This document shows positions 1 through 64,000 of a DNA stretch of 64,000 bases, one piece after another. Position 1 is the first letter of the stretch. Each line of letters opens with the position of its first letter. The stretch lies in the NCBI GenBank assembly GCA_021555105.2, contig CP134604.1, positions 2,604,001 through 2,668,000 of the forward strand. Reading direction: 5' to 3'. The notes beneath the pieces are model-generated. The model searched no databases, was not told where the DNA came from, and was given only the letters and a program-made list of their open reading frames with translations. The translations under genes and the position numbers were made by a program. The DNA is from Thalassospiraceae bacterium LMO-JJ14 (lineage in GTDB: Bacteria; Pseudomonadota; Alphaproteobacteria; Rhodospirillales; Casp-alpha2).

Positions 1-816
1 GGTGCCGTAAGCCCAGACTATCCCTATTTGGCGCTACTGGATGGTGATCAAAAATATTGGGCTGACAATATGCACTACAACCGTACCGGAGAGATGATAC
101 ACACGCTTATGAATAGCGTGGGTGCGCTTGATGGCGCTGCGCGCACCACAGCTCTTGCGTGGTGTATGGGGTTTGTTGCTCATGTGGTCACCGACATGAC
201 GATCCACCCTGTTGTTGAACTAAAGGTCGGGCCGTACGAAGGAAATGAAAGCGCACACCGCATCTGCGAAATGCACCAGGACGTTTTTATTTTCCAACGT
301 ATGAACATCGGAAGCCTAGGGCTTGCCGAGCACCTTGATAACGGTATTAAAAGATGCTCGTCGCCGGAAAACGACAACCTTTTGAATCCGATTATTCGCA
401 ACGTATGGTCGTCCGCTTTAACGGATATTTACCCGCAGACCGCGGACGAATTCGGCGCGCCACGAATTGATCTTTGGCACGAATGGTTTGTTCGGGCTGT
501 CGATAAAGTTGCGACCGAAGGCGGTGTCCTCGGACTAATTCCTCTTGCTCGCCACGTTGCGCAGGATGCTGGTATTGTCTACCCGCCCGCCGATGAAATC
601 GATACCGATGAATACATTGCGGCTCTCGCCACTCCTGAAGGCCCGATGGACTATTCGGATATTTTTGATAAGGCCATACACAATGTGCTGGAGGCATGGC
701 GCATTGTCGGCAATCACGTCATTCACGGCGATGTAGCCGGCAGCGAAATCTTTACTGAATGGAATCTCGACACCGGACGCGATGGTAATGGCGAGCTTGT
801 CTATTGGCAGGCATAG
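1..816 (+). CDS. Zinc-dependent phospholipase C-like protein, 5' end cut by window
   Basis: The reading frame is open from base 1 (GAVSPDYPYLALLDGD...), so the gene starts before the window; 271 residues are visible. The text SPDYPY, the helical stretch AWCMGFVAHVVTDMTIHPVVE (near residues 55-75) and scattered His/Asp residues resemble the zinc-dependent phospholipase C/S1-P1 nuclease fold, where His and Asp side chains bind zinc. A TTG at 28 could serve as a start, but the family-like residues upstream of it argue against that. The lipoprotein gene follows 19 bases after the stop and may be co-transcribed. The substrate cannot be told from the sequence. Family assignment is by motif recall and is moderately sure. 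Confidence 0.6.
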   Translation, partial: GAVSPDYPYLALLDGDQKYWADNMHYNRTGEMIHTLMNSVGALDGAARTTALAWCMGFVAHVVTDMTIHPVVELKVGPYEGNESAHRICEMHQDVFIFQRMNIGSLGLAEHLDNGIKRCSSPENDNLLNPIIRNVWSSALTDIYPQTADEFGAPRIDLWHEWFVRAVDKVATEGGVLGLIPLARHVAQDAGIVYPPADEIDTDEYIAALATPEGPMDYSDIFDKAIHNVLEAWRIVGNHVIHGDVAGSEIFTEWNLDTGRDGNGELVYWQA

Positions 817-835
817 AAAACTTGGAAATGGGCAA

Positions 836-1255
836 ATGAAACTGAAACAAAAAGTCTTGTTTTTAGCGCTATTGTTGCTGATTCCGCTGTCAGCCTGTGC
901 CGGGAATGTCGATGAAGAAACGATGTATACCTTATCCGGGCATCTGAAAAAGGTTTCGAAGGCACTCAATTCAGCCGTCGTATTTAAAAATGCACCAGAA
1001 GCTCTTAGCGGTCCGGAACTGTTAGATTTTGCGACCCGCCACGATCCCGCACTGCTGACCCCGTTCAATGACTTCACAATCCGTGTCAATCGCACAGGAA
1101 AAGCTTCAGGCTTGCTCGTTTGCGATGCCAAGGGGGAGCAGGCTTATCTGGAGGACACCTCCTGTACTTCGGCCTTTGATTCTCACCTTTGGCGCGATAC
1201 TCCCAATGCCGCTTGCGAATTCCACCTTGATATTGTTGCTCTCTGCGGTAACTAG
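836..1255 (+). CDS. Small lipoprotein, function unknown
   Basis: A 139-residue product begins MKLKQKVLFLALLLLIPLSAC, a classic type II signal peptide whose lipobox L-S-A-C puts the lipidated cysteine near residue 21. A longer frame from 782 exists, but its extra residues would precede the signal peptide, so the ATG at 836 is preferred. The mature part has several cysteines (CDAKGE, TSCTS, AACEF, ALCGN) that could form disulphides. It follows the phospholipase C-like gene closely and may share its transcript. I do not recognise a domain. Confidence 0.65.
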   Translation: MKLKQKVLFLALLLLIPLSACAGNVDEETMYTLSGHLKKVSKALNSAVVFKNAPEALSGPELLDFATRHDPALLTPFNDFTIRVNRTGKASGLLVCDAKGEQAYLEDTSCTSAFDSHLWRDTPNAACEFHLDIVALCGN

Positions 1256-1262
1256 CTGCGCT

Positions 1263-1688
1263 TTAATCCAGCGGCGGCACCTCGCGCTTGCCGCCGTCGG
1301 CATCGATGGCGACGAAGGTAAACGTCCCTTCCGTCACCTTGATGCGGTTTTCCGGTTTGCGGCCGCGCAGCACCCAGGCCGAAACCAGCACCGAAATCGA
1401 GGTCCGGCCGGTTCTGACGACCTCGGTGTAGCAGCACACCACATCGCCGACGAAAATCGGCCGGTGGAAGGTAAAGCCGTCGACGGCAACCGTTGCAACC
1501 CGGCCGTCGGCCCGGTTCCAGGCGGTAATGCCGCCGGCGATATCCATCTGCGCCATCACCCAGCCGCCGAAGATGTCGCCGGACGGGTTGGTATCGGCGG
1601 GCATCGCCAGGGTTCGGAGCGCGAGTTCGCCGCGCGGCTCTTCCTTGCTCGTTTCAGACGCCTTCTTCCGGGCTTTTTCTTCGCTCAT
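1263..1688 (-). CDS. Acyl-CoA thioesterase, hotdog fold, YciA-like
   Basis: The 141-residue protein carries the YciA/BACH hotdog pattern: TLAMPADTNPSGDIFGGWVM (about 25-44) with the catalytic-region Asp, followed by the helix DIAGGITAWN and the strand FHRPIFVGDVV. Members hydrolyse acyl-CoA thioesters in the cytoplasm. The ATG at 1688 is chosen because AAGGA lies about ten bases upstream on the minus strand; a longer frame to 1718 lacks this. The N-terminus is a short charged tail (EEKARKKASETSKEE). It is convergent with the lipoprotein gene and divergent from parE. Acyl-chain preference cannot be inferred. Confidence 0.85.
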   Translation of the reverse strand: MSEEKARKKASETSKEEPRGELALRTLAMPADTNPSGDIFGGWVMAQMDIAGGITAWNRADGRVATVAVDGFTFHRPIFVGDVVCCYTEVVRTGRTSISVLVSAWVLRGRKPENRIKVTEGTFTFVAIDADGGKREVPPLD

Positions 1689-1871
1689 ATGCTGGTTTTC
1701 CTTGATCCGGGCGTACACGAATGGTTAACAAAATATATACAAGATATGGGTGTCGATAAAGCCAAGATATACCTTATCATCCTTGAAGCGGCCTTTGTTG
1801 GCGCGTAAGGTGAGCGCAGACCGGCGCTTTTGGCAGCGCTCAGGATTTGTCATTGCGGGCGGAGACTTGAG

Positions 1872-4007
1872 ATGGAACGTAGTGGTGATATGGGCGACCT
1901 TTTCGGTGGCGAAAGCACGGCACCGGACACTGCGGAAGGCGCCAGGTCCCCTGACAAGTCCCCTGCGAAGACCGCCAACAAGGCTGAGAAGGCCATGAGC
2001 AAGAAAACCGCGAAAAGCTCCGCCAAGCCGGCTGCCGCAAGCGGCCGCACCAAGGACAGCTATACCGCCAACGACATCGAGGTGCTTGAGGGCCTGGAGC
2101 CGGTGCGCCATCGCCCCGGCATGTATATCGGCGGCACCGACGAACGCGCGCTGCACCATCTGGCGGCGGAAATCCTCGATAACTCCATGGACGAAGCTGT
2201 TGCCGGTCACGCGTCCCGCATCGAAATCGAACTCGACGCCGACTACCGCCTGACGATCCGCGACAACGGCCGCGGCATTCCGGTCGATCCGCACCCCAAA
2301 TTCAAGGACAAGTCGGCGCTTGAAGTAATCCTGACGACGCTGCATTCCGGCGGCAAGTTCGGCGGCGACGCGTATGCCACCTCGGGCGGTCTGCACGGGG
2401 TCGGTCTGTCCGTCGTCAATGCGCTGGCCGAACAACTGATCGTCGAGGTCTGCAAGGACAAGAAGCTGTGGACGCAAACCTATGAACGCGGCAAGCCGGT
2501 CAGCAAGCTGACCGACGGCGGCGCCGTTTCCAACCGCCGCGGCACGACCATTTCGTTTATGCCCGATCACCAGATTTTCGGCGCCGGCGCGCGCTTCAAG
2601 CCGTCGACCCTGTTCCGCATGGCGCGCTCCAAGGCTTACCTGTTCCGCGGCGTTGAAATCCGCTGGTCGGTCGACCCGAAGATCCTGAAAGCCGATGACA
2701 ACACGCCGGAAAGCGCGACCCTGCACTTCCCGGGCGGACTTGGCGACTATCTCGACTCGCTTTTGAAGACGCGCAAGACCCTGACGCAGACCCCGTTCGC
2801 CGGCGAAGCGACCTTCCCCGGCGAGGCCGGGCGCGTCGAATGGGCCGTCGCCTGGCCGGTCGACGAGGATGCGTTCTTCAATTCCTACTGCAACACCGTG
2901 CCGACGCCGCTCGGCGGCACGCACGAACTGGGCATGCGCGGCGCGCTGACCAAGGGGCTGCGTACCTATGGCGAGCTGACCAAGAACAAGCAGGCCGCCA
3001 AGCTGCAGGCCGAGGATGTGGTCGGCGGTGCCGACATCATGCTGTCGGTGTTCATCCGCGATCCGCAGTTCCAGGGCCAGACCAAGGAAAAGCTGTCGAC
3101 CGGCGATGCGCAACGGCTGGTCGAAAACTCCATCCGCGATCACTTCGATCACTGGCTGTCGGCGTCGCCGGAAATGGCCACGGCGTTGCTCGAACACGCC
3201 ATCGAGCGCGCCGAGCTCAGGCTCAAGAAACGCGACGACAAGCAGACCAAGCGGCAATCCGCGACGAGGCGCCTGCGCCTGCCGGGCAAGCTTGCCGACT
3301 GCGCCAATTCGACGCGCGACGGCACCGAACTGTTCATCGTCGAGGGTGACAGCGCCGGCGGCTCCGCCAAGCAGGGCCGCGACCGCAAGTTCCAGGCGAT
3401 CCTGCCGCTCCGGGGCAAGATCCTCAACGTCGCCAGCGCCACCGCCGACAAGCTCAAGGCCAACCAGGAACTGAACGACCTGATCGAGGCGCTCGGCTGC
3501 GGCACCGGCGACCGCTTCATCGCCGACGACCTGCGTTACGAGAAAATCATCATCATGACCGATGCCGACGTCGATGGCGCGCACATCGCTTCGCTGTTGA
3601 TGACGTTCTTCTATCAGGAAATGCCGGAGCTGATCGAACAGGGCTACCTGTACCTCGCCATGCCGCCGCTGTACCGGCTCAGCCAGGGCGGCAAGACCAT
3701 GTATGCGCGCGACGACGTGCACCGCGAAAAACTGATGGAAACCGAGTTCAAGGGCCGCGGCAAGGTCGAGGTCTCGCGCTTCAAGGGCCTGGGTGAAATG
3801 CCGCCGGCGCAGCTCAAGGAAACCACCATGGCGCCCGCCAACCGGACCCTGATCCGCGTCACCGTGCCGGGCCAGCATACCGACGATGAAAAGATCGAGG
3901 CCAAGGCCACGGCCCGGCTTGTCGAGCAACTGATGGGCAAGAAACCGGAACTGCGCTTCAACTATATCCAGGAGCATGCCCGCTTCGTCGAGGATATCGA
4001 TATCTAG
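1872..4007 (+). CDS. parE: DNA topoisomerase IV subunit B
   Basis: The 711-residue ATPase subunit of topoisomerase IV decatenates replicated chromosomes with ParC. The GHKL ATPase domain shows EILDNSMDEA (about 100-109), DNGRGIP (about 131) and the lid GGLHGVGLSVVNAL. A transducer domain follows, then the Toprim region with EGDSAGGSA (about 491) and MTDADVDGAH (about 563). The C-terminus is short, with no extra GyrB-type insert, and this favours ParE over GyrB. The ATG at 1872 has GGAG at 1861; the first 60 residues are a Lys/Ala/Pro-rich tail. parC is not nearby. Confidence 0.93.
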   Translation: MERSGDMGDLFGGESTAPDTAEGARSPDKSPAKTANKAEKAMSKKTAKSSAKPAAASGRTKDSYTANDIEVLEGLEPVRHRPGMYIGGTDERALHHLAAEILDNSMDEAVAGHASRIEIELDADYRLTIRDNGRGIPVDPHPKFKDKSALEVILTTLHSGGKFGGDAYATSGGLHGVGLSVVNALAEQLIVEVCKDKKLWTQTYERGKPVSKLTDGGAVSNRRGTTISFMPDHQIFGAGARFKPSTLFRMARSKAYLFRGVEIRWSVDPKILKADDNTPESATLHFPGGLGDYLDSLLKTRKTLTQTPFAGEATFPGEAGRVEWAVAWPVDEDAFFNSYCNTVPTPLGGTHELGMRGALTKGLRTYGELTKNKQAAKLQAEDVVGGADIMLSVFIRDPQFQGQTKEKLSTGDAQRLVENSIRDHFDHWLSASPEMATALLEHAIERAELRLKKRDDKQTKRQSATRRLRLPGKLADCANSTRDGTELFIVEGDSAGGSAKQGRDRKFQAILPLRGKILNVASATADKLKANQELNDLIEALGCGTGDRFIADDLRYEKIIIMTDADVDGAHIASLLMTFFYQEMPELIEQGYLYLAMPPLYRLSQGGKTMYARDDVHREKLMETEFKGRGKVEVSRFKGLGEMPPAQLKETTMAPANRTLIRVTVPGQHTDDEKIEAKATARLVEQLMGKKPELRFNYIQEHARFVEDIDI

Positions 4008-4106
4008 AAACGGCTCGTCAGCCGCTTATCCATTCACCGTCATCCTTCGGAACCTGATTTGGCATTATGCGAAGGCGCACTACGTCTCGAAGCATGAGGC
4101 ACGCCC

Positions 4107-4562
4107 CTACCCGCCGGTGCGCGACAGGTTTTCCGTCCACACGTGTTCGAGTTGCTTCAAGGCCTCGCAGACGGCTTCCGTCTCCAGCGATGCGCCCAGG
4201 GCTTCGCGGTACTGACGGGCGTGGCTTTCCTCGCCTGCGCGAACCGCGGCGATCGCCCTTTTCGCCTTGTCGGTCGGAATGACCGTGACCGAACGTCGGT
4301 CGTGCTTGGTCGGCTTTTGCTTGAGATAGCCAAGCTCGGTGAGCTTGCGCAGGTTATACGATACGTTGGAGCCGAGATAATAGCCGCGCTCGACCAGATC
4401 GCGCACCGCGATTTCGCTCTCGCCGACATTGGCTAGCAAAAGCGCCTGAACGCCGTTCAGATCGTGGATGTCGGCGCGGGTCAGTTCGGCCCGGACGACG
4501 TCAAGCAGCCGGCGGTGCAGACGCTCGACAAGATGTGTCAGTTCCCGATATGCAATACTCAA
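4107..4562 (-). CDS. MarR-family regulator, LdtR-like
   Basis: A 151-residue winged-helix repressor/activator. The central part (VQALLLANVGESEIAV, RGYYLGSNVSYNLRKLTELG, DRRSV) closely follows LdtR of alphaproteobacteria, which controls an L,D-transpeptidase and cell-wall stress genes in Liberibacter. A TTG start at 4562 is chosen because AGGAG sits eight bases upstream and the homologous region begins just after it; no ATG in frame fits. It is divergent from the fumarylacetoacetate hydrolase-family gene with about 150 bases between them, but there is no L,D-transpeptidase in this window, so its targets are unknown. Confidence 0.85.
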   Translation of the reverse strand: MSIAYRELTHLVERLHRRLLDVVRAELTRADIHDLNGVQALLLANVGESEIAVRDLVERGYYLGSNVSYNLRKLTELGYLKQKPTKHDRRSVTVIPTDKAKRAIAAVRAGEESHARQYREALGASLETEAVCEALKQLEHVWTENLSRTGG

Positions 4563-4712
4563 AGCTGTAACTCCTGGTTGTTCCCGCCGGAGTACGACGA
4601 AATCCTTGAAACGAGTATGATTTTCATCACTTTTGATAAAAAATTCAGTGTTGCATGGACGTACCCTGCCGCCCGTCATATGCTCTGAAAAAACAAACGG
4701 AGTGTGATCCTT

Positions 4713-5555
4713 ATGAAATTCGTGAGATTCGGCAAACCCGGTGCCGAAAAGCCTGGCCTGATCGACAATGACGGCCATATCCGCGATCTGAGCGATCAGG
4801 TCGACGACCTTGCCGGAGCCTCGCTCGACCCCGACCGCCTCGCCCGCCTCGCCAAGCTGGATCAGGAAAAACTACCGCTGGTCGGCAACGATGTGCGTAT
4901 CGGTGCGCCCATCGGCGATATCCGCCAGGTCGTCTGTATCGGCCTCAACTATTCCGATCATGCCGCCGAGCTGGACATGCCGTTGCCCGCCGAGCCGGTA
5001 ATCTTTTTGAAATCGCCCTACGCCATCACCGGCCCGTTCGACGATATCGCCATGCCGCCGGGATCGACCAAGACCGACTGGGAAATCGAACTGACCATCG
5101 TGATCGGCAAGAAGGCCGAGGAAATCAACCGTGCCGATGCCATGAACTACGTCGCCGGCTTCACCATCATGAACGACATTTCAGAACGCGCCTGGCAACT
5201 CGAAGGCACCGGCCAGTGGACCAAAGGCAAAAGTTACCGTGGCTTTGCCCCGCTCGGACCGTGGCTTGTCACGCCCGACGACATTACCGATGTGCAAAAC
5301 CTCAATATGTGGCTCGATGTCGACAAGGCGCGCATGCAGGAAGGCTCGACCAAGACCATGATCTTCGACGTCGGCCACATTGTCGCTTTCGTTTCGGAAC
5401 GCATTACGCTGATGCCGGGCGATATCATCGCCACAGGCACACCGCCGGGTGTCGGGTCCGGCATGAAACCGCCCCGCTTCCTGAAACCGGGCAGCAACAT
5501 GAGCTTCGGGATCGAGGGACTGGGCGAACAGCGCCACAAGATGTTGGGCGGCTGA
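4713..5555 (+). CDS. Fumarylacetoacetate hydrolase-family protein
   Basis: The 280-residue protein has the FAH fold used by ureidoglycolate lyases, acylpyruvases and catechol-pathway isomerase/hydrolases. Visible family motifs are CIGLNYSDHAAE (about 79-90), FLKSPYAITGP, the metal-binding strand TDWEIELTIVIGKKAEEIN and the C-terminal GDIIATGTPPGVGSG. The ATG at 4713 is preceded by ACGGAG. It is convergent with the hydroxypyruvate isomerase-like gene 35 bases away. The exact substrate among the FAH superfamily cannot be decided from sequence alone. Confidence 0.85.
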   Translation: MKFVRFGKPGAEKPGLIDNDGHIRDLSDQVDDLAGASLDPDRLARLAKLDQEKLPLVGNDVRIGAPIGDIRQVVCIGLNYSDHAAELDMPLPAEPVIFLKSPYAITGPFDDIAMPPGSTKTDWEIELTIVIGKKAEEINRADAMNYVAGFTIMNDISERAWQLEGTGQWTKGKSYRGFAPLGPWLVTPDDITDVQNLNMWLDVDKARMQEGSTKTMIFDVGHIVAFVSERITLMPGDIIATGTPPGVGSGMKPPRFLKPGSNMSFGIEGLGEQRHKMLGG

Positions 5556-5590
5556 CGAAGGCGTCAGGCAGCCGCGGCCGCTGATCCGGC

Positions 5591-6376
5591 TTAAACGCCG
5601 ATCCCGTAACGCGATGCCCAGTGCAGACCGGCCAGCGTGCCGTTGGCGGGATTGTATTCGCAGCCGATGGCGCCCGAGTAACCGAGCATGTCGGCAAGTT
5701 CGATGAACGCCCCCATGTCATAACAGCCTTCGGCAATCGGCTCGGCACGGCCGGGATAGCCGGCGATCTGGATGTGCGCGATCACGTCGAGATTGGCGCG
5801 CAACCCTTCCATCGGGTCCTCTTCGTTCATCAGCGCGTGATAGGCGTCATACTGCAAAAGGATATTCTGCTCGCCGATCATCGCGATCATGGCCCGCGCC
5901 TGCGCGGTCCATTGCAGCAGATAGCCGGGTACATCGATGCCGTTGATCGGCTCGATGACGATGCCGATCCCTGCCGCCCCGGCGGTCTGTGCGGCCACCC
6001 GAAGATTTTCCGCATAGGTCGCGGTGGCGATTTCGCGTTCGTCATCATCGACGATGCCGGCCATCACGTGAATGCGCGGGCATTGCAGTTCGCGGGCATA
6101 GGCCAGTGCCAGCAGGATACTGTCGCGAAAATCGTCGATCCGCCCGGGCAGCGCCGCAAGGCCTCGCTCGCCATTCGATCTGTCGCCGCTGGGCGCGTTG
6201 ATCAGCGCCATCCGCAGCCCGTTGTCATCAAGCACGCGTTTCAGCTGCGTTGCGTCCAGATCATAGGGGAACTGGTATTCGACGAGCCTGAACCCGGCCT
6301 CTGCGGCGGCCTTGAAGCGCTGCATCGGCGGCAGTTCCGTAAACATGTACATCAGATTGGCACACAGCAGCGGCAT
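5591..6376 (-). CDS. hyi: Hydroxypyruvate isomerase-family TIM-barrel enzyme
   Basis: A 261-residue TIM barrel of the Hyi/xylose-isomerase-like family, which interconverts hydroxypyruvate and tartronate semialdehyde in glyoxylate metabolism. Diagnostic stretches are CANLMYMFTELP at the N-terminus, GIVIEPINGIDVPGYLL with the metal-binding Glu, LLQYDAYHALMNEEDP, HIQIAGYPGRAEP and GCEYNPANGT. The start at 6376 matches family N-termini (MPLLCANLM). It is the last gene of a minus-strand operon, five bases after the ELM1-family gene. No other glyoxylate-pathway gene is adjacent, so the isomerase assignment is by family. Confidence 0.85.
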   Translation of the reverse strand: MPLLCANLMYMFTELPPMQRFKAAAEAGFRLVEYQFPYDLDATQLKRVLDDNGLRMALINAPSGDRSNGERGLAALPGRIDDFRDSILLALAYARELQCPRIHVMAGIVDDDEREIATATYAENLRVAAQTAGAAGIGIVIEPINGIDVPGYLLQWTAQARAMIAMIGEQNILLQYDAYHALMNEEDPMEGLRANLDVIAHIQIAGYPGRAEPIAEGCYDMGAFIELADMLGYSGAIGCEYNPANGTLAGLHWASRYGIGV

Positions 6377-6381
6377 CCGTT

Positions 6382-7380
6382 TCACTCCAACAGGCCGCGC
6401 GCATAAATCGCTGCGGCAATCTCGGTGGCACTGTCCAGCGGCGCCGGGCTCCAGTCGAGCGACAATCTGCCGTCGAACATGCGGGCATGGCCGCCGCGGC
6501 ACAGGTTTTCGTGCAGGCGGGCGTGCTTTTCAGTGATCAGCCCCGGTGGCGCGTAGATATAGACGGGCTTAGAGGTGGCCACGGCCTCCGAACACATGGA
6601 CACTGACTCGCCGGTCACGATCACCGCATCGGCCATCGCCAGGTAGCCCGGATACGGATTCTCGCCGCCCTGATCCCAGTGATACAGCCGGTGCGGCCCC
6701 TGCAGGGATTGCTGGACCGCACTGATGGCGTCGCCGGTACGGCGGCTGGTCGTGACCATCAGGCTGCCGCCGAGCGCTGCGGCGGCATCGCTGGCGGCGG
6801 TGCACAGCATCCGCGCCATCGCCGGCGTAAAGGCGCGTCTGCGCGTGGCGCCGCCAATGAGCAAGGCAATGCGCGGGCGCGGCAGGTCATCGACCTGGGC
6901 ATGCCATTGTGCGCGGGCCCGGTCGAGCATTTCGCCGCTCATACGGTGCGGCGCGGCGCTGATATTCAGGGTATTCGCCCCCGTTTGCACACCCTTGTCA
7001 TGTGCGGGCCGGCAAATCAGGTCGAAATCCGGATCGGCGCTGCCGGGATCCATGATTTGCACCAGTTTCGCGGCCCCGTCGCTTTGCCGTTTGATCCAGC
7101 GCGCCACCGGCGCCGTGCGGCGGCCTGCGGCGATGACGAGTTTCGGCCACGGCGCATGCAGCAAGGCCCTGGATTGCGCATCCAGTCCGGAAATTGAGGC
7201 CCCCAGAACCACGTTCGGCAGGCGCGCCATCATCGCATATCGTATTTCAATGCTGCGGAACGGCTTTCCCGATTGCCCGGCCAGCCGCTCGGCCACACCC
7301 AGCGCCTGCGCCCGGTTGCCGGCGCGGTCGTCGAGCAGCACCCAGATATCGGCGTCATCGCGCACGCAGGAATTCCTCAT
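6382..7380 (-). CDS. Mitochondrial-fission ELM1-family protein
   Basis: The 332-residue protein matches the ELM1 family (named after a plant mitochondrial fission factor; bacterial members look like nucleotide-sugar glycosyltransferases). Seen features are WVLLDDRAGNRAQALGVAE at the start, KLVIAAGRRTAPVARWIK, QIMDPGS, and the GT-B-like donor site PGYLAMADAVIVTGESVSM followed by SEAVATSKPVYIYAP. It overlaps the end of the upstream TPR-sulfotransferase gene by 26 bases and leads the isomerase gene by five. A role in surface glycan modification would fit the sulfotransferase neighbour, but this is inference. Confidence 0.75.
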   Translation of the reverse strand: MRNSCVRDDADIWVLLDDRAGNRAQALGVAERLAGQSGKPFRSIEIRYAMMARLPNVVLGASISGLDAQSRALLHAPWPKLVIAAGRRTAPVARWIKRQSDGAAKLVQIMDPGSADPDFDLICRPAHDKGVQTGANTLNISAAPHRMSGEMLDRARAQWHAQVDDLPRPRIALLIGGATRRRAFTPAMARMLCTAASDAAAALGGSLMVTTSRRTGDAISAVQQSLQGPHRLYHWDQGGENPYPGYLAMADAVIVTGESVSMCSEAVATSKPVYIYAPPGLITEKHARLHENLCRGGHARMFDGRLSLDWSPAPLDSATEIAAAIYARGLLE

Positions 7381-9361
7381 AATTTCGCCAGCGCCCGACA
7401 GCGCTTTTATAGATCGGCTTGCGGACCTGCCAATTCGACGCCGTCAGCACCGTCACCAGTTTCTCGTGCGGTCTGGTCACGGCATCGTTCCAGGGTAAAC
7501 CGGTAAATTCCAGCAGCTTGCGCGCGGCGGCTTCGGGATCATCGACAAGGTCCTCATACGCAACCTCGTGAATACCGATGCCGAGGGTTTCGTGCCAGTG
7601 CGCCATGATCCGTGCCTCGGCGGCGGCATAGCGGCGGATATTGTCGATGCTCGACGCCCAATCCAACCCGCCGCTGTGGAAGTTCTGGAAATAGCACGAT
7701 AACTCGACATCACGCACATCTCGGCGGCAATGAATGATTTTCGCCTTCGGGAACATCAACTGGACGAGGCCCAGGAAAAAGACGTTCTGCGGCGTCTTGT
7801 CGGTGACACGGCGGCCGTCCAGGGGCTTGACCGGCAAGCGCGCCAGATAGGTATCGGCAAGGCTTCTGATTTCGACGCCGGACATATCCGGCACACCGTC
7901 CGGATAATGATCCGGCAATCCGCTCAGGATATCGACCTCGCCAACCCCTTGAACATCGGGATGCTGTGCCAGCATCTGCTCGACCAGCGTGGTCCCGGAT
8001 CGCGGCATCCCGCAGATGAAGATCATTTCCGCTTCGGCATCGCCATGACCTTCAAGTGATTCCAGAGTTTTTTTGTCTATTATATTGATTACTTTAGATA
8101 TTTCCTGATCGAATTCTTCAGGGTCGAAGGCCGCGTCGACTTTTTCCGCCAGCCGCATGCGGCGCTCGTTCGCCATTTCATAGGCCTTGAACGCGGCCGC
8201 GTAATTGCCCTTCGCATCCTCGGCGCTGCCGAGCGCAAACAGGAACGCAAGCCGGTCCTCTTCGGGCAGGCGCGAGTCGCCGGTGCGATCGCGCAGCACC
8301 TTCATGTCATCGTCGGAAAGGTCGGCGCCCTTGGCTTCGGCGATATTCATCCATGCCTCGCCCAGCGACGGGCGTATTTCGACGGCCCGGCGAAAGCGCC
8401 GCTCAGCGTCTTCCAGCCGCCCCTGAGACAAAAGCACGATGCCCAGCCCCAACGCCGCTTCGGCAAATGCCGGATGACGTTCCAGAACGTCCTGATAGGC
8501 CGCTTCCGCGCCTTTGGCGTCACCGGCCTTGAAGCGTGCGCCGGCCAGGTTGGCACGGGCTTCCGGATAGATCTCGCGTCGCTGCACCGCATCCTCGAAC
8601 GCCTTGATGGCGCCCGGAATATCCCCCAGCTGCAGGCGCACGTTGCCGAGCGCGTTATGCGCCTCGGCATAGCCCTGATCGATGCCGATCGCTTCCATGC
8701 ACTGCTGCTCGGCCGCCGCCAGTTCACCGACATGGCGCAACGCCACGGCGAGGTTGGTTTTCGCCATAACGTTCTCGGGCCAGGCCTTGACGGCCTCGGC
8801 AAAACTCTCGGCGGCGGAAATATAATCCCCGGCGCGGAACCACATGTTGCCGAGGGAAATCAGTGCATCGGCATAGCCCGGCTTCAGGTCGATCGCCTTG
8901 ACCAGCGCCTCGCGGGCATCCGCGATCTTACCCTGCGCCTCAAGCGCGACACCAAGGTTGCAATACGCTTCCGCCATATCGGGCGCGCGTTCGATCACGT
9001 AACGCGCCGACGCTTCGGCTTCCATCGGCCGGCCGCACAGGTTCATGATGGCCGCACAGTTGGCGTGAATAGAGGTGTCATCCTCGTCGAGCAACGAGGC
9101 CTTGAGAATCGAATCGCCGGCTTCGGTAATGCGCCCCGCATTCAGGTCGATCATCGCCTGCAGATACCACGCCCGGGCGTTATCGGGGTCCAGCGACAGG
9201 GCTTCCTGCAACGCCGCCACCGCCGCCGCGCTGTCACCGCCCTCGAGACGCTTCTCGGCCGCACGGACCCGTGCCTTGGCCGTATTCACGGCCTTTGCGG
9301 TACTCGCTCCCGCACTGCCTTCGCCGAGGCTTTCCAGGCGGCGTCGCTCGTGACGGTTCAT
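7355..9361 (-). CDS. TPR-repeat sulfotransferase
   Basis: The 668-residue protein has about ten tetratricopeptide repeats (roughly 35-400; typical units ALSLDPDNARAW, AIDLKPGYADAL) fused to a sulfotransferase domain. The 3'-phosphoadenosine 5'-phosphosulfate-binding loop GMPRSGTTLVEQML lies at about 451-464, with HCRRDVRDVELSC further on as the 3'-phosphate site. Such fusions resemble tyrosylprotein- or glycan-sulfotransferases. It opens a three-gene minus-strand operon with the ELM1-like and isomerase genes. The acceptor is unknown; sulfation of a surface polymer or protein is inferred. Confidence 0.88.
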   Translation of the reverse strand: MNRHERRRLESLGEGSAGASTAKAVNTAKARVRAAEKRLEGGDSAAAVAALQEALSLDPDNARAWYLQAMIDLNAGRITEAGDSILKASLLDEDDTSIHANCAAIMNLCGRPMEAEASARYVIERAPDMAEAYCNLGVALEAQGKIADAREALVKAIDLKPGYADALISLGNMWFRAGDYISAAESFAEAVKAWPENVMAKTNLAVALRHVGELAAAEQQCMEAIGIDQGYAEAHNALGNVRLQLGDIPGAIKAFEDAVQRREIYPEARANLAGARFKAGDAKGAEAAYQDVLERHPAFAEAALGLGIVLLSQGRLEDAERRFRRAVEIRPSLGEAWMNIAEAKGADLSDDDMKVLRDRTGDSRLPEEDRLAFLFALGSAEDAKGNYAAAFKAYEMANERRMRLAEKVDAAFDPEEFDQEISKVINIIDKKTLESLEGHGDAEAEMIFICGMPRSGTTLVEQMLAQHPDVQGVGEVDILSGLPDHYPDGVPDMSGVEIRSLADTYLARLPVKPLDGRRVTDKTPQNVFFLGLVQLMFPKAKIIHCRRDVRDVELSCYFQNFHSGGLDWASSIDNIRRYAAAEARIMAHWHETLGIGIHEVAYEDLVDDPEAAARKLLEFTGLPWNDAVTRPHEKLVTVLTASNWQVRKPIYKSAVGRWRNYEEFLRAR

Positions 9362-9512
9362 TTAAGTCTCCCTGCCATGACCATTGGGATGGCGCTCCGG
9401 AAGGGGCAAGTCAACGTCAGATTGTTTTTGCCCGACGAAGTGCTTAAAACCAACCTCAACACATCCACTGAACAATCTCTGGTTATCATCTGGCGCATAG
9501 AACGGGAAAAGC

Positions 9513-10199
9513 ATGTCTGACACAACAATCCAAACAAGCGCACGCGGCATGGAAACGGCGCGACTACTGCTCGATATCAAGGCCGTCAACTTTCGCCCCC
9601 AGGAACCCTACATGCTGACCGCAGGCTGGGCGAGCCCGGTCTACATCGATTGCCGCTGGGTCATCTCGTTCCTGGACGCCCGCCGCCGCATCATCCGGAT
9701 GGGCGCGGAACTGCTTTCGGAAAATACCGACATGCCCGCCGTCGACATGCTGGCCGGCGGTGAAACAGCGGGTATCCCCTATTCCTCATGGCTGTCCGAG
9801 GAACTCTCCAAGCCAATGCTGTATGTGCGCAAGAAGCCCAAGGGGTTCGGCCGCAATGCCCAGATCGAAGGTTCGATGGAAGAAGGCGCCAAGGTCATCC
9901 TGGTCGAGGATCTGGCCACCGACGGCGGTTCCAAGGTCAACTTCGTCGAAGCCCTCAGGGGCGCCGGTGCCGTGGTCGAGGATATCTTCGTGGTGTTTTT
10001 CTATGGCGCCTTTCCCGGCGCCGAAGAAACCTTCGCCAACATGGGCGTCAAGCTGCACTATCTGGCGACCTGGCAGGACGTCCTCGCCGAAGCGACGCGC
10101 GGCAAGGATTTTCCGGAAGAAAGCCTTGAGGGTGTGCGCGCATTTCTCGACGATCCGATCGGTTGGTCCAAGGCGCACGGCGGGCGTGACGCGGTTTAA
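9513..10199 (+). CDS. pyrE: Orotate phosphoribosyltransferase
   Basis: The 228-residue enzyme makes orotidine 5'-phosphate from orotate and PRPP in pyrimidine synthesis. Recognisable parts are LTAGWASPVYIDCRWV near the N-terminus, the stretch MLAGGETAGIPYSSWL, the lysine loop YVRKKPKGFGRNAQIEG and the PRPP-binding signature VILVEDLATDGGSK. The ATG at 9513 gives the usual start of the longer alphaproteobacterial form. It is divergent from the TPR-sulfotransferase gene with 151 bases between the two starts. Confidence 0.9.
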   Translation: MSDTTIQTSARGMETARLLLDIKAVNFRPQEPYMLTAGWASPVYIDCRWVISFLDARRRIIRMGAELLSENTDMPAVDMLAGGETAGIPYSSWLSEELSKPMLYVRKKPKGFGRNAQIEGSMEEGAKVILVEDLATDGGSKVNFVEALRGAGAVVEDIFVVFFYGAFPGAEETFANMGVKLHYLATWQDVLAEATRGKDFPEESLEGVRAFLDDPIGWSKAHGGRDAV

Positions 10200-10248
10200 A
10201 CCGCCCAGCCTTGCGCATCCCCTGACGTCCGCCCTGACATCGTTGCCA

Positions 10249-10276
10249 TTGACTTTACCGCTGTATGCTCTATATG
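10249..10276 (+). promoter_or_regulatory. Candidate sigma-70 promoter of the cold-shock gene
   Basis: TTGACT (10249-10254) and TATATG (10271-10276) are separated by 16 bases, a good match to a vegetative promoter. Transcription from it would give a leader of roughly 140 bases before the cold-shock ATG, which is usual for regulated csp genes. This is pattern recognition only; no transcript data support it. Confidence 0.45.
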
Positions 10277-10374
10277 CCGCATATTCGCGATACATTCGTT
10301 TGGTGTTTCCTGGACCGACCGGTACGCCGTTTAGCTTAGTTACCCCCTGACAATGTGATCGTTAAACAGACTGC

Positions 10375-10395
10375 CTCGGCGCACAACGTGCCGAG
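10375..10395 (+). promoter_or_regulatory. Hairpin in the cold-shock leader
   Basis: CTCGGC (10375-10380) pairs with GCCGAG (10390-10395) around a short loop, 30 bases before the cold-shock start codon and upstream of its GGAGAT ribosome-binding site. It may be part of a temperature-responsive leader structure as known for csp messages. That role is inferred. Confidence 0.35.
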
Positions 10396-10425
10396 CGGTC
10401 ACACACACCTGTTGGAGATATAACA

Positions 10426-10635
10426 ATGGCTAAAGGTACTGTTAAGTGGTTCAACCCGACGAAGGGTTTTGGTTTCATCGAGCCGGAAGACGGCGGCAAG
10501 GACGCTTTCGTCCACATTTCCGCTGTTGAACGCGCCGGTCTGAGCACGCTCAGAGACGGTCAAAAGGTTTCTTATGACGTTGAAGCCGGGCGTGATGGCA
10601 AGTCCTCCGCCGAAAATCTGTCGGTTCTCGACTGA
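10426..10635 (+). CDS. Cold-shock protein, CspA family
   Basis: A 69-residue single-stranded nucleic-acid-binding OB-fold protein. The start MAKGTVKWFNPTKGFGFIEP contains RNP1 (KGFGFI), and FVHIS is RNP2. It acts as an RNA chaperone in the cytoplasm. GGAGAT lies seven bases before the ATG, a long leader precedes it and a strong hairpin follows 12 bases after the stop, so it is probably a monocistronic message. The paralogue letter (A, E and so on) cannot be decided. Confidence 0.95.
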   Translation: MAKGTVKWFNPTKGFGFIEPEDGGKDAFVHISAVERAGLSTLRDGQKVSYDVEAGRDGKSSAENLSVLD

Positions 10636-10646
10636 TTACGTAAGGC

Positions 10647-10678
10647 CCGCCCCCGTCTTCGGACGGGGGCGGCTTGCC
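10647..10678 (+). terminator. Rho-independent-type terminator after the cold-shock gene
   Basis: An 11-bp perfect stem (10647-10657 with 10662-10672), almost all G-C, closes on a TTCG tetraloop and is followed by a weak T-containing tract. It lies 12 bases after the cold-shock stop codon. Confidence 0.8.
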
Positions 10679-10771
10679 GTTTCCGACACGCCGCTCAAGC
10701 GCACGCCACCACCCCGCTTGCGGTGAGGTTGAGACGTGCCAGCCTGAGCCGGCCTGACAAAGAGAGAAACG

Positions 10772-10945
10772 ATGGCCAGAAAACCCAACTACGACTTCGA
10801 ACGCAAAGAGCGCGAACGGCTGAAAGACCTTAAGAAAGCCAAGCGTGCTGCCGAGAAAAAGGAAGCCCAGGAGAAGAAATCCGGGCAATCCGATGCATCC
10901 GGCGAAAATGACGGCCAAGCCCCGGTGACTCCGTCGTCCGAATGA
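10772..10945 (+). CDS. 57-residue charged protein, function unknown
   Basis: An ATG at 10772, preceded by AGAGAGAAA, opens a 57-codon frame. The product starts MARKPNYDFERKERERLKDL, runs through a Lys/Glu-rich helical middle and ends in a polar tail (GQAPVTPSSE). Small proteins with the same MARKPNY.FER start are common and unassigned in alphaproteobacteria as I remember them. It sits between the cold-shock terminator and another small gene, all on one strand. No function can be assigned. Confidence 0.65.
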   Translation: MARKPNYDFERKERERLKDLKKAKRAAEKKEAQEKKSGQSDASGENDGQAPVTPSSE

Positions 10946-10997
10946 CGCATAGCGACAGCGTCACCCAATACGCCTAGACCACCAAGGATACAGAGCC

Positions 10998-11228
10998 ATG
11001 GCTCAGAAGAAATCAAAAGGTAAAGGCGCGCGCTTTCAGGTGTTCAACGTCACCTATGAAGACGGGACGTTGTCATCGAATCGCCGGGTCGCCAGCGAAC
11101 AGCTCGACCAGACCTTCGGCGAAGACTTGCTGGAACTGGCACGCAAAGCCATCGAGGCACAGGATAACGAGATTGCGGAACGCTCAAAGCAGCGTCCGGT
11201 AAGGATCAAGACGGTTTCCGCGGCCTGA
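10998..11228 (+). CDS. 76-residue protein of unknown function
   Basis: The ATG at 10998 follows AAGGATACAGAGCC. The product starts with a basic tail (MAQKKSKGKGARFQVF), then NVTYEDGTLSSNRRV, and ends in a helix (DLLELARKAIEAQDNEIAERS). The compact beta-hairpin plus helix and basic N-terminus could suit nucleic-acid binding, but this is a guess. It is 52 bases after the 57-codon gene and convergent, five bases apart, with the hydrolase gene. Confidence 0.6.
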   Translation: MAQKKSKGKGARFQVFNVTYEDGTLSSNRRVASEQLDQTFGEDLLELARKAIEAQDNEIAERSKQRPVRIKTVSAA

Positions 11229-11232
11229 GCCG

Positions 11233-12042
11233 TCACCCCAGTTTGTCGAGAAAATCCAATACCGCCTGACCGGCGCCGTGATCGAACAAATCGTTATGAC
11301 CGGCGCCGTCGATCCACAATGCCTGTTTCGGCTGCTGCGCCGCGTCGAAGATCGTCCGGCCCTGCGCTTGCGGTAAAACCCGGTCCAGATCCCCGTGAAT
11401 AATGAACAGCGGCGCCGAAATGCGCCCGATCTTGGCGAGGTTGTCATAGCGGTCGCGGACCAGCCAGCGCGCCGGCACATACGGATGGCGGAACTGCGCG
11501 GCGTCACCCATCGATGTAAACGGCGCTTCCAGAATGAGCGCCCGCACGGGCGTGCCGGCTTCTGCCAGTTCGAAAGCCATCTGCGTGGCAATGCCCGAGC
11601 CCAAGGATTCCCCGTACAGCACCATACGAGACGGATCGACGCCGTCGTCCGCCAGTTTCCGAACGGCGGCGCGGGCATCGGTATACAGCCCGCTTTCGGT
11701 CGGGCTGCCGGCATTGCCGCCGAACCCTCTGTAGCCTGTCAGCCACACCCCGTACCCGGCGTCGTGCCAGGGCGCGGCCTTGAAATCACGGTCCGCGATC
11801 GTCCCCGCATTGCCGTGAAAGAACACGATCACCGGCTTGCCGTCTTTGGCAGGCAGATACCAGGACTGCGGTTCGATGCCCGGCTCGCTTTGCAGCCGGT
11901 GCACTTCGGCCCCGCCGATCAAGGTTTCGCGGGCCGGCACCAATGCGCTGTCCGTATGGTACATGAGGTTGCGCTGAAACACGTAAAGCGAAACGATGAT
12001 CAGTGCATATGCGCCCACCGCAGCCATGATGACCTGAAGCAT
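11233..12042 (-). CDS. Membrane-anchored alpha/beta hydrolase, BEM46/ABHD13-like
   Basis: The 269-residue protein begins with one membrane segment (MLQVIMAAVGAYALIIVSLY). The alpha/beta hydrolase fold then shows the oxyanion-hole motif FFHGNAGT, the nucleophile elbow GESLGSG, the acid strand IIHGDLDRVLP and the histidine in GAGHNDLFDHG. This order and spacing match the BEM46/ABHD13 group of putative serine peptidases or esterases. The natural substrate is unknown. Confidence 0.85.
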   Translation of the reverse strand: MLQVIMAAVGAYALIIVSLYVFQRNLMYHTDSALVPARETLIGGAEVHRLQSEPGIEPQSWYLPAKDGKPVIVFFHGNAGTIADRDFKAAPWHDAGYGVWLTGYRGFGGNAGSPTESGLYTDARAAVRKLADDGVDPSRMVLYGESLGSGIATQMAFELAEAGTPVRALILEAPFTSMGDAAQFRHPYVPARWLVRDRYDNLAKIGRISAPLFIIHGDLDRVLPQAQGRTIFDAAQQPKQALWIDGAGHNDLFDHGAGQAVLDFLDKLG

Positions 12043-12070
12043 GTTACGTCATCTACCCGGGGCCGGCCCG

Positions 12071-12583
12071 TTAGCGAGCGGGTTGGCCATTGTTGAACAG
12101 ATAGGTTGGGAAAGGCTGGCTTTTCGCCGTTGTCGATACATCGGCGGCGCCGAGCGTACCGAAACTGCGCCCGGCCCCTGCCGGTTTCGGGGCCTCGAAT
12201 GCGGGCGCCGCGATGCCCGCCGGTGTTGGCGGCCGGCTCGCCTGTGTCGCGTTGCTGCCGGCAACCGCGGTTTGGCAGTTGAAAACCGCCGTTGTGGGCG
12301 CCAGCAACGGGCAGAGATCATAGGTATGGCCAACGAATTGCGCCCCCAACCCGGCGCGCGCGCAATATTCTTCGGCAAGCGCCCTGATCTGCGACGGCGT
12401 TGCCTTTGACTTCGCGTAGCAGATATTCACCTCGCTGCCGACGGTGATTTCCGGGCCATCCGGAAACGTTTCCAGGTTCCGGTTTATCGTATACGGCTCA
12501 TGCACATAGGGCGCGACACCGCTACACGCGGCGGCGCTCATCATCATGACGATCAGAGCAGGAACCCACAAAACCTTGTTCAT
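12071..12583 (-). CDS. Putative lipoprotein with proline/alanine-rich C-terminus
   Basis: A 170-residue product opens with a type II signal peptide (MNKVLWVPALIVMMMSAAAC) whose lipobox cysteine is near residue 20. The mature part holds a small conserved-looking module (ITVGSEVNICYAKSKAT, EEYCARAG, YDLCPLLAPTTAVFNC) with four cysteines, then a disordered Pro/Ala-rich tail. It is 28 bases beyond the hydrolase start on the same strand. No family is recognised with certainty. Confidence 0.65.
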   Translation of the reverse strand: MNKVLWVPALIVMMMSAAACSGVAPYVHEPYTINRNLETFPDGPEITVGSEVNICYAKSKATPSQIRALAEEYCARAGLGAQFVGHTYDLCPLLAPTTAVFNCQTAVAGSNATQASRPPTPAGIAAPAFEAPKPAGAGRSFGTLGAADVSTTAKSQPFPTYLFNNGQPAR

Positions 12584-12709
12584 GCCCTTCTATACCCCGC
12601 CAACGTTTGCGAAACAATAAAAGCACACCGATTGCGCGCGATCGTCGCTCATGACGTGCAAACGACGGTCACCGCGCTCGCCAACGCACTGGTTTACAAT
12701 TTACCGGTT

Positions 12710-13171
12710 TCAATCATCGTCATAATTCCCCCTGTCCGCTTGCGCGTGACAGGCCAGACAATTTGACTTGGTGACGACCTTCGGGTCTTTCCACACGCGG
12801 TCCGGGAAGTTGTGCTCACGAAGAAATGCTGGGTTCTCGGTGATTTTCAGCGGCACGCCATCGGCGGCGACCCATTGCATGTACTTTCGGGCGATTCCCC
12901 GCCGCTGTACGTCGCCGGCGTTCTCGCTCAGATAGGCCCGGATCGCCGCGACCTGATCGGCCGGCAACGAGGCGTCTTCGCCGAAGTGGTCGGAAAGGTT
13001 GTTCATAATACGCTGCCACGAGCGCGCGGGCAGAAACGCCGGCTGGAACGCCATATGGCAACTTCCGCACTCCTTTTGAACCAGTTTGTCGGTCACCGGC
13101 GGTGCCCAGTCTTCGGCCAAAGCCGGCGCCGTCGAAGCGAGAAGAGCAGCGATAACGAATGAGTAGCGCAT
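12710..13171 (-). CDS. Periplasmic diheme cytochrome c (DHC family)
   Basis: The 153-residue protein has a signal peptide cleaved near ALAE-DWAPP and two covalent haem sites, CGSCH (35-39) and CLACH (138-142). The text between them (AFLPARSWQRIMNNLSDHFGEDASLP) is typical of the DHC family. In Rhodobacter and Shewanella, DHC passes electrons to SHP and is encoded with it and a cytochrome b. It starts three bases after the SHP-like stop, so the genes are translationally close. It is the last gene of the minus-strand haem operon. Confidence 0.9.
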   Translation of the reverse strand: MRYSFVIAALLASTAPALAEDWAPPVTDKLVQKECGSCHMAFQPAFLPARSWQRIMNNLSDHFGEDASLPADQVAAIRAYLSENAGDVQRRGIARKYMQWVAADGVPLKITENPAFLREHNFPDRVWKDPKVVTKSNCLACHAQADRGNYDDD

Positions 13172-13174
13172 GAT

Positions 13175-13603
13175 CTATTGTCCTGTCATGAAGGTGATGT
13201 AGTCGCCCTTTTCAAGCGGCGTGCAGGGACGGCCGAGAACGCTTTTGCAGTCCCGTTTGAACTGCTTCTCGACGTCGCCCGCATCGGTGAACCGGCTCGG
13301 GTTGACGGAAACGGCGACCGGATCGATCGGACGCCCCGTCTTGGCATTTCGCCCCGGGTTCTTCGGGTTCGCCGTGTGGCATGCGGTGCAGGACGGCGTC
13401 CGCGGATCGCCGGTGGACCATTTTGTACGGAACAGTTCTTCGCCGCGCGCCGCGGAAAAAGCGGTGAATGCCGGATCGGCGGCGCGTGCCTGGTTGGCGT
13501 AGCCGGCAACGATGGCGTCGCGCTCGGCGTCGCCGGCCATAACCAGTGTGGGGGCCAGTGTGGGGGCGATGACCGCCGCAGCAAAGATAAAGGGACGTAG
13601 CAT
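13175..13603 (-). CDS. SHP-like monohaem cytochrome c (DUF1924)
   Basis: The 142-residue secreted protein has a signal peptide (MLRPFIFAAAVIAPT...VMA) and one haem motif, CTACH (72-76). Cys119 and Cys127 lie in the conserved CKSVLGRPC loop and probably form the SHP disulphide. The pattern matches sphaeroides haem protein, a c-type cytochrome whose haem binds oxygen and nitric oxide. The ATG at 13603 is preceded by AGGAG with ideal spacing. It lies between the cytochrome b561 and diheme cytochrome genes, the known SHP gene neighbourhood. Confidence 0.88.
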   Translation of the reverse strand: MLRPFIFAAAVIAPTLAPTLVMAGDAERDAIVAGYANQARAADPAFTAFSAARGEELFRTKWSTGDPRTPSCTACHTANPKNPGRNAKTGRPIDPVAVSVNPSRFTDAGDVEKQFKRDCKSVLGRPCTPLEKGDYITFMTGQ

Positions 13604-13614
13604 TTGAATAACTC

Positions 13615-14106
13615 CTAGGCGTGCGTGAATGGCAGACGTTCGGTGAATTTCGTGACGGCTTGGCGGATGAATTTCTTGCCGCCGTACATAAAGGTGACAA
13701 AAGCGATGTGCCCGAAGACGATCCACAGGGATGCCTCGGAAATGGCCTCATGCGGATCTTCGAGCCAGGTCATCAAGGAGTCCGAAAGCGCGCCCGTCGC
13801 GGCGGCGGCGCCGATGACAATCAATAGCGCTGACGCGAACCAGGCGAAGAAAGGGTGGCGGCCCTTGCCACTGCCAAACCAGTCGCGCAGGCCGCCAAGT
13901 TTGGGACGAGGCAACTTGAGAAGTTTGCTGTTCGGCGCGATCAGGCCGACCAGAACCCGGACGACAATGGCTGCGAGAACGGCATACCCCGCAAACAAAT
14001 GCATGCCGTAGGTATCTTCGTCAGCCGTCAGGTAAGCGACCAGGTAGCCGCCGCCGAACCATGCGTGCCAGAAGAGAAGAAGTGCTTGCTGTTGTTTGGG
14101 GGTCAT
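13615..14106 (-). CDS. Cytochrome b561-type membrane protein
   Basis: The 163-residue protein has four predicted membrane helices (about 7-25, 35-55, 88-108, 125-145) with paired haem-ligand candidates: HAWFGGGY, GMHLFAGYA, PHEAISEAS and FGHIAFV. It matches the prokaryotic cytochrome b561 family and most likely moves electrons from the quinone pool to the periplasmic diheme cytochrome and SHP-like protein encoded downstream. It follows the His-rich protein gene by 19 bases and precedes the SHP-like start by 11. Confidence 0.88.
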   Translation of the reverse strand: MTPKQQQALLLFWHAWFGGGYLVAYLTADEDTYGMHLFAGYAVLAAIVVRVLVGLIAPNSKLLKLPRPKLGGLRDWFGSGKGRHPFFAWFASALLIVIGAAAATGALSDSLMTWLEDPHEAISEASLWIVFGHIAFVTFMYGGKKFIRQAVTKFTERLPFTHA

Positions 14107-14125
14107 CGTCCGCTCCTTGCCTTAT

Positions 14126-14455
14126 TCAGTCGTAGTCGCGTTCTGCATGTTTGCGATGATGCTTCGATCTATCGCCGTAGTGCTCATCATCGCGGTCATC
14201 GTCGCGGTCTTTCCGGTAATCGTGGTCCCTTTCCTTATGTTCGGCCTTGTGTCCGTCCTTGTATTCGGACTTGTACCGGGCACCGTCGGCGATATAGCCG
14301 TTATTGCCGCCCATGCGGTTCCCCGCTTCGGCGTACTTGTTCGGGGCCGTATTTTCAGCCGTGAAGCCCTCGCTGGGGCCGGATGCGTAGACGGCCGCGG
14401 CAAAACCGATGACGGCGGCGGCAATTGTTCCTTGAATAAGCATTTTCTTAAGCAT
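14126..14455 (-). CDS. Secreted His/Asp/Arg-rich small protein
   Basis: The 109-residue product has a signal peptide (MLKKMLIQGTIAAAVIGFAAAVYA) and a mature part that turns into a very charged tail with repeated Asp, Arg, Lys and His (KAEHKERDHDYRKDRDDDRD and on). The tail could bind metal or haem, but no family is known to me. The ATG at 14455 has AGGAG nine bases upstream; a longer frame to 14500 is less likely. It is the first gene of the haem operon, 19 bases before the cytochrome b561 gene. Confidence 0.65.
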   Translation of the reverse strand: MLKKMLIQGTIAAAVIGFAAAVYASGPSEGFTAENTAPNKYAEAGNRMGGNNGYIADGARYKSEYKDGHKAEHKERDHDYRKDRDDDRDDEHYGDRSKHHRKHAERDYD

Positions 14456-14523
14456 GTCGTTTGCTCCTGTGTTGCGATGAGGGGATGCTAACAGGGGCAA
14501 CCTGAACGAGCTCTGATCGGCCT

Positions 14524-14541
14524 GTTCATGTACGGTTCATG
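14524..14541 (+). promoter_or_regulatory. Direct repeat, candidate response-regulator site
   Basis: GTTCATG occurs at 14524-14530 and again at 14535-14541, an 11-base period. OmpR-family regulators bind tandem half-sites with this spacing on one face of the helix. The site lies in the divergent region between the haem operon and the PepSY-regulator-kinase operon, so it could control either or both. This role is inferred from spacing and position. Confidence 0.45.
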
Positions 14542-14563
14542 CAAAAACGGCTATCTTCGTCGC

Positions 14564-14902
14564 ATGCAGCGATTCATGATACTCATTCTCACCTGTTTAC
14601 TGAGCGTCGCTTTCGTGCCTGCCCGGGCCGACGGCGACGGCGAACATCGACGCGGCTATGAACGCGACGATGACCACGACCGTGCCCGCCGCGCCCTGGA
14701 ACGCGGCGAGATACTGCCGCTGACGGATATCCTCAAGCGTGCGAACAGTGAATACCCGGGACAATTGATCGAGGCGGAACTCGATGACGAACACGGCAGA
14801 ATGGTTTACGAACTCGTCATCATATCAAAAGCGGGCCGTGTCTTTAAATTGTACTATGACGCGGGTAACGGTGAGCTGTTGAAGGTAAAGGGGCGAGACT
14901 AG
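14564..14902 (+). CDS. PepSY-domain periplasmic protein
   Basis: From the ATG at 14564 the product is 112 residues with a signal peptide (MQRFMILILTCLLSVAFVPARA). The mature part ends in a PepSY module: EILPLTDILKRANSEYPGQL, then IEAELDDEHGRMVYELVI and FKLYYDAGNGELLKVKG. An ATG at 14528 is in frame but lies inside the proposed regulatory repeat, so the later start is preferred. PepSY proteins often accompany two-component systems and may modulate the sensor. The response regulator gene begins five bases after the stop. Confidence 0.8.
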   Translation: MQRFMILILTCLLSVAFVPARADGDGEHRRGYERDDDHDRARRALERGEILPLTDILKRANSEYPGQLIEAELDDEHGRMVYELVIISKAGRVFKLYYDAGNGELLKVKGRD

Positions 14903-14907
14903 CACGA

Positions 14908-15573
14908 ATGAGAGTTCTGATCGTCGAGGACGAGGCCGCGCTGGCTTTTCGGTTGCAACAGGTGTTGGAAGCGGCAGGCTTTTCCGTAGACGTCGCTTAC
15001 GACGGCGAGGAAGGCTGGCACTTGGGCGATACGGAACCGTACGATGCGGTGGTGCTCGATCTGGGGCTGCCGCGCATCGACGGCATTTCTGTCCTGAACC
15101 GTTGGCGTGAAGACGGGCACACAATGCCTGTGCTGATCCTGACGGCACGTAGCCGCTGGTCGGAAAAAATGGCAGGCTTCAATGCCGGCGCCGACGATTA
15201 TCTGGTCAAGCCGTTCGAGATGGAGGAAGTCGTCTACCGGCTGCGTGCATTGATCAGGCGCGCTTCCGGTCATGCACAGCCGGAACTGACCTGCGGCGCC
15301 CTCAGGCTCGATACCAATGGCGGGCGCGTCAGCGTAGACGGCGTGCCGATCCAACTGACGGCGCAGGAATTTCGCATTCTTTCCTATCTGATGCATCACG
15401 TGGATCAAATCGTCAGCCGGACAGAACTCGCGGAACACACCTACGACCGTCATTTCGATCTCGATTCAAACACGCTGGAGGTACTGATCGGTCGCATACG
15501 CAAAAAGATCGGTGCCGCGTACATTCAAACGGTTCGCGGTCAGGGTTACAAACTGACAGGGCCGGAGGCGTGA
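14908..15573 (+). CDS. OmpR/PhoP-family response regulator
   Basis: The 221-residue protein has an N-terminal receiver domain (MRVLIVEDEAALAFRLQQ; phosphoacceptor Asp51 in AVVLDLGLPRIDG; conserved Thr and Lys in LILTARSRW and DYLVKPFEM) and a C-terminal winged helix (LTAQEFRILSYLMHH, RIRKKIGAAYIQTVRGQGYKL). It should be phosphorylated by the kinase encoded next, whose GTG start overlaps its stop. It resembles QseB/PmrA-type regulators. The direct repeat at 14524 is a plausible site for it. Confidence 0.93.
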   Translation: MRVLIVEDEAALAFRLQQVLEAAGFSVDVAYDGEEGWHLGDTEPYDAVVLDLGLPRIDGISVLNRWREDGHTMPVLILTARSRWSEKMAGFNAGADDYLVKPFEMEEVVYRLRALIRRASGHAQPELTCGALRLDTNGGRVSVDGVPIQLTAQEFRILSYLMHHVDQIVSRTELAEHTYDRHFDLDSNTLEVLIGRIRKKIGAAYIQTVRGQGYKLTGPEA

Positions 15574-16919
15574 CGGTGGACAAGGCGCACGAGCGTGCGA
15601 CGGCATCTTTATCGACGCGATTGATTCTCGGGGCGGCCGTCTGGCTGGTTCTGATCCTGGCGCTCGGCGGCGGTGTTCTGACCTGGGCATTTCGCGATGC
15701 GGTCGAAAGCGAATTCAGCCGACGCCTGGACGCGGTCCTGCACAGTATGATCGCCACGTTGGCGACGACAGCGGACGGCCAGCTGACGATGACGCATCCC
15801 CTTGGCGATCCGCGCTTCGAACAAGTCTATTCCGGCTGGTATTGGCAGATTGCAGAACCGTCCGGAACGTTATTGCGGTCCCGTTCTTTGTGGGACAGTA
15901 CGCTTTCGTCCGCCGGCAGCGATACAGGACTGCGTTTAAGCCGGACTGTAGGTCCGAACGGCGAACCGGTTCTTGTGGCGGAGCGTGACATCCAGCTCCC
16001 CGACATCGACGGCACCCTCCATGTCATGGTCGCCGGCGACCTGCGCGAAGTCAGCGACGGCGTGCGCCGCTTCAACCTCATCCTGATGAGTGCTCTCGGG
16101 CTGCTGGGGCTCGGTCTGGTTTTGGCGATCCTGATCCAGGTCCGTTTCGGTCTGCGGCCGTTACGCGCGTTGACGGTGGACCTCGATGCCGTCAGGCGGG
16201 GCATACATCCACGGCTGGCAACGCGATATCCGAAAGAGATCGCACCGTTGGCACATGCAATGAACGGTGTCCTCGACAACGATGCAGAGCTGATTGAGCG
16301 GGCCCGGCGTCATGTCGGAAACCTGGCACACGGCCTGAAGACGCCGCTCGCCGTCATCATGGCGGAAATGGAAGGAGAGCCGGACCGGCATGTGTTGCGC
16401 GAACAGGTTCAGATGATGCGGCGGCTGATCGAGCATCACCTCGGGCGCGCATCGGCGGTCGCCGGTGCCGGCGGGCGCATCGGTACCGTGACCCCGGTCG
16501 CGAAAACGGCGCACGAGATTGCGGCGGTTCTCGGCAAGGTGTTCGCGGACAAGAACGTCGTCATCGACATAGACGTCAATGATTCGGCCGTTTTCCCGGG
16601 ACACCGTGAGGATCTGGAGGAAATTCTCGGCAATCTCATGGAGAACGCCTGTAAATGGGCCTCATCGCGCATTCGGGTCTCAGCCCGGCTGCAGGAAGAG
16701 TATATGGTGCTGAGCATCGAGGATGACGGACCGGGCATGCCCGCCGAGCAAGCGGCGGAAGCTTCCAGACGCGGCAAGCGCTTCGACGAGATTGCACCCG
16801 GATGGGGGCTCGGTCTTTCAATCGTTTCCGATCTGGTTGAGATTACCGGCGGCACTTTGTCATTTGCCACGTCGCCACTCGGCGGTCTGGAAGTTTGTGT
16901 CAGTTTTCCCCTTCCCTGA
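15570..16919 (+). CDS. Membrane sensor histidine kinase
   Basis: The 449-residue kinase has two membrane helices (about 17-40 and 168-190) flanking a roughly 125-residue periplasmic sensor with SGWYWQIAEPSGT, a HAMP-like linker, the phosphoacceptor His254 in NLAHGLKTPL, and ATPase motifs NLMENACKWA, EDDGPGMP and GWGLGLSIVSDL. It starts with GTG at 15570 in a GTGA overlap with the regulator stop, indicating coupled translation. With PepSY and cytochrome genes next door, it probably senses a redox, haem or nitric-oxide-related cue; that is inferred from context only. Confidence 0.92.
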   Translation: MTVDKAHERATASLSTRLILGAAVWLVLILALGGGVLTWAFRDAVESEFSRRLDAVLHSMIATLATTADGQLTMTHPLGDPRFEQVYSGWYWQIAEPSGTLLRSRSLWDSTLSSAGSDTGLRLSRTVGPNGEPVLVAERDIQLPDIDGTLHVMVAGDLREVSDGVRRFNLILMSALGLLGLGLVLAILIQVRFGLRPLRALTVDLDAVRRGIHPRLATRYPKEIAPLAHAMNGVLDNDAELIERARRHVGNLAHGLKTPLAVIMAEMEGEPDRHVLREQVQMMRRLIEHHLGRASAVAGAGGRIGTVTPVAKTAHEIAAVLGKVFADKNVVIDIDVNDSAVFPGHREDLEEILGNLMENACKWASSRIRVSARLQEEYMVLSIEDDGPGMPAEQAAEASRRGKRFDEIAPGWGLGLSIVSDLVEITGGTLSFATSPLGGLEVCVSFPLP

Positions 16920-17118
16920 GGCGAATGTTTGCCGATAGGCAAGCGCGTGGATTTAGTTTAAATTTTGCAGTTGAGCCACCGCTTCCGGTGCGTACAACGA
17001 ATTGTGCCATTAAAGCATTGCGCAACTTCACTTGTATGCGGGGTTGTCTCGAACCTGGCCCAACCATGATTTGGGTATGCTTTGAAATCTCACGGACGTG
17101 ATGAAAGGCAGAAACAGA

Positions 17119-17778
17119 ATGACGCAGGAATACATCCCCTGGTCAGATAAATACCGAACAGGCATTCGATTAATCGATATTGATCACAGATCGCTTTTCT
17201 CGACCATCAACCAAATGCACGAGAAAATTCAGGAAAACGCCCCCATACAGGAGCTTCAGCAAACGACGACGGAGCTACTGCGTTATGCCAATGAGCACTT
17301 TGAACGCGAAGAGCAGCTCATGTTTCAATATGGATATCCCGGCCTGACGGCGCACCGCAGAAAGCACCACGACTTCATTCGTATGGTATATGCGATCCGC
17401 AAGATCGAGCTTGAACAACCGGACCGGCTGGACTTTGATAAACTCCTGTCTTTTCTGGCCGGTTGGTTAAAGCGGCATGTTATGGGCGTTGACCGTGAAT
17501 ACATTCCTTTTTTGACGGGGACCGCAAACCGCCGCGCAACGGATTGGCTGGAAACATCCACTCAGGAAGATGGAGAATCCCCTGAGAGAGAAGGCGATAG
17601 AGAAGTCAGCATAACCCTGAAAATAAAACTCTCTTCCATCTCTACGCTAAGGCGCTGTGCAAGGACCCTGAACGCCGGGGGTGAAAAAGCGCAGGCCATC
17701 GAAGAAATAACCGATCCCATCAAGGATATCGAATTTGATGATGCAATCCAGATTGCGGAAATCGTCTTGAAGAGCTGA
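17119..17778 (+). CDS. Bacteriohemerythrin with C-terminal extension
   Basis: The 219-residue protein begins with a hemerythrin domain (about 1-135) with its iron ligands in order: IDIDHRSLF, NEHFEREEQLM, HRRKHHDFI and LKRHVMGVDREY. Such domains bind oxygen through a di-iron centre. The rest (about 140-219) is an unrecognised acidic segment, TSTQEDGESPEREGDREV followed by a predicted beta/alpha part ending DAIQIAEIVLKS. The ATG at 17119 follows AAGG with suitable spacing and matches family N-termini (MTQEYIPWSDKY). It follows the haem/two-component locus and may belong to the same physiology. Confidence 0.88.
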   Translation: MTQEYIPWSDKYRTGIRLIDIDHRSLFSTINQMHEKIQENAPIQELQQTTTELLRYANEHFEREEQLMFQYGYPGLTAHRRKHHDFIRMVYAIRKIELEQPDRLDFDKLLSFLAGWLKRHVMGVDREYIPFLTGTANRRATDWLETSTQEDGESPEREGDREVSITLKIKLSSISTLRRCARTLNAGGEKAQAIEEITDPIKDIEFDDAIQIAEIVLKS

Positions 17779-17840
17779 AAAAAGCGTCCGGCAACTGAAT
17801 AGCACGCCGCTGACTTACGGATCAGCGTGCGATGCCGGAC
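17778..17840 (-). terminator. Hairpin terminator at a convergent gene boundary
   Basis: GTCCGGCA (17786-17793) pairs with TGCCGGAC (17833-17840), with an inner CGCTGA/TCAGCG stem. On the minus strand the hairpin is followed by GC and a run of six T, which suits termination of the minus-strand gene ending at 17822. It may also slow plus-strand readthrough from the bacteriohemerythrin gene. Confidence 0.6.
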
Positions 17841-18367
17841 ATGCCTTTAAACAGCCGCAGCATCTCCATAAAATCCACGCGGTCCTGATTGACGTCGAAG
17901 TGGAACCGCAGGTTGCCCGTTTTCGGTTCCAGACTGAGATCGAACGGCCCCTGACAATGTCCGTTGCACCAGGCTTTGAGGTTCAGGAACGCTTCTTGCG
18001 GTGTGTATTTCTTGCCCTCCAACAGGCCGCGCCGGTCGCCGCCCGAGCGCCGTTCCTTGTGCGCGCGGCGCTCCTTGTCGGCGGGCCAGTCCTGTTTCGA
18101 CTGACGGCGGTCGATGCCCGAGCGCCGGTCGGAATGCTTGCGACGGGATGGCGTGTCATCCGGGATGGCGTCTTCGCCCGCCCCCGGATGCGCTGGCGCG
18201 GTTGGCGGTTCCAATTGCACCACACCTTCCAGGCACAGGCTTTTATCCAGGCACGCTTGCATGGCGCTGAACATCTGATCGCGATGCTCGGCGTTTTCGA
18301 GCGCGTCGGCGACGCCGAGCGCCAGTAGCTGGCGGCAAATGCACTTCTCGAGAATCTCATCCGTCAT
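17822..18367 (-). CDS. Protein of unknown function with repeated SG.DRR motifs
   Basis: The 181-residue soluble protein has a cysteine-bearing N-terminal helix bundle (ILEKCICRQLLALGV, MQACLDKSLC), a basic middle with two DRR-type motifs (RRSGIDRRQ and RRSGGDRR), and a C-terminal module with CNGHCQGPFDLS and FHFDVNQDRVDFMEML. The RRSG.DRR motif recurs in several unrelated bacterial proteins linked to PilZ or signalling, but no domain is assigned here. It is divergent from the acetyltransferase gene. Confidence 0.65.
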   Translation of the reverse strand: MTDEILEKCICRQLLALGVADALENAEHRDQMFSAMQACLDKSLCLEGVVQLEPPTAPAHPGAGEDAIPDDTPSRRKHSDRRSGIDRRQSKQDWPADKERRAHKERRSGGDRRGLLEGKKYTPQEAFLNLKAWCNGHCQGPFDLSLEPKTGNLRFHFDVNQDRVDFMEMLRLFKGMSGIAR

Positions 18368-18544
18368 GGGATCAGGATAAACCGGGCTGTCCGGGAAAGC
18401 ATGCGGGAATTAAATGCGCACGGACTGCCCGCCGCAAACCCGGCGAAGCGCGATGCACCGGCAGCCGCGTGGATGTCCTTGGATTCCCTGGCGAATGGCG
18501 ACATGATCGGCGAAACAGACCCTGAATATCAGTCCGCCACGATC

Positions 18545-19036
18545 ATGAAGACAACTCAACGGCTCAGCTTCGGGCGACTGCCCGACATTCCCCCCGGTCA
18601 GATCATTGCACATATGTCCGATCCCCGTGTCGCGGCGCATATGCCTCTGCTGACGTTCCAATGGAACCGCGACACGCTGGCGGCCTTCATCGCCGCAAAA
18701 GAAGAATGCTGGCGGCGTGACGGGTTGGGGCACTGGGCCATTCTTTGCGACGGCGACTATGTCGGATGGGGCGGTTTTCAGAAAGAAGGCGATGAATGGG
18801 ATTTCGGGCTGGTGCTGAAACCCGAATTTTTCGGCCTTGGGCCCAGGATCGTCAAAACGGCGCTGGCATTCGCCAGGGCCGATACGCGGGTTCCATACGT
18901 GACCTTTCTGCTGCCGCCGTCGCGCCCCCACCTGCGGGGGCTTGCCAAATTTGGGGCCAGGTTCGTCGGCGAGGTCGAACACGAAGGCGCAAGCTTCCGG
19001 AAATATGTCCTGGAGACCACGACGCCCTCACCTTGA
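18545..19036 (+). CDS. GNAT-family acetyltransferase-like protein
   Basis: A 163-residue product with the RimJ/RimL-like GNAT layout: HMSDPRVAAHMPLLTFQWN near the start, GHWAILCDGDYVGWGGFQ as the central beta strands, and FGLGPRIVKTALAFA as the acetyl-CoA pyrophosphate loop. The G-rich loop is shorter than the usual Q/RxxGxG. The frame remains open upstream to 18401, but the ATG at 18545 fits domain length best. No strong ribosome-binding site helps, so the start is uncertain. Its substrate is unknown. Confidence 0.7.
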   Translation: MKTTQRLSFGRLPDIPPGQIIAHMSDPRVAAHMPLLTFQWNRDTLAAFIAAKEECWRRDGLGHWAILCDGDYVGWGGFQKEGDEWDFGLVLKPEFFGLGPRIVKTALAFARADTRVPYVTFLLPPSRPHLRGLAKFGARFVGEVEHEGASFRKYVLETTTPSP

Positions 19037-19136
19037 GCGGCGCGGCGGGCTGAATAAAAGCGCGCCGGGGGTGCTCCAAAACCGTGCGTTTTCCGTATCT
19101 TGAAGATAAAGTCCGGTAGTTTCGCAGGAGAACCGC

Positions 19137-19712
19137 ATGACCGAGCCGATCCTCATCGCCATGACCGGTGCGTCCGGGGCCATCTATGGCATCGAGACGC
19201 TGCGCCTGTTGCGCGACATCGGCCAGCCGGCGCATCTGATCCTGTCCGAGGTCGCGCGCCGCACCATTGAAATCGAGACCGATGTCGGCATCGACGAAAT
19301 CAAGGCGCTGGCCGAGGTCGTGCATTCCAACAAGGATCAGGCGGCATGCGTGTCCAGCGGCTCGTACCGGACCCGTGGCATGCTGATCGCGCCGTGTTCC
19401 ATCAAGACGCTGTCGGGCATCGCCAACAGCTACGCCGACAACCTGATCATCCGCGCCGCCGACGTGTGTCTGAAGGAACGCCGGCGTCTGGTGCTGATGG
19501 TCCGCGAAACCCCCTATCATGCCGGTCATATCGACCTGATGCGCCGCGCCACCGATGCCGGTGCGGTGATCTTTCCGCCGATGCCGGCATTTTACGCGCG
19601 CCCGAAAAGCATCGAGGAACTGGTGCGCCAGAGCGTCGGCCGCGCGCTCGACCTGTTCGGGATCGAGCACGAGCAAATCAACCGCTGGATGGGGCCGGAT
19701 AAACACGAATGA
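19137..19712 (+). CDS. ubiX: Flavin prenyltransferase
   Basis: The 191-residue enzyme attaches dimethylallyl phosphate to reduced FMN to make the prenyl-FMN cofactor needed by UbiD-type decarboxylases in ubiquinone synthesis. Diagnostic stretches are IAMTGASGAIYGIETLR for FMN binding, LSEVARRTIEIE, APCSIKTLSGIANSYADNLI and VLMVRETPYHAGHIDLM. The ATG at 19137 follows CAGGAGAACCGC. ubiD is not in the window. A strong hairpin lies just after the stop. Confidence 0.94.
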   Translation: MTEPILIAMTGASGAIYGIETLRLLRDIGQPAHLILSEVARRTIEIETDVGIDEIKALAEVVHSNKDQAACVSSGSYRTRGMLIAPCSIKTLSGIANSYADNLIIRAADVCLKERRRLVLMVRETPYHAGHIDLMRRATDAGAVIFPPMPAFYARPKSIEELVRQSVGRALDLFGIEHEQINRWMGPDKHE

Positions 19713-19720
19713 TTTCGCTT

Positions 19721-19753
19721 TCCCGGAACCGCGCGAACGCGAGGTGTCCGGGA
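19721..19753 (+). terminator. Long hairpin after ubiX
   Basis: TCCCGGA (19721-19727) pairs with TCCGGGA (19747-19753); an inner ACC/GGT and CGCG/CGCG extend the stem. It lies eight bases after the ubiX stop. There is no clear T run, so it may be a message-stabilising or Rho-assisted element rather than a classic terminator. Confidence 0.5.
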
Positions 19754-19787
19754 CCTATTTCAATACTGCACCAAGCCGAGCCATGGG

Positions 19788-19821
19788 TCCCGGCTCTCCG
19801 CGCCAGGCACGCCGGCCGGGA
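19788..19821. repeat. Palindromic repeat-like element
   Basis: TCCCGGC (19788-19794) and GCCGGGA (19815-19821) flank a G+C-rich loop. The text around it (ATGGGTCCCGGCTCT ... GCCGGGATGACGAG) has the look of dispersed extragenic palindromes seen in many alphaproteobacteria. Only one copy is visible in this window, so repeat status is inferred from resemblance. Confidence 0.4.
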
Positions 19822-19847
19822 TGACGAGAAAAAATTAGAACGCGGCT

Positions 19848-19889
19848 CTAGAGCACCGGGCCCTTTTGCACCATCGCGACGAAGTCCGC
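19848..19889 (-). pseudogene. Remnant of an EAL-gene 3' end (candidate attachment site, left)
   Basis: Read on the minus strand, this segment encodes A-D-F-V-A-M-V-Q-K-G-P-V-L and a TAG stop. The intact EAL gene ending at 24573 finishes A-E-D-F-V-A-M-V-N-K-G-P-A-L and TAG. Over the 39 bases that align without gaps I count 31 identities; at least five of the differences are synonymous, so this is a true coding tail from a related gene, not chance. It is cut off from any body of the gene. It and the intact end bracket the AT-richer island. Confidence 0.65.
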
Positions 19890-20084
19890 AGAGGGCATTA
19901 TTTTTGGTGGCAACGCCGAGAACCCCAAATACGTCCCTCACAGGACGCCGCCTAGGGCGGTCGTCGTACATGGAATCTAACTCAAAAGCTCAAACATATC
20001 GGGAAATCTTATCTCCGATTTCTCTTTACAGATGTTCCACTTCTCAGAAGAATATATCCCTTGGATGATTGAGAGTAAATTTCT

Positions 20085-22121
20085 TTGAAAAACACTCGCG
20101 ACACTCCGCGAAAAGAAAATTCTGATGGCACTGAGTTTATTGGCAGCCGCGAAGGCTTATCAGCGTTCTTAGCAGATGAATCAAAGGTCGGTTCGATTGC
20201 GCGGACACGTTTAAGGGCAAGTGATCGCGTAATAGCTAGAGTTACAGATGGAATTTATCGTCAACCAGGTTCCGCGCTTCGAGAATTGATTTCGAACGCT
20301 TGGGATGCCGATGCCAATCGCGTCGATGTGTTTACGGATGTTCCTCGTTTTTCGAGCATTCGGGTCACTGACGATGGTGCCGGGATGTCGTACGAGACTC
20401 TTGCGCGTCTATTGACGAGCATAGGTGGAAGCGCAAAGCGAACGAAAGAAGCTCGGGAACTCGGGGTTTCTGACAAATATGACACAAACCGAACACCGGG
20501 GGGGCGGCCATTTATCGGTAAAATCGGGATCGGGCTCTTTGCTGTTTCACAATTGGCAAGGACCGTGAAATTGGTAACGAAACGCTCAGGTACCAATTAC
20601 CGCCTTGTCGCAGAAATAAAAATTCGACCATTCTCCGAGTCAGATCCAGCGTCACAGGATGATGGTGATGATGATACCTTTGCAAATGGTGATGTCCTGA
20701 TTACCCGAGAACTTGCAGATGATGATGAAGCCCATGGCACAGATATTTTTCTCTCTGATTTGAAGCCAAGAGTTCGCGAGATGCTCCGTAGTGCGGATCG
20801 ATGGCGAGATATCGACGAACAAAACGAATACTTAAAAGCTCTTGATTTTGAAGCTGCGTCTGCAATGCGCGTTGAAGTGCCTAGTTACCACTCCGGCTGG
20901 ATAGCCAAAATGCCATCCAAAGGTGAAGTTACGGCAGTCTTAGATGAACCAGCCAAGTATCCATGGGAAGCCCAAGATTGTGCATTGACGCGCATGACCA
21001 AATTGGTAGATGCCGTTGAAGCCGAGTTTGCAGAAAGCCGTGCTCGTCCAGATTTGGCTAAAACTCTTGATACTTATTTAGAGATGATATGGACCTTGGC
21101 GTTGTCTGCGCCGGTCCAGTACATAGATCGACATCCATTTGACCTTACCTCAGAAGACGAAACAGATGTTTATTGGCTCTCGAACCAAAGCCGCGGCAAG
21201 GCAACTTATGTTGAACTAAAACCGCACGAAACCATCAGGCAAGCAGTAGCGAGAAGAGCCCCCGGCAATCCAAACTTGGAAAGCGGCTTGGATGCCGTTG
21301 AGGGCGGCTTTAGCGTCTATGTCGATGGAATAGAATTACGGCGCCCTGTGAGGTTTCGTTTCATTCGGCCAGATGGTCGTGGGTTTATGGACCGGTCTAT
21401 GATGTTCGTTGGGCGCTTTGCGCCTGACCTATCAAATGTCGCCCCAGATTTACGCGGCGGCGATCTAGCCTTTGAAGCATATCTCTTCTGGAATGGACGG
21501 ATAGTGCCAAAAGAAAATAACGGTGTCCTCGTTCGTATTCGAGGCGCAAGTGGTGCGCTCTTTGATCCATCATTTTTTAAATACCAAGTCTCTGAACAAA
21601 CAAGATTGCGGCAGATAACCTCCGAACTCTTTGTAGATCATGGATTAGATGCAGCTCTAAACATTGACCGTGAAGGTTTTAATTTTGCTCATCCGCATGT
21701 CCAATTAGCAACTGTGTGGCTTCATCGTGCAATTAAACAACTCACTAATCGACACAAAGAGTTAGGTGCGCAGAGAAGAGCAGGAAGACGAGAAGAAGAG
21801 AACGATGCGGTCCAGTCATTTGCTGACAAAATTTGGTTATCGCAGCGCTCTGACGAAGAACCCCCTCAAATTCAGATTGCTCGCGACGAAGGAAGTGCTC
21901 GTTCTATAAGGCGAGACGGGTACATGACATTTTCACGAGATAAATTGCCGATACTGAATACTGGTTCTGCTCTTCAGAAAAGCGAAAGAGAATCGAAAGC
22001 AATAGCGATAGCAAAAATATTGGCAGCGTTCGGGGTGTTTGATGAAAAATCTTATACAGAACAACAATCGCTAATTAATTCGATCCTCGCTGTATTTTAT
22101 GGGTCGAGTAAAAATGAGTGA
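20085..22121 (+). CDS. GHKL (MutL/MORC/Hsp90-like) ATPase of a defence cassette
   Basis: The 678-residue protein has a Bergerat-fold ATPase at the N-terminus: ELISNAWDADA (67-77), VTDDGAGM (94-101), GKIGIGLFAVSQLA (145-158) and a GTDIFL motif (218-223). The rest has no recognised nuclease domain; a C-terminal helix-rich part contains NIDREGFNFAHPH. TTG at 20085 is the start, since a stop lies in frame nine bases before it and the first in-frame ATG falls after the ATP site. MutL/MORC-like ATPases paired with DNA methylases are known in restriction-modification operons. The next gene overlaps its stop. Codon use is AT-richer than in the flanks. Confidence 0.85.
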   Translation: MKNTRDTPRKENSDGTEFIGSREGLSAFLADESKVGSIARTRLRASDRVIARVTDGIYRQPGSALRELISNAWDADANRVDVFTDVPRFSSIRVTDDGAGMSYETLARLLTSIGGSAKRTKEARELGVSDKYDTNRTPGGRPFIGKIGIGLFAVSQLARTVKLVTKRSGTNYRLVAEIKIRPFSESDPASQDDGDDDTFANGDVLITRELADDDEAHGTDIFLSDLKPRVREMLRSADRWRDIDEQNEYLKALDFEAASAMRVEVPSYHSGWIAKMPSKGEVTAVLDEPAKYPWEAQDCALTRMTKLVDAVEAEFAESRARPDLAKTLDTYLEMIWTLALSAPVQYIDRHPFDLTSEDETDVYWLSNQSRGKATYVELKPHETIRQAVARRAPGNPNLESGLDAVEGGFSVYVDGIELRRPVRFRFIRPDGRGFMDRSMMFVGRFAPDLSNVAPDLRGGDLAFEAYLFWNGRIVPKENNGVLVRIRGASGALFDPSFFKYQVSEQTRLRQITSELFVDHGLDAALNIDREGFNFAHPHVQLATVWLHRAIKQLTNRHKELGAQRRAGRREEENDAVQSFADKIWLSQRSDEEPPQIQIARDEGSARSIRRDGYMTFSRDKLPILNTGSALQKSERESKAIAIAKILAAFGVFDEKSYTEQQSLINSILAVFYGSSKNE

Positions 22122-23349
22122 GATCGACGATCAGAGTGAAGACCCAGCAGAAGACATTGACGCAGTTTTTGGAGATGATCCACAACTAGCGAATGAAACA
22201 TATTTGACCGAGCTTGTGCAAAAGAAGCGGGAATTCGCGCCTTGGCACCATCCAGTCAAACAGATCGTTCGTATTGAACAATGGGCCAGCCTAGCCAATC
22301 GTTTAATAAGAGATAGAGATTTCAATAGTCCGCTACGGTATTTCACTTTACCAGGACCAGATTTATTGGATGTCCGAGTCCTTGCTGAAGTTTGTGCAAA
22401 GAAAGGCATCTCTATTGATTACTTTGGGTTTAACTCTTCGATTGCTACGGTTCCCGGGCAATCTGGACATGTCGAATCCGATAGAATATTTATGGCGGAG
22501 TCAGCAATACGACAAAGTGGGGTTAGCACACCAACAGCCTATATCATGCCTGATAGATTAGAAGACATAGCGAACCAAGAATCACATGCTTTTGCAAAGC
22601 TACAGCAACAACAGCCATTTGACATAGTAAATATTGATGCATGCAATCACCTAGCCTTTCGATCAGAAGGAAGACAGCACAGCATCTTTGATGCATTAAA
22701 TTCACTCCTTCGTCATCAAATGCCAGCAAAAGCACCTTGGCTCCTTTTCATCACAACTCGCGCTGAACCTGCTTTACTGGATGACACGGCCGTAGAATTT
22801 GACCGGGCAATAGCAGAAAATCTTCGTATATCTGCTGATAATTTCGGGCAGGCTCTTGCTGAAGCAATTGGAGCACCGAGAAATAATATAGGTGCTGCGC
22901 TGAAGGCAGTCTGGACAAGAAATGATATTGAATTTTTAAAAATATTTACAATTGGTTTGTCCAAATATTTACTTCAATATTTTCATACGCAACCAAATCT
23001 TAGGGCAGGTGTCGAGTTAGCGAGCGCATATTGCTATAGAGTTTACGGGCCGGCTCCTGATATGGCAGCTCTCGCATTCCGCATCACTCCAGGTGGTGTC
23101 CAAGCTATTCAACCAATGGCTTCTGGAGCAGTCGTCATACCTGATCTTGAAGAGCAACAAGCCATCAGAGTTGTGCAGAAAGCTGCCAAAATAAGAAATA
23201 TTGATGAGTCGTTGGAAAGCGATGAAGGATTGCGAAAATCCGCAGTTGATGGAACAAAAATCCTCTTAGGAGGTTCAAATTACGACCTTGATGCATGGGA
23301 GATATGGGTAACTGAGCATTCTGAACGCCCAATAAGGATAAAAGCATAA
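22114..23349 (+). CDS. Unknown protein of the GHKL ATPase cassette
   Basis: The 411-residue protein overlaps the ATPase stop by eight bases, so the two are made together. It has an acidic N-terminus, then a pattern reminiscent of a Rossmann/methyltransferase-like core: YFTLPGPDLLDVRVLAEVC (about 76-94), ISIDYFGFNS (99-108) and FDIVNIDACNHLAF (169-182). The usual glycine-rich SAM loop is not clear. The C-terminal half has no recognised motif, and no PD-(D/E)XK or HNH nuclease signature is seen. A role as effector or specificity factor of the cassette is inferred from linkage only. Confidence 0.8.
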   Translation: MSEIDDQSEDPAEDIDAVFGDDPQLANETYLTELVQKKREFAPWHHPVKQIVRIEQWASLANRLIRDRDFNSPLRYFTLPGPDLLDVRVLAEVCAKKGISIDYFGFNSSIATVPGQSGHVESDRIFMAESAIRQSGVSTPTAYIMPDRLEDIANQESHAFAKLQQQQPFDIVNIDACNHLAFRSEGRQHSIFDALNSLLRHQMPAKAPWLLFITTRAEPALLDDTAVEFDRAIAENLRISADNFGQALAEAIGAPRNNIGAALKAVWTRNDIEFLKIFTIGLSKYLLQYFHTQPNLRAGVELASAYCYRVYGPAPDMAALAFRITPGGVQAIQPMASGAVVIPDLEEQQAIRVVQKAAKIRNIDESLESDEGLRKSAVDGTKILLGGSNYDLDAWEIWVTEHSERPIRIKA

Positions 23350-23378
23350 ACTTCTGGATGAGGGGGCGGCCACAACCA

Positions 23379-24431
23379 TTACGCGGCAGATTTTTGGCGT
23401 GTGTCTTTAGCTTTGTCTGGCCCAATAAATTGCTCAGAGATTGAGTCGGCAATTGCCTTCGCTAATGGTGGGGGCACCGCCTCACTTACCTGATCAATTT
23501 GAGACGAAAGCGTTCCGAGCAATTGATATTCATTTGGGAATCCCTGCAGCAACATTGCCTCATATACACTCAAACGCCTATGGCAATTAGGATGAACATG
23601 GACTTCTCTGTTGCCATAAGCGACCGTAAGACTTGGTTTATTCCAGTCTAAAACTTTAAAGCTGCGCTTGCTACTATCACCAGATCGCAATGCTCCTGGT
23701 GTATGGAATCGAGAAGATACGGGGTTCATACACCAGTGATTTGGATGTTCTGGGTTTTGCTGAGCATCAATGCCACGCTTGAAGTACATAGGTTCCTTTA
23801 ATCGCCCAATGGAATTTTTGACGGTAAGGTTATTGGTTGACTTCATGGATGGTTCAGGGCTCTCCCATATGGAGTTTGAGTAAATTGATCGATTGATACC
23901 TACTACAATTAGGCGTTTTCGCTTTTGTGGAATTCCAAAATCTACGGCATTCAACTCGGCTGAAGACACAGCGAAACCAGCACTCTCAATAGCTTTAATA
24001 AATGCATTATACTTAGCCTCATGCTTGCCCTTTGAAAAACAAGTGACATTCTCAAATACTAGAAAATGGACAGGATTCCGATTGTTCAAATCTCGCAGAA
24101 CTCGGACATACTCTAAAGGCAATGAATGTCTGGGGTCATTTGGGTCATATGCAGAGCGATTGGCTTTACTAAAACTTTGGCACGGCGATCCGCCAATAAT
24201 ACCAATTGGTTTAAATATTCCACCAAAATCAGAATCAATTTTTTTCAGCGTAACTTTGCGAATATCAGCGACGTAGCCATTGTTATCGGGTGCGCGGTTG
24301 TAATTGTAGGAAGCAATACTGTCTGCATTGATGTCATATGCTACGGGAATTTTGAACCCGGATTGTTCAAAACCCAAATCCATCCCACCAGCCCCCGCAA
24401 ACAAACTCAGAAGCACGCCTTTTTCTCCCAA
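23379..24431 (-). CDS. DNA (cytosine-5) methyltransferase
   Basis: The 350-residue enzyme shows all key M5C motifs in order: LSLFAGAGGMDLGF (motif I), GGSPCQSFS with the catalytic Cys (motif IV), VFENV (VI), QKRKRLIVVG (VIII), RRLSVYEAMLLQGFP (IX) and VSEAVPPPLAKAI (X). It methylates cytosine in an unknown DNA target; the target-recognition part lies at about 215-275. It faces the two plus-strand genes and ends 29 bases from the second. As there is no classical endonuclease beside it, the partner genes may provide restriction. Confidence 0.95.
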   Translation of the reverse strand: MGEKGVLLSLFAGAGGMDLGFEQSGFKIPVAYDINADSIASYNYNRAPDNNGYVADIRKVTLKKIDSDFGGIFKPIGIIGGSPCQSFSKANRSAYDPNDPRHSLPLEYVRVLRDLNNRNPVHFLVFENVTCFSKGKHEAKYNAFIKAIESAGFAVSSAELNAVDFGIPQKRKRLIVVGINRSIYSNSIWESPEPSMKSTNNLTVKNSIGRLKEPMYFKRGIDAQQNPEHPNHWCMNPVSSRFHTPGALRSGDSSKRSFKVLDWNKPSLTVAYGNREVHVHPNCHRRLSVYEAMLLQGFPNEYQLLGTLSSQIDQVSEAVPPPLAKAIADSISEQFIGPDKAKDTRQKSAA

Positions 24432-24572
24432 AAATTATCGTTTTGAATTTTTGAAAGTACTCTAAAACGCGTTACCTTGGTAAGCCCAAATCTACAGATT
24501 TCAACATTTTTCCGACAAATATAAAAAACAGAACGGGATCTGAACCTGATTACAGACAATAATTTAGGATGC

Positions 24573-26255
24573 CTACAGCGCCGGTCCCTTGTTCACCATT
24601 GCGACAAAATCTTCCGCCGTCAGCGGTTCGCTGATCAGGTAACCCTGCACCTCGTCGCAGTCGCGCCAGCGCAGATAGCTGAGCTGCTCTTCCGTCTCGA
24701 CGCCTTCGGCGACGACGTTCATTTCCAGGCAATGACCGACGGCGATGACCGCCGAGGCCAGACCGCCGCCTTCGGGCTTGCTGATGTCGCTGACGAAGGT
24801 GGTGTCGATCTTGATGCCGTCGAGGGGGAAATTGCGCAGATAACTGAGCGAGGCATAACCGGTGCCGAAATCGTCCGCCGACAGGTGCACGCCGAGCGCG
24901 CGGATGTCACTGAGCGAGCGTATGACGTCCTCCGCGCCTTCCATGACGGCGCTTTCGGTGATTTCCAGTTCCAGGGAGTCCGGCTCGATCCCGGTCTCGT
25001 TCATGATCTGCACCAGATCGTCATAAAACGACGAGCGGGCGATTTCACGGGCCGAGACGTTGACCGCGATCCTGAGGAAGGGCATGCCGTTTTTCTGCCA
25101 GCCGGCGAGCGTTTCGCAGGCTTCGAGCAGCACCATCCGGCCGATCGGATCGATCAGCCCGGCATCCTCGGCAAGCGGAATGAAGTCGGCCGGCATGATG
25201 ATGCCGGAATCCGGGTCCTGCCAGCGCACAAGCGCCTCGGCGGCGACGATCTCGCCGGATGCCAGCGATACCTTCGGCTGGTACATAAGCTGCAATTGCC
25301 CGTCCTCGATGGCGCGGCGCAGCTTGTTGACCCGGGAACGGCGTTCGCGGATCTCGACGCCGGTGGAGTTGCTATAGAACTGATACGTGCCGGCGCCGGT
25401 CTGCTTGGCCAGGTCGACGGCGGTTTGCGCATGGCCGATCAGCTCATCCGCATCGTTACCGCTCTCCGGCGCTTCGGCAATGCCGACACTGGCCGTCAGC
25501 AGGATCGGGGCGCGCACCCCCTTGATCTGATACGGGACCGCGATGGCGGCGATCAGCCGTTGCGCCACGGCATTGATCTGTTCATGGCTGCGGATGTCGG
25601 AAATGGCGACGATGAACATGTCTTCCTGCAACCGGCCGATGATGTTCGATGCCCGTAGGCTGCGTCCGAGCCGGCGCGCCGTCTCGATCAGGACCTGATC
25701 GCCGGCGGCGCGGCCGTGTTCGCGGTTGACGGCGTCGAACCCGTCGAGATCGAGACACAGCAGGGTCACCTGACGCTCGCCGTTCTTTGCCGCCTGCAGA
25801 TCGAGGCTGAGGCGGCGGATCACCAGATCGCGTCCCGGAAGACTGGTCAACGGATCGTAGGTGGACGTATCTTTTCCGGCGCCACTGTCGGTTACATCCA
25901 GTACCCGAGCCGTCGCCACCCAGCCAGCGATCCCGCCCAGCCGGTCATAGGCCGGGTTGAGCTGCAGACGGACCGTTCTGCCGGGCAATGCTTCAAGCCT
26001 GGCTTCCCAGGCACAGCCATTGACGATGGCATCATCGATTTTGGCCGCCGCCGGTTTCATGACCTCGGCCAGCCTGCGCCCGAGCAACTTGCTTTGATGC
26101 GTTTCCAGAAGTTCTTCCATGCCCGCGTTGACCGATGTAATGCGCGCTTCGTCATCGAGGGTTGCGCACGCATCCTCCATCAGATGTAAAAGCGCCGACA
26201 TGAACACGGCGTCTCTTTCTACTGATTTTGCGGGTGGCGTATCGGATGGCGGCAT
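24573..26255 (-). CDS. PAS-GGDEF-EAL protein, likely c-di-GMP phosphodiesterase
   Basis: The 560-residue cytoplasmic protein has a PAS-like sensor (about 15-120), a GGDEF domain (130-300) and an EAL domain (310-560). The GGDEF signature has decayed to Q-E-D-M-F at 210-214, so cyclase activity is unlikely. The EAL domain keeps E340-A-L, VNVSA, LEITES, DDFGTGYASLSYL, KID and VAEGVET, so phosphodiesterase activity is expected. Its last codons (AEDFVAMVNKGPAL) have a diverged copy at 19848-19889, which suggests a foreign element once inserted into this 3' end. Confidence 0.9.
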   Translation of the reverse strand: MPPSDTPPAKSVERDAVFMSALLHLMEDACATLDDEARITSVNAGMEELLETHQSKLLGRRLAEVMKPAAAKIDDAIVNGCAWEARLEALPGRTVRLQLNPAYDRLGGIAGWVATARVLDVTDSGAGKDTSTYDPLTSLPGRDLVIRRLSLDLQAAKNGERQVTLLCLDLDGFDAVNREHGRAAGDQVLIETARRLGRSLRASNIIGRLQEDMFIVAISDIRSHEQINAVAQRLIAAIAVPYQIKGVRAPILLTASVGIAEAPESGNDADELIGHAQTAVDLAKQTGAGTYQFYSNSTGVEIRERRSRVNKLRRAIEDGQLQLMYQPKVSLASGEIVAAEALVRWQDPDSGIIMPADFIPLAEDAGLIDPIGRMVLLEACETLAGWQKNGMPFLRIAVNVSAREIARSSFYDDLVQIMNETGIEPDSLELEITESAVMEGAEDVIRSLSDIRALGVHLSADDFGTGYASLSYLRNFPLDGIKIDTTFVSDISKPEGGGLASAVIAVGHCLEMNVVAEGVETEEQLSYLRWRDCDEVQGYLISEPLTAEDFVAMVNKGPAL

Positions 26256-26439
26256 GCCGTTGCCTCTGGTTTTTCATTTTGCGAGAGGGTAAGGCTTATA
26301 TCGGCAAAAACAAGTTAATGCATCCCGCCAATTCCGGAACTAAGACATGCTGATGCAGTTTTTTGCAGGGCAGCGGTTGCTGCAGACGGCTTGAAGAAAC
26401 GGGCCGTCCGTGCCAGCTTATTCATCAGGAGATTTTGCC

Positions 26440-26772
26440 ATGACCATACGCCGACATCACGATATGGGCGGCCTCGATGCCGGACCCGTCGAAGCCAGCG
26501 AACACGATTACGCCATTTGGGAAAAGCGTGTCGACGCCATTGTCAAAGTACTGTCAACGCCCGGGCGGAAGCTGCTTTCCACCGACGAGCTGCGCCGCGG
26601 CATCGAGGAACTCGGCCCCGGTGTCTATGACGAACTCAGCTATTATGAGCGCTGGATCTCCTCGGCCACCAACATCTTGCTTGAAAAAGGCGTCATTACC
26701 GTCGACGAGCTCGGCACCAAGATGGCCGAGGTCGAGGCGCGCTGGAAGAAAGACCGGGAGCAAGCGTCTTGA
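26440..26772 (+). CDS. Nitrile hydratase/thiocyanate hydrolase beta-like subunit, N-terminal part
   Basis: The 110-residue protein starts MTIRRHHDMGGLDAGPVEAS, a hallmark of the N-terminal half of nitrile hydratase beta subunits and of thiocyanate hydrolase beta. The rest is helical (WEKRVDAIVKVLS, YYERWISSATNILLEKGVI). AGGAG lies nine bases before the ATG at 26440. A TTG-started gene for the C-terminal half overlaps its stop, so the beta subunit is split into two polypeptides. Confidence 0.8.
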   Translation: MTIRRHHDMGGLDAGPVEASEHDYAIWEKRVDAIVKVLSTPGRKLLSTDELRRGIEELGPGVYDELSYYERWISSATNILLEKGVITVDELGTKMAEVEARWKKDREQAS

Positions 26773-27068
26773 GCCCCGTTGCGCAGACGAAATACAAACC
26801 GGGCGACCGGGTCAGGGTCCGCGAGGCTTTCCCGCCGGGCCATGTGCGCACGCCCTATTTCGTGCGTGGCCATAGCGGTGAGGTGCAGGAATTCGCCGGC
26901 AGCTATCCCAATCCCGAAGAGCTCGCCTATGGCCGCGACGGCAAACCTGAAATACCGCTTTACCGCGTTTCGTTCAGGCAGGCCGAGGTCTGGGGTGGCT
27001 ATAACGGGCCGCCCGCCGACACCATCGTCATCGATATCTATGAACACTGGCTGGAGCCCAATCAATGA
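26769..27068 (+). CDS. Nitrile hydratase/thiocyanate hydrolase beta-like subunit, C-terminal part
   Basis: The 99-residue protein has the SH3-like barrel of the C-terminal half of nitrile hydratase beta: FKPGDRV-type start (YKPGDRVRVREAFPPGHVRTP), then YFVRGHSGEVQEF and LYRVSFRQAEVWG, ending IDIYEHWLEP. It begins with TTG at 26769, four bases inside the previous gene (TTGA overlap), and its own stop overlaps the alpha subunit ATG (ATGA). The tight coupling suggests equimolar production of three subunits. Confidence 0.8.
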   Translation: MSPVAQTKYKPGDRVRVREAFPPGHVRTPYFVRGHSGEVQEFAGSYPNPEELAYGRDGKPEIPLYRVSFRQAEVWGGYNGPPADTIVIDIYEHWLEPNQ

Positions 27069-27721
27069 GCCACGACCACGATCATGGCCACGATCATGAC
27101 CACGACGAGCCGCATCCCTATCAGCCGGACATCGAGGATTTCCCGTATTCCGAACGTATGGTGATGACCCAGGCGGTGGCCGAACTGATAGTCGAGAAAG
27201 GCATCGTCAGCGCCGATGAAATGCGCCAGCAGATCGAACTTATGGACAGCCGGGAACCTGGGCTGGGCGCCAAAATGGTAGCAAAGACCTGGGTCGATCC
27301 CGACTACAAAGCGAGAGTCCTGGCAGACGTCGGCAAGGCTGCCGCCGAGATCGGTATCGACATCGGCGAGATCCCGATCAAGGCCATTGAAAATACTGAC
27401 GACGTTCATAACGTCGTTGTCTGCACCTTGTGTTCCTGCTACCCGCGCATGCTGATCGGCCTGCCGCCTGACTGGTACAAGTCACGCGCCTATCGCAGCC
27501 GCACCGTCAAGGAACCGCGCAAGGTTCTGGAGGAATTCGGCACACACATTCCGGAAAATGTCGAAGTCCGAGTACATGACTCGACCGCCGATCTCAGGTA
27601 TATCGTTCTGCCGGCACGCCCTGCCGGCACCGAAGGCTGGGACGAGGAAAAGCTCGCAACCCTGATTACCCGCGACAGCATGGTCGGCGTCACGCCTGCC
27701 AGATCACCCGCAGACACCTGA
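27065..27721 (+). CDS. Nitrile hydratase/thiocyanate hydrolase alpha-like subunit, Co-type
   Basis: The 218-residue protein carries the metal-binding claw VVCTLCSCY with Cys120, Cys123 and Cys125; threonine between the first two cysteines is typical of cobalt enzymes, serine of iron ones. LPPDWYKSRAYRSR follows, as in nitrile hydratase alpha. The N-terminus is a His/Asp run (MSHDHDHGHDHDHDEPH) likely to bind metal. With the split beta subunit the operon has the beta, alpha, gamma order of thiocyanate hydrolase; toyocamycin-type nitrile hydratases are also three-subunit. Whether the substrate is a nitrile or thiocyanate is undecided. An activator gene is not seen. Confidence 0.85.
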   Translation: MSHDHDHGHDHDHDEPHPYQPDIEDFPYSERMVMTQAVAELIVEKGIVSADEMRQQIELMDSREPGLGAKMVAKTWVDPDYKARVLADVGKAAAEIGIDIGEIPIKAIENTDDVHNVVVCTLCSCYPRMLIGLPPDWYKSRAYRSRTVKEPRKVLEEFGTHIPENVEVRVHDSTADLRYIVLPARPAGTEGWDEEKLATLITRDSMVGVTPARSPADT

Positions 27722-27760
27722 ACGCGCACATAATCGCGCAGAACCAACAAGAGGAAATAA

Positions 27761-28942
27761 ATGCCCAACAAACCAGAATTCCAATGGGAAGACCCGTTCC
27801 TATTCGAGACGCAACTGAACGAAGAAGAGCGCATGGTCCGCGACACTGCGCGCGATTATGCGCAGGACAAGCTGATGCCGCGCGTGCTCGAAGCGTACCG
27901 CCATGAGCACTTCGATCCCGAAATCATGCGCGAATTCGGCGAACTGGGGCTGCTCGGCCCGACAATCCCCGAGGAATACGGCGGCGCCGGTGTCAGCAAT
28001 GTCTGCTATGGCCTGATCGCGCGCGAAGTCGAGCGCGTCGACAGTGGTTACCGCTCTGCCCTCAGCGTCCAGTCATCGCTGGTCATGCACCCGATCAATG
28101 CCTATGGCACCGAAGAGCAGAAACAGAAATACCTGCCGAAGCTGGCCACCGGCGAACTGATCGGCTGCTTCGGCCTGACCGAACCGGATTTCGGTTCCGA
28201 CCCAGGCGGCATGTCGACCCGCGCCGAGAAGATCGACGGCGGCTACAAACTGACCGGTTCCAAGATGTGGATTTCCAACGCCCCCATCGCCGATGTGTTC
28301 GTGATCTGGGCCAAGCTCGACGGCAAGGTGCGCGGCTTCATTCTGGAAAAAGGCATGAAGGGCCTGAGCGCCAACAAGATCGAAGGCAAGCTGTCGCTCC
28401 GCGCTTCGATTACCGGTGACATCTCCATGGACGGCGTCGAAGTCGGCGAAGATGCACTAATGCCCAACGTTTCCGGCCTGGCAGGGCCGTTCGGCTGCCT
28501 GAACAAAGCCCGCTTCGGCATCGCCTGGGGTGCGCTTGGCGCAGCGGAATTCTGCTGGCATGCCGCACGTTCCTATACTTTGGAACGCAAACAGTTCGGC
28601 CGCCCGCTCGCCAACAATCAGCTGATCCAGAAAAAACTCGCCGACATGCAGACGGAAATCACCATCGGCCTGCAAGCAGTACTGCGCGTCGGCCGGCTTC
28701 TGGACGAAGACAATTGCGCGCCCGAGAACATCTCGCTGATCAAACGCAATTCGACCGGAAAGGCGCTGGATATCGCGCGCATGGCCCGTGATATGCACGG
28801 CGGTAACGGCATTGCCGACGAATACCATGTGATGCGTCATATGATGAATCTGGAAACAGTCATCACTTATGAAGGCACGCATGATATTCACGCGCTGATA
28901 CTCGGGCGGGCACAAACCGGTCTGCAGGCCTTTACCGGCTAA
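27761..28942 (+). CDS. gcdH: Glutaryl-CoA dehydrogenase
   Basis: The 393-residue flavoprotein oxidises and decarboxylates glutaryl-CoA to crotonyl-CoA in lysine and tryptophan breakdown. Diagnostic are [53 protein letters not shown] and the C-terminal [17 protein letters not shown] with the catalytic base near Glu371. It begins 39 bases after the nitrile hydratase-like alpha gene, with AAGAGGAAAT before the ATG, and may be on the same transcript. Confidence 0.93.
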
Positions 28943-28996
28943 TCTGTCTGCGGGCGGTCCTGCGCATGTGCAGCATGTGGACGCATGGGGACGCGA

Positions 28997-29695
28997 ATGC
29001 AACTCGACGTCATATTCGATACGGTCTGTCCGTGGTGCTATATCGGAAAGCGCCGGCTTGAGCGCGCGCTTGCGCTCAGGCCGAACGCGGATGTCCGCAT
29101 CCGCTGGCGCCCGTTCATGCTGAATCCCGATATGCCTGCGGGCGGCATCGACCGCACCGCTTATCTGATCAAGAAATTCGGCAGTGAAACCCGGGTGCGT
29201 CGCGTTTACGGTGCAATCGGCGAAGCCGGACAATCGGTCGAAATCGACTTTGCCTTCGAACGCATCCACCGCACACCGAATTCGGTCCCGTCGCACCGCC
29301 TGATCCGTTACGCGGCGCAAAGTATCGAGGTGTCTCCTCTCGTCGAGCAATTGTTCAGCGCCTATTTCATAGACGGCATCGACATCGGCAAGACCGAAAC
29401 CCTGGCCGAGATCGGCGCATCGTTCGATCTTGATCCTGAAGCGCTTGGAAAATACCTCGAAAGCGATGCTGATGTTGCGGAGATTTACGAGGAAAATGCC
29501 CGGGCGCACAGGCTTGGTATTAATGGTGTCCCCGCATTTGCGTTCGAGGGGAACATGGTGATTTCGGGTGCGCAGGAACCCGAAGTTCTGGTCCGCGTGT
29601 TAGATGCCGCGAAAGCCGGTCATGATGTCGAACTGCGCCTGAATGAACCCCTTAGCGAGCCGACCGGCGAGCCCTTGGGGAACACCCGCCTATGA
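28997..29695 (+). CDS. DsbA-family oxidoreductase, FrnE-like
   Basis: A 232-residue thioredoxin-fold protein with the active site CPWC at residues 11-14 (DTVCPWCYIGKRRLERAL) and helical insert; the cis-Pro loop is GINGVPAFAF. This is the FrnE/2-hydroxychromene-2-carboxylate isomerase-like branch, which works in the cytoplasm, and no signal peptide is present. GGGGA just before the ATG at 28997 favours this start over an ATG at 28985. Its stop overlaps the next start (ATGA). Confidence 0.88.
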   Translation: MQLDVIFDTVCPWCYIGKRRLERALALRPNADVRIRWRPFMLNPDMPAGGIDRTAYLIKKFGSETRVRRVYGAIGEAGQSVEIDFAFERIHRTPNSVPSHRLIRYAAQSIEVSPLVEQLFSAYFIDGIDIGKTETLAEIGASFDLDPEALGKYLESDADVAEIYEENARAHRLGINGVPAFAFEGNMVISGAQEPEVLVRVLDAAKAGHDVELRLNEPLSEPTGEPLGNTRL

Positions 29696-30210
29696 GCGCC
29701 CTGCACCAGCTCACAATGAGTTATATGCCGGAAGAAGACAGAATCCTGTTCCGCCTCGCGACCAAGGACAAAAAGGAATACCGACTTTTTCTGACACGCC
29801 GCTTCATTCATGTGCTTTGGGGTGCGCTCAAGCAGTCGTTCGAGAAAGATCAGGAACTGGCCAAATTCGTCGACAAGGATGTTCAGGAAGCAGTGCTCGG
29901 CATGAAGCATCAGGAAGCGGTACAGAGTACCGATTTCGACACACCGGCAGCCGAGGATACCGTCGATACCACGTCGAATTCAGGTCCCTTGCTGGTGATC
30001 GGCGGGAAAATACATCCGGGCGAGAAAATCACCGGCGTGACGTTCAAGACCGCGGACGGGGCGGACATCCGCTTCAATCTGAACGAACAGTTGATGCATG
30101 CGTTCTGCCACCTGATCGTGACGACAAGCTTGAAGGCCGACTGGAAGCTCGATCTTGCTCTGGGCAAGTCCAATGTCGTGGTTCCCAAGGGCGACGCCGT
30201 CGTGCACTAG
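29692..30210 (+). CDS. Protein of unknown function co-translated with the FrnE-like gene
   Basis: The 172-residue protein starts in an ATGA overlap with the FrnE-like gene. It shows a beta-rich start (MSYMPEEDRILFRLATKDKK, RLFLTRRFIHVLWGALKQSF), an acidic linker and a second beta part (ITGVTFKTADGADIRFNLNE, VTTSLKADWKLDLALG). I do not recognise a family. Co-translation hints at a shared task with the thiol oxidoreductase, but it has no cysteine pair of its own and only one cysteine near the end. Confidence 0.7.
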   Translation: MSALHQLTMSYMPEEDRILFRLATKDKKEYRLFLTRRFIHVLWGALKQSFEKDQELAKFVDKDVQEAVLGMKHQEAVQSTDFDTPAAEDTVDTTSNSGPLLVIGGKIHPGEKITGVTFKTADGADIRFNLNEQLMHAFCHLIVTTSLKADWKLDLALGKSNVVVPKGDAVVH

Positions 30211-30269
30211 TTGAAAGCGATCCGTTCTCATACCGGCGAGCTTTGCGGTGGCTGCCGATAAACCGGCAC

Positions 30270-30941
30270 TCAGTCTCCGGCAAGGCAGGAAAGAACCGCG
30301 TCGGTCGAGCCCTGAATGTGTGGTGCAAGGAATGCGGCGGCTTCATCGCCCTTCCCGGCAAGAACGAGGTCCAGCAACTTTCGGTGCTCGGCAGATGACA
30401 GAGGCGCATTCCCGGAATGCCGCCACATATAGCCGAGATAGCGGGAACAGCGCCCGCGTAAGCCGCGGACGATATCAAGCGTTATCGGGCTTCCCGCTGG
30501 AATATAAATCGCATCGTGGAATGCATCATGTGCTTCCATGAGATCGCCGACCGTCTTTGCATTGGCAATATTGGTGAGCGCCGTCTCCGCCACAACCGCG
30601 TCTTCAGCCGTAAAGTTGGCTGCGGCTGCAGTGACCAGCTCAGCCTCCAATACGATACGCAGCCGCTGGGCCTCTTTCAGCTCGGCAGCGACGAGCGGTG
30701 CAACACGGACACCCCGATTTGGATAATGGACCACAAAATGCTCGGCGATGAGCTGGTTGAGCGCTTCACGTACAGGTGCCTGACTGACGCCAAACCTCTG
30801 GGCGATATGACTTTGCTTGATCGGCGAATCGGGTTCGATCTCGGCGGTGACGATATCCCTTCTCAGCGCATCCGCAATCCGCTCCGGGATTGAATGTTGG
30901 GGCTGAATGCCGAGCCCCGGTGCGGGCGCAATAACTGCCAT
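30270..30941 (-). CDS. GntR-family regulator, FCD type
   Basis: The 223-residue regulator has an N-terminal winged helix (PIKQSHIAQRFGVSQAPVREALNQL) and an all-helical C-terminal FCD ligand domain (AHDAFHDAIYIPAGSP, YLGYMWRHSG, HRKLLDLVLAG). FCD members respond to small organic acids through a metal-assisted pocket. It is divergent from a haloacid dehalogenase-like gene, and a perfect 19-base palindrome lies between them. It probably represses both. Confidence 0.9.
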   Translation of the reverse strand: MAVIAPAPGLGIQPQHSIPERIADALRRDIVTAEIEPDSPIKQSHIAQRFGVSQAPVREALNQLIAEHFVVHYPNRGVRVAPLVAAELKEAQRLRIVLEAELVTAAAANFTAEDAVVAETALTNIANAKTVGDLMEAHDAFHDAIYIPAGSPITLDIVRGLRGRCSRYLGYMWRHSGNAPLSSAEHRKLLDLVLAGKGDEAAAFLAPHIQGSTDAVLSCLAGD

Positions 30942-30971
30942 GTGCTTGACTCCGTCTTGATGCGATTGAAT

Positions 30972-30990
30972 ATTATCGATTATCGATAAT
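30972..30990. promoter_or_regulatory. 19-bp perfect palindrome, candidate GntR operator
   Basis: ATTATCGAT, a central T and ATCGATAAT form a perfect inverted repeat, midway between the divergent GntR and dehalogenase-like genes. It ends 19 bases before the dehalogenase ATG and starts 31 bases from the regulator ATG, so bound protein would block both promoters. The match to this regulator is inferred from location. Confidence 0.7.
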
Positions 30991-31009
30991 TTATCAAGAG
31001 GAATGAGCC

Positions 31010-31717
31010 ATGCACCCAGGCAACTACGATGCCCTTACATTTGATGTCTACGGCACCCTGATCGATTGGGAACCGAATATCCTGAATACGCTCGGTGACT
31101 GGGCGAAACGGAACGATGTCTCAGCCTCCGGTGCAGAGCTGCTGGATGCATTCGACCGCGCGCGGGCCCATTACCAGACGTTATCGCCGTGCAGGGATTA
31201 TCCGCGTATATTACGTTCGGCCTTTGCTTATATTGCCGATGAATATGGCGTCACCCCCGATCCTGCTGAGCAAGCCGTGTTCGCTCAATCAGTCGGTGGT
31301 TGGCCTCCCTATGACGATAGTGTCGATGCCCTCGCCCGCCTCAAGGAACGTTTTGTTCTTGGCGCCTATACCAACATGGACGATGCATCGTTCGCCAAAT
31401 CCCATGCCCGCCTCGGCAATTGCTTCGAGATCATCGTCACGGCAGAGCGTGCACAGGCTTATAAGCCTGCCATGCGGCATTTCATACTCGGGCTGACCGA
31501 TCTGGCGGCACGCGACATTCCGCCGCACCGGGTTCTGCATGTGGCGCAAAGTCTGCGCGCCGATGTCCGTCCGGCAAACCTTCTGGACCTTGATATCGTC
31601 TGGATTAACCGCACCGGGCGCGGTCTTGGACATTCCGGATACGGTGCGGAGCTGGCGGTGCCGATGGCAACCTTCGACAGCATGCAGGCATTCGTGGATG
31701 CGTTCCTCGGGTCCTAG
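31010..31717 (+). CDS. HAD hydrolase, haloacid dehalogenase type II-like
   Basis: The 235-residue protein has the HAD motifs in order: LTFDVYGTLID with nucleophile Asp12, TNMDD (motif II Thr), KPAMRHF (motif III Lys) and a motif IV region at VLHVAQSLRADVRPA. The cap pattern matches L-2-haloacid dehalogenases and related HAD phosphatases; substrate is unsure. AAGAGGAATGAGCC precedes the ATG, and the upstream palindrome probably makes it a GntR target. Its stop overlaps the mfd stop by four bases. Confidence 0.85.
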   Translation: MHPGNYDALTFDVYGTLIDWEPNILNTLGDWAKRNDVSASGAELLDAFDRARAHYQTLSPCRDYPRILRSAFAYIADEYGVTPDPAEQAVFAQSVGGWPPYDDSVDALARLKERFVLGAYTNMDDASFAKSHARLGNCFEIIVTAERAQAYKPAMRHFILGLTDLAARDIPPHRVLHVAQSLRADVRPANLLDLDIVWINRTGRGLGHSGYGAELAVPMATFDSMQAFVDAFLGS

Positions 31718-34700
31718 GCCGCATCGGCGGTATTGACCTTGGCCAATTCTCCGGCCAGATACTCAAGGCCTTTCATGCGCTCTTTCGGCGTATCCCAGAC
31801 GCGCGAGAAAACCAGCTTGTGATCGGGCCGCAGTTTTGCTGTACCCTTCTGCGCCGTCAGCCATTCGACGAGTTTCCCCGGGTCGGCGACCTGATCGTTG
31901 TGGAATTGCACCACGGCCCCCTTGGGACCGGCATCCAGTTTCGAGATACCGGCACGGCGGCAAAGCTGTTTGATCTTCACGACTTCCAGAAGGTTTTCCG
32001 CCTCAGCCGGTATAGGACCGAAGCGGTCGATCATTTCGGCCGCCGTCTGTTCGATTTCGTCGGCGTCCTTGAGCCATGCAATACGCCGATAGAGCCCCAT
32101 CCGCACCGTCAGATCGGACACATACCAGTCCGGGATCAACACCGGCATGCCGAGCGCCACCTGCGGCGACCACTCGCCTTCGTCATGCCCCGAAAGTCCG
32201 CGCGCATCGGCGACGGCTTCTTCCAGCATCTGCTGGTAAAGTTCGATCCCCACTTCGCGGATATGGCCGGACTGCTCGTCACCCAAAAGGTTGCCGGCAC
32301 CGCGAATATCCAGATCGTGACTGGCAAGTGTGAACCCGGCGCCGAGACTGTCGAGCGTCTGCATGACCTCGAGACGTTTTTCCGCCGTCTTTGTCAGCAA
32401 CTGTCCCGGCGGCAGGGTCAGATATGCATAGGCCCGTGTCTTGGAACGCCCGACACGGCCGCGAAGCTGATATAGCTGGGCCAAGCCGAACATATCGGCA
32501 CGATGAATGATGATGGTGTTGACGGCCGGCAGATCAAGACCGCTTTCGATGATGTTGGTCGAAAGCAATACATCGAACGCACCGTCGTAGAAGCGCGAGA
32601 TGGTATCCTCGATCGTGGCCACGGGCATCTGTCCGTGAACCATCGTCATCTTTACCTCGGGGACAAGCTCACGCAGCCGGTCGGCAACCTTCTCCAGGTC
32701 ATTGATGCGCGGACACACATAGAACGTCTGCCCGCCCCGGTACTGTTCGCGCAGAATGGCTTCGCGGACGATCACCGGATCGAACGGCAGAACGAACGTA
32801 CGCACGGCCAGACGGTCAACCGGCGGAGTCGCGATCAGGCTCATTTCACGGATACCCGTAAGCGCCATCTGCAGGGTGCGCGGAATCGGCGTTGCGGTTA
32901 GCGTCAGCACATGTACGTCGGCACGGAGCGCCTTCAGGCGTTCCTTGTGCGCCACGCCGAAGTGCTGCTCTTCATCGACGATCAGCAGCCCCAGATCGCG
33001 AAACCCGACATCCTTGGCCAACAGGGCATGCGTCCCGATGACGATATCGACGTCACCTTTCTTCATCCCGTCCTTGGTTTCGAGCATATCCTTCTGGGTC
33101 ACCATGCGGGACAACTGCCGGACGCGGACCGGGAAGCCCCGGAAGCGTTCGGCAAAGGTCATGTAATGCTGGCGGCAAAGCAGCGTTGTCGGCACGACGA
33201 CGGCGACCTGCTTGCCTTCCATGGCGACGGCGAAAGCGGCCCGCAGCGCAACTTCGGTCTTGCCGAAGCCGACATCACCGCAAACAAGCCGGTCGGTCGG
33301 GCGGCCTTTCTGCAGGTCGCCAAGGACATCGGAAATGGCTTCGAGCTGATCTTCGGTTTCATTGAATGGGAAGCGCGCGGCAAATTCATCGTACGCCCCT
33401 TCATGGGTAACGAAACGATGCGCGGTCTTCAATTCCCGCGCAGCGGCGATCTTGATCAGTTCGTCCGCCATTTCGCGGACCCGTTCCTTCATCTTTGCAC
33501 GACGCGCCTGCCATACGGCTCCACCCAACCGGTCCAATTGCACGCCAGCGTCTTCGGAACCGTAACGCGTCAGCAGATCGACGTTTTCGACCGGCAGGAA
33601 CAGCTTGGCATCACCTGCGTATTTGAGCTGCAGGCAATCGTGCGGTGCGCCGCCGACCTCGATGGTTTCCAGATTGATGAACTGGCCGATGCCGTGATCG
33701 ACATGCACGACAAGATCGCCCGGCACCAGTGATGAAACCTCGGCGATGAAATTCTCCGGGCGTATCCGGCGCCGGCCCGGCCGGGCCATGCGCTCGCCCA
33801 GCATGTCGCTTTCGGTAATGACCGTAAGATCTGCGAAGTTAAATCCCCGGTCGAGACCGATAACGCCCGTGACCGTCTCGCCCGGTTTGGCATCGTCATG
33901 GTCGGCAGCACGCTGTTCCGGCGCACCGTGCTCGACCAGCAGATGCTTTAGCCGTTCCTGGGAGCCTTCGCTGAAGCATGCAATGACGATGCGCTTGCCG
34001 TTCGCGGCAAACGCGCGAACATCCTGTGCCACCGCTTCATAAACGTTGGCGTTGGGGTCGATCCTCACATCGGCGTAATCGCGCGCGATGGTGGCGCCGA
34101 TATCCATGCCGCCGGTCTCGAAAGGTGAAAGGTCCGCGACCGCGCGGCCCTTGAAGCCCGCCTGCACAGCCTCTGCGTCAACAAACATATGGTCGGGATG
34201 CACAGGCCGGTACGGCACGCCACTGTCGACATCGGATATGGTCTGACGTGCGGTGAAGTATTCAGAGATCAGATCACGTCTGGCCTGCATCGCCGGTTCG
34301 GCCTGGTGATCAAGCAGAACGGCAGCGCCCGGCAGATAGTCGAACAGCGTTTCCAGCTTGTCGTGAAACAACGGTAGCCAGTGTTCGAACCCCTGATGGC
34401 GGCGACCTTCGCTGATTGCTTCGTAGAGCGGATCATCCGAGCCGGATGTCTGGAACATCTCTCGGTACTTGGTGCGAAAGCGCGAGATTGCGTCTGTATC
34501 CAACGGGGCTTCGCTGACCGGGGTCAGGGTGACGGTGTCGATTTCACCGGTCGATCGCTGTGTCGCCGGATCGAAGGTACGCAGCGTATCCAACTCATCG
34601 CCGAAGAAATCCAGCCTGATCGGCCCGCCCGCGCCCGCCGGATAGACATCGACGATACCGCCCCTAACCGCGTATTCGCCGGGCTCGGTCACGGTTTCGA

Positions 34701-35166
34701 TGCGGTTAAAGCCGAAACGCTCCAACTCGCGGACCAGTTCGTCCGGTTCGATGCGCGTACCGTGTGCAAGCTCTTTGCCCGCACCTTCGAGAAAATGCCG
34801 CGGCGGCACTTTCTGCAACAGCGCCGACACCGTTGTCAGGACCAGCCGACCATTCGGCGATGGCGCGATAAGGCGGCCGAGTGCGGCGAGCCGGCGGCCG
34901 ACCAGTGCACGGCGCGGCGAAACCCGGTCATACGGCAGACAATCCCAGGCTGGCAGTTCGATGACCTCGATTTGAGGCGCGAAAAACGCGGCGATGGCGG
35001 CGCGGCGTGCCAGCCCCGCATCGTCGCGAAGTACAAACAGCACATCGCGCCCTGCCCCTGCTGCATGGCCTGCCAGTTCTGCGGCAAGCAGAACGTCCGC
35101 ACCTTCGGGGGCACCGCCGACGTCATTTCTGCCGGGTGCGAGAATTTTCTCTACGGGAATGCTCAC
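31714..35166 (-). CDS. mfd: Transcription-repair coupling factor
   Basis: The 1150-residue translocase removes RNA polymerase stalled at DNA lesions and recruits UvrA. An N-terminal UvrB-like region (PAWDCLPYDRVSP, RRALVGRRLAAL) is followed by the RNA polymerase-interaction domain (LVPGDLVVHVDHGIGQF), the RecG-like motor with Walker A GDVGFGKTEVALRAAF, DEEQHFGVAHKERLK and RVGRSKTRAYAYL, and the C-terminal autoinhibitory domain. It starts four bases inside the end of the SdhE gene (ATGA), so both are coupled. Confidence 0.97.
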   Translation of the reverse strand: MSIPVEKILAPGRNDVGGAPEGADVLLAAELAGHAAGAGRDVLFVLRDDAGLARRAAIAAFFAPQIEVIELPAWDCLPYDRVSPRRALVGRRLAALGRLIAPSPNGRLVLTTVSALLQKVPPRHFLEGAGKELAHGTRIEPDELVRELERFGFNRIETVTEPGEYAVRGGIVDVYPAGAGGPIRLDFFGDELDTLRTFDPATQRSTGEIDTVTLTPVSEAPLDTDAISRFRTKYREMFQTSGSDDPLYEAISEGRRHQGFEHWLPLFHDKLETLFDYLPGAAVLLDHQAEPAMQARRDLISEYFTARQTISDVDSGVPYRPVHPDHMFVDAEAVQAGFKGRAVADLSPFETGGMDIGATIARDYADVRIDPNANVYEAVAQDVRAFAANGKRIVIACFSEGSQERLKHLLVEHGAPEQRAADHDDAKPGETVTGVIGLDRGFNFADLTVITESDMLGERMARPGRRRIRPENFIAEVSSLVPGDLVVHVDHGIGQFINLETIEVGGAPHDCLQLKYAGDAKLFLPVENVDLLTRYGSEDAGVQLDRLGGAVWQARRAKMKERVREMADELIKIAAARELKTAHRFVTHEGAYDEFAARFPFNETEDQLEAISDVLGDLQKGRPTDRLVCGDVGFGKTEVALRAAFAVAMEGKQVAVVVPTTLLCRQHYMTFAERFRGFPVRVRQLSRMVTQKDMLETKDGMKKGDVDIVIGTHALLAKDVGFRDLGLLIVDEEQHFGVAHKERLKALRADVHVLTLTATPIPRTLQMALTGIREMSLIATPPVDRLAVRTFVLPFDPVIVREAILREQYRGGQTFYVCPRINDLEKVADRLRELVPEVKMTMVHGQMPVATIEDTISRFYDGAFDVLLSTNIIESGLDLPAVNTIIIHRADMFGLAQLYQLRGRVGRSKTRAYAYLTLPPGQLLTKTAEKRLEVMQTLDSLGAGFTLASHDLDIRGAGNLLGDEQSGHIREVGIELYQQMLEEAVADARGLSGHDEGEWSPQVALGMPVLIPDWYVSDLTVRMGLYRRIAWLKDADEIEQTAAEMIDRFGPIPAEAENLLEVVKIKQLCRRAGISKLDAGPKGAVVQFHNDQVADPGKLVEWLTAQKGTAKLRPDHKLVFSRVWDTPKERMKGLEYLAGELAKVNTADAA

Positions 35167-35414
35167 AGCGTGCCGTTGAACTCTTTGATCATGCGCAACA
35201 ACGGGCTGTCGACCATGTCCGGTGTCGGCTCGCGGCCGGTGACCCAGTTATAGAGATCGTTGTCGGAATGATTCATGAGGTTTTCGAACTGATCGGCTTC
35301 ACTTTCGCTCAGATCCGCAAGCCGGGCCAGTGCGAACCGGCCCAAAAGCACGTCGTTCTCCTTCATGCCGCAGTGGGTTGCGCGGTAAATCAGGCGTTTT
35401 CGGCGAGCGTCCAC
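35163..35414 (-). CDS. sdhE: FAD assembly factor SdhE with altered RGxxE motif
   Basis: The 83-residue protein helps attach FAD to succinate dehydrogenase. The family pattern is clear (RKRLIYRATH, KENDVLLGRFALARL, FENLMNHSDNDLYNWVTGR, PLLRMIKEF). In the conserved RGxxE motif the arginine is replaced by cysteine: THCGMKEND. The codon is TGC, one base from CGC. The arginine is important for flavinylation in studied homologues, so this copy may be weakened or the change may be a sequencing error. GTG at 35414 is the start. mfd follows in an ATGA overlap. Confidence 0.88.
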   Translation of the reverse strand: MDARRKRLIYRATHCGMKENDVLLGRFALARLADLSESEADQFENLMNHSDNDLYNWVTGREPTPDMVDSPLLRMIKEFNGTL

Positions 35415-35510
35415 GACCTCAGTCCTTTTCCATGTTTGTCAGTGCGCCTAGGATACAGGACAAGGATATAGCCCCTTGATCGGCAATTGTCAGGGCCAGA
35501 AACACAAACC

Positions 35511-37592
35511 ATGCGTCCAGAAAACCTGTTTCCGCTGTTTAAGCCCGTGACGTCGTTGAAAGGCGTCGGCGCACGCACGGCCGAATTGATCGAAAAGGTT
35601 GCCGGGCCGCATATTATCGACCTGATCTGGCACCTGCCGACAGACATCATCGATCGCCGTTATCAGCCGAAAATCGCCGATGCACGGCCCGACAGTATCG
35701 CCACCATTACGCTCCGCATTACCAAGCATTATCCGCCGTTCAACAAACGTGCGCCCTATAAGATCGTCGGCATGGACGACACAGGCGCCATGAACCTTGT
35801 GTTTTTCCGCGCCCGTCCCGACTACCTTGCAAAGCAATTACCTGAAAACGAAGTCCGCGTCGTTTCCGGCAAAATAGAGAAATTCGGCGATACGCTGCAG
35901 ATGACGCATCCGGACCATATCGGCACGCAGCAGGAAATCGACTCCCTGAGCAAGGTTGAGCCGGTCTACCCGCTGACGGCCGGCCTGTCGCTGAAGGTGC
36001 TCGGCAAGGCAATGGCTGCAGCGCTGGAGATCCCGCCTGAATTACCCGAATGGCTCGACGGGCCGTTGATCGCACGCGAAAAGTGGCCGGCTTGGCGGGA
36101 CGCCGTCATGAGAGTGCACGCGCCTGAAAGCGACAGCGATCTCGACCCAGAAACGACGCCGCGTCGCCGCCTTGCCTATGACGAGCTGCTGTCGAACCAG
36201 TTGGCGCTGGCGTTGGTACGCGCACACATGAAAAAAACCAAGGGTCTGGCGCTGGTCGGCAATGGCAGTCTCCGCGCGAAGGTGCTCGCCGCCCTGCCTT
36301 TTACCCTGACAAATTCACAGCAGTTCGCGATTTCTGAAATCGACGGCGATCTTGCCGCCGATCACCGCATGCTCAGATTGTTGCAGGGCGATGTCGGGTC
36401 GGGAAAAACCGTCGTTGCACTGATGGCGATGCTGAGCGCCGTCGAGGCCGGTGGCCAGGCGGTCCTCATGGCGCCGACGGAGATTCTCGCCCGCCAGCAT
36501 CTTGCGACCCTATCGACGATGGCCGCGTCGGCAGACCTACAGCCGATCCTGCTGAGCGGTCGAGAACGCGGCAAGAAACGCGAAGAGTTGCTGGAAAAGC
36601 TCAAATCCGGCGCCGCACGGCTGGCGGTCGGTACGCACGCGCTTTTTCAGGACGATGTCGACTACAAGGACCTGCGCGTCGCCGTGATCGACGAGCAGCA
36701 CCGCTTCGGTGTGCACCAACGCCTGACGCTGGCCGCCAAGGGCCGCGCCGTCGACGTGCTGGTAATGACGGCAACACCGATACCGCGCACATTGATGCTG
36801 ACGGCCTATGGTGACATGGACGTATCGCGGCTGACCGAAAAACCGGCCGGGCGGAAACCGGTACAGACCGTGTTGATCTCGCAGGAACGTCTGGACGAGG
36901 TGGTTGCCGCCGTCAAACGAGCGCGCGAGTCAGGAGCGCGTGTGTATTGGGTATGCCCGCTGATCGAGGAAAGCGAAACTTCGGACATGGCGGCTGCCGA
37001 GGCGCGCTACGATCATCTTAAGTCGATCTTCGGCGAGCGGGTCGGCCTTGTGCACGGGCGTCTCAAGGGGGCGGAAAAAGATGCCGTAATGGCGGCATTC
37101 AAGGACGGTTCAATCGATATCCTTGTCGCCACCACGGTCATCGAAGTCGGCGTCGATGTACCGGAAGCAACCGTTATGGTCATTGAGCACGCCGAACGCT
37201 TCGGCCTCGCGCAATTGCACCAGCTCAGGGGCCGTATCGGCCGTGGCGCTGATAAATCCACTTGCCTGCTGCTGCATGCCGGTCATATCGGCGAAACGGC
37301 AAGGGAACGCCTGAAGACCATGCGTGAAACCGATGACGGCTTCGTCATCGCCGAAAAGGATCTGGAACTCAGGGGTGCCGGGGAACTGCTTGGTACGCGC
37401 CAGAGCGGCCTGCCGGAATTCCGACTCGCCGATATCGCTTCACATGGCGATTTGCTGACGATGGCCCGCGACGATGCGGAGTTGATCTTGCTGAACGATC
37501 CTGAACTGGAAAGCGCGCGCGGCAATGCGCTTCGTCAATTGCTGTATCTGTTCGAACGGGATGCGGCGATCCGTTATCTGCGTTCGGGCTGA
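35511..37592 (+). CDS. recG: ATP-dependent DNA helicase RecG
   Basis: The 693-residue enzyme remodels stalled replication forks and branched recombination intermediates. It has the wedge/OB domain at the N-terminus (VTSLKGVGARTAELIEKVAG, IATITLRITKHY, VRVVSGKIEKFGDTLQM), then superfamily 2 motifs GDVGSGKTVVALMAML, DEQHRFGVHQR, TATPIPRTL and RGRIGRGADKSTCLLL. The ATG at 35511 matches family starts (MRPENLFPLF); an upstream TTG at 35487 is less likely. It is divergent from sdhE-mfd. Confidence 0.96.
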   Translation: MRPENLFPLFKPVTSLKGVGARTAELIEKVAGPHIIDLIWHLPTDIIDRRYQPKIADARPDSIATITLRITKHYPPFNKRAPYKIVGMDDTGAMNLVFFRARPDYLAKQLPENEVRVVSGKIEKFGDTLQMTHPDHIGTQQEIDSLSKVEPVYPLTAGLSLKVLGKAMAAALEIPPELPEWLDGPLIAREKWPAWRDAVMRVHAPESDSDLDPETTPRRRLAYDELLSNQLALALVRAHMKKTKGLALVGNGSLRAKVLAALPFTLTNSQQFAISEIDGDLAADHRMLRLLQGDVGSGKTVVALMAMLSAVEAGGQAVLMAPTEILARQHLATLSTMAASADLQPILLSGRERGKKREELLEKLKSGAARLAVGTHALFQDDVDYKDLRVAVIDEQHRFGVHQRLTLAAKGRAVDVLVMTATPIPRTLMLTAYGDMDVSRLTEKPAGRKPVQTVLISQERLDEVVAAVKRARESGARVYWVCPLIEESETSDMAAAEARYDHLKSIFGERVGLVHGRLKGAEKDAVMAAFKDGSIDILVATTVIEVGVDVPEATVMVIEHAERFGLAQLHQLRGRIGRGADKSTCLLLHAGHIGETARERLKTMRETDDGFVIAEKDLELRGAGELLGTRQSGLPEFRLADIASHGDLLTMARDDAELILLNDPELESARGNALRQLLYLFERDAAIRYLRSG

Positions 37593-37600
37593 CCCGCTGG

Positions 37601-38440
37601 TCAGTCCTTACCGTCACTGGGCGTTTTTGCACTCTCATGGCGATCTCCCGGGCGGGTATTTTTCGCCAGTAGAACCGGATTTCCTTCCTTCTCGCGAAGC
37701 ACATCCAAATCCTCATAAGTCTGGGCGGAAACGACCGGTGTATTGCGCTGCGCCTCGGGACGCTCATCGGGCGGCGTCACAATACCACCGGAAATAACCA
37801 TCTTTATCGCATCCTCGACTGTCATCGACAGCGGCACGAGATCCTTCTTTGGCACAAACAGCAGAAACCCCGATGTCGGGTTCGGCGTTGTCGGCAGGAA
37901 CACGTTGATACAGTCTTCTTCCGTCAGGTTCTGGACTTCGCCTTTCGTCTGACCGGTCAGGAAGCCGATTGCCCACATGCCGCGCCGCGGATACTCGATC
38001 AGTACAGCTTCGCGAAAAGCGTTCGATTGCTGCGCCAATACGGTTTCAAGTATTTGCTTCACCGCTGAATACACATTCCGGATCACCGGCATCTGGCTCA
38101 AAATTCGCTCTGAAAAACGCATCCACAACCGGCCGAAGAAACCTGCGGTCAGCGCACCGACCAGCATCAAGGCGATAATCAGGACCACAAGGCCCAAACC
38201 CGGCACCGCAAACGGCAGATAAGACTCCGGATTGTACTTGGCCGGTATCAGCGGATTGATCTTGCTGTCGACAAAAGTCACGAACAGCCATGCCAGATAA
38301 AACGTTATGAAGATCGGTGCCGTTACCAGAACACCGGCAAACAGATATGCCCTCAAGCGTTGCGACAGGGACATCCGCGGCCGATGAGGCACCGTTCCTT
38401 CGTCCATATCACCACCCTTTTCCGGTTCCGCCGGTGTCAT
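37601..38440 (-). CDS. DUF502 family membrane protein
   Basis: The 279-residue protein has two membrane helices (about 30-55 and 78-105; YLFAGVLVTAPIFITFYLAW, GLVVLIIALMLVGAL) and a cytoplasmic or periplasmic soluble part containing FREAVLIEYPRRGMWAIGFLTG and NVFLPTTPNPTSGFLLFVP, the DUF502 signature. Its function is not known. AAGGA stands before the ATG. It is convergent with recG, eight bases apart. Confidence 0.9.
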   Translation of the reverse strand: MTPAEPEKGGDMDEGTVPHRPRMSLSQRLRAYLFAGVLVTAPIFITFYLAWLFVTFVDSKINPLIPAKYNPESYLPFAVPGLGLVVLIIALMLVGALTAGFFGRLWMRFSERILSQMPVIRNVYSAVKQILETVLAQQSNAFREAVLIEYPRRGMWAIGFLTGQTKGEVQNLTEEDCINVFLPTTPNPTSGFLLFVPKKDLVPLSMTVEDAIKMVISGGIVTPPDERPEAQRNTPVVSAQTYEDLDVLREKEGNPVLLAKNTRPGDRHESAKTPSDGKD

Positions 38441-38594
38441 TCTTTAATCCTTTCCTTCAGACATGCTATTTGGTGCCCAGAAACGCATTAACATCAAGCA
38501 GCGTTTCCTCAGCAGCCGTAATGGCGACTTCACCATACGTGCCATGTGATTTTGTGAAATCTCGTGGCAGCGCAGTTATGTGTGAATGTTCCCG

Positions 38595-38939
38595 TTATTT
38601 ATTTCGGACAGTTTCGACCAGTATACGCAGCAAGGCACGGATAAAGGGATCCGTCGTTTTCAGCTTCTGTTGATACATCGTCTTCGTGATGGTGACGATC
38701 GTTGCTCCGCCCTTAATTTTGGCCGTTGCCATTCGCGGTTGTTCGTCAATCAACGCCATTTCGCCGAATATACCGCCGACACCGATAGTGGCCAACTCCA
38801 CTTCTTCACCATTCTGCTGGCGGGTAATGACCACTTCCCCGGATTGGACGACATAGGCACTGCTGCCCTGTTCACCCTCACGGAATACTGTATCGCCGGA
38901 TTTCAGCGTCCGGCGCTCAAGAATATCAGCCACACCCAC
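38595..38939 (-). CDS. Cyclic-nucleotide-binding domain protein
   Basis: A 114-residue protein is almost entirely a cNMP-binding domain: LKSGDTVFREGEQGSSAYVVQSGEV, then IGVGGIFGEMALIDEQPRMATAKI, where the GEMAL and PRxATA box bind the nucleotide phosphate. There is no DNA-binding helix, so it may be an adaptor or bind partner proteins. The start is GTG at 38939, without a clear ribosome-binding site. Whether it binds cAMP or cGMP is unknown. Confidence 0.85.
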   Translation of the reverse strand: MGVADILERRTLKSGDTVFREGEQGSSAYVVQSGEVVITRQQNGEEVELATIGVGGIFGEMALIDEQPRMATAKIKGGATIVTITKTMYQQKLKTTDPFIRALLRILVETVRNK

Positions 38940-39031
38940 CCCCGTTATATATTGGACATTTTAATTGCCTTTTCAGGCTGTATTTTATTCATATGACGGC
39001 CAATTGTAAGTGAAGAAACACGGGAGCAGCT

Positions 39032-39487
39032 ATGACGGAGAACACAGGCCGCGAGTTTCCGCAGCGACCTCTCGTCGGCATCGGCGCGGTCATCGTCGGT
39101 CACAAGGGTGTCGTCCTGATCAAGCGAGGCAAAGCACCACGCTTAGGGAGCTGGAGTCTGCCCGGCGGCGCCCAGAAAATCGGTGAAACCGTCCATGCGG
39201 CGGCACTTAGGGAAATTCAGGAGGAAACCGGGCTGACGGCAGAAATCCGCGGACTGGTTGATGTTGTGGATTCAATTACCCCCGACCCGGATGGCCGCAT
39301 CAAATATCACTATACCCTCGTCGATCTGTGGGCCACGACCGATGCCGTGGCGGAACCGATAGCCGGGGGCGACGCTGCGGATGCCCAATGGTTTTCACTG
39401 GCTGATCTCGAAGGCCTGCAATTGTGGAGCGAAACCTTACGGGTCATCGATAAGGCGCACACACTATGGCAAGAATCGCATTCGTGA
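39032..39487 (+). CDS. Nudix hydrolase
   Basis: The 151-residue protein has the Nudix box GAQKIGETVHAAALREIQEE followed by TG, with the REIQEE metal-binding glutamates, on a typical barrel (GIGAVIVGHKGVVLIKRGKA, WSLPGG). This type is often ADP-ribose or nucleotide-sugar pyrophosphatase-like. GGGAGCAGCT precedes the ATG. Substrate is unknown. Confidence 0.9.
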   Translation: MTENTGREFPQRPLVGIGAVIVGHKGVVLIKRGKAPRLGSWSLPGGAQKIGETVHAAALREIQEETGLTAEIRGLVDVVDSITPDPDGRIKYHYTLVDLWATTDAVAEPIAGGDAADAQWFSLADLEGLQLWSETLRVIDKAHTLWQESHS

Positions 39488-39511
39488 CGACGCCTTGAAC
39501 CAGCACATGAT

Positions 39512-40909
39512 TTACCGCTCGCGGAATGCCGTCGATACCGAGCTGTAAACAGGTTTCAGAAGATATTCGAACAAGGTCTTCTTGCCGGTCTTGATATCCG
39601 CCTGCACTGTCATACCCGGCATCACCCTGTTCTGCGATGGGTCGTGTCCCACGTAATTACGATCAAGCTCGATGATCCCCTTGTAATAGGGCTCACCCTT
39701 TTCATCGAGGAACGTCGATGCGGAAACATCCTTGAGCTCGCCGGTAATGCCGCCAAAGCGGGCGAAGTCATAGGTCGTGACCTTCACCACCACCGGCTGG
39801 CCGATCCGCACATGGCCGACATCGCGCGGTTTGATTTTTGCTTCAATGACCAGTTCCTTATCAAGCGGCACAATTTCCGTAATAATTTCACCCGGCGGAA
39901 TAATGCCGCCGATGGTGTGAATTTTGAGACCTTTGATAATACCACGGACCGGTGCAGATATTTTGAGTCGGCGCACCCGGTCGCGAGCCTGTATCAGTGC
40001 TTCCTCAACCTGGATGAGTTCGTTCGCACTTTCGCTCAGTTCCGCAAGTGCCTGCTCGCGGAAGTCTGTTTCGATCTCATCAAGGCGGCTTTGCGATTCC
40101 TTGATCGCTTCACTTGCCCGCTCACGCTCGGAAATCAGATCCGCCAATTCACCTCGCGCCGTGTTCATGGAGCGTTTGGCGTCGAGATATGAAATCTTCG
40201 ATGTCAGCCCTTCCTTGTAGAGTTTTTCCCGCACTTCGAGTTCTTCCGCGAAGATTTCCGCCGTGCGCGTCAGGGTCTGTTCCCGCTCATCGAGGGCCTG
40301 AAGATCGGAACGACGCTGTTCAATCTGTTTGCGGATCGTTTCCTGGCGACTGAAAAACGCCTCCAGCGAGCCTTCGTAAATACGCTGCTGATCATTGAGC
40401 ATATTGGGATAACGGCTACCGACCTTGGACCAATCTGGAACGCCGCCCGTACCAAGCGCGCGTAGCCGTTCGGAGCGTATTTCAAGACCGGCGCGGCGAG
40501 CTTCCAGCTTTTGCAGTTCGGTAACGGCGGCGGTTTCATCAAGGGCGATCAAAACCTGCCCCTGTTCGACCAGCTGCCCCTCTTCCAGAAGGATCTGTTT
40601 AACGATACCGCCTTCGAGGTGCTGTAGCGCCTGCACCTGCCCCGACGGAATGACTTCACCGGACGAGACCGCAACCTCATCGACATTTGTAACCATCGAC
40701 CAGCCAAGAAACAGCAAGATGACAATGCAAATCGTCAGCATTGCGCCCCGGATCAGCCCGGAACTGCCACCTTCTTCGAGAATAACCGATTGTGCCAGAA
40801 AACGCGTTTGGCGGTCGCCGCGGCGAATTTTCTTACGCCGGTCTTTCTCCGGTTCCCCCGGGGGCGCGGCATAATTCTGCTCGGTAACCTGCGATCCGTC
40901 AGCCATCAC
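39512..40909 (-). CDS. HlyD-family periplasmic adaptor of a type I secretion system
   Basis: The 465-residue membrane-fusion protein has one N-terminal membrane helix (LTICIVILLFLGWSMV, about 58-76), an alpha-helical hairpin rich in coiled coil (about 135-300), a lipoyl-like part (LQHLEGGIVKQILLEEGQLV) and a beta-barrel C-terminus with RVMPGMTVQADIKTGKKTLFEYLLKP, the HlyD family signature. It links the inner-membrane exporter to an outer-membrane TolC-like channel, not seen here. Its start overlaps the stop of the large ABC gene (ATGA). Confidence 0.93.
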   Translation of the reverse strand: MMADGSQVTEQNYAAPPGEPEKDRRKKIRRGDRQTRFLAQSVILEEGGSSGLIRGAMLTICIVILLFLGWSMVTNVDEVAVSSGEVIPSGQVQALQHLEGGIVKQILLEEGQLVEQGQVLIALDETAAVTELQKLEARRAGLEIRSERLRALGTGGVPDWSKVGSRYPNMLNDQQRIYEGSLEAFFSRQETIRKQIEQRRSDLQALDEREQTLTRTAEIFAEELEVREKLYKEGLTSKISYLDAKRSMNTARGELADLISERERASEAIKESQSRLDEIETDFREQALAELSESANELIQVEEALIQARDRVRRLKISAPVRGIIKGLKIHTIGGIIPPGEIITEIVPLDKELVIEAKIKPRDVGHVRIGQPVVVKVTTYDFARFGGITGELKDVSASTFLDEKGEPYYKGIIELDRNYVGHDPSQNRVMPGMTVQADIKTGKKTLFEYLLKPVYSSVSTAFRER

Positions 40910-43900
40910 ACAAAGTCCTTCGGCATCTGCTTGAGAACGTCAGCGGCGGGTCCGAAAGCACGTACGTTCCCGTATTCGAGCCATAAAATCTTATCGGCGA
41001 GACGAAGGTGGCTTGGACGGTGCGTCACCATCAGAATTGTCGTATCGCCGCGCATCCGATCCACGTTCTTCATAAATGCCTGATCGCTTGCGAAATCAAG
41101 ACCGTTGCCAGGCTCATCGAACAACATGATCGGTGAACGTTTGAGGTAACCCCGCGCCAGATTGAGCCGCTGCAGCAAACTGGTCGGCATTTGTCCGGAA
41201 CTGGAATCGCCGATGCGGACTTCGAAACCGTCCCGTTTCCATTTCCCCGAACCTTGTGTCAGTGCCAGGACATCGTCGAGCACACTCGCCATTTCACAGG
41301 CACGATAAATATCCTCGTCCGTCGCTGTCGGATGCGCCAGGCGCAGGTTCTGCGCAATCGTTCCATAGAAGAACTGAACAGTCTGCGGCACATAGGCAAC
41401 GGCATGGCGAAGCTCGACCGTATCCATCTGACGAATATCCATGTTGTCGATACGGATCGAACCTGCTTGCGGCGCATACATGCCTGCCAGAAGTTTCAAC
41501 GCAGTCGATTTACCGGATCCGTTCCCGCCGACAATACACAGAACTTCTCCGGGTTCGAGATCGAAGCTGACACCGACCAGAGCCGGGTCGCTATCCGGGC
41601 TGTAGCGGATCGAAACCCGGGCAAAAGTCACAAACCCCTCAATCTGTTTGATCGGATTGACCAGCGTATGCTGTTCGCGCTCACCCTTGATATTCATCAG
41701 GTTGTTGATCTGTGCGATCGAGGATTTCACCTGTGTCAGGCGCGTCAGCGAGATAAAGCCGGTCTGCAGCGGCGCCAGAACCCGCCACACAAGAATCATC
41801 GACGCCACCAGCCCGCCAACTGACATATCACCGTTCATGACCCGGAATACACCGAAAATTATGGTCCCCAATCCGGCCGAGATCATTAAAACATGCGAAA
41901 TCGTCTGCATCAGCGCGGAAAGCTGTGCCGTATAGAAACTGTTGAGAGCTGCCGTCGCCGAGTATTCGCGGAACCGCTCCATCCATTTTTCTTCTGCGCC
42001 GCAGTACTTGACCGCGCGCATACCGCTGAGGGTTTCGACGATCAGTTCCTGTTTCTTGGACGATGCGCGCGCCGCACGGCCGACCGAATGACGCAGCAGT
42101 GGCGTTATGATCAGCCCAAGGATGAAGAAGCACGCCATCATGATGACAGATATGAAAACCACCGGCCCGGCTAGCGCGGCAATGGTTATGATGAAGATGA
42201 ACACGAACGGCAATTCGAACAGAACAAGTGCCATGGGGCCCGTGAAGAAGTCGCGGATCGTTTCAAAATCCTTGATACGGGCAATCTGTGCACCAATCGT
42301 CGCACGCTCGGTAAATGTCGGTGGCAGGAACAGAATTTTGTGGAAGATGGCAATGCCGATAATGTTGTCCAGCCGGGCGCCGATGAACGCCATGATCTTC
42401 GATCTGATCATGCGCAGGATAATATCGCAGCCGATTGCAATGCCGACACCGAAAGCGAAGAAAGCCAATGTCGGTAACGAGCCTGTCGCCACAACCTTGT
42501 CATAGACCGCCATCACGAACAGCGGCGTCACGAGCGCCAGAATATTGAGTATGAAGGTAATCCCGAGTGTTTGATAAACCAGTGCACGAAAACGTTCCGT
42601 GACCGCACGGAACCAACCGAGCTTGGTTTGGGTTGACTGTATTTCGTCTGTATCGACGGGACTGAAGAAATATACCGTGCCGCGCATTTCACTACGCGGC
42701 ATCACACGTTCCTGATTCATACCGCCATCGAAAACGCGCAAGCCATCCGGCTCATAGCTCAGCAAAATGACCGCATCGCCTTCTTCAGGAAGATACAGGC
42801 ATGGGAACAAGCGCGGATCGATTTTCGTCAGGCGCATTTTCACAGGGCGGCTCTGGTAGTGCAGCGTCGCCATGATATTTCTGAACGAGGTGATATCGAG
42901 CTCGTTCGTGAAGTGAGGTAACGCTTCGGCAATATGGCGTTTGTCGCCGCGCCAGTTCAGTGCCTTCAGCAATTCCAAAAGACAGATCGAAAGATCTGTC
43001 GCTTCCTTCAGCGAGGCCAAGGCCGGGTCACTGTGCGCCGGCGGACCTTGTTCCGGCAAAGGCATTGGCCGCGGCACTTCCCCGCCACCATCTCCCCCCG
43101 AGCCGCCGGGTGGTGCCGGGGGCAGCGGTGGCATTGCAGCACGTTCGGTTACTGCCGTCGGCACACCATCCGCCGGGGAAGTATGCTCGTACTTGGGCAG
43201 CGGCTCGAACACACCGGGCAATGCAGGAAGCGGTGGTGGCGTATGCGGAGTCTTGGCCGTCCCTGGCGCATTGACTTTCGGCGACGGCGGCGCGGAAGGC
43301 TGCCTTGCCTGTGGTTGAGCTGGTTGCGGTGTGCGGGGCGATGGCGGCGCTTTTCTGGCCGCCGCCTGCGGCGGGGCCTTTGCGGCAGGTTGTGCGGGCT
43401 GCTGTTTGCGCTGCAGTTTTTCCGGCAATCCGACGCGGCGACGCCCGTCATCCGGCGGCGGCTGACTTGCTGCGGGCTTCGCAGGTGCAGGTGCTGAAGG
43501 CTGTTTTGGCGCAGCCTTTGGTTTGCGCGGTGTTATTGCGTCAACAGCCTGTTCTTTGCGTTTACGCAGGCGGGGCGGCACGCGCCCTCCCTTGGCCGGT
43601 GCCTGAAGCGCAGCCAAGGCCTTGTCAGCGAGGGCGTCGCGTTCTTCCTGTGTTTGCGCAGGCTTTTGTACGGGCTTTTGTGCTGCTCTTTGTACGGGCG
43701 GTTTCTCTGGCTGTTGGCGTGCAGCAGGGGCAGGTTTGCGGGCGGTTTGCGGGCTGACTTTCGGAGCAGAAGCAGGTGCGGACTTCGACGCCGGTGTTTC
43801 CGTTCTTGGCGTCGTTTCGCGTTCCATTTTTACATTAGGACGTGGCCCTCTGGCTGAGCTTCCGGCAACCGATGGCGACTCCGGTCTTTTGGCCGCAGGG

Positions 43901-44172
43901 CGTTTGCGTGCCTCGATCGGCGGCATGGGAACGCCTCGTTCATCGCCGGATGCGGGCTGAGCGGCAGCTGCCCCAGGCGATTGCGCTGCGGACGGTTGAC
44001 CGGAAGGTGCCGGACGGGCTTGCGGCGGCCGTGGTCTGTTTTCAATGCGTGGCTGTTTTGTGGACGAGCTATCTCTGTCACCGAAGACCCTGTCTACGGC
44101 GGTATCGACAGGCTCGACAACGCCGTCTTCGGCGTCATCCAGTGCTTCGATTTTTGAGAGTATACCGCTCAT
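40906..44172 (-). CDS. Type I secretion ABC exporter with long Pro/Ala-rich N-terminus
   Basis: The 1088-residue protein has about 390 N-terminal residues made mostly of Pro, Ala, Lys, Arg and Gln, then a C39-like peptidase-fold domain without clear catalytic residues (about 390-510), a six-helix membrane domain (530-820) and an ATPase domain. The ATPase keeps Walker A GGNGSGKST (882-890), the signature as SSSGQ (990-994), Walker B IMLFDE (1015-1020) and H-loop His1051. Usual exporters of this type lack the long disordered start. A second ABC exporter is encoded just upstream, with which it may pair. The substrate is unknown. Confidence 0.9.
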   Translation of the reverse strand: MSGILSKIEALDDAEDGVVEPVDTAVDRVFGDRDSSSTKQPRIENRPRPPQARPAPSGQPSAAQSPGAAAAQPASGDERGVPMPPIEARKRPAAKRPESPSVAGSSARGPRPNVKMERETTPRTETPASKSAPASAPKVSPQTARKPAPAARQQPEKPPVQRAAQKPVQKPAQTQEERDALADKALAALQAPAKGGRVPPRLRKRKEQAVDAITPRKPKAAPKQPSAPAPAKPAASQPPPDDGRRRVGLPEKLQRKQQPAQPAAKAPPQAAARKAPPSPRTPQPAQPQARQPSAPPSPKVNAPGTAKTPHTPPPLPALPGVFEPLPKYEHTSPADGVPTAVTERAAMPPLPPAPPGGSGGDGGGEVPRPMPLPEQGPPAHSDPALASLKEATDLSICLLELLKALNWRGDKRHIAEALPHFTNELDITSFRNIMATLHYQSRPVKMRLTKIDPRLFPCLYLPEEGDAVILLSYEPDGLRVFDGGMNQERVMPRSEMRGTVYFFSPVDTDEIQSTQTKLGWFRAVTERFRALVYQTLGITFILNILALVTPLFVMAVYDKVVATGSLPTLAFFAFGVGIAIGCDIILRMIRSKIMAFIGARLDNIIGIAIFHKILFLPPTFTERATIGAQIARIKDFETIRDFFTGPMALVLFELPFVFIFIITIAALAGPVVFISVIMMACFFILGLIITPLLRHSVGRAARASSKKQELIVETLSGMRAVKYCGAEEKWMERFREYSATAALNSFYTAQLSALMQTISHVLMISAGLGTIIFGVFRVMNGDMSVGGLVASMILVWRVLAPLQTGFISLTRLTQVKSSIAQINNLMNIKGEREQHTLVNPIKQIEGFVTFARVSIRYSPDSDPALVGVSFDLEPGEVLCIVGGNGSGKSTALKLLAGMYAPQAGSIRIDNMDIRQMDTVELRHAVAYVPQTVQFFYGTIAQNLRLAHPTATDEDIYRACEMASVLDDVLALTQGSGKWKRDGFEVRIGDSSSGQMPTSLLQRLNLARGYLKRSPIMLFDEPGNGLDFASDQAFMKNVDRMRGDTTILMVTHRPSHLRLADKILWLEYGNVRAFGPAADVLKQMPKDFV

Positions 44173-44209
44173 CCGAGTCTGTTACCTGTGCCTTTCCGTT
44201 ACTGTCGTA

Positions 44210-44422
44210 TCAGCCGAAATTGAAGTGCCTGCCGGGGCCACCCAGCCATCCGTCACGGGGAACGGAAAGCATCCGAAGCTCCGCCTCGGGGGTATGGCTT
44301 TTTCTGTTATTTTCGGTTTGCCCGGCGCCAGCAGATGGTTTGCCTTCATCGAGGCTATAGCTACAGGCAGCACCAAGGCCACCATCGGAAGCTTCAAGCT
44401 TTTTCAGTTTCGCGATTATCAT
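44210..44422 (-). CDS. 70-residue ORF between the two ABC exporter genes
   Basis: An ATG at 44422 overlaps the upstream ABC stop (ATGA), and the frame runs 70 codons to a stop 37 bases before the large ABC start. The product begins MIIAKLKKLEASDGGLGAAC and ends GWLGGPGRHFNFG; it has no signal peptide or membrane helix. A small hydrophilic product with a Gly-rich start, coupled to an exporter, could be a secreted substrate or a regulator, but this is a guess. Coding status rests on coupling and on filling the gap between two tight genes. Confidence 0.5.
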   Translation of the reverse strand: MIIAKLKKLEASDGGLGAACSYSLDEGKPSAGAGQTENNRKSHTPEAELRMLSVPRDGWLGGPGRHFNFG

Positions 44423-46155
44423 GAGTTCCCCTTCCCTTGTGAGGTTCCGATCTTTTCGCTCTCCGGCTGACGTTCCACTAGATGAGCGTCTTCGATATCA
44501 AAAATTCTGTCCGCAAGGCTGAGCATGGATGGGCGTGGCGTCACCAGGATCAGGGTAACCCTGCCCTTTAAGCGTTCTAACAGGTTACGGAGCGTGGAAT
44601 CGCCGGCACTGTCCATCGCCGCATTCGCTTCGTCGAACAACAGAACGCGGGGCTTGTCGACAAGCGCACGGGCGATGGCGATACGTTGTTTGATCCCCTT
44701 GGGCAGCTTGTCGCCGGCACCGTCGCCAACCTTGGTTTCATAGCCATGCGGCATGTGTGCAACAACATTGTCCAGACCGAGAAGGCGTGAAATATCCAAC
44801 GCCTCGTCAATCTTCTCGTCGCGAAACATCGTGACGTTTTCCAGGATTGTCCCGTTGAACAGCGCACCTTCCTGCGGCAAGTAGGCGATCTGGCGGCGTA
44901 TACTGGACGGGTCGTATTGATGCAGGTCCAGGCCGTCGGCCAATATCCTGCCCTCGGCCGGCGCGAATACACCCATGATAATGTACAAAAGCGTAGTCTT
45001 GCCGCTGGACCCTGAACCCGTGATGCCAATGGTTTCACCTGATTCAATTTCCAGATTGATGTTCTTGAACACTGCCGGCAAGTCTTCACCGTCCTTGTTC
45101 TTGCCATATGAGAAGCTCATGTTTTCGAGCTTCAGGTTGCCGCGGATCGGCGGCAGGAGCGGCAGACCGGCAGGCTTTTCCTCTTCCATATGAAATAGTT
45201 GCCGGACCCGGTCGAGCGACAACTGGATCGACTGGAACCGGGTCCAGATGCCGACGGCTTTTTGCAACGGCTGCATGGAGCGCCCTGCCAGCATGGTGCA
45301 GGCGGCCAGACCACCGACGGTCAGTTCGCCGTCAATGACGAACGTCGCGCCATAGCCGACAACGCAAAACAGGACCAATTGCGAAAACAAAGCGCCGGTC
45401 GAACTGGCCGTGGATGAATGCAGAGCAACATTGTAATCGGCAGTAGCGCAGGTTTCCTGCAGACGCTCGTATCGGCGGATCATCTGCTCTTCCATGGCCA
45501 GCCCCTTGACGGTGTGGATACCGCCCAGAACCTCAATGATGAAGCTGTACCGGCGGTCATCGGCCATCATCCGGCTTTCCAACGCTTTGCGCAGCCTGCT
45601 GCCGACAACCATTGCAGCCAGGGCAAAGAAGATAATCAGGGCGATCGGAATAAGAACCAGATGCCCCGCCAGATAATACATGGCACTCAGAAACAGGACC
45701 GCAAACGGCAGATCGCAAAGCGACAGAATGGCCTGACCGGCATAAAATTCCTTAAGCGGGCCGAGAGCATTGAAACGCTCCAGATGCACCCCTGACCCTT
45801 GGCGCTCGTAGTCGACGATTGAGACGTTGAGCAGCCGTTCCACCGCAGCCACACCCGCCAGATGTTCGAAGCGCGCGCCCATCCAGCCACTGACGTAGGA
45901 CCGGCCCTGCCGCAGGCAGGCTTCGAGGATCAACGCCGTGCCGACCCCGCTGATAAGCAGAATAAGCGTTCCTTCTGCTGAATTCGGGATAATGCGGTCA
46001 TAGACCTGCAGCAGCGTCAGCGGCATCGCCAACGCCAGCAGATTGATAAAAACCGAAGCGACGATCAGGTCAAACACGCCGCCTGGCGTATACGAAATAC
46101 GGCCAAGCTCGTTGCCCTGCGGCTTCGACGTTTTCAGCTTTTCAGCCAAGCCCAT
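44419..46155 (-). CDS. Type I secretion ABC exporter with degenerate ATP-site motifs
   Basis: The 578-residue half-exporter has six membrane helices (about 25-290) and an ATPase domain with Walker A GSGSSGKTT (380-388) and Walker B VLLFDEA (504-510, Glu509 present). The signature LSGGQ reads LPKGI (484-488), and the H-loop His is Pro540 in VTPRPS. Both changes are at catalytic sites. Heterodimeric ABC exporters often have one consensus and one degenerate site, so this subunit probably pairs with the 1088-residue exporter. It has no C39-like domain. Confidence 0.9.
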   Translation of the reverse strand: MGLAEKLKTSKPQGNELGRISYTPGGVFDLIVASVFINLLALAMPLTLLQVYDRIIPNSAEGTLILLISGVGTALILEACLRQGRSYVSGWMGARFEHLAGVAAVERLLNVSIVDYERQGSGVHLERFNALGPLKEFYAGQAILSLCDLPFAVLFLSAMYYLAGHLVLIPIALIIFFALAAMVVGSRLRKALESRMMADDRRYSFIIEVLGGIHTVKGLAMEEQMIRRYERLQETCATADYNVALHSSTASSTGALFSQLVLFCVVGYGATFVIDGELTVGGLAACTMLAGRSMQPLQKAVGIWTRFQSIQLSLDRVRQLFHMEEEKPAGLPLLPPIRGNLKLENMSFSYGKNKDGEDLPAVFKNINLEIESGETIGITGSGSSGKTTLLYIIMGVFAPAEGRILADGLDLHQYDPSSIRRQIAYLPQEGALFNGTILENVTMFRDEKIDEALDISRLLGLDNVVAHMPHGYETKVGDGAGDKLPKGIKQRIAIARALVDKPRVLLFDEANAAMDSAGDSTLRNLLERLKGRVTLILVTPRPSMLSLADRIFDIEDAHLVERQPESEKIGTSQGKGNS

Positions 46156-46360
46156 GCATTTTTCCGGCCGCTCAACGCAGCCGATCCTTCCGCTCCTGCA
46201 GCCCTGCCCGCAAAGACAAGGGTCCGCATACCGGTTTAGGCTTTTGTTGTTAATAAACCCTTATCAGCGCACCGGCATTGCTGCGGCAAACCCTTGATAA
46301 GCTTGGCGAACAGCGCTGACAGCATCCTTAACGGCAGAATATTTCAAGGCCGCAAAACGC

Positions 46361-47155
46361 CTATTCCGGGACTGCCATATAGGAACCGATAACAGTCTCC
46401 GCCTTGTCGCGGAATGCCCCCAGATCCATCCCCGGATTGATCCGTGGATCATACACTGTTCGGATCAGAATGCGATCCAGATCGGAGAGCTTCTGCAACA
46501 TGGCCGTTTCATTGAAGATCGAGGGACGCAGGCGATCGCTATCGTTTGGAAGGCCTAGTGATTGTGTTAATTCCTCTAATAAACAATGCTTTATATGATC
46601 ATCATCAAGTATCGAATTAATTACAATCCGGGCTTTGCTGACCGCCCATTCCCGGGTCGGCCAGATGATGAAGAAGCAGCGGCTCGGCCCCATTATCTGG
46701 CTTAATGTCTGCTTGGAAACACCGGGAAACGACAATCCCGACATCTGCATCCTTGGCACGATGGTGATTACGATATCACCGCCGACGCCAATATCGCGCG
46801 GCATCAGACGGATCGGCATGCCGGTAAGTTCGGCAAGATCCTGAATATGGCTTCTAAGCGCTGCATAATATATTTCGTGGGTCTGAGCCGGTACGGGAAC
46901 AGCCCGCCCCGTCGATGCATCCCGTGGTCCCGCGACCTTGGTTTCGAGACGGACGGTCGGTGCGTGCGTCCATTTGACCAGCCGCGTCCCCGGCTTGGAG
47001 CTGATCACCACATCTTCGGCAAAACGCCGGATGTCCTTCACGGAAGGAATGGGATTGAGTGTATCCGCAAAGGCGTGCAACGGCATCAGCAACCCGACGA
47101 CGATCACGGCCAGACGGATACAGGGACAAAATGCGTTACTGGCCAAGCTGTTCAC
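46361..47155 (-). CDS. DUF2927 secreted protein, copy 2
   Basis: The 264-residue protein has a signal peptide (about 1-30) and the DUF2927 core ending HCLLEELTQSLGLPNDS, PSIFN and DLDRILIRTVYDPRINPGM. The conserved EELTQ.LGLPNDS stretch resembles the helix of a zincin-type metallopeptidase without the full HExxH. It overlaps the stop of the first DUF2927 gene by 20 bases. The two paralogues precede the exporter genes on the same strand, so they could be accessory factors or substrates; this is inferred. Confidence 0.85.
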   Translation of the reverse strand: MNSLASNAFCPCIRLAVIVVGLLMPLHAFADTLNPIPSVKDIRRFAEDVVISSKPGTRLVKWTHAPTVRLETKVAGPRDASTGRAVPVPAQTHEIYYAALRSHIQDLAELTGMPIRLMPRDIGVGGDIVITIVPRMQMSGLSFPGVSKQTLSQIMGPSRCFFIIWPTREWAVSKARIVINSILDDDHIKHCLLEELTQSLGLPNDSDRLRPSIFNETAMLQKLSDLDRILIRTVYDPRINPGMDLGAFRDKAETVIGSYMAVPE

Positions 47156-47945
47156 TCATGATTTCCCGCCCGATACGAAGCGCATCGAGACGTGGCGTTC
47201 CCGCGGGCAAGCGCTTGTCATAAAGCGTTTTCAGCATGATCAGATCGCTATTCGTGAGGGTCCGCAGGGTTGATTTCTGATTGAAAATGGATGGTGTCAC
47301 AAGATCACTGTCATTTGGAAGTCCCATAGCCTGGGTCATTTCCTCAAGCAAGCAAGCATCCATCTGATCCGGCGGCAATTCAGCATTCACGACGATCAGG
47401 CTCCGGAACATGGCGCCGGTACGGATCGAGCGGCTGAGAAAATAACAAACGCCTGCCTGCCCCAGACGCTTGAGGACCTGCGGATCGACATCATTGGCGA
47501 CGAATGGCTGCCCCATGGCAAGCCGGGGGACAAACTTGATGATGAAGTTTGCCGGCTTGCCTTTTTCCTTGTCGCTTTTCTCGGATTTCGCACCGGTCAG
47601 CCTTACAAGCGTCGTCAAATGCTTACGGATCATATCGACATGCGCTTTGGCGGGCGGCACGAAGCTCAGTTTCAACTCCCGTTTGCCGTCCGGTTTGGCG
47701 ATCATCTTGCCCTGCATGGAAGTGATCGAGACGCGGATCGGAGTCATCCATTTTTGGATATGCTCGGTCGGTTTGACGCCCTCGATCTCCGCACCGAACA
47801 CAACGTTATCAAAATGCCTCATGAGATCGTCCGCCCCAGGTTCCTGGGCATGCGTGGGCGAAACTGCTGTCATGAACGGCAGAACAAGCGCCAGCACACA
47901 TAGACGCGCCCGTACTTCGGGTCTTTTCAGGGCAGTCATAATCAT
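47136..47945 (-). CDS. DUF2927 secreted protein, copy 1
   Basis: The 269-residue protein has a signal peptide ending near THAQ-EPGADD and the DUF2927 core with ACLLEEMTQAMGLPNDS, PSIFNQKSTLRTLT and LIMLKTLYDKRLPAGTP. It differs from copy 2 but shares the C-terminal half closely enough to be a tandem duplicate. ATG at 47945 or 47939 both fit; a TTG at 47966 is less likely. It lies 32 bases after the two-domain secreted protein gene. Confidence 0.85.
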   Translation of the reverse strand: MIMTALKRPEVRARLCVLALVLPFMTAVSPTHAQEPGADDLMRHFDNVVFGAEIEGVKPTEHIQKWMTPIRVSITSMQGKMIAKPDGKRELKLSFVPPAKAHVDMIRKHLTTLVRLTGAKSEKSDKEKGKPANFIIKFVPRLAMGQPFVANDVDPQVLKRLGQAGVCYFLSRSIRTGAMFRSLIVVNAELPPDQMDACLLEEMTQAMGLPNDSDLVTPSIFNQKSTLRTLTNSDLIMLKTLYDKRLPAGTPRLDALRIGREIMSEQLGQ

Positions 47946-47977
47946 AAAACGAAGTCTAGCACGCAACGGGGTCGGAT

Positions 47978-49201
47978 CTAACCCTCGCCACCGTCAATTT
48001 TAAGTGAATTCAGTATCCGTTCGGCAACCGGCCGATAGGTATCGAATTGCGACGCCGGCGCCGTATATGACCAGATATGGGCAATCCCCCCTTCAGGCCT
48101 GGGGATCACCAACGCCCACTTGCGGAAGCGTTGGCCCTGATGGTCATAACTGGCGACAAACTGATGTCCTTCCAGCTTTAGTCCGTACTTGGCATAAGTC
48201 ACCGGTTTCTCGCCGACGAACTGGACCCCGCGGGCCTGTTGAGCCAAATTCGCTTTCAGATTTTCAATCGCAACAAGTGCCACGTCCCCCTCACCTGCGG
48301 GCCTGACGTTCTGTAAGGAGACAATGGCGTCATAAGCCGGGGTGCCTCGTGGCCCGCTGATGGCATTGGTGAACGCGCTCAGCTTCTCGAACTGCCAGGC
48401 CGACGGGTACTCGACGCGGTAACCATATCCGGCCTCGGAAAAAACGATAACGTCAGGCGCACTTGCAGCCTCGGCAACCTGCGGGCGACCGGCAGGATTT
48501 GCTTCCGGCGCATTTTCGGCCCGTAACGGCGGCTGTTTTTCCTTCGCTTCCTCCGGCTGCGCCATATGGGCAGGCTCTGCAGGTTTTTCTGCCCGTGCCG
48601 GACGAAAGCCGGCAAGAATCCATTCAAATTCAACAGAAAGTTTTTCGAAATGGCTTATAGGCGCGAAGAACATGAAGACAAAATCCGTCTTCGCCCCACG
48701 GGCGATAACGACCCTCGTCTTGGTCGATCCGGCTTCGTATAGCGCATATCCAGCCGGCAACCCGGCAATCACCAGATCTCCTTCGGCAAGTTTTCGGGCC
48801 CAGGGCTTTCCTTCACCAAGATACTGCGCTTCAAGTTTATAGAACATCTGCCGTGTCCCGATTCCAGGATTGGCATCACCGGTCTGAATATTGACGCCAT
48901 ACCCCTTGCGCGACTGGATGGCGATTTGTTGTCCACCTGGCCGCTCCTGGAAACGCGCGCCCGCAGGTGCAACCAGCATGTATCCACGCTGAGGGTCCTG
49001 ATATGCGACCGGCTGTGATGGAACGTGGCTCATTGTCCCAGGGATGGACGGCTGCACACTCGGCGATGCGGCTGCAACACTCGGATGAATACTGTTCTGC
49101 GGCACCATTCCCGGTGCGCCCGTACCATCAGCGATGGCACTGTGCATATTCGCGGCTGCTAAAACGACGGCACTGATCAATATAATCGATTGTTTGCGCA
49201 T
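47978..49201 (-). CDS. Secreted protein with two PsbP/DUF1795-like repeats
   Basis: The 407-residue product from ATG 49201 (GGGAG seven bases upstream) has a signal peptide (about 1-25), a Ser/Pro-rich linker, one beta-rich domain (RGYMLVAPAGARFQERPGG ... FEWILAGFRPA), an Ala/Pro/Glu linker and a second similar domain (YGYRVEYPSAWQFEKL ... YRPVAERILNSLKI). The repeated pattern Y.Y.V..P..W/RF...FEL...ER resembles PsbP or DUF1795 folds. It opens the minus-strand locus that ends in the exporter genes. Function unknown. Confidence 0.75.
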   Translation of the reverse strand: MRKQSIILISAVVLAAANMHSAIADGTGAPGMVPQNSIHPSVAAASPSVQPSIPGTMSHVPSQPVAYQDPQRGYMLVAPAGARFQERPGGQQIAIQSRKGYGVNIQTGDANPGIGTRQMFYKLEAQYLGEGKPWARKLAEGDLVIAGLPAGYALYEAGSTKTRVVIARGAKTDFVFMFFAPISHFEKLSVEFEWILAGFRPARAEKPAEPAHMAQPEEAKEKQPPLRAENAPEANPAGRPQVAEAASAPDVIVFSEAGYGYRVEYPSAWQFEKLSAFTNAISGPRGTPAYDAIVSLQNVRPAGEGDVALVAIENLKANLAQQARGVQFVGEKPVTYAKYGLKLEGHQFVASYDHQGQRFRKWALVIPRPEGGIAHIWSYTAPASQFDTYRPVAERILNSLKIDGGEG

Positions 49202-49374
49202 AACTGCGCTCCCTTGTCTCCGTTGCGCTCGAATAAGCGCACCCAACTGCCGCCGCTGAAACTACAGAAGGATATTTTCAGGGCAGCAAATCCCATGAAC
49301 ATGTTGCCACTACGTGGTTAACAATCCATGAATCAGGCCATTAACGGGGGCCACTGAATTTTGGGAAAAAGAAG

Positions 49375-51051
49375 CTAAAAGCGGCGGAAACGACGCATTT
49401 TTGCGAAATTTTCTGCACTTAACTCTTCGAATAAAATGCGTCTTTTCTCAACATCCACACCGGCTGCTTCAAGCGCTGCAGCACCAAGCCGCAGGCTCGC
49501 TTCGACGGTTTCCGGCATCGCATGAGCCACCCCCATCTCGGCATAGGTATCGGCAACATCCCAATCATGTGCACGGACATGGACCGGCACATGCGGATAC
49601 AACCGGCGTACGGTTCGTATCATGCCTTCGGCGACGACGGGATCATCCAGCGTTACTACGATCAACCGCGCATGCTGCGCGCCGACCGAGCGCAGCACTT
49701 CTGGGCGACCGGCGCTGCCAAAATAGACATGGTATCCATGCCTACGGGCTCGTTTGACACGGTCGGCATCGGTGTCGATGGCAACATATGGCACACCCGT
49801 TGCCGACAGCATATTGGCGACAGTTTCACCAACACGCCCGAAACCGGCAATCAGCACAGGGCGAACGTCCTCGGCAACGGCACCATGCACCTCGCCGGGG
49901 ACCATCGGCGCAATCTTCCCCGCCAGTTTCACTCCGGCCCAAACCATGCCCGGCGTCAGGATCATGCTGATAACCACCACAGCCACCAAAATGTCCGCAA
50001 GTCCGGGTGCCAATATACCCTCGCCCACAGCCAGCGAGAAAACGACAAAGCCGAATTCACCTGCCTGCGACAAAAGAAAACCACTACGGATCGCGACGGC
50101 AAACGGCGCCTTGAACAACAACGCAGCGCCTAACGTCATGACCGTCTTCAACATCAGAAGTAATATTGTTGCCAAAATGATATCAGAGGTATGGTCGGTC
50201 AACGGTCCGGGGTCCAGGCTCATGCCGACACCCATGAAAAACAACCCGAGCAACAACCCCCTGAACGGCAGAATATCGGCCTCGATCTGGTGACGGTATT
50301 CGGACTCAGCCAGCATGACGCCGGCCATGAATGCGCCCAGTGCCAGAGAAAGGCCGACCTGATTCATCGCCCAGGCGAAACCGAGCACCATTAACAACGC
50401 CATGGCAACGAACGTATCGCTATTGCCGATCCGGGCTATGGCGTGCATGGCAGGACCGATAGCGTATCGGCCGACAAGCACCACCACCAAAATGATGGCC
50501 GCCGCCTGGACCATAGCGAGGCCCATTGAAGTACTGACTGCAATAGCATCGCCACTGAACAGCGGCAAAATCACGATCAACGGCACAACTGCAAGATCCT
50601 GGAACAACAGGATGGCAAAACTGACACGCCCATGATGACTGGTCAGTTCGTTCTTTTCGGAGAGCATCTGAACGCCGAACGCCGTCGATGACAACGCCAA
50701 GCCGAACCCGATCACCAAGGCGATTTTTACATTCAGATCGAAAATGAAATGTACGCCTGCAGCTATGATGGCACCGGTAGAAACGACTTGCAGGGCGCCA
50801 AGACCAAAAACAAGCCGCCGCATGATCCACAACCGTTGCGGTTTCATCTCTATGCCGATCATAAACAGCAGAAAGACCACACCGAATTCGCCGATATGGC
50901 GGAGGTTTTCCGCATCGGTGATCATGCCAATTCCGTAAGGGCCGATAATGGCGCCGGCTGCAAGGTAGCCGAATTGTGAGCCTAGACCGAGTCGCATGGA
51001 GATCAGCACGGCAACGACCGCCGCTCCCAGCAGACTTAGAATCTCAACCAT
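49375..51051 (-). CDS. CPA2 cation:proton antiporter, KefB/C-like with TrkA-N domain
   Basis: The 558-residue membrane protein has about 12 helices (MVEILSLLGAAVVAVLISM ... GMVWAGVKLAG, to about residue 385) with conserved GYLAAGAIIGPYGIG and FGLALSSTAFGVQML, and a C-terminal Rossmann TrkA-N/RCK domain (PVLIAGFGRVGETVANML, IDTDADRVKRARR). Such systems export potassium or swap monovalent cations for protons. It follows the AsmA-like gene by 19 bases. No KefF/KefG partner is seen. Confidence 0.9.
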   Translation of the reverse strand: MVEILSLLGAAVVAVLISMRLGLGSQFGYLAAGAIIGPYGIGMITDAENLRHIGEFGVVFLLFMIGIEMKPQRLWIMRRLVFGLGALQVVSTGAIIAAGVHFIFDLNVKIALVIGFGLALSSTAFGVQMLSEKNELTSHHGRVSFAILLFQDLAVVPLIVILPLFSGDAIAVSTSMGLAMVQAAAIILVVVLVGRYAIGPAMHAIARIGNSDTFVAMALLMVLGFAWAMNQVGLSLALGAFMAGVMLAESEYRHQIEADILPFRGLLLGLFFMGVGMSLDPGPLTDHTSDIILATILLLMLKTVMTLGAALLFKAPFAVAIRSGFLLSQAGEFGFVVFSLAVGEGILAPGLADILVAVVVISMILTPGMVWAGVKLAGKIAPMVPGEVHGAVAEDVRPVLIAGFGRVGETVANMLSATGVPYVAIDTDADRVKRARRHGYHVYFGSAGRPEVLRSVGAQHARLIVVTLDDPVVAEGMIRTVRRLYPHVPVHVRAHDWDVADTYAEMGVAHAMPETVEASLRLGAAALEAAGVDVEKRRILFEELSAENFAKMRRFRRF

Positions 51052-51070
51052 TCAACCCCTGCTCCCGGAT

Positions 51071-52882
51071 TTAAGAACCGTTAATCGGTTCAACGTGCAT
51101 TTCCCCAGCCGGGCCACTAACCCGATAGCGTGTCAGCGAGCGTGTGCCGCCATCATTTCCCAATCTGCCTATATTCAGGTCAATCGTCCAGTCGGCAAGA
51201 TCCACGCGCCCCTTGCCGACGAGACTCAACTTCCCGGAACGGAGTAAAAGGTCATCACTGACGGCTATTCCTTGTGCAATCGTGAAACGCCCATTCAAAG
51301 ACTTGAAAGGCAGCCCGTTTTCAGCCTCCGGAACAAGTCCATGGACAAGCTCCATGATCATCAGTTGGCCATCTTGTGCAACGACTTCGGCTTCACCGGT
51401 CAGCGCTTCTATCAGTTCTTTTGCTGTCCCGCCGACCGAAAAAAGGTTTAGTTCGATCGTCGACCGGCCGCTCAATAACGGCTCAGCATGCTTGGCATCG
51501 CCGCTCAATAACGGACCGATGTTGACGCCGAGAGCCCGGCCTTCGATGTTGAGTGCACGCATGCCTTCAGAAGCATCAAGTGTAAAGAGGCCACGCATCG
51601 TTCCGCCATAAATGGCTGTATCATCCAGAATAAGACTGAGCCGCTGTGTCGACGGCTGACGTTCAATACGCGCGTGTCCCGCACCGCTAAGCACATTCAT
51701 CCAGCGTGCCCGCTGCCACGATATTTCGATTTTACCGCTCGGCATGCCAGGAATCATCAACGGCGCTTCCGCCACAACCATGGCATCTCCCACAGGCGCA
51801 GTGCCCAGATCAAGTGTCTCCGCATCGAAACGGCCATTCACGACCGGCGCGCCTGACGACATAGCCTCGAGTTTTACATTGCCGCTGAGCGACGTATCTC
51901 CGAATTTCAAATCCATACGGCGCACATCAAGGACATCACCGGCAAAATCGACAGTTGCATTCAACGCCATTGAGCCCGGGTTCCTCGCCGGCAGGAACGG
52001 GCCTATCCAGTGGTTCAGCTCAACAATATCGGAACTGGACAACTTCATCTCGCCATCACCCACCGTCCGCTCACGAACGGCAATCGACCCCTTGAACGTT
52101 CCGCTCAGAAGAGCCGAATTGACCGACAGTTCAAAAGGCCAGCGGTTTCCCGAAACAAGCAATTGCGGATTTGAAGCTGAAATGCCGAGTTTGATGTCCC
52201 GACCGTTAAGCGTCCCCGCTCCATTAATGAACAAACCGTCATTGACCTGTCCTTCGCCTGGGGCAGTACTTGCTGCCGTAAAGCCTTCCAGCTTCAGCAT
52301 ACGGCCGGATCTGCTATCCGACAGGAGTAGTGCGCCGTTTTCGATCTTTATCTGTTTAAGGCTCATGTCACGCCACCAGCCCCAGGCGCGGTCAATTTCG
52401 GGCACCTGGCCCGATGTATCGACCAACATTTTTCCACTCTGGAAGCGGATGACAGGATCGCGCGCTAAAAAATGCTCAAGGTCCGCGCTGCCTGAGAGTG
52501 CACCAAGTGCACTGAATTCAATTGCCAGATACGGCAGGTTCAGATTGAGCGGGGACGCTTCATCCCTGGATACGGCATTTTGAGCCTCAAGTCGCAGTGA
52601 CGGGAGGATACGAAACGAATGGCCTCCCTTGATCACCATATCGACGCCGGTGGCCCGGGTTAAAAGCCGTTCGGCATATGACACCGTCAGCGATGCCGGA
52701 AGCACCATCGGGCCAAGCGCAAGAAAAGCGACAAAAACGAGTGTCAGCATCCCCAGAGCAATGCCGAATTTAGCAAGCAGCGGGAATCGCGATGGCGCAC
52801 CTTCGACTTCAACCATCCAGGAATTTTCCGGGTCGAGAGCCCCTGCGTCAGCGTCATCGACCAGTTCAGGCGTTTTTCTCAC
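51071..52882 (-). CDS. AsmA-family protein
   Basis: The protein of about 603 residues has a short cytoplasmic start, one membrane helix (LLAKFGIALGMLTLVFVAFLAL) and a large periplasmic beta-rich part with repeated short strands (FKGSIAV, GRALGVNIGPLLSGDAKHA, LNLFSVGGTAKELIEALTG) typical of AsmA. AsmA-like proteins affect outer-membrane biogenesis and lipid transport. GTG at 52882 is favoured; a TTG at 52903 is also possible. Confidence 0.85.
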   Translation of the reverse strand: MRKTPELVDDADAGALDPENSWMVEVEGAPSRFPLLAKFGIALGMLTLVFVAFLALGPMVLPASLTVSYAERLLTRATGVDMVIKGGHSFRILPSLRLEAQNAVSRDEASPLNLNLPYLAIEFSALGALSGSADLEHFLARDPVIRFQSGKMLVDTSGQVPEIDRAWGWWRDMSLKQIKIENGALLLSDSRSGRMLKLEGFTAASTAPGEGQVNDGLFINGAGTLNGRDIKLGISASNPQLLVSGNRWPFELSVNSALLSGTFKGSIAVRERTVGDGEMKLSSSDIVELNHWIGPFLPARNPGSMALNATVDFAGDVLDVRRMDLKFGDTSLSGNVKLEAMSSGAPVVNGRFDAETLDLGTAPVGDAMVVAEAPLMIPGMPSGKIEISWQRARWMNVLSGAGHARIERQPSTQRLSLILDDTAIYGGTMRGLFTLDASEGMRALNIEGRALGVNIGPLLSGDAKHAEPLLSGRSTIELNLFSVGGTAKELIEALTGEAEVVAQDGQLMIMELVHGLVPEAENGLPFKSLNGRFTIAQGIAVSDDLLLRSGKLSLVGKGRVDLADWTIDLNIGRLGNDGGTRSLTRYRVSGPAGEMHVEPINGS

Positions 52883-53160
52883 GTCGAATTCCAGCCATAT
52901 CAATCACGGTGCCGCCAGATAACGGACACTATTTCTGCCCAATATAACAGACGCCCGACATACATTCTGTTCCCGTAGTAATCTCCGAAACTCGTGCATA
53001 AATCGTAAACGCGGAATCTGAAACATCTCCAAGGCTAAAATATGACCGTTTTCATGCATCCTCATTGACATTCAACAAGAGCTGCCATAGAAGCTTGATA
53101 TTACTCGGTATTTATTCCCCTCGCCGTCAGGCGTGACTTCCCGGCCGGAGCTGCCGCTCG

Positions 53161-54072
53161 ATGCAGATTTATTTGCCCATCGCCGAAGTTTCGGTGAACA
53201 TTTTCCTCATTCTGGGGATGGGCGGGGGTGTCGGGTTCCTGTCCGGACTGTTTGGTGTCGGCGGCGGTTTCTTGATGACGCCGCTTTTGATTTTTATCGG
53301 CATCCCCCCCGCCGTCGCGGTCGCGACAGAAGCCAATCAGATCGTTGCGAGTTCGGTTTCCGGTGTGCTTGCGCATTGGCGGCGTGGGAATGTCGACCTG
53401 AAAATGGGGCTGCTGCTGCTTATCGGCGGGGTCATCGGATCAAGCTTCGGCGTCTGGTTATTCACGATCCTCAAGGGGCTCGGCCAAATCGATCTGGTCA
53501 TCAAACTGTCCTATGTAGTGTTTCTGGGCATCATCGGTTCACTGATGCTGATCGAAAGCATCAACGCCATGCGTGCCTCCAAGTCAAAGGCACGAAAACG
53601 CAGTCATTCACATAACTGGATGCACGGTCTGCCGTTCAAGATGCGGTTCCGTAAGTCCCGCCTATATATCAGTGCCATTCTGCCGATCCTGATCGGGGTT
53701 TTAGTCGGTATCCTGTCGGCAATCATGGGGGTCGGCGGTGGTTTCGTCATGGTACCGGCGATGATCTATCTGCTTGGCATGCCGACAGCCGTGGTTGTCG
53801 GTACATCGCTGTTCCAGATTATTTTCGTAACCGCCAACGTGACGGTGCTGCAGGCTGTTTCAAACTATGCCGTCGATATCGTGCTGGCACTATTGCTGCT
53901 GATCGGCGGCGTCATCGGCGCGCAAATCGGTGCGCGTTTTGGCGGTCGCATGCAAGGAGAGCAATTGCGTGGTATGCTGGCGTTGATCGTTATCGCTGTC
54001 TGCCTGAAATTGACGTTCGATCTGGTAGTTGCACCTGCCGATCCCTACTCTTTCGGCGTCGGAGGACACTGA
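53161..54072 (+). CDS. TSUP-family transporter, copy 1
   Basis: The 303-residue protein has eight membrane helices and the TauE/SafE repeat motif twice (FLSGLFGVGGGFLMTPLL and ILSAIMGVGGGFVMVPAM), as in sulfite, sulfonate or sulfur exporters. The loop with HSHNWMHGLPFKM is shared with copy 2. It is followed three bases later by the TIGR02186 gene, so the two are co-translated. Substrate is not known. Confidence 0.92.
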   Translation: MQIYLPIAEVSVNIFLILGMGGGVGFLSGLFGVGGGFLMTPLLIFIGIPPAVAVATEANQIVASSVSGVLAHWRRGNVDLKMGLLLLIGGVIGSSFGVWLFTILKGLGQIDLVIKLSYVVFLGIIGSLMLIESINAMRASKSKARKRSHSHNWMHGLPFKMRFRKSRLYISAILPILIGVLVGILSAIMGVGGGFVMVPAMIYLLGMPTAVVVGTSLFQIIFVTANVTVLQAVSNYAVDIVLALLLLIGGVIGAQIGARFGGRMQGEQLRGMLALIVIAVCLKLTFDLVVAPADPYSFGVGGH

Positions 54073-54074
54073 TC

Positions 54075-54824
54075 ATGTTGAAACGTAACGGCAAATCTCT
54101 GGTCCTGTTTCTGGTACTGTTGCTCGGCGGATCAAGCCTGCATGCCAAAGACCTTGTCATCGATTTGTCAGCGCCGATCGTACAGATCACGGCGGCATTT
54201 TCTGGAACGGAGCTTTTACTGTTCGGTGCCAAGCGCGGCGACGGCGACGTGATCGTGGTCGTACGCGGCCCGCTCGAGAACCAGACCGTGCATCTGAAGG
54301 AGCGCAAATTCGGCATTTGGGTCAATACCGAGAACCTGAAGTTCAACGACCTTCCTTCGTATTACTGGGTCGCCTCCAACCGTCCTGTGTTCGATGTTCT
54401 GCCCGCCGACACACTGACGCGGCTTCAGATCGGTCTTGATGAAATAACCATTCAGCCTACCGATAAAAACGCCAATTCAGCCGAGGCTATTGCCTTCCGC
54501 GCGGCCCTTATCCGCGACAAAGTACGGAAGAAACTCTATTCCGAAGATGTATCACCGTTACTGTTTCTGAATGACATGCTGTTCAGAACCAAAATCAATT
54601 TTCCTGCCAACGTGTCCGTTGGCGAATTTGCAATTGAAACCTATCTGGTACGCGACCAAGAGGTAATTACCAGCGAGACGACACTTTTACATGTGCGGAA
54701 ATTTGGCCTGGAAGCCGAGATTTATGACTTTGCACATAATCAATCACTTCTTTATGGCATATTTGCCGTTATCATTGCCTGTGTTGCCGGCTGGCTTGCC
54801 AACGCCGCCTTCAGGAGGAGTTAG
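54075..54824 (+). CDS. TIGR02186-family membrane protein
   Basis: The 249-residue protein has an N-terminal signal peptide (MLKRNGKSLVLFLVLLLGG), a periplasmic beta-rich part with QITAAFSGTELLLFGAKRG and KERKFGIWVNTENL, and a C-terminal membrane anchor (LYGIFAVIIACVAGWLANAAF). This matches TIGR02186, an alphaproteobacterial family of unknown function that is usually next to a TSUP transporter. It is sandwiched between two TSUP genes and a universal stress gene. Confidence 0.88.
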   Translation: MLKRNGKSLVLFLVLLLGGSSLHAKDLVIDLSAPIVQITAAFSGTELLLFGAKRGDGDVIVVVRGPLENQTVHLKERKFGIWVNTENLKFNDLPSYYWVASNRPVFDVLPADTLTRLQIGLDEITIQPTDKNANSAEAIAFRAALIRDKVRKKLYSEDVSPLLFLNDMLFRTKINFPANVSVGEFAIETYLVRDQEVITSETTLLHVRKFGLEAEIYDFAHNQSLLYGIFAVIIACVAGWLANAAFRRS

Positions 54825-54827
54825 GCC

Positions 54828-55343
54828 ATGAGTGACAGCACCGAAGATCAAAATGCTGAAGAAGCACCGGCAAAACAGCTTACCGGCCGGACCTTTCTCT
54901 GCGTCGTCGACGAAACCGAGGAATTTGCCGCCGCGTTGCAGTTCGCCTGCCGCCGCGCCCATAATTCCAACGGCCGCGTGGCACTTTTGTATGTTATAGA
55001 GCCGGCAGAATTCCAGCACTGGATGGCCGTTGGCGAACGCATGCGAGAAGAAGCCCGCGAAGAAGCGGAAGAAATGCTCAATGTCGTTGCATCGGTCGTT
55101 CAAAAGCGTATGGGCAACATGCCTGTTCTCTATATTCGCGAAGGCAAGCTTCGTGAGGAAGTCGTAAATCTGATCGAAGAGGAGGACGGGATATCGCTAC
55201 TTGTTCTCGGCGCCGCATCGGGAACCGACGGTCCAGGCCCCCTGATTTCCTATCTGGTTGAGAAAATGGCGGGCAAGTTGCGCGTGCCCGTCACCATCGT
55301 CCCTGGAAGTCTGAGCGAAGAAGAAATCGCCCTGATAACCTGA
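54828..55343 (+). CDS. Universal stress protein
   Basis: The 171-residue UspA-fold protein starts after an acidic tail; FLCVVDETEEFAAALQFAC is the first strand and helix, and VTIVPGSLSEEE lies near the end. The nucleotide-binding G-loop is VLGAASGTDGPGPLISY, close to the Gx2Gx9G(S/T) pattern. It is three bases after the TIGR02186 gene, with AGGAG just before its ATG, and shares the TSUP operon. Confidence 0.85.
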   Translation: MSDSTEDQNAEEAPAKQLTGRTFLCVVDETEEFAAALQFACRRAHNSNGRVALLYVIEPAEFQHWMAVGERMREEAREEAEEMLNVVASVVQKRMGNMPVLYIREGKLREEVVNLIEEEDGISLLVLGAASGTDGPGPLISYLVEKMAGKLRVPVTIVPGSLSEEEIALIT

Positions 55344-55431
55344 TGCCTTCTGTTAAACGCCGTCGGCTTGATCGTTAGATCGTTTTGTCCCGGCGGTTTC
55401 GTCGGCGAAGCCGAAACGCCAATGGACTTTC

Positions 55432-56343
55432 ATGGATATTTACCTGCCCATAGCCGAGCTATCCGTTAACGTTTACCTGTTGCTTGCAATCGGTGGGGGT
55501 ATCGGTGCGCTTTCCGGCATTTTCGGTGTCGGCGGTGGATTCCTAATGACGCCGCTGCTGATCTTCATCGGCATCCCCCCCGCCGTTGCCGTTGCCACCG
55601 GCGCGAACCAGATTGTGGCTGCATCCATTTCCGGCGTTCTGGCGCATTGGCGGCGCGGGAATGTCGATATCAGGATCGGCGTGGTACTGCTGATCGGCGG
55701 CTTGATAGGGTCAACGATCGGGGTCTGGGTGTTTTCCGCCCTGAAGGCCATCGGTCAGGTCGATCTGGTGGTCAACATCTGCTACGTCGTATTTCTCGGC
55801 ATTATCGGCGGCCTGATGCTTATCGAAAGCATTAATGCGATGCGCGCTCAAAAGGCGCAGAAGCGGAAAAAAAGCCACGTCCATAACTGGACGCATGGTC
55901 TGCCGTTCAAAATGAAATTCCGCCGTTCCAGACTTTATATCAGCGCCCTGCTGCCGCTTGCCGTCGGTATCTTTGTCGGTTTGCTCTCGGCAATTATGGG
56001 GGTCGGCGGCGGTTTCGTCATGGTCCCGGCGATGATTTACATCCTCGGCATGCCAACCGTGGTCGTAATCGGCACATCCCTTTTCCAGATCATATTCGTC
56101 ACCGCGAACGTCACCATCTTGCAGGCTGTCAGCAATCAGAGCGTCGATATTATACTCGCCCTCGTATTGATTGTCGGCGGCGTCATCGGGGCCCAATTCG
56201 GCGCACGCCTCGGTGCCAAGCTCAATGGCGAACAATTGCGCGGTCTGTTGGCTATGATGGTGATAATGGTCGCCCTCAAGCTGCTGCTAGATCTGGCGAC
56301 CAAACCAGCCGATCTCTACTCGATTATACGTGTAATCAGTTGA
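55432..56343 (+). CDS. TSUP-family transporter, copy 2
   Basis: The 303-residue protein is the same length as copy 1 and closely similar throughout, with FGVGGGFLMTPLLIFIGIPP and MGVGGGFVMVPAMIYILGMP. It is a recent or conserved duplicate separated from copy 1 by the TIGR02186 and stress-protein genes. In copy 1 the conserved ATGANQ turn reads ATEANQ. Both may export sulfur oxyanions, but direct evidence is lacking. It is convergent with rpe, seven bases apart. Confidence 0.92.
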   Translation: MDIYLPIAELSVNVYLLLAIGGGIGALSGIFGVGGGFLMTPLLIFIGIPPAVAVATGANQIVAASISGVLAHWRRGNVDIRIGVVLLIGGLIGSTIGVWVFSALKAIGQVDLVVNICYVVFLGIIGGLMLIESINAMRAQKAQKRKKSHVHNWTHGLPFKMKFRRSRLYISALLPLAVGIFVGLLSAIMGVGGGFVMVPAMIYILGMPTVVVIGTSLFQIIFVTANVTILQAVSNQSVDIILALVLIVGGVIGAQFGARLGAKLNGEQLRGLLAMMVIMVALKLLLDLATKPADLYSIIRVIS

Positions 56344-56350
56344 TGCTGAC

Positions 56351-56995
56351 TTAAACGGCAGCGCGCAGGTCGCCGATGGTCTTGGCGTAATCGTCACCTT
56401 TGAACACGGCGCTGCCGGCGACCACCACATCCGCTCCTGCAGAGACTACGTCTGCAATGGTATCGACATTGACGCCGCCATCGACTTCAAGCTCGATCGG
56501 ACGATCTGCGATCATTTCACGAATCCGGCGGATCTTGTCCAGTTGCGACGGAATAAAGCTTTGCCCGCCAAAGCCAGGATTGACACTCATCACCAAAATC
56601 AGATCAACCTTGTCGAGAACGTAGGACAGCACACCTTCGGGTGTTGCCGGGTTAAGCGACACGCCGGCTTTCTTGCCAAGCGCGCGGATGACCTGCAAGG
56701 AACGGTCGAGATGTTTGTCGGCTTCCGCATGCACCGTGATGATATCGGCACCGGCGTTGGCATATTCCTCAAGATAAGATTGCGCCGGATCGATCATCAG
56801 ATGCACATCGAAAGGTTTCTTGGTGTGCGGTCGCAGCTTGGCGATGATCGGCGCGCCGAACGTCATGTTGGGCACGAAATGCCCGTCCATGACGTCGACA
56901 TGCACATAATCGCACCCGGCAGCATCGATGGCGCGGATTTCCTCACCAAAGCGAGCGAAATCGGCAGACAGGATCGAGGGGGCGATTTTGACCAT
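56351..56995 (-). CDS. rpe: Ribulose-phosphate 3-epimerase
   Basis: The 214-residue TIM barrel interconverts ribulose and xylulose 5-phosphates. Motifs are [35 protein letters not shown] (metal and catalytic Asp), [12 protein letters not shown] and [14 protein letters not shown] longer frame to 57106 exists but the ATG at 56995 gives the family start. It is the last gene of tkt-fba-rpe, 13 bases after the aldolase stop. Confidence 0.95.
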
Positions 56996-57008
56996 CAGTT
57001 TTTTCCGA

Positions 57009-58016
57009 TCAGGCAGCCTTGGAATAGGTTCCGGCGCAAGCGCGGCTGTTGGCGCTGGCGCGTTCAAGGAACGCCTGCTGGGCAGCGGCATTGTTGGCGT
57101 TGTCACCCTTCCAGGCGCTCAATGCACTTTGTTGCAATGCCCTGCCGTAAGAGAAGCTGAGTTTCCACGGCAGGTCCGATCCGGCATTCATCAGATCGAG
57201 GTGCAGTGTAGCATCCTCCTCCGATTGGCCGCCGGACAGGAACATGATACCCGGCACAGCAGCAGGCACACAGCGGAGCAGCGTTTCAACGGTCTTCGAG
57301 GCAACTTCTTCGGCGGCGGCCTGGGTTGCGCACTTTTTGCCCGAAATGATCATGTTCGGCTTCAGGATCGTGCCTTCGAGATATACTTCCTGCAGGTGCA
57401 GTTCGTGATAGACGGCTTCAAGTACTTCCTCGGTCACTTCCTGACAGCGACTGATATCGTGCGCACCGTCCATAAGAACCTCCGGTTCGACGATCGGGCA
57501 CAAACCACCTTCCTGGCAGATCTTGGCATAGCGGGCCAGCGCATGGGCATTGGTGTGAATGGCGTAACGGCTCGGGATGCCATCGGCGATATCGATCACG
57601 GCGCGCCACTTCGCAAAGCGTGCGCCCAAGCCGTAATATTCGGCAACGCGGCCCGGCAGCCCGTCCAGGCCTTCGGTGATTTTCTCTGCGGGGCGGCCCG
57701 GCAGTTCCTTGGCGCCGCCATCGACCTTGATCCCCGGAATAACGCCCGCATCCTGCAGAATCTTGACCAGTGTCGTCCCGTCGGCAGCAGACTGACGGAT
57801 CGTTTCATCGTACAGAATGACACCCGAGATATAATTTCCGATGCCGCTCGAGCGGAACATCATCTCGCGGTAATCGCGGCGATTTTCCTCGACATTTTCA
57901 ACGCCGATGGAATCCAGACGCTTGCCCATGGTGCCGGTGCTTTCGTCAGCTGCCAAAAGTCCCTTGTTATCGGCAACCATCGCCACGGCGGTTTCAAAGA
58001 GTTCCTGTTTGTTCAT
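57009..58016 (-). CDS. Class I fructose-bisphosphate aldolase
   Basis: The 335-residue enzyme splits or forms fructose 1,6-bisphosphate by a Schiff-base lysine. [25 protein letters not shown] and [15 protein letters not shown] are the animal/plant-type class I motifs; the last contains the Schiff-base Lys. It is between tkt and rpe, so the three form a sugar-phosphate module of the pentose phosphate or Calvin type. No RuBisCO or phosphoribulokinase is in the window. Confidence 0.94.
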
Positions 58017-58055
58017 ATTATCTTTCCTCCAACCTTGAACTGACCGGCAACCCGA

Positions 58056-60044
58056 TCAGGCTAGTCTTTCCTTCGCCTGAGCAGCAACAGCCTCGGCGGT
58101 AATACCAAAATGCTTGTACAAGTCGCCAGCCGGCGCCGAAGCCCCGAAACCGTTCATGCCCACGAACCCGCCGTCGGAACCTATGTACTTGTCCCAGCCA
58201 TGCCGCACCGCAGCTTCCACCGCGACACGCACCGTCCCCTCGCCCAGAACGGCATTCCGATAGGATACATCCTGTTGATCGAACAATTCCCAGCACGGCA
58301 TCGAGACAACGGCAGTTCCGATACCTTCTGATTCAAGCGCCTCACGCGCCGCCGTCGCCAGATGCACTTCAGAGCCGGTTGCCAGTAACGTGACCTTGCG
58401 CGGTGATGCTTTGGCTTCGGTCAGAACATAACCGCCTTTGGCCGACAGGTTTTCATCCGTGTGGGTGGTTCGGAGCGTCGGCACACCCTGACGCGACAAG
58501 GCAAAGCCAGATGGTCCGGAAACGTTTTCCAACGCAGCCTGCCAGCATTCCACAGCCTCGACACCGTCACAGGGGCGGAACATCAGAAAGTTCGGCGTCG
58601 CACGCAGCATCGACATCGTTTCGACGGGTTGATGTGTCGGGCCGTCTTCGCCTAACCCAATGCTGTCATGCGTCAGCACATAAAGTACGCGGATGCCCAT
58701 CAAAGCCGACAGGCGCATCGCGCCCCGCATATAATCCGCAAACACAAGGAACGTCCCGCTGGTTGGGATCAGTCCGCCATGCAGCGCGATCCCGTTCATG
58801 GCAGCCGCCATTGCGTGTTCGCGCACACCGTAATGGATATACCGGCCGGCGAAGTTATCGGGCGTCAGTGAGTCCGTATCCGGGGTTTTCGTGTTGTTCG
58901 ATCCGGTCAGATCGGCAGAGCCGGAAACCAGCTCGGTGATGACCGGCGTCAGCACGTTCAGGGATTCACCCGAAGCAACGCGCGTCGCCCATTTCGGTTG
59001 TTCCTCGGATACGCGCTTCTTGTGTGCGATGACGGCTTCAGCAACCCCGCTCGGCAACGTTCCGGAAACGACCCGGCTGAATTCGGCGGCATTCCCCGTA
59101 GCGGCGAGGCGCCCTTCCCAGCCATCACGTTCAGCGGCGCCACGGCTACCCGCGGCACGCCAAGCTTCAAGAACGTCGCCAGGCACTTCAAAAGTCCCCG
59201 CGTCCCATCCAAGTGCTTCGCGTGCGCCGGCGATTTCTTCGTCGCCCAGCGGCGCGCCATGCGTCGATGCACTGCCGGCCTTGGTTGGGGCTCCAAAGCC
59301 GATGGTTGTCTTGCAGGCAATCATAGACGGCTTGTCGCTGGCTTTCGCTTTTTCAATCGCTGCGGCTACGGCGGCATGATCGTGACCGTCAACCGACTGC
59401 ACATGCCAATTGGAAGCCTCAAAACGTTTCATTTGATCATCGGACACAGCCATGCTGGTGCTGCCGTCGATGGAAATGCCGTTGTCGTCGAACAGAACGA
59501 TGAGTTTCGAGAGGCCCAGGTGTCCGGCCATCGAAATGGCTTCGTGGCTGATCCCTTCCATCAGGCAGCCATCGCCGACGATTGCATAGGTATGGTGATC
59601 CACCAGCGCATCGCCATAACGGGCATTCATCATACGTTCGGCGAGCGCCATACCGACGGCATTGGCGATGCCCTGCCCCAGCGGCCCGGTCGTCGTCTCG
59701 ATGCCTTTGGCGTGTCCGTACTCAGGATGCCCTGCCGTCTTCGCGCCCAATTGGCGGAAATTACGCAGCTCATCCATGGTCATGTCTTCATAACCGGTCA
59801 GATGCAAAAGTGCATAAATCAGCATCGAGCCATGTCCCGCCGACAGCACGAACCGGTCGCGATCCGGCCAATCAGGGTTTGCGGCATCGAATTTAAGATG
59901 TTTTGTGAACAGCACCGTCGCTGCATCGGCCATGCCCATCGGCATTCCGGGATGGCCCGATTTTGCGGCCTGTACCGCATCGGCTGCCAAAAAGCGGATG
60001 GCGTTCGCCATTCTCATTTCCAAGGATTGTGCATCCGATGACAT
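58056..60044 (-). CDS. tkt: Transketolase
   Basis: The 662-residue thiamine-diphosphate enzyme moves two-carbon units between sugar phosphates. The N-terminal part has [32 protein letters not shown], and the cofactor motif [13 protein letters not shown] with N-rich end; the middle has [18 protein letters not shown] and [23 protein letters not shown] is six bases before the ATG. It is the first gene of tkt-fba-rpe, and a long non-coding stretch lies upstream. Confidence 0.96.
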
Positions 60045-60715
60045 GAAAAACTCCTCGTTGAGACGCCCATTTGACGGACGTCTGTCGTTCCCCGCCCAAC
60101 GGCCTCCGATCTCCCTTTCGGGATATCCCCCTTAGGCCCATTTTTCCCAGGACATTGTCAGCCGCTTCCACCCAGAAACGATCCAATACGTCCGGATCGC
60201 GCAGAAGAGCCACTGCCACAGTGAATACCGTTTCACCGCCTTGCGGGCAAGAACAAGAGAATCATTTTTTGGGGTTTTTTGCGGGCTTTGGAACATTTTA
60301 CACGCTGCATCCAACCTGTAACTCGGAATAAGGCGTCATCAGGCGATTCGCAGATACATCGATACGCACCAAAGCACCTGGGTGAATCAGTGGATTAGAT
60401 ACATTTCCGCATTGAATATCCTGATATTCTGTCTTTCGTATGCCCGCCTCACTTCGTGCCGCGGTTATCTATTCTCTAGAAACATCCAAGCCTTGCGTGC
60501 TGATTTTATGGCTGTTTTCCGGGAGTTTTGGCAATTTGCCCCTGGCCCTGCCTGCGCCATCATTTTTTCAAGAAGAGAGTACCATTGTCAAAAATCGACT
60601 TTTCCGTGTGACATATCCACATCTATTTTCCAGATTTCACGTCTGCACCGTTGACCGAAAATCAGCAATCATCAATTGTGGTGCAGAGGGAATTCGCAGT
60701 CATAAGGATTGGTGC
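60045..60715. other. Intergenic region without a supported gene
   Basis: This 671-base stretch separates the divergent tkt and coiled-coil protein genes. Several frames are open (for example 59893-60219 minus and 60440 onward plus), but none has a family match, a good start or even codon use. It holds T-rich runs near 60257-60275 and 60563-60571. It may contain promoters, a small RNA, or the 5' leader of tkt. No confident element is visible. Confidence 0.5.
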
Positions 60716-61075
60716 GTGACTGAAATCGCCGCCGTTATTGCCGTAATTGTTGCTCTAGGTGCGTTATGGCTCGCCAGCCACGCCAACAAGCACGTGGATT
60801 CCTCTTTCGAAGAATACGGCAGGCATCTGGGGAAGCAGGTACGCGAAGCCCAGAACGTATTTAGTGCAAAGGCGGACGAAGTTCAGAAACATCTGCACAG
60901 CATCGAACGCGAAATCGAATTTCTTAAAACCAACGAGCGCGATATTTCCGGTAAGCTCAACACGCTGACACAGCGGGTTAAAGTGCTTGAACATGACCTG
61001 AAGAACATGACGGAAGCCTTGCCCCCGCAGCTTCTGCAACGTCGTACAGCCAAGGGCGGCGACCGCTCGGCCTGA
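60716..61075 (+). CDS. Single-helix membrane protein with coiled coil
   Basis: GTG at 60716 with AAGGA seven bases upstream opens a 119-codon product: one membrane segment (TEIAAVIAVIVALGALWLAS), then a long coiled coil (SFEEYGRHLGKQVREAQNVF ... LNTLTQRVKVLEHDLKNMTE). A longer upstream frame is not favoured. It is 73 bases before bolA. Function unknown; a role in envelope scaffolding is only suggested by its form. Confidence 0.7.
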   Translation: MTEIAAVIAVIVALGALWLASHANKHVDSSFEEYGRHLGKQVREAQNVFSAKADEVQKHLHSIEREIEFLKTNERDISGKLNTLTQRVKVLEHDLKNMTEALPPQLLQRRTAKGGDRSA

Positions 61076-61148
61076 TTGGGCAACACCTTGCGCAACGATC
61101 CCTGAATGCCTAATTGTTTCGAATGAACTGCCCAGCAAGGGGACAATT

Positions 61149-61481
61149 ATGACCGTCGCAGAGATCATCGAGCAGAAAGTCACCCAGGCGGTGGACCCCG
61201 TGCATCTGGAAGTCATCAATGAAAGCCACATGCACAACGTACCGCCTGGTTCGGAATCGCACTTCAAGCTGATCATCGTATCGGATACGTTCGACGGCAA
61301 ACGTCTGGTCGGGCGTCATCAGTTGATCAATGCAACTCTCAAGGCGGAACTGGACGGCCCGGTTCATGCATTGTCCATGGAAACCCACACACCCGGCGAA
61401 TGGCAGGCGCGCGGTGGGCGGATCATGGCGTCACCATCCTGCCGCGGCGGATCGAAGCACGACCCCGCCTTCAATGCCTGA
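61149..61481 (+). CDS. bolA: BolA-family protein
   Basis: The 110-residue protein has the BolA fold: VHLEVINESHMHNVPPGSES with the conserved His residues used for iron-sulfur binding together with a monothiol glutaredoxin, then HFKLIIVSDTFDGKRLVGRH and ALSMETHTPGEW. The C-terminus has an extra short tail with one Cys. It may work in iron metabolism or in stress transcription. AAGGGG stands before the ATG. Confidence 0.9.
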   Translation: MTVAEIIEQKVTQAVDPVHLEVINESHMHNVPPGSESHFKLIIVSDTFDGKRLVGRHQLINATLKAELDGPVHALSMETHTPGEWQARGGRIMASPSCRGGSKHDPAFNA

Positions 61482-61492
61482 GCCTGTACCGT

Positions 61493-62602
61493 CTAAATCT
61501 GAGTCTTTCTGAACATCAGTTCGAAGACGACACGGGCCAGTGGGTCACTCCGCTGAACCTGTAGATTGCTCTCGACATGCGCCGGTTGCTTCATGCCGAC
61601 CAGCGCCGTTGTCAGGCCGCTGGCGGAACGTGAAAACTGCAAGGCACGCTGGCAGTCATCCGCAAGGTCCTCACCCAGCCATTTTACGAGGGAGTCGTTC
61701 ATTTCCGGCACCTTGGCCTGCCCGATACTGCCGCTGCCGACCACGGCAAGACCAAGTACACGAGCCGCCGCAACAGGTGAAACCGTGGCATCGCCGACCC
61801 ATTGCGTCGGCTGCTGAATGGCTTCCGGCATGGTAATCGAGAGCGGCATCTGCACGCATTGGAAGCGGTCGGGTTTGTCACCTGCCGCGCGCTTCGCCAA
61901 GGCCTTGGCGCCAGCAATGGAGATATACCCCTGCTGTCCCGGCGATGCCCTGAATGCGCGCCAAGTCGCCAAGCCATAGCCACCGATCCGCCCTGCATCA
62001 ACTTCCTGCTCAAGAACCTCGAAGGCCGCCAGCAAACGTTTGTCGAATGTGGCACGGTCAATGTGCGCCAGTTGGGCTTCCGGATTATGAAGATAAAAAA
62101 TATCGATTTTCTCGAGCCCCAGAGCGGCAAGACTTTTCGATATCCGGTCACGAATATATGACGGATGGATACAATGATTATCGCCGACAAGATCGCTCTC
62201 ACCGATGCCGTCCTTACCCATGTAGGAATCCCGGAAAACATCGGCAGGGGTCGGCAAATACCCCGCCTTGGTGCAGATAATCAATTCGTCTCGCTCAGCC
62301 TCGCCGGCTGCGAATATGTCAGCGAGCGCTTTGCCGACGGCCGCTTCTCCCCTGCCGCGGCGATAATTCGCCGCCGTATCGATGACGTTGATCCCCCCGT
62401 TGACGGCAGCCCGGACGGCGACACTGACGGCAACATCGGTCTTGTCATCTATACCGCCCAGATATGTGCCGATACCGACACTCGACCAGTTCAGATCAAG
62501 GGCGCCACGGTATTGCCCGGGGCGCGCGCTGAAGCGCTCCGCAAATCGGAGCGTTCCTGCTGGTGTCGCCGATGCCTTGTTTTCGACAGTGCTTTTCGTC
62601 AC
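61493..62602 (-). CDS. Aldo/keto reductase
   Basis: The 369-residue NAD(P)H-linked oxidoreductase has the AKR barrel: SSVGIGTYLGGIDD, INVIDTAANYRRGRGEAAVG (with catalytic Asp/Tyr), ICTKAGYLP (Lys), EKIDIFYLHNPEAQ (His) and the cofactor region ALVGMKQPAHVESN. GTG at 62602 is chosen because AGGAGG lies five bases upstream; further in-frame starts up to 62674 lack this. It is divergent from the DUF2336 gene. Confidence 0.9.
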   Translation of the reverse strand: MTKSTVENKASATPAGTLRFAERFSARPGQYRGALDLNWSSVGIGTYLGGIDDKTDVAVSVAVRAAVNGGINVIDTAANYRRGRGEAAVGKALADIFAAGEAERDELIICTKAGYLPTPADVFRDSYMGKDGIGESDLVGDNHCIHPSYIRDRISKSLAALGLEKIDIFYLHNPEAQLAHIDRATFDKRLLAAFEVLEQEVDAGRIGGYGLATWRAFRASPGQQGYISIAGAKALAKRAAGDKPDRFQCVQMPLSITMPEAIQQPTQWVGDATVSPVAAARVLGLAVVGSGSIGQAKVPEMNDSLVKWLGEDLADDCQRALQFSRSASGLTTALVGMKQPAHVESNLQVQRSDPLARVVFELMFRKTQI

Positions 62603-62674
62603 GGAAGCCTCCTCGCCAACATTGTAACATCGGCAATCGAAAGATAGCATCTCAGGGCGTTTCAGGAGAGGCAA

Positions 62675-63952
62675 ATGCTCGATTGGGTATTAGGCCGTAA
62701 GAAAGGCGCGAAGAAGCGCAAACCCGGCCAGAAAAAGAAACCTTCCTATGAGGAAGCAAAGCATGTCGCCGCCAAGGGTGATGCAAAGGCGCGTGCCGAG
62801 CTAGCCTCGCATGAAGATCTTGAGCCGGAATTTCTGTATTTTTTCGCCTCCGACGAAGACCCGGACGTCCGACGTGCCGTTGCAAAGAACGATGGGGCTC
62901 CCCTGCAGGCGGACCTGATCCTCGCCAAGGATATTGACGACTCCGTTCGAGAGGAGCTTGCCTTCAAGATCGGCCGCCTGGTGCCATCCCTGACCGAAAG
63001 CGAAAGCCAGCAGCTTGCCGAAATGACGTTTCAGGTTCTGGAGATTCTGGCTCAAGACCAGGTGCCGCATATCCGCGCCATTATATCGGATGAAATAAAA
63101 CATCTAACCAATGTGCCGAAACGGCTGGTCAAACGCTTGGCGGAAGATGCTGAAATCACCGTAGCCGGTCCGATCCTCGAATACTCGCCACTGCTGACCG
63201 ACGAACAAATTCTGCAAATCGTTACCAGCGGGTTGCGCGGCGGGCTGCTTGAAGCTGTCGCACGCCGCAAGAATATCTCTAACCGGGTATCCCAGGCAGT
63301 TGTCGATCAGGAAGAAGACCCGGCAATCGCTGAGTTGCTGAAAAACCAAACCGCGAAAATCAGTGACAAGCTGATGGAAGAAATCGCTATTCATGCGGAA
63401 ACCCGGCCCAGCCTTCATTTGCCGCTGGTCGACCGCCGCAGCCTGTCTAAATCGACACTTCGCCGCATCGCCACATTCGTCAGTGCCGCGCTTGTTGAAC
63501 GAATGCTCTCATCTAACAAGCTTGAGGAAGACTTGGCGCACGAAATCCGCCTTGCCGTCCGTGAGCGTATCGACGCCGGCGACATCGAAGCTGAAAAGCC
63601 GAAAAGCGCAGCCGATGCTGCGACCGCTGAAAAGCTTTTCAAGGCCGGTAAACTCGATGAATATGCCGTCCTCGATGCCATCGACGAGGCGAACGTCGAA
63701 TTCCTGCAGAGAAGTTACGAATTGCTTACCGGTCTGCCTGCCGACCACGTTGAACGAATGCTGAAATCCGAGAGCGCTAAGGGGCTTTGTGCCCTTGCCT
63801 GGAAAGCGGGACACGGTGCGGACATTGCAGTGTCCCTGCAACGCCGGGTCGGCAAGATACCAGCCAAATCAATGATCCACGAAAAAACCAATGGTGGTTA
63901 TCAAATGGATGAAGGGGAACTCGAATGGTATGTCGATTATTTCAAGAAATAG
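62675..63952 (+). CDS. DUF2336 domain protein
   Basis: The 425-residue soluble protein is almost all short helices and matches DUF2336, an alphaproteobacterial family with HEAT-like repeats: MLDWVLGRKKGAKKRKPGQKK at the start, LASHEDLEPEFLYFFASDED, EYSPLLTDEQILQIV and RLVKRLAEDAEITVAGPI. Function is not settled; some members adjoin signalling proteins. AGGAGAGGCAA precedes the ATG. Its stop is at 63950-63952, and the rest of the window is non-coding so far as can be seen. Confidence 0.85.
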   Translation: MLDWVLGRKKGAKKRKPGQKKKPSYEEAKHVAAKGDAKARAELASHEDLEPEFLYFFASDEDPDVRRAVAKNDGAPLQADLILAKDIDDSVREELAFKIGRLVPSLTESESQQLAEMTFQVLEILAQDQVPHIRAIISDEIKHLTNVPKRLVKRLAEDAEITVAGPILEYSPLLTDEQILQIVTSGLRGGLLEAVARRKNISNRVSQAVVDQEEDPAIAELLKNQTAKISDKLMEEIAIHAETRPSLHLPLVDRRSLSKSTLRRIATFVSAALVERMLSSNKLEEDLAHEIRLAVRERIDAGDIEAEKPKSAADAATAEKLFKAGKLDEYAVLDAIDEANVEFLQRSYELLTGLPADHVERMLKSESAKGLCALAWKAGHGADIAVSLQRRVGKIPAKSMIHEKTNGGYQMDEGELEWYVDYFKK

Positions 63953-64000
63953 TGGCTGTTCACACAGCCCACTTCAGCAAATCGCTATGGGCAATGTTGG

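What the first reader, a model, noticed from the sequence alone, without database searches (positions are those of the whole stretch)
20085..24431. Three-gene GHKL ATPase / unknown protein / cytosine methylase cassette, candidate undescribed restriction-type defence system
Seen: a 678-residue Bergerat-fold ATPase with a TTG start, an overlapping 411-residue protein without recognised domain, and a convergent complete cytosine-5 methyltransferase, all in an AT-richer block. Known: MutL/MORC-like GHKL ATPases have been described next to DNA methylases in restriction-modification operons. Inference: the ATPase and unknown protein act together as the restricting half while the methylase protects self DNA. 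No helicase/DUF1998 (DISARM) or PglZ/BrxC (BREX) gene is present, and no nuclease motif is visible in either protein.
Basis: partly seen in the sequence, partly recalled or inferred. Interest (0 to 1): 0.72.

Follow-up and report, generated by a model that had tools for sequence, protein, structure and literature searches.

The report
GHKL-ATPase and MTase-fold restriction cassette
A small mobile gene cassette pairs a DNA-methylating enzyme with a two-protein machine (an Hsp90/MORC-like ATP clamp and an unstudied partner shaped like a methyltransferase) that has travelled together across many bacterial phyla, most likely as an anti-virus restriction system with an unknown way of stopping foreign DNA.

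Summary
Window 20085-24431 holds a 678-aa GHKL ATPase (TTG start), a 411-aa protein overlapping it, and a convergent, motif-complete C5-cytosine methyltransferase. The block is 45% G+C in a 57% window, and congeners have an empty site there.

The 411-aa protein is not unclassified: it belongs to NCBIfam NF047698 ("PP_RS20740 family", no function given). AlphaFold2 (pLDDT 90.5) gives it a class I SAM-methyltransferase fold with atypical but invariant motifs.

I found 53 distinct relatives outside the window, in about seven phyla and in prophages. All 51 with upstream sequence have the same GHKL gene directly before it. The pair co-diverges (Mantel r = 0.94), and in 398 genomes neither gene occurs without the other. 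A C5-methyltransferase lies within 1.5 kb in 44 of 48 well-flanked loci, sometimes with Vsr. No helicase or nuclease recurs, and no PADLOC model recurrently matches the partner.

Best reading: a mobile restriction-modification-type cassette of the MORC/paraMORC-associated kind, with the pair as restricting half. Defence, DNA recognition and the cutting or blocking step are inferred. This is a new variant of a known kind.

The parts
20085..22121 (+). GHKL ATPase (678 aa, TTG start): Bergerat ATPase domain about 44-230, S5/Hsp90-middle-like domain to about 535, long helix 537-587, small mixed C-terminal part. Motifs E67-x3-N71-x2-D74, D96-x-G98-x-G100, G145-x2-GIG and NIDRE 526-530 are conserved in 49 relatives.
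22114..23349 (+). Obligate partner, NCBIfam NF047698 (411 aa from ATG 22114; ORF open from ATG 22099). Class I SAM-methyltransferase fold, with invariant PWHxPxKQxxR, LPGxDxxD and NxDxC in 51 relatives (second aspartate/first D of LPGxDxxD is D in 49, E in 2).
23379..24431 (-). C5-cytosine DNA methyltransferase (350 aa, TTG start), motifs FAGAGG, PCQ, ENV, QKRKRL and the C-terminal block present; convergent with the pair.
   Evidence: motifs read
19845..19889 (.). Second, divergent copy of the 3' end of the neighbouring GGDEF/EAL gene, on the far side of the cassette; looks like a scar of insertion at that gene's 3' end. Congeners have no cassette between the flavin-prenyltransferase-like (ubiX-like) gene (19137-19712) and the EAL gene (24573-26255).

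Best explanation
A mobile three-gene restriction-modification-type defence cassette. The C5-methyltransferase marks host DNA (inferred from family). The GHKL protein is a dimerising ATP clamp built like Hsp90/MORC/MutL (fold and ATP motifs shown by model and conservation; activity inferred). It works as an obligate complex with NF047698 (shown: inseparable and co-diverging; physical contact inferred). NF047698 has a methyltransferase-like Rossmann fold whose ligand-side loops are invariant but lack the standard SAM motifs, so I propose that it reads the methylation state of the target site or base and triggers ATP-driven closure of the clamp on unmethylated foreign DNA (inferred). The last step is either cleavage at an unrecognised active site in the pair, most likely the invariant H50/K54/D88/D91/N178/D180/C182 set, or non-cutting entrapment of the DNA. 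I cannot tell which; I lean to cleavage, at about 55:45. Vsr in some loci repairs the T:G mismatches that 5-methylcytosine produces.
For: Linkage: GHKL gene directly upstream in all 51 distinct loci with sequence there, usually with a 4-base overlap; C5-methyltransferase within 1.5 kb in 44 of 48 well-flanked loci. GHKL and NF047698 found in the same 2 of 398 genomes and in no others. Distance correlation 0.94 for the pair, 0.63 with the methyltransferase. Always C5 type, but from more than one C5 subfamily and on either side, as R-M modules exchange specificities. Vsr near about nine loci. Mobility: prophage cargo beside integrases, low G+C, empty site in three congeners. Folds. Precedent: MORC/paraMORC GHKL proteins occur with cytosine methylases and Vsr in restriction neighbourhoods (PMC2292703).
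Against: No nuclease domain or known nuclease motif was found in either protein of the pair, so the restricting step is unproven. Two well-flanked loci (L041, L048) have no C5-methyltransferase beside the pair, although their genomes hold others. No phage, plasmid or methylation experiment exists. The only published phenotype for a member, furfural tolerance on overexpression of a PP_RS20740 mutant (PMC9630843), says nothing about defence.
Confidence: 0.6

Rival explanations
1. Non-cutting block: the GHKL-NF047698 clamp topologically traps and silences unmethylated DNA as eukaryotic MORCs are thought to compact DNA, and no nuclease is involved.
For: No nuclease domain in the pair and no recurrent nuclease neighbour. 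Model resembles Hsp90, MORC3/MORC2, topoisomerase VI-B and MutL ATPase cores (Z 16.8 TRAP1, 16.1 MORC3, rmsd 3.7-3.8, about 290 aligned).
Against: The fold is shared by chaperones, topoisomerases and repair proteins and does not indicate entrapment. The strictly invariant pocket of NF047698 suggests chemistry or ligand binding rather than a scaffold.
Confidence: 0.3
2. NF047698 is an active SAM-dependent enzyme: the pair is a second modification or maintenance activity helping the C5-methyltransferase, not a restricting half.
For: Class I methyltransferase fold, best Z 13.8 to tRNA methyltransferase Trm1, 226 residues at 4.0 A. Loops at the SAM side are invariant.
Against: The acidic residue at the end of strand 1 is T/S/G in all 51 and the GxGxG loop is LPGxD; the strand-2 acid position is N in 29 and D in only 6 of 51; motif IV is NxDxC, not a DPPY-type motif.
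Confidence: 0.2
3. A repair module: a MutL-like GHKL protein that works with Vsr and the C5-methyltransferase to repair 5-methylcytosine deamination, without defence.
For: Vsr adjacent in a minority of loci; MutL-like ATPase domain.
Against: Vsr is absent from about four fifths of the loci and lies elsewhere in the window's own genome, beside a different C5-methyltransferase. Patchy, mobile distribution is typical of defence, not repair. The genomes keep ordinary MutL.
Confidence: 0.07
4. A single-protein type II enzyme of the BbrUII/HgiDII kind: the GHKL protein alone cuts and NF047698 is accessory.
For: N-terminal match to NF050001 (69 bits) and to PADLOC REase_II models in 45 of 49 members.
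Against: Match covers only the shared ATPase domain (residues 61-234) at 69 bits against a cut-off of 550; NF047698 is never missing, which does not suit an accessory role.
Confidence: 0.1

Closest known systems
MORC/paraMORC-associated restriction-modification neighbourhoods (Iyer, Abhiman and Aravind 2008, PMC2292703)
   Same: GHKL ATPase plus S5-like domain next to a cytosine methylase, sometimes Vsr; patchy, laterally transferred distribution.
   Different: The published neighbourhoods mostly include a superfamily II helicase or a recognised nuclease; none recurs here. The text does not describe a methyltransferase-fold partner; its figure 2 could not be read here.
HEF_HK / Response_reg_2 duplet with C5-methylase (Bellieny-Rabelo et al. 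2021, PMC8011034)
   Same: Same layout C5-methyltransferase, HATPase_c_3 GHKL, partner, Vsr (loci L092-L095).
   Different: GHKL protein about 1000 aa with a histidine-kinase-like part; partner about 590 aa with a receiver-like domain; hhalign against NF047698 probability 0.2%, GHKL related only weakly (E about 1e-8).
BbrUII/HgiDII family restriction enzymes (NF050001)
   Same: GHKL N-terminal domain; partnered by a C5-methyltransferase in characterised cases (M.HgiDII, M.BbrUII are 5mC enzymes, PMC5867850).
   Different: 69 bits against a cut-off of 550, N-terminal domain only; single protein instead of a pair.
VcSduA, Shedu type I-D (paraMORC3; PMC12137116)
   Same: GHKL ATPase with proven anti-phage role.
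   Different: VcSduA carries a C-terminal PD-(D/E)xK (DUF4263) nuclease and acts alone; no such domain in P0001.
NCBIfam NF047698, PP_RS20740 family protein
   Same: The partner is a member (305.6 bits, cut-off 200).
   Different: The model has no function; it says nothing of the linked GHKL and methyltransferase genes.

Membership tests
NCBIfam NF047698 (PP_RS20740 family) | Score above the curated cut-off of 200 bits | tested here: met
   305.6 bits over residues 37-404
GHKL ATPases | Bergerat ATP-binding motifs N, G1, G2 intact | tested here: met
   PF13589 E 4.2e-14; E67, N71, D74, D96, G98, G100, G145, G148, G150 invariant in 49 sequences
MORC family proper | GhXhhpXXRhl motif in the S5 domain (PMC2292703) | tested here: inconclusive
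   The candidate strand reads YLxWNxKVVP in the family consensus; judged by eye only, no exact match
paraMORC3 / Shedu type I-D | C-terminal PD-(D/E)xK nuclease (DUF4263) | tested here: not met
   No such Pfam match in P0001; C-terminus modelled as a long helix plus a small mainly helical part
BbrUII/HgiDII restriction enzymes (NF050001) | Curated cut-off 550 bits over the whole protein | tested here: not met
   69.3 bits, residues 61-234 only
HEF_HK/Response_reg_2 system | Partner with Response_reg_2 (PF19192) | tested here: not met
   No PF19192 match in P0002 or its relatives; hhalign of NF047698 against four PF19192 proteins gives probability 0.2%
DISARM / BREX | DUF1998 helicase, or PglZ/BrxC, in the locus | tested here: not met
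   Neighbour clustering over all loci: only C5-methyltransferase, Vsr and integrases recur near the pair as plausible genes; other clusters are antisense frames or shared phage and housekeeping genes
Type II-like restriction-modification | Linked DNA methyltransferase | tested here: met
   C5-methyltransferase within 1.5 kb in 44 of 48 well-flanked loci
Type II-like restriction-modification | Linked site-specific nuclease blocked by the cognate methylation | tested here: inconclusive
   No nuclease domain found by Pfam, PADLOC or fold comparison in the pair; activity needs experiment
Class I SAM-dependent methyltransferases (for P0002) | Fold | tested here: met
   Model pLDDT 90.5; the 19 Foldseek matches at E below 1e-3 are SAM-methyltransferases; VIA Z up to 13.8
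Class I SAM-dependent methyltransferases (for P0002) | Acidic residue after strand 1 with GxGxG loop (motif I) | tested here: not met
   T/S/G then LPGxD in 51 of 51

The most novel reading that the evidence does not exclude
NF047698 is a methyltransferase-fold protein turned into the effector (a nuclease or other DNA-acting enzyme with an active site built from PWHxPxKQ, LPGxDxxD and NxDxC), switched on by an Hsp90/MORC-like ATP clamp that recognises DNA lacking 5-methylcytosine: a new chemistry and a new trigger for restriction.
Probability: 0.2. Interest if true: 0.85.

Novelty: new variant of a known kind. Interest (0 to 1): 0.52.

Why it matters
GHKL ATPases have been noted beside cytosine methylases in restriction neighbourhoods since 2008, yet for most of them it is unknown how foreign DNA is stopped. 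This cassette reduces that question to two inseparable proteins and one methyltransferase, with no helicase and no visible nuclease. It is therefore a compact test case for whether a MORC/Hsp90-like clamp can restrict DNA, and a possible prokaryotic parallel to MORC silencing tied to DNA methylation. It also gives a concrete testable role to a curated but functionless NCBI family.

Tried and rejected
A single-sequence scan of genome contigs with P0002 found nothing; an 11-sequence alignment reached 44 loci. tblastn of P0002 or L061's relative in plasmids and phages, and blastn of L067's relative in E. coli genomes, found nothing. Tested whether any part of NF047698 or GHKL co-varies with the methyltransferase's target-recognition region beyond general divergence: partial correlations were at most about 0.2, no usable signal, so which subunit reads DNA is open. 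Vsr as the hidden nuclease was rejected because most loci lack it. A receiver-domain origin of the partner was rejected by hhalign. Weak Pfam and PADLOC hits of NF047698 (NACHT, DUF7863, TniQ and so on, one to three members each) were taken as chance. Foldseek and VIA show only the ATPase and middle domains of P0001 well; its C-terminal 100 residues were not searched separately. Structures of the complex could not be predicted here. Literature searches for this module as a named system were negative in the open-access library held, which lacks many papers.

Full report
1. The observation. The three ORFs are real and lie where stated. P0001 (20085-22121) matches HATPase_c_3; P0003 (23379-24431, minus strand) matches the C5-methylase family and has FAGAGG, PCQ, ENV and QKRKRL. 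P0002 has no significant Pfam or PADLOC match, but it scores 305.6 bits against NCBIfam NF047698, 'PP_RS20740 family protein', cut-off 200. The best start for P0002 is probably ATG 22114 (411 aa), overlapping the GHKL stop; the 4-base GHKL-partner overlap common in relatives points the same way. The block is AT-rich (45.3% G+C against 57.0%).

2. It is an insertion. Three congeners carry the ubiX-like gene and the GGDEF/EAL gene as near neighbours, about 0.2 to 0.6 kb apart, with no cassette; in the window they are 4.9 kb apart. A second, divergent copy of the EAL gene's last 45 bases sits at 19845-19889, on the other side of the cassette, as expected if an element inserted at that gene's 3' end. 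No integrase remains. Sixty relatives from genus, family and order carry only MutL-like or weak GHKL matches.

3. It is a conserved module. NF047698 is rare: 1 of 385 genomes of the class and 2 of 398 of the phylum. A scan of IMG/VR gave 10 loci and a scan of 84,980 species genomes gave 44; after removing duplicates (L018 = L030, L016 = L044) there are 53 distinct loci in Pseudomonadota, Nitrospirota, Chloroflexota, Actinomycetota, Bacteroidota, Planctomycetota and Geobacteraceae. In all 51 loci with sequence upstream, the GHKL gene directly precedes NF047698, mostly with a 4-base overlap. A C5-methyltransferase lies within 1.5 kb in 44 of 48 loci with enough flank and within 3 kb in 46; the others are L041 and L048. 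It stands either upstream on the same strand (27) or downstream and convergent (16, the window's arrangement), with one downstream on the same strand. In a Vibrio/Colwellia/Idiomarina-like group the methyltransferase is a different, longer C5 subfamily. Distances of GHKL and NF047698 correlate at r = 0.94, and of either with the methyltransferase at about 0.63 (no permutation of 2000 reached these). A GHKL profile finds exactly the same 2 of 398 genomes as NF047698. Vsr is the only other recurrent gene of obvious relevance, near about nine loci. Integrases flank several loci, and five IMG/VR contigs have the cassette directly after a phage integrase.

4. Anatomy. AlphaFold2 with 51 relatives gives P0002 a confident model (pLDDT 90.5, pTM 0.88). 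All 19 Foldseek matches at E below 1e-3 are SAM-methyltransferases; the best VIA match is tRNA methyltransferase Trm1, Z 13.8, 226 residues, 4.0 A. The standard SAM motifs are altered: T/S/G and LPGxD(x2)D after strand 1; N more often than D at the strand-2 acid position; NxDxC in the motif IV place. These positions and the N-terminal PWHxPxKQxxR are invariant in 51 of 51 sequences, except the first D of LPGxDxxD (49 D, 2 E). They lie on the loops that form the ligand side of this fold, so the pocket is kept for something; what it binds is unknown. P0001 (pLDDT 87.8) is a GHKL plus S5/middle-domain protein like Hsp90/TRAP1, MORC3, topoisomerase VI-B and MutL (Z 13.5-16.8 over about 290 residues). 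It keeps all ATP motifs and an invariant NIDRE; I compare this, from my own knowledge of the family, with the LNxSRE loop that carries the catalytic arginine of Hsp90. It continues into a 50-residue helix. I found no nuclease domain in either protein.

5. Mechanism. Shown: linkage, co-divergence, mobility, folds, motif conservation. Inferred: the methyltransferase protects self; the pair is a complex; NF047698 recognises the unmethylated target; the GHKL clamp closes on ATP; the DNA is cut by an unrecognised site or trapped. Rivals are listed with their weights. The repair rival is weakened because Vsr is usually absent; the window genome's own Vsr sits by another C5-methyltransferase.

6. Comparison with what is known. 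Iyer et al. 2008 (PMC2292703) described GHKL (MORC, paraMORC) proteins in restriction neighbourhoods with cytosine methylases and Vsr, mostly with helicases or nucleases. Bellieny-Rabelo et al. 2021 (PMC8011034) described a C5-methylase, GHKL and Response_reg_2 duplet; I fetched such loci and found the same order (methyltransferase, GHKL of about 1000 aa, partner of about 590 aa, Vsr), but the partner is unrelated and the GHKL only distantly related. VcSduA (PMC12137116) shows that a GHKL protein can restrict phage, but with its own nuclease. The only paper found naming the family's founding gene concerns furfural tolerance in Pseudomonas putida (PMC9630843). The cassette is therefore a new variant of a known kind. 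I found no earlier description of it as a system, in a library that lacks many subscription papers.

Noticed in passing
G000:C1 about 1537.0-1539.7 kb (L101:4082-6698), outside the window: The same genome has a second, conventional-looking R-M locus: Vsr, C5-methyltransferase, and a 204-aa GIY-YIG-like protein (Eco29kI-like by eye).
   Followed up: partly
L092-L095: HEF_HK/Response_reg_2 loci follow the order C5-methyltransferase, GHKL (about 1000 aa), partner (about 590 aa), Vsr (Vsr in two of four): a parallel architecture with an unrelated partner, so GHKL-plus-partner modules may have arisen more than once.
   Followed up: partly
L048:5645-13970 (Kribbella soli): The actinobacterial pair without a nearby C5-methyltransferase has a NOV_C (PF13020) protein upstream and an HNH nuclease gene downstream.
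   Followed up: partly
L026:2246-4230 and L066:444-2302: GHKL gene split in two frames beside an otherwise complete cassette: inactivated restricting half, or sequencing error.
   Followed up: no
L019, L021, L023, L025, L026 (IMG/VR): Five related prophage contigs carry the cassette directly next to the integrase gene, the usual site for phage cargo.
   Followed up: partly
window 43001-44000: One-kilobase block with 66% G+C and strong AT skew (-0.36), unlike its surroundings.
   Followed up: no

Follow-up and report, generated by a model that had tools for sequence, protein, structure and literature searches.

The core of the locus described here is B-A-HlyD, i.e. two ABC exporter genes and one adaptor gene, and its two ABC proteins, A and B, most probably combine into a heterodimeric type I exporter. 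This reading is strongly supported because B-A fusions exist in relatives, because A and B form mirrored clades and because asymmetric ATP-site motifs fit only an A+B pair. In most descriptions type I exporters are homodimers, MARTX being the noted exception. The locus lies in a window of 64,000 nucleotides, the whole stretch of DNA analysed, from Thalassospiraceae bacterium LMO-JJ14 (contig CP134604.1, positions 2,604,001 to 2,668,000); the source genome is complete (3.89 Mb). An order-wide family with natural B-A fusions bears on the question why protein export should require two dissimilar halves, and on the role of a degenerate ATP site. The locus further offers cargo predictions for orphan giant adhesins and for an unannotated C-terminal tail, what appears to be a real operon microprotein, and a structural reading of DUF2927.

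Organization of the locus

An initial annotation of this DNA had reported seven minus-strand genes including an HlyD adaptor, two ABC exporters and a 70-codon ORF. All were recovered, and at the same positions (Table 1). B overlaps ORF70 and A overlaps HlyD by 4 bp each; the two DUF2927 genes overlap by 20 bp, and a gap of 205 bp follows between DUF2927 protein 2 and B. This spacing suggests two blocks, two-domain-DUF2927-DUF2927 and B-ORF70-A-HlyD. In almost all B-A loci inspected, A was followed by HlyD. Read by eye, a hydrophobic stretch resembling a signal peptide opens all three periplasmic candidates. The two DUF2927 proteins scored 111.9 and 119.8 bits with PF11150 versus a gathering score of 26.2. 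Protein 1 may start at TTG 47966 or ATG 47945, and the two-domain protein has its Met start at 49201 within a mechanical ORF that extends to 49246. The locus itself contains no substrate gene and no TolC gene.

Table 1. Features of the exporter locus (window positions) and of two candidate cargo genes (genome positions).
Feature	Position	Strand	Evidence or remark
NUDIX gene, conserved syntenic marker flanking the exporter	39032-39487	+	synteny table; outside the machine
HlyD-family type I secretion periplasmic adaptor	39512-40909	-	TIGR01843, 417.9 bits versus cut-off 208.65
ABC-A, predicted exporter half, 1,088 aa	40906-44172	-	PF00664 and PF00005
ORF70, 70-codon ORF between B and A, predicted conserved microprotein	44210-44422	-	
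ABC-B, predicted exporter half, 578 aa	44419-46155	-	PF00664 and PF00005
DUF2927 protein 2, predicted secreted, GTG start	46361-47155	-	PF11150, E 6e-32
DUF2927 protein 1, predicted secreted	47136-47966	-	PF11150, E 2e-34
Two-domain secreted protein, PsbP-like by relatives	47978-49201	-	neighbour of the exporter, membership unproven
7,268-aa protein with cadherin/Ig and RTX repeats	genome 2758611-2780417		tail at residues 7191-7268
586-aa RTX protein	genome 2534901-2536661		tail at residues 510-585

Two unlike ABC halves

ABC-A starts with a Pro/Ala-rich N-terminal extension of ~385 aa which is followed by a C39-like domain (about residues 386-505), a TMD and an NBD. On visual inspection the C39-like domain seems to have other residues where the catalytic Cys and His would normally be. 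In most other families the extension (window 43017-44172) is far shorter, with ~35-60 aa before the C39-like domain. ABC-B is without a C39-like domain. The best-scoring NCBI model for both proteins was LssB (TIGR03375), not the HlyB model. The scores of 518.4 (A) and 448.3 bits (B) are both under the curated cut-off of 693.1, and the alignment of A (518 bits) includes the C39-like part.

The ATP-site motifs of the two proteins differ. A retains Walker A/B and the H-loop and has a degenerate signature (SSGQMPTSLLQR); B has the signature LPKGIKQR and a Pro in place of the H-loop His. The Walker A lysine and the Walker B glutamate are intact in both. Across the aligned sequences 50 of 52 A proteins retained the H-loop His, against 18 of 53 B proteins (35 have lost it), and the signatures were LPTSF-like in A and LPRGI-like in B. 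As a control, the homodimer-type exporter of the same genome (locus L076) has LSGGQ. With respect to the H-loop His and the signatures, the asymmetric motif loss would leave one degenerate composite site in the predicted A+B dimer.

An order-wide search with ABC-B covered 297 genomes (threshold E<=1e-80) and gave matches in 163. The gene order B-A-HlyD was the rule in 40 fetched loci and in further sets. In 15 inspected genomes B and A are fused into one polypeptide of ~1,300-1,470 aa, with B first (L067-L074, L238, L239, L241-L244, and L216 from Azospirillum sp. B510 pAB510c); the closest named plasmid-borne relatives are from Azospirillum. As evidence for a physical A-B dimer such fusions are indirect. 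A tree of 118 sequences, with some low-support and some flagged long branches, separated A (support 99) from B (support 100) as sister clades with largely mirrored branching. The halves of the fused proteins grouped in the matching A or B clade, at three separate places in the tree. A scan of contigs with the ABC-B profile returned generic ABC patterns and no close relatives among the matches listed. The genome of the window contains a second, more diverged A-B-HlyD system at 2039518-2045300 (L075).

Candidate cargo and proposed mechanism

The missing substrate at the locus had been pointed out initially, and a search for RTX substrates and a TolC partner elsewhere had been proposed. The lack of a nearby RTX gene is true locally; elsewhere the genome encodes several RTX proteins, the longest open frame being 9,372 aa. 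TolC-type genes were found as well: TIGR01844 had four matches, two of them over cut-off and all unlinked to the locus. The 9,372-aa RTX open frame (2217087-2245205; L217, L218) has FecR and weak BapA_N matches at its N-terminus, and no secretion genes were called beside it.

In relatives from several families giant RTX/Ig-type proteins directly adjoin B-A; the neighbour in Azospirillum is a 5,519-aa Ig-like protein. The exporter-linked giants have a common C-terminal tail, loosely G-GW-D ... W---LDG ... DG--L-F-N-E-I-W, and in alignments several display an N-terminal LDDLTxL followed by IHxGT. In the scans made, no Pfam or NCBIfam model covered the tail or the N-terminal element. A tail profile, a short model with diverse members, was built with the window's own genome left out. 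It had exactly two matches in that genome, both of them orphan RTX proteins (E 9e-13 and 1.6e-6; Table 1) and both at the extreme C-terminus; the other RTX proteins of the genome do not match. A profile of the N-terminal element matched proteins of the same genome weakly (best E 0.0035), the motif being derived from the alignments. For an order-wide comparison het-type B was defined as E below 1e-135 in the B search. Of the 297 genomes, 92 had the tail and 121 had het-type B; the two co-occurred in 82, giving an odds ratio of 35 with p 1.5e-31 in a Fisher test that takes no account of relatedness. Within the family of the window the link was weak; by hand count about 11/23 genomes with B have the tail versus 7/~25 without B. 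Of ten tail-only genomes two have A (G028, G109). Those without A include G147, G201, G265 and G127, and the first three of these have an LssB-type exporter. The 7,268-aa and 586-aa proteins are thus moderately supported candidates for giant-adhesin cargo; support goes no further because the tail is also present in some relatives that lack this exporter.

We consider it rather probable that the A+B heterodimer exports these two RTX proteins in trans via HlyD and TolC. B, ORF70, A and HlyD would constitute a type I exporter, the inner-membrane ABC unit of which would be an obligate A+B heterodimer. A near-canonical composite ATP site would be formed by the Walker motifs and H-loop of A and the better preserved, LPRG-type signature of B; the Walker motifs of B, with the H-loop His lost, and the signature of A would form the degenerate one. 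Turnover of ATP might be confined to one site, the other remaining mainly ATP-bound, as in other degenerate-site exporters. HlyD would link the pump to one of the unlinked TolC channels of the genome. The cargo would be encoded in trans, the likeliest candidates being the orphan cadherin/Ig/RTX giant and the smaller RTX protein, and export would result in surface adhesion. Recognition may proceed via the distinct C-terminal tail and possibly also via the N-terminal LDDLTxL element. ORF70 as a presumed cytoplasmic microprotein may have the same binding partner as the N-terminus of A. PsbP-like and DUF2927 proteins as a pair would be a separable periplasmic module, with an export role that is unproven. 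A broader reading, which we regard as quite unlikely, is that of an alphaproteobacterial class of heterodimeric exporters which has its own cargo code (C-terminal tail plus N-terminal LDDLTxL/IHxGT) and is regulated by a microprotein imitating the N-terminus of one ABC half and, in some lineages, also by zinc-less-metzincin DUF2927 and PsbP-like proteins in the periplasm, which would hold or license the giant adhesin and not cut it in the manner of LapG.

Alternative readings of exporter, cargo and periplasmic neighbours

Both A and B possess a complete TMD and NBD and intact Walker A lysine and Walker B glutamate, as would be expected if each formed a homodimer, i.e. if two independent type I exporters shared an adaptor by chance. 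However, an A-A dimer would contain two degenerate signatures and a B-B dimer two sites without the H-loop His. In addition, the B-A fusion recurs and the trees of A and B are mirrored. Finally, B of the second pair (L075) carries a K to R exchange in Walker A (GDNSSGRST) and an E to N exchange in Walker B (LFDNANHGLD), because of which it could not work alone. Two homodimers are therefore very improbable. A different cargo for the same heterodimer is, in our view, somewhat unlikely. Here, the LssB/LapB-type L076 exporter, located ~43 kb from the gene for the 7,268-aa protein, would export the tail-bearing giants, and the substrate of the exporter at the recG site would be one that is unrecognised. 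The congeners G147 and G201 have a tail-bearing protein and an LssB-type, L076-like exporter and are without a window-type exporter; because of this pattern another pump, e.g. that of L076, may be the one that handles the tail. Further, exporters of the window type at the recG site hardly ever have a substrate next to them, and the tail is absent from 39 genomes having het-type B. On the other hand, giants with the tail or the N-terminal motif directly adjoin B-A in several families. These include family f31, where exporters of the window's own subclade adjoin such RTX genes (L230, L256). The order-wide co-occurrence of tail and het-type B likewise argues for export of the giants by the A+B pair.

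The periplasmic neighbours were examined by synteny. In the synteny table an old conserved site reads recG - DUF502 - cNMP-binding - NUDIX - HlyD-A-B - DUF2927 - two-domain. In the window recG, a DUF502-like membrane protein, a cNMP-binding protein and NUDIX occupy 35520-39487, an order-wide syntenic block beside the exporter site. PsbP-like/DUF2927 is a separable module at this site, and either part occurs alone. The DUF2927 and two-domain (PsbP-like) genes are kept with the exporter absent in L305-L309, L311, L312, L313 and L316; L318, L319, L321 and L323 retain the two-domain gene alone; and the exporter is present without a DUF2927 or two-domain gene in L082, L085, L090, L100, L101, L104, L231, L232, L325 and L326, several of these loci being on draft contigs. 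The initial annotation had inferred a heterodimeric exporter with dedicated periplasmic accessory factors. While its heterodimer agrees with the fusions, clades and motifs, the designation as dedicated did not hold. The refutation test that it had set itself, homologous loci without these genes, turned out largely against it, as 55 of 74 B loci have no DUF2927 gene immediately upstream of B; in addition, several families retain PsbP-like/DUF2927 genes at this site where the exporter is missing. Separability of the modules argues against dedicated accessories, and also against chance. Chance proximity of periplasmic genes and exporter was rejected, the site being conserved across the order. Dedicated accessories which, e.g., bind the exported chain or a retained N-terminus would be compatible with a heterodimer. 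In favour of them, DUF2927 is directly upstream of B on the same strand in the other 19 of 74 loci. Within the genus of the window DUF2927 genes and exporter occur together in three genomes (L087, L088 and the window) and both are absent in two (L319, L321). L310, L314 and L315, from a further genus of the family, have a strongly diverged two-ABC exporter (~30% identity), again at this site and adjoining DUF2927 and the two-domain gene. Yet all three separated arrangements exist, and only 22 of 115 DUF2927 matches in the order are near B. Such a role is, in our judgement, rather unlikely.

A small ORF between B and A

The 70-codon ORF noted initially between the ABC genes has counterparts in other genomes. 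The congeners L087 and L088 have an in-frame ORF of ~60 codons between B and A which is 42-55% identical to ORF70; both ends are conserved (MIAKLKKLEA-DG ... P-PEL-M---PRDGWL-GPGR) and the middle is variable. L090, L091 and L092 have a small ORF between B and A starting with (M)IxxKLxKIEAxD, and a related one is present in L102. Because of its conservation in congeners and of similar small ORFs at the same place in other genera, ORF70 is, judged by sequence, a real conserved microprotein and more than a chance reading frame. Its N-terminus (MIIAKLKKLEASDG) resembles that of ABC-A (MSGILSKIEALDD), and the two may have a docking motif in common.

Comparison with known exporters

Two-ABC type I systems are already known, i.e. 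RtxB/RtxE of MARTX, and the present locus is a variant. In the four-component MARTX type I system of Vibrio (RtxB, RtxD, RtxE, TolC) both RtxB and RtxE are needed and a heterodimer was suggested (PMC3034196, PMC4316617). Compared by description, both systems have two different ABCs, one adaptor and an unlinked TolC. In MARTX, however, the adaptor is located between the two ABCs, whereas the order here is B-A-HlyD. B-A fusions and a best match of both ABCs to the LssB rather than the HlyB model are further differences. The linked neighbours in relatives are giant Ig/cadherin/RTX adhesin-like proteins, not MARTX toxins, and no MARTX toxin gene is within the locus. No paper describing this two-ABC family was found in the literature searched, and such absence is not proof of novelty.

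With LssB/LapB (TIGR03375; LapBCE) the locus shares the best NCBI model for both ABCs and the C39-like domain in A, and with LapA export the predicted giant adhesin cargo. Unlike LapB, a single ABC gene, there are two ABCs here, both below the cut-off, and B is without the C39-like part. LapG cuts the giant adhesin. A LapG-like protease (PF06035, sole match) is encoded at 2015204 (L300), ~3 kb from a 4,302-aa RTX adhesin (1999410-2012318; L221) and not at the exporter locus. TAP/ABCB2-B3, TM287/288 and BmrCD are heterodimeric ABC exporters with a degenerate site (PMC7756269). Here too the motifs predict a pair of composite ATP sites, one near-canonical and the other degenerate. In contrast, TAP, TM287/288 and BmrCD move peptides or drugs whereas protein secretion is concerned here, and both signatures of the present pair deviate from LSGGQ.

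DUF2927 and the two-domain protein

In DUF2927 protein 2 the family motif reads CLLEELTQSLGLPND. In the pattern EExxQxxGxxND the residues E, E, Q, G, N and D are invariant in all 23 aligned DUF2927 members. The zinc motif HExxHxxGxxH/D is absent from the DUF2927 proteins of the locus, EExxQxxG being in place of HExxHxxG. An AF2 model of protein 1 generated from 4 sequences (pLDDT 75.7, pTM 0.69) aligned with matrix metalloproteases, which are metzincins, at a VIA Z of 9.2 and 3.3 A over about 140 residues; Foldseek gave a weak E of 0.03. Because of this shallow model and the replaced zinc motif we infer that the DUF2927 proteins of the locus may be metzincin-like with the zinc ligands lost. 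Neither the DUF2927 profile nor that of the two-domain family had a genuine match in the PDB, antibody light chains among the matches being regarded as chance, and an open-access literature search retrieved no DUF2927 paper.

In the two-domain family Pfam PsbP matched 7 of 16 relatives and PsbP_2 matched 3 (1.1e-7); the window member is without a Pfam match, and modelled alone by AF2 it reached a pLDDT of 39.5, too low for the model to be of use. A scan of viral contigs for this family found none. Two tandem DUF2927 relatives are present on a viral-catalogue contig, IMGVR_UViG_3300009702_001280 (L299:5506-7130). They read HELVHLIGFRNH and HDLVHALGMLFH, i.e. HExxH-type or HDxxH zinc-like motifs including HELVHLIG.
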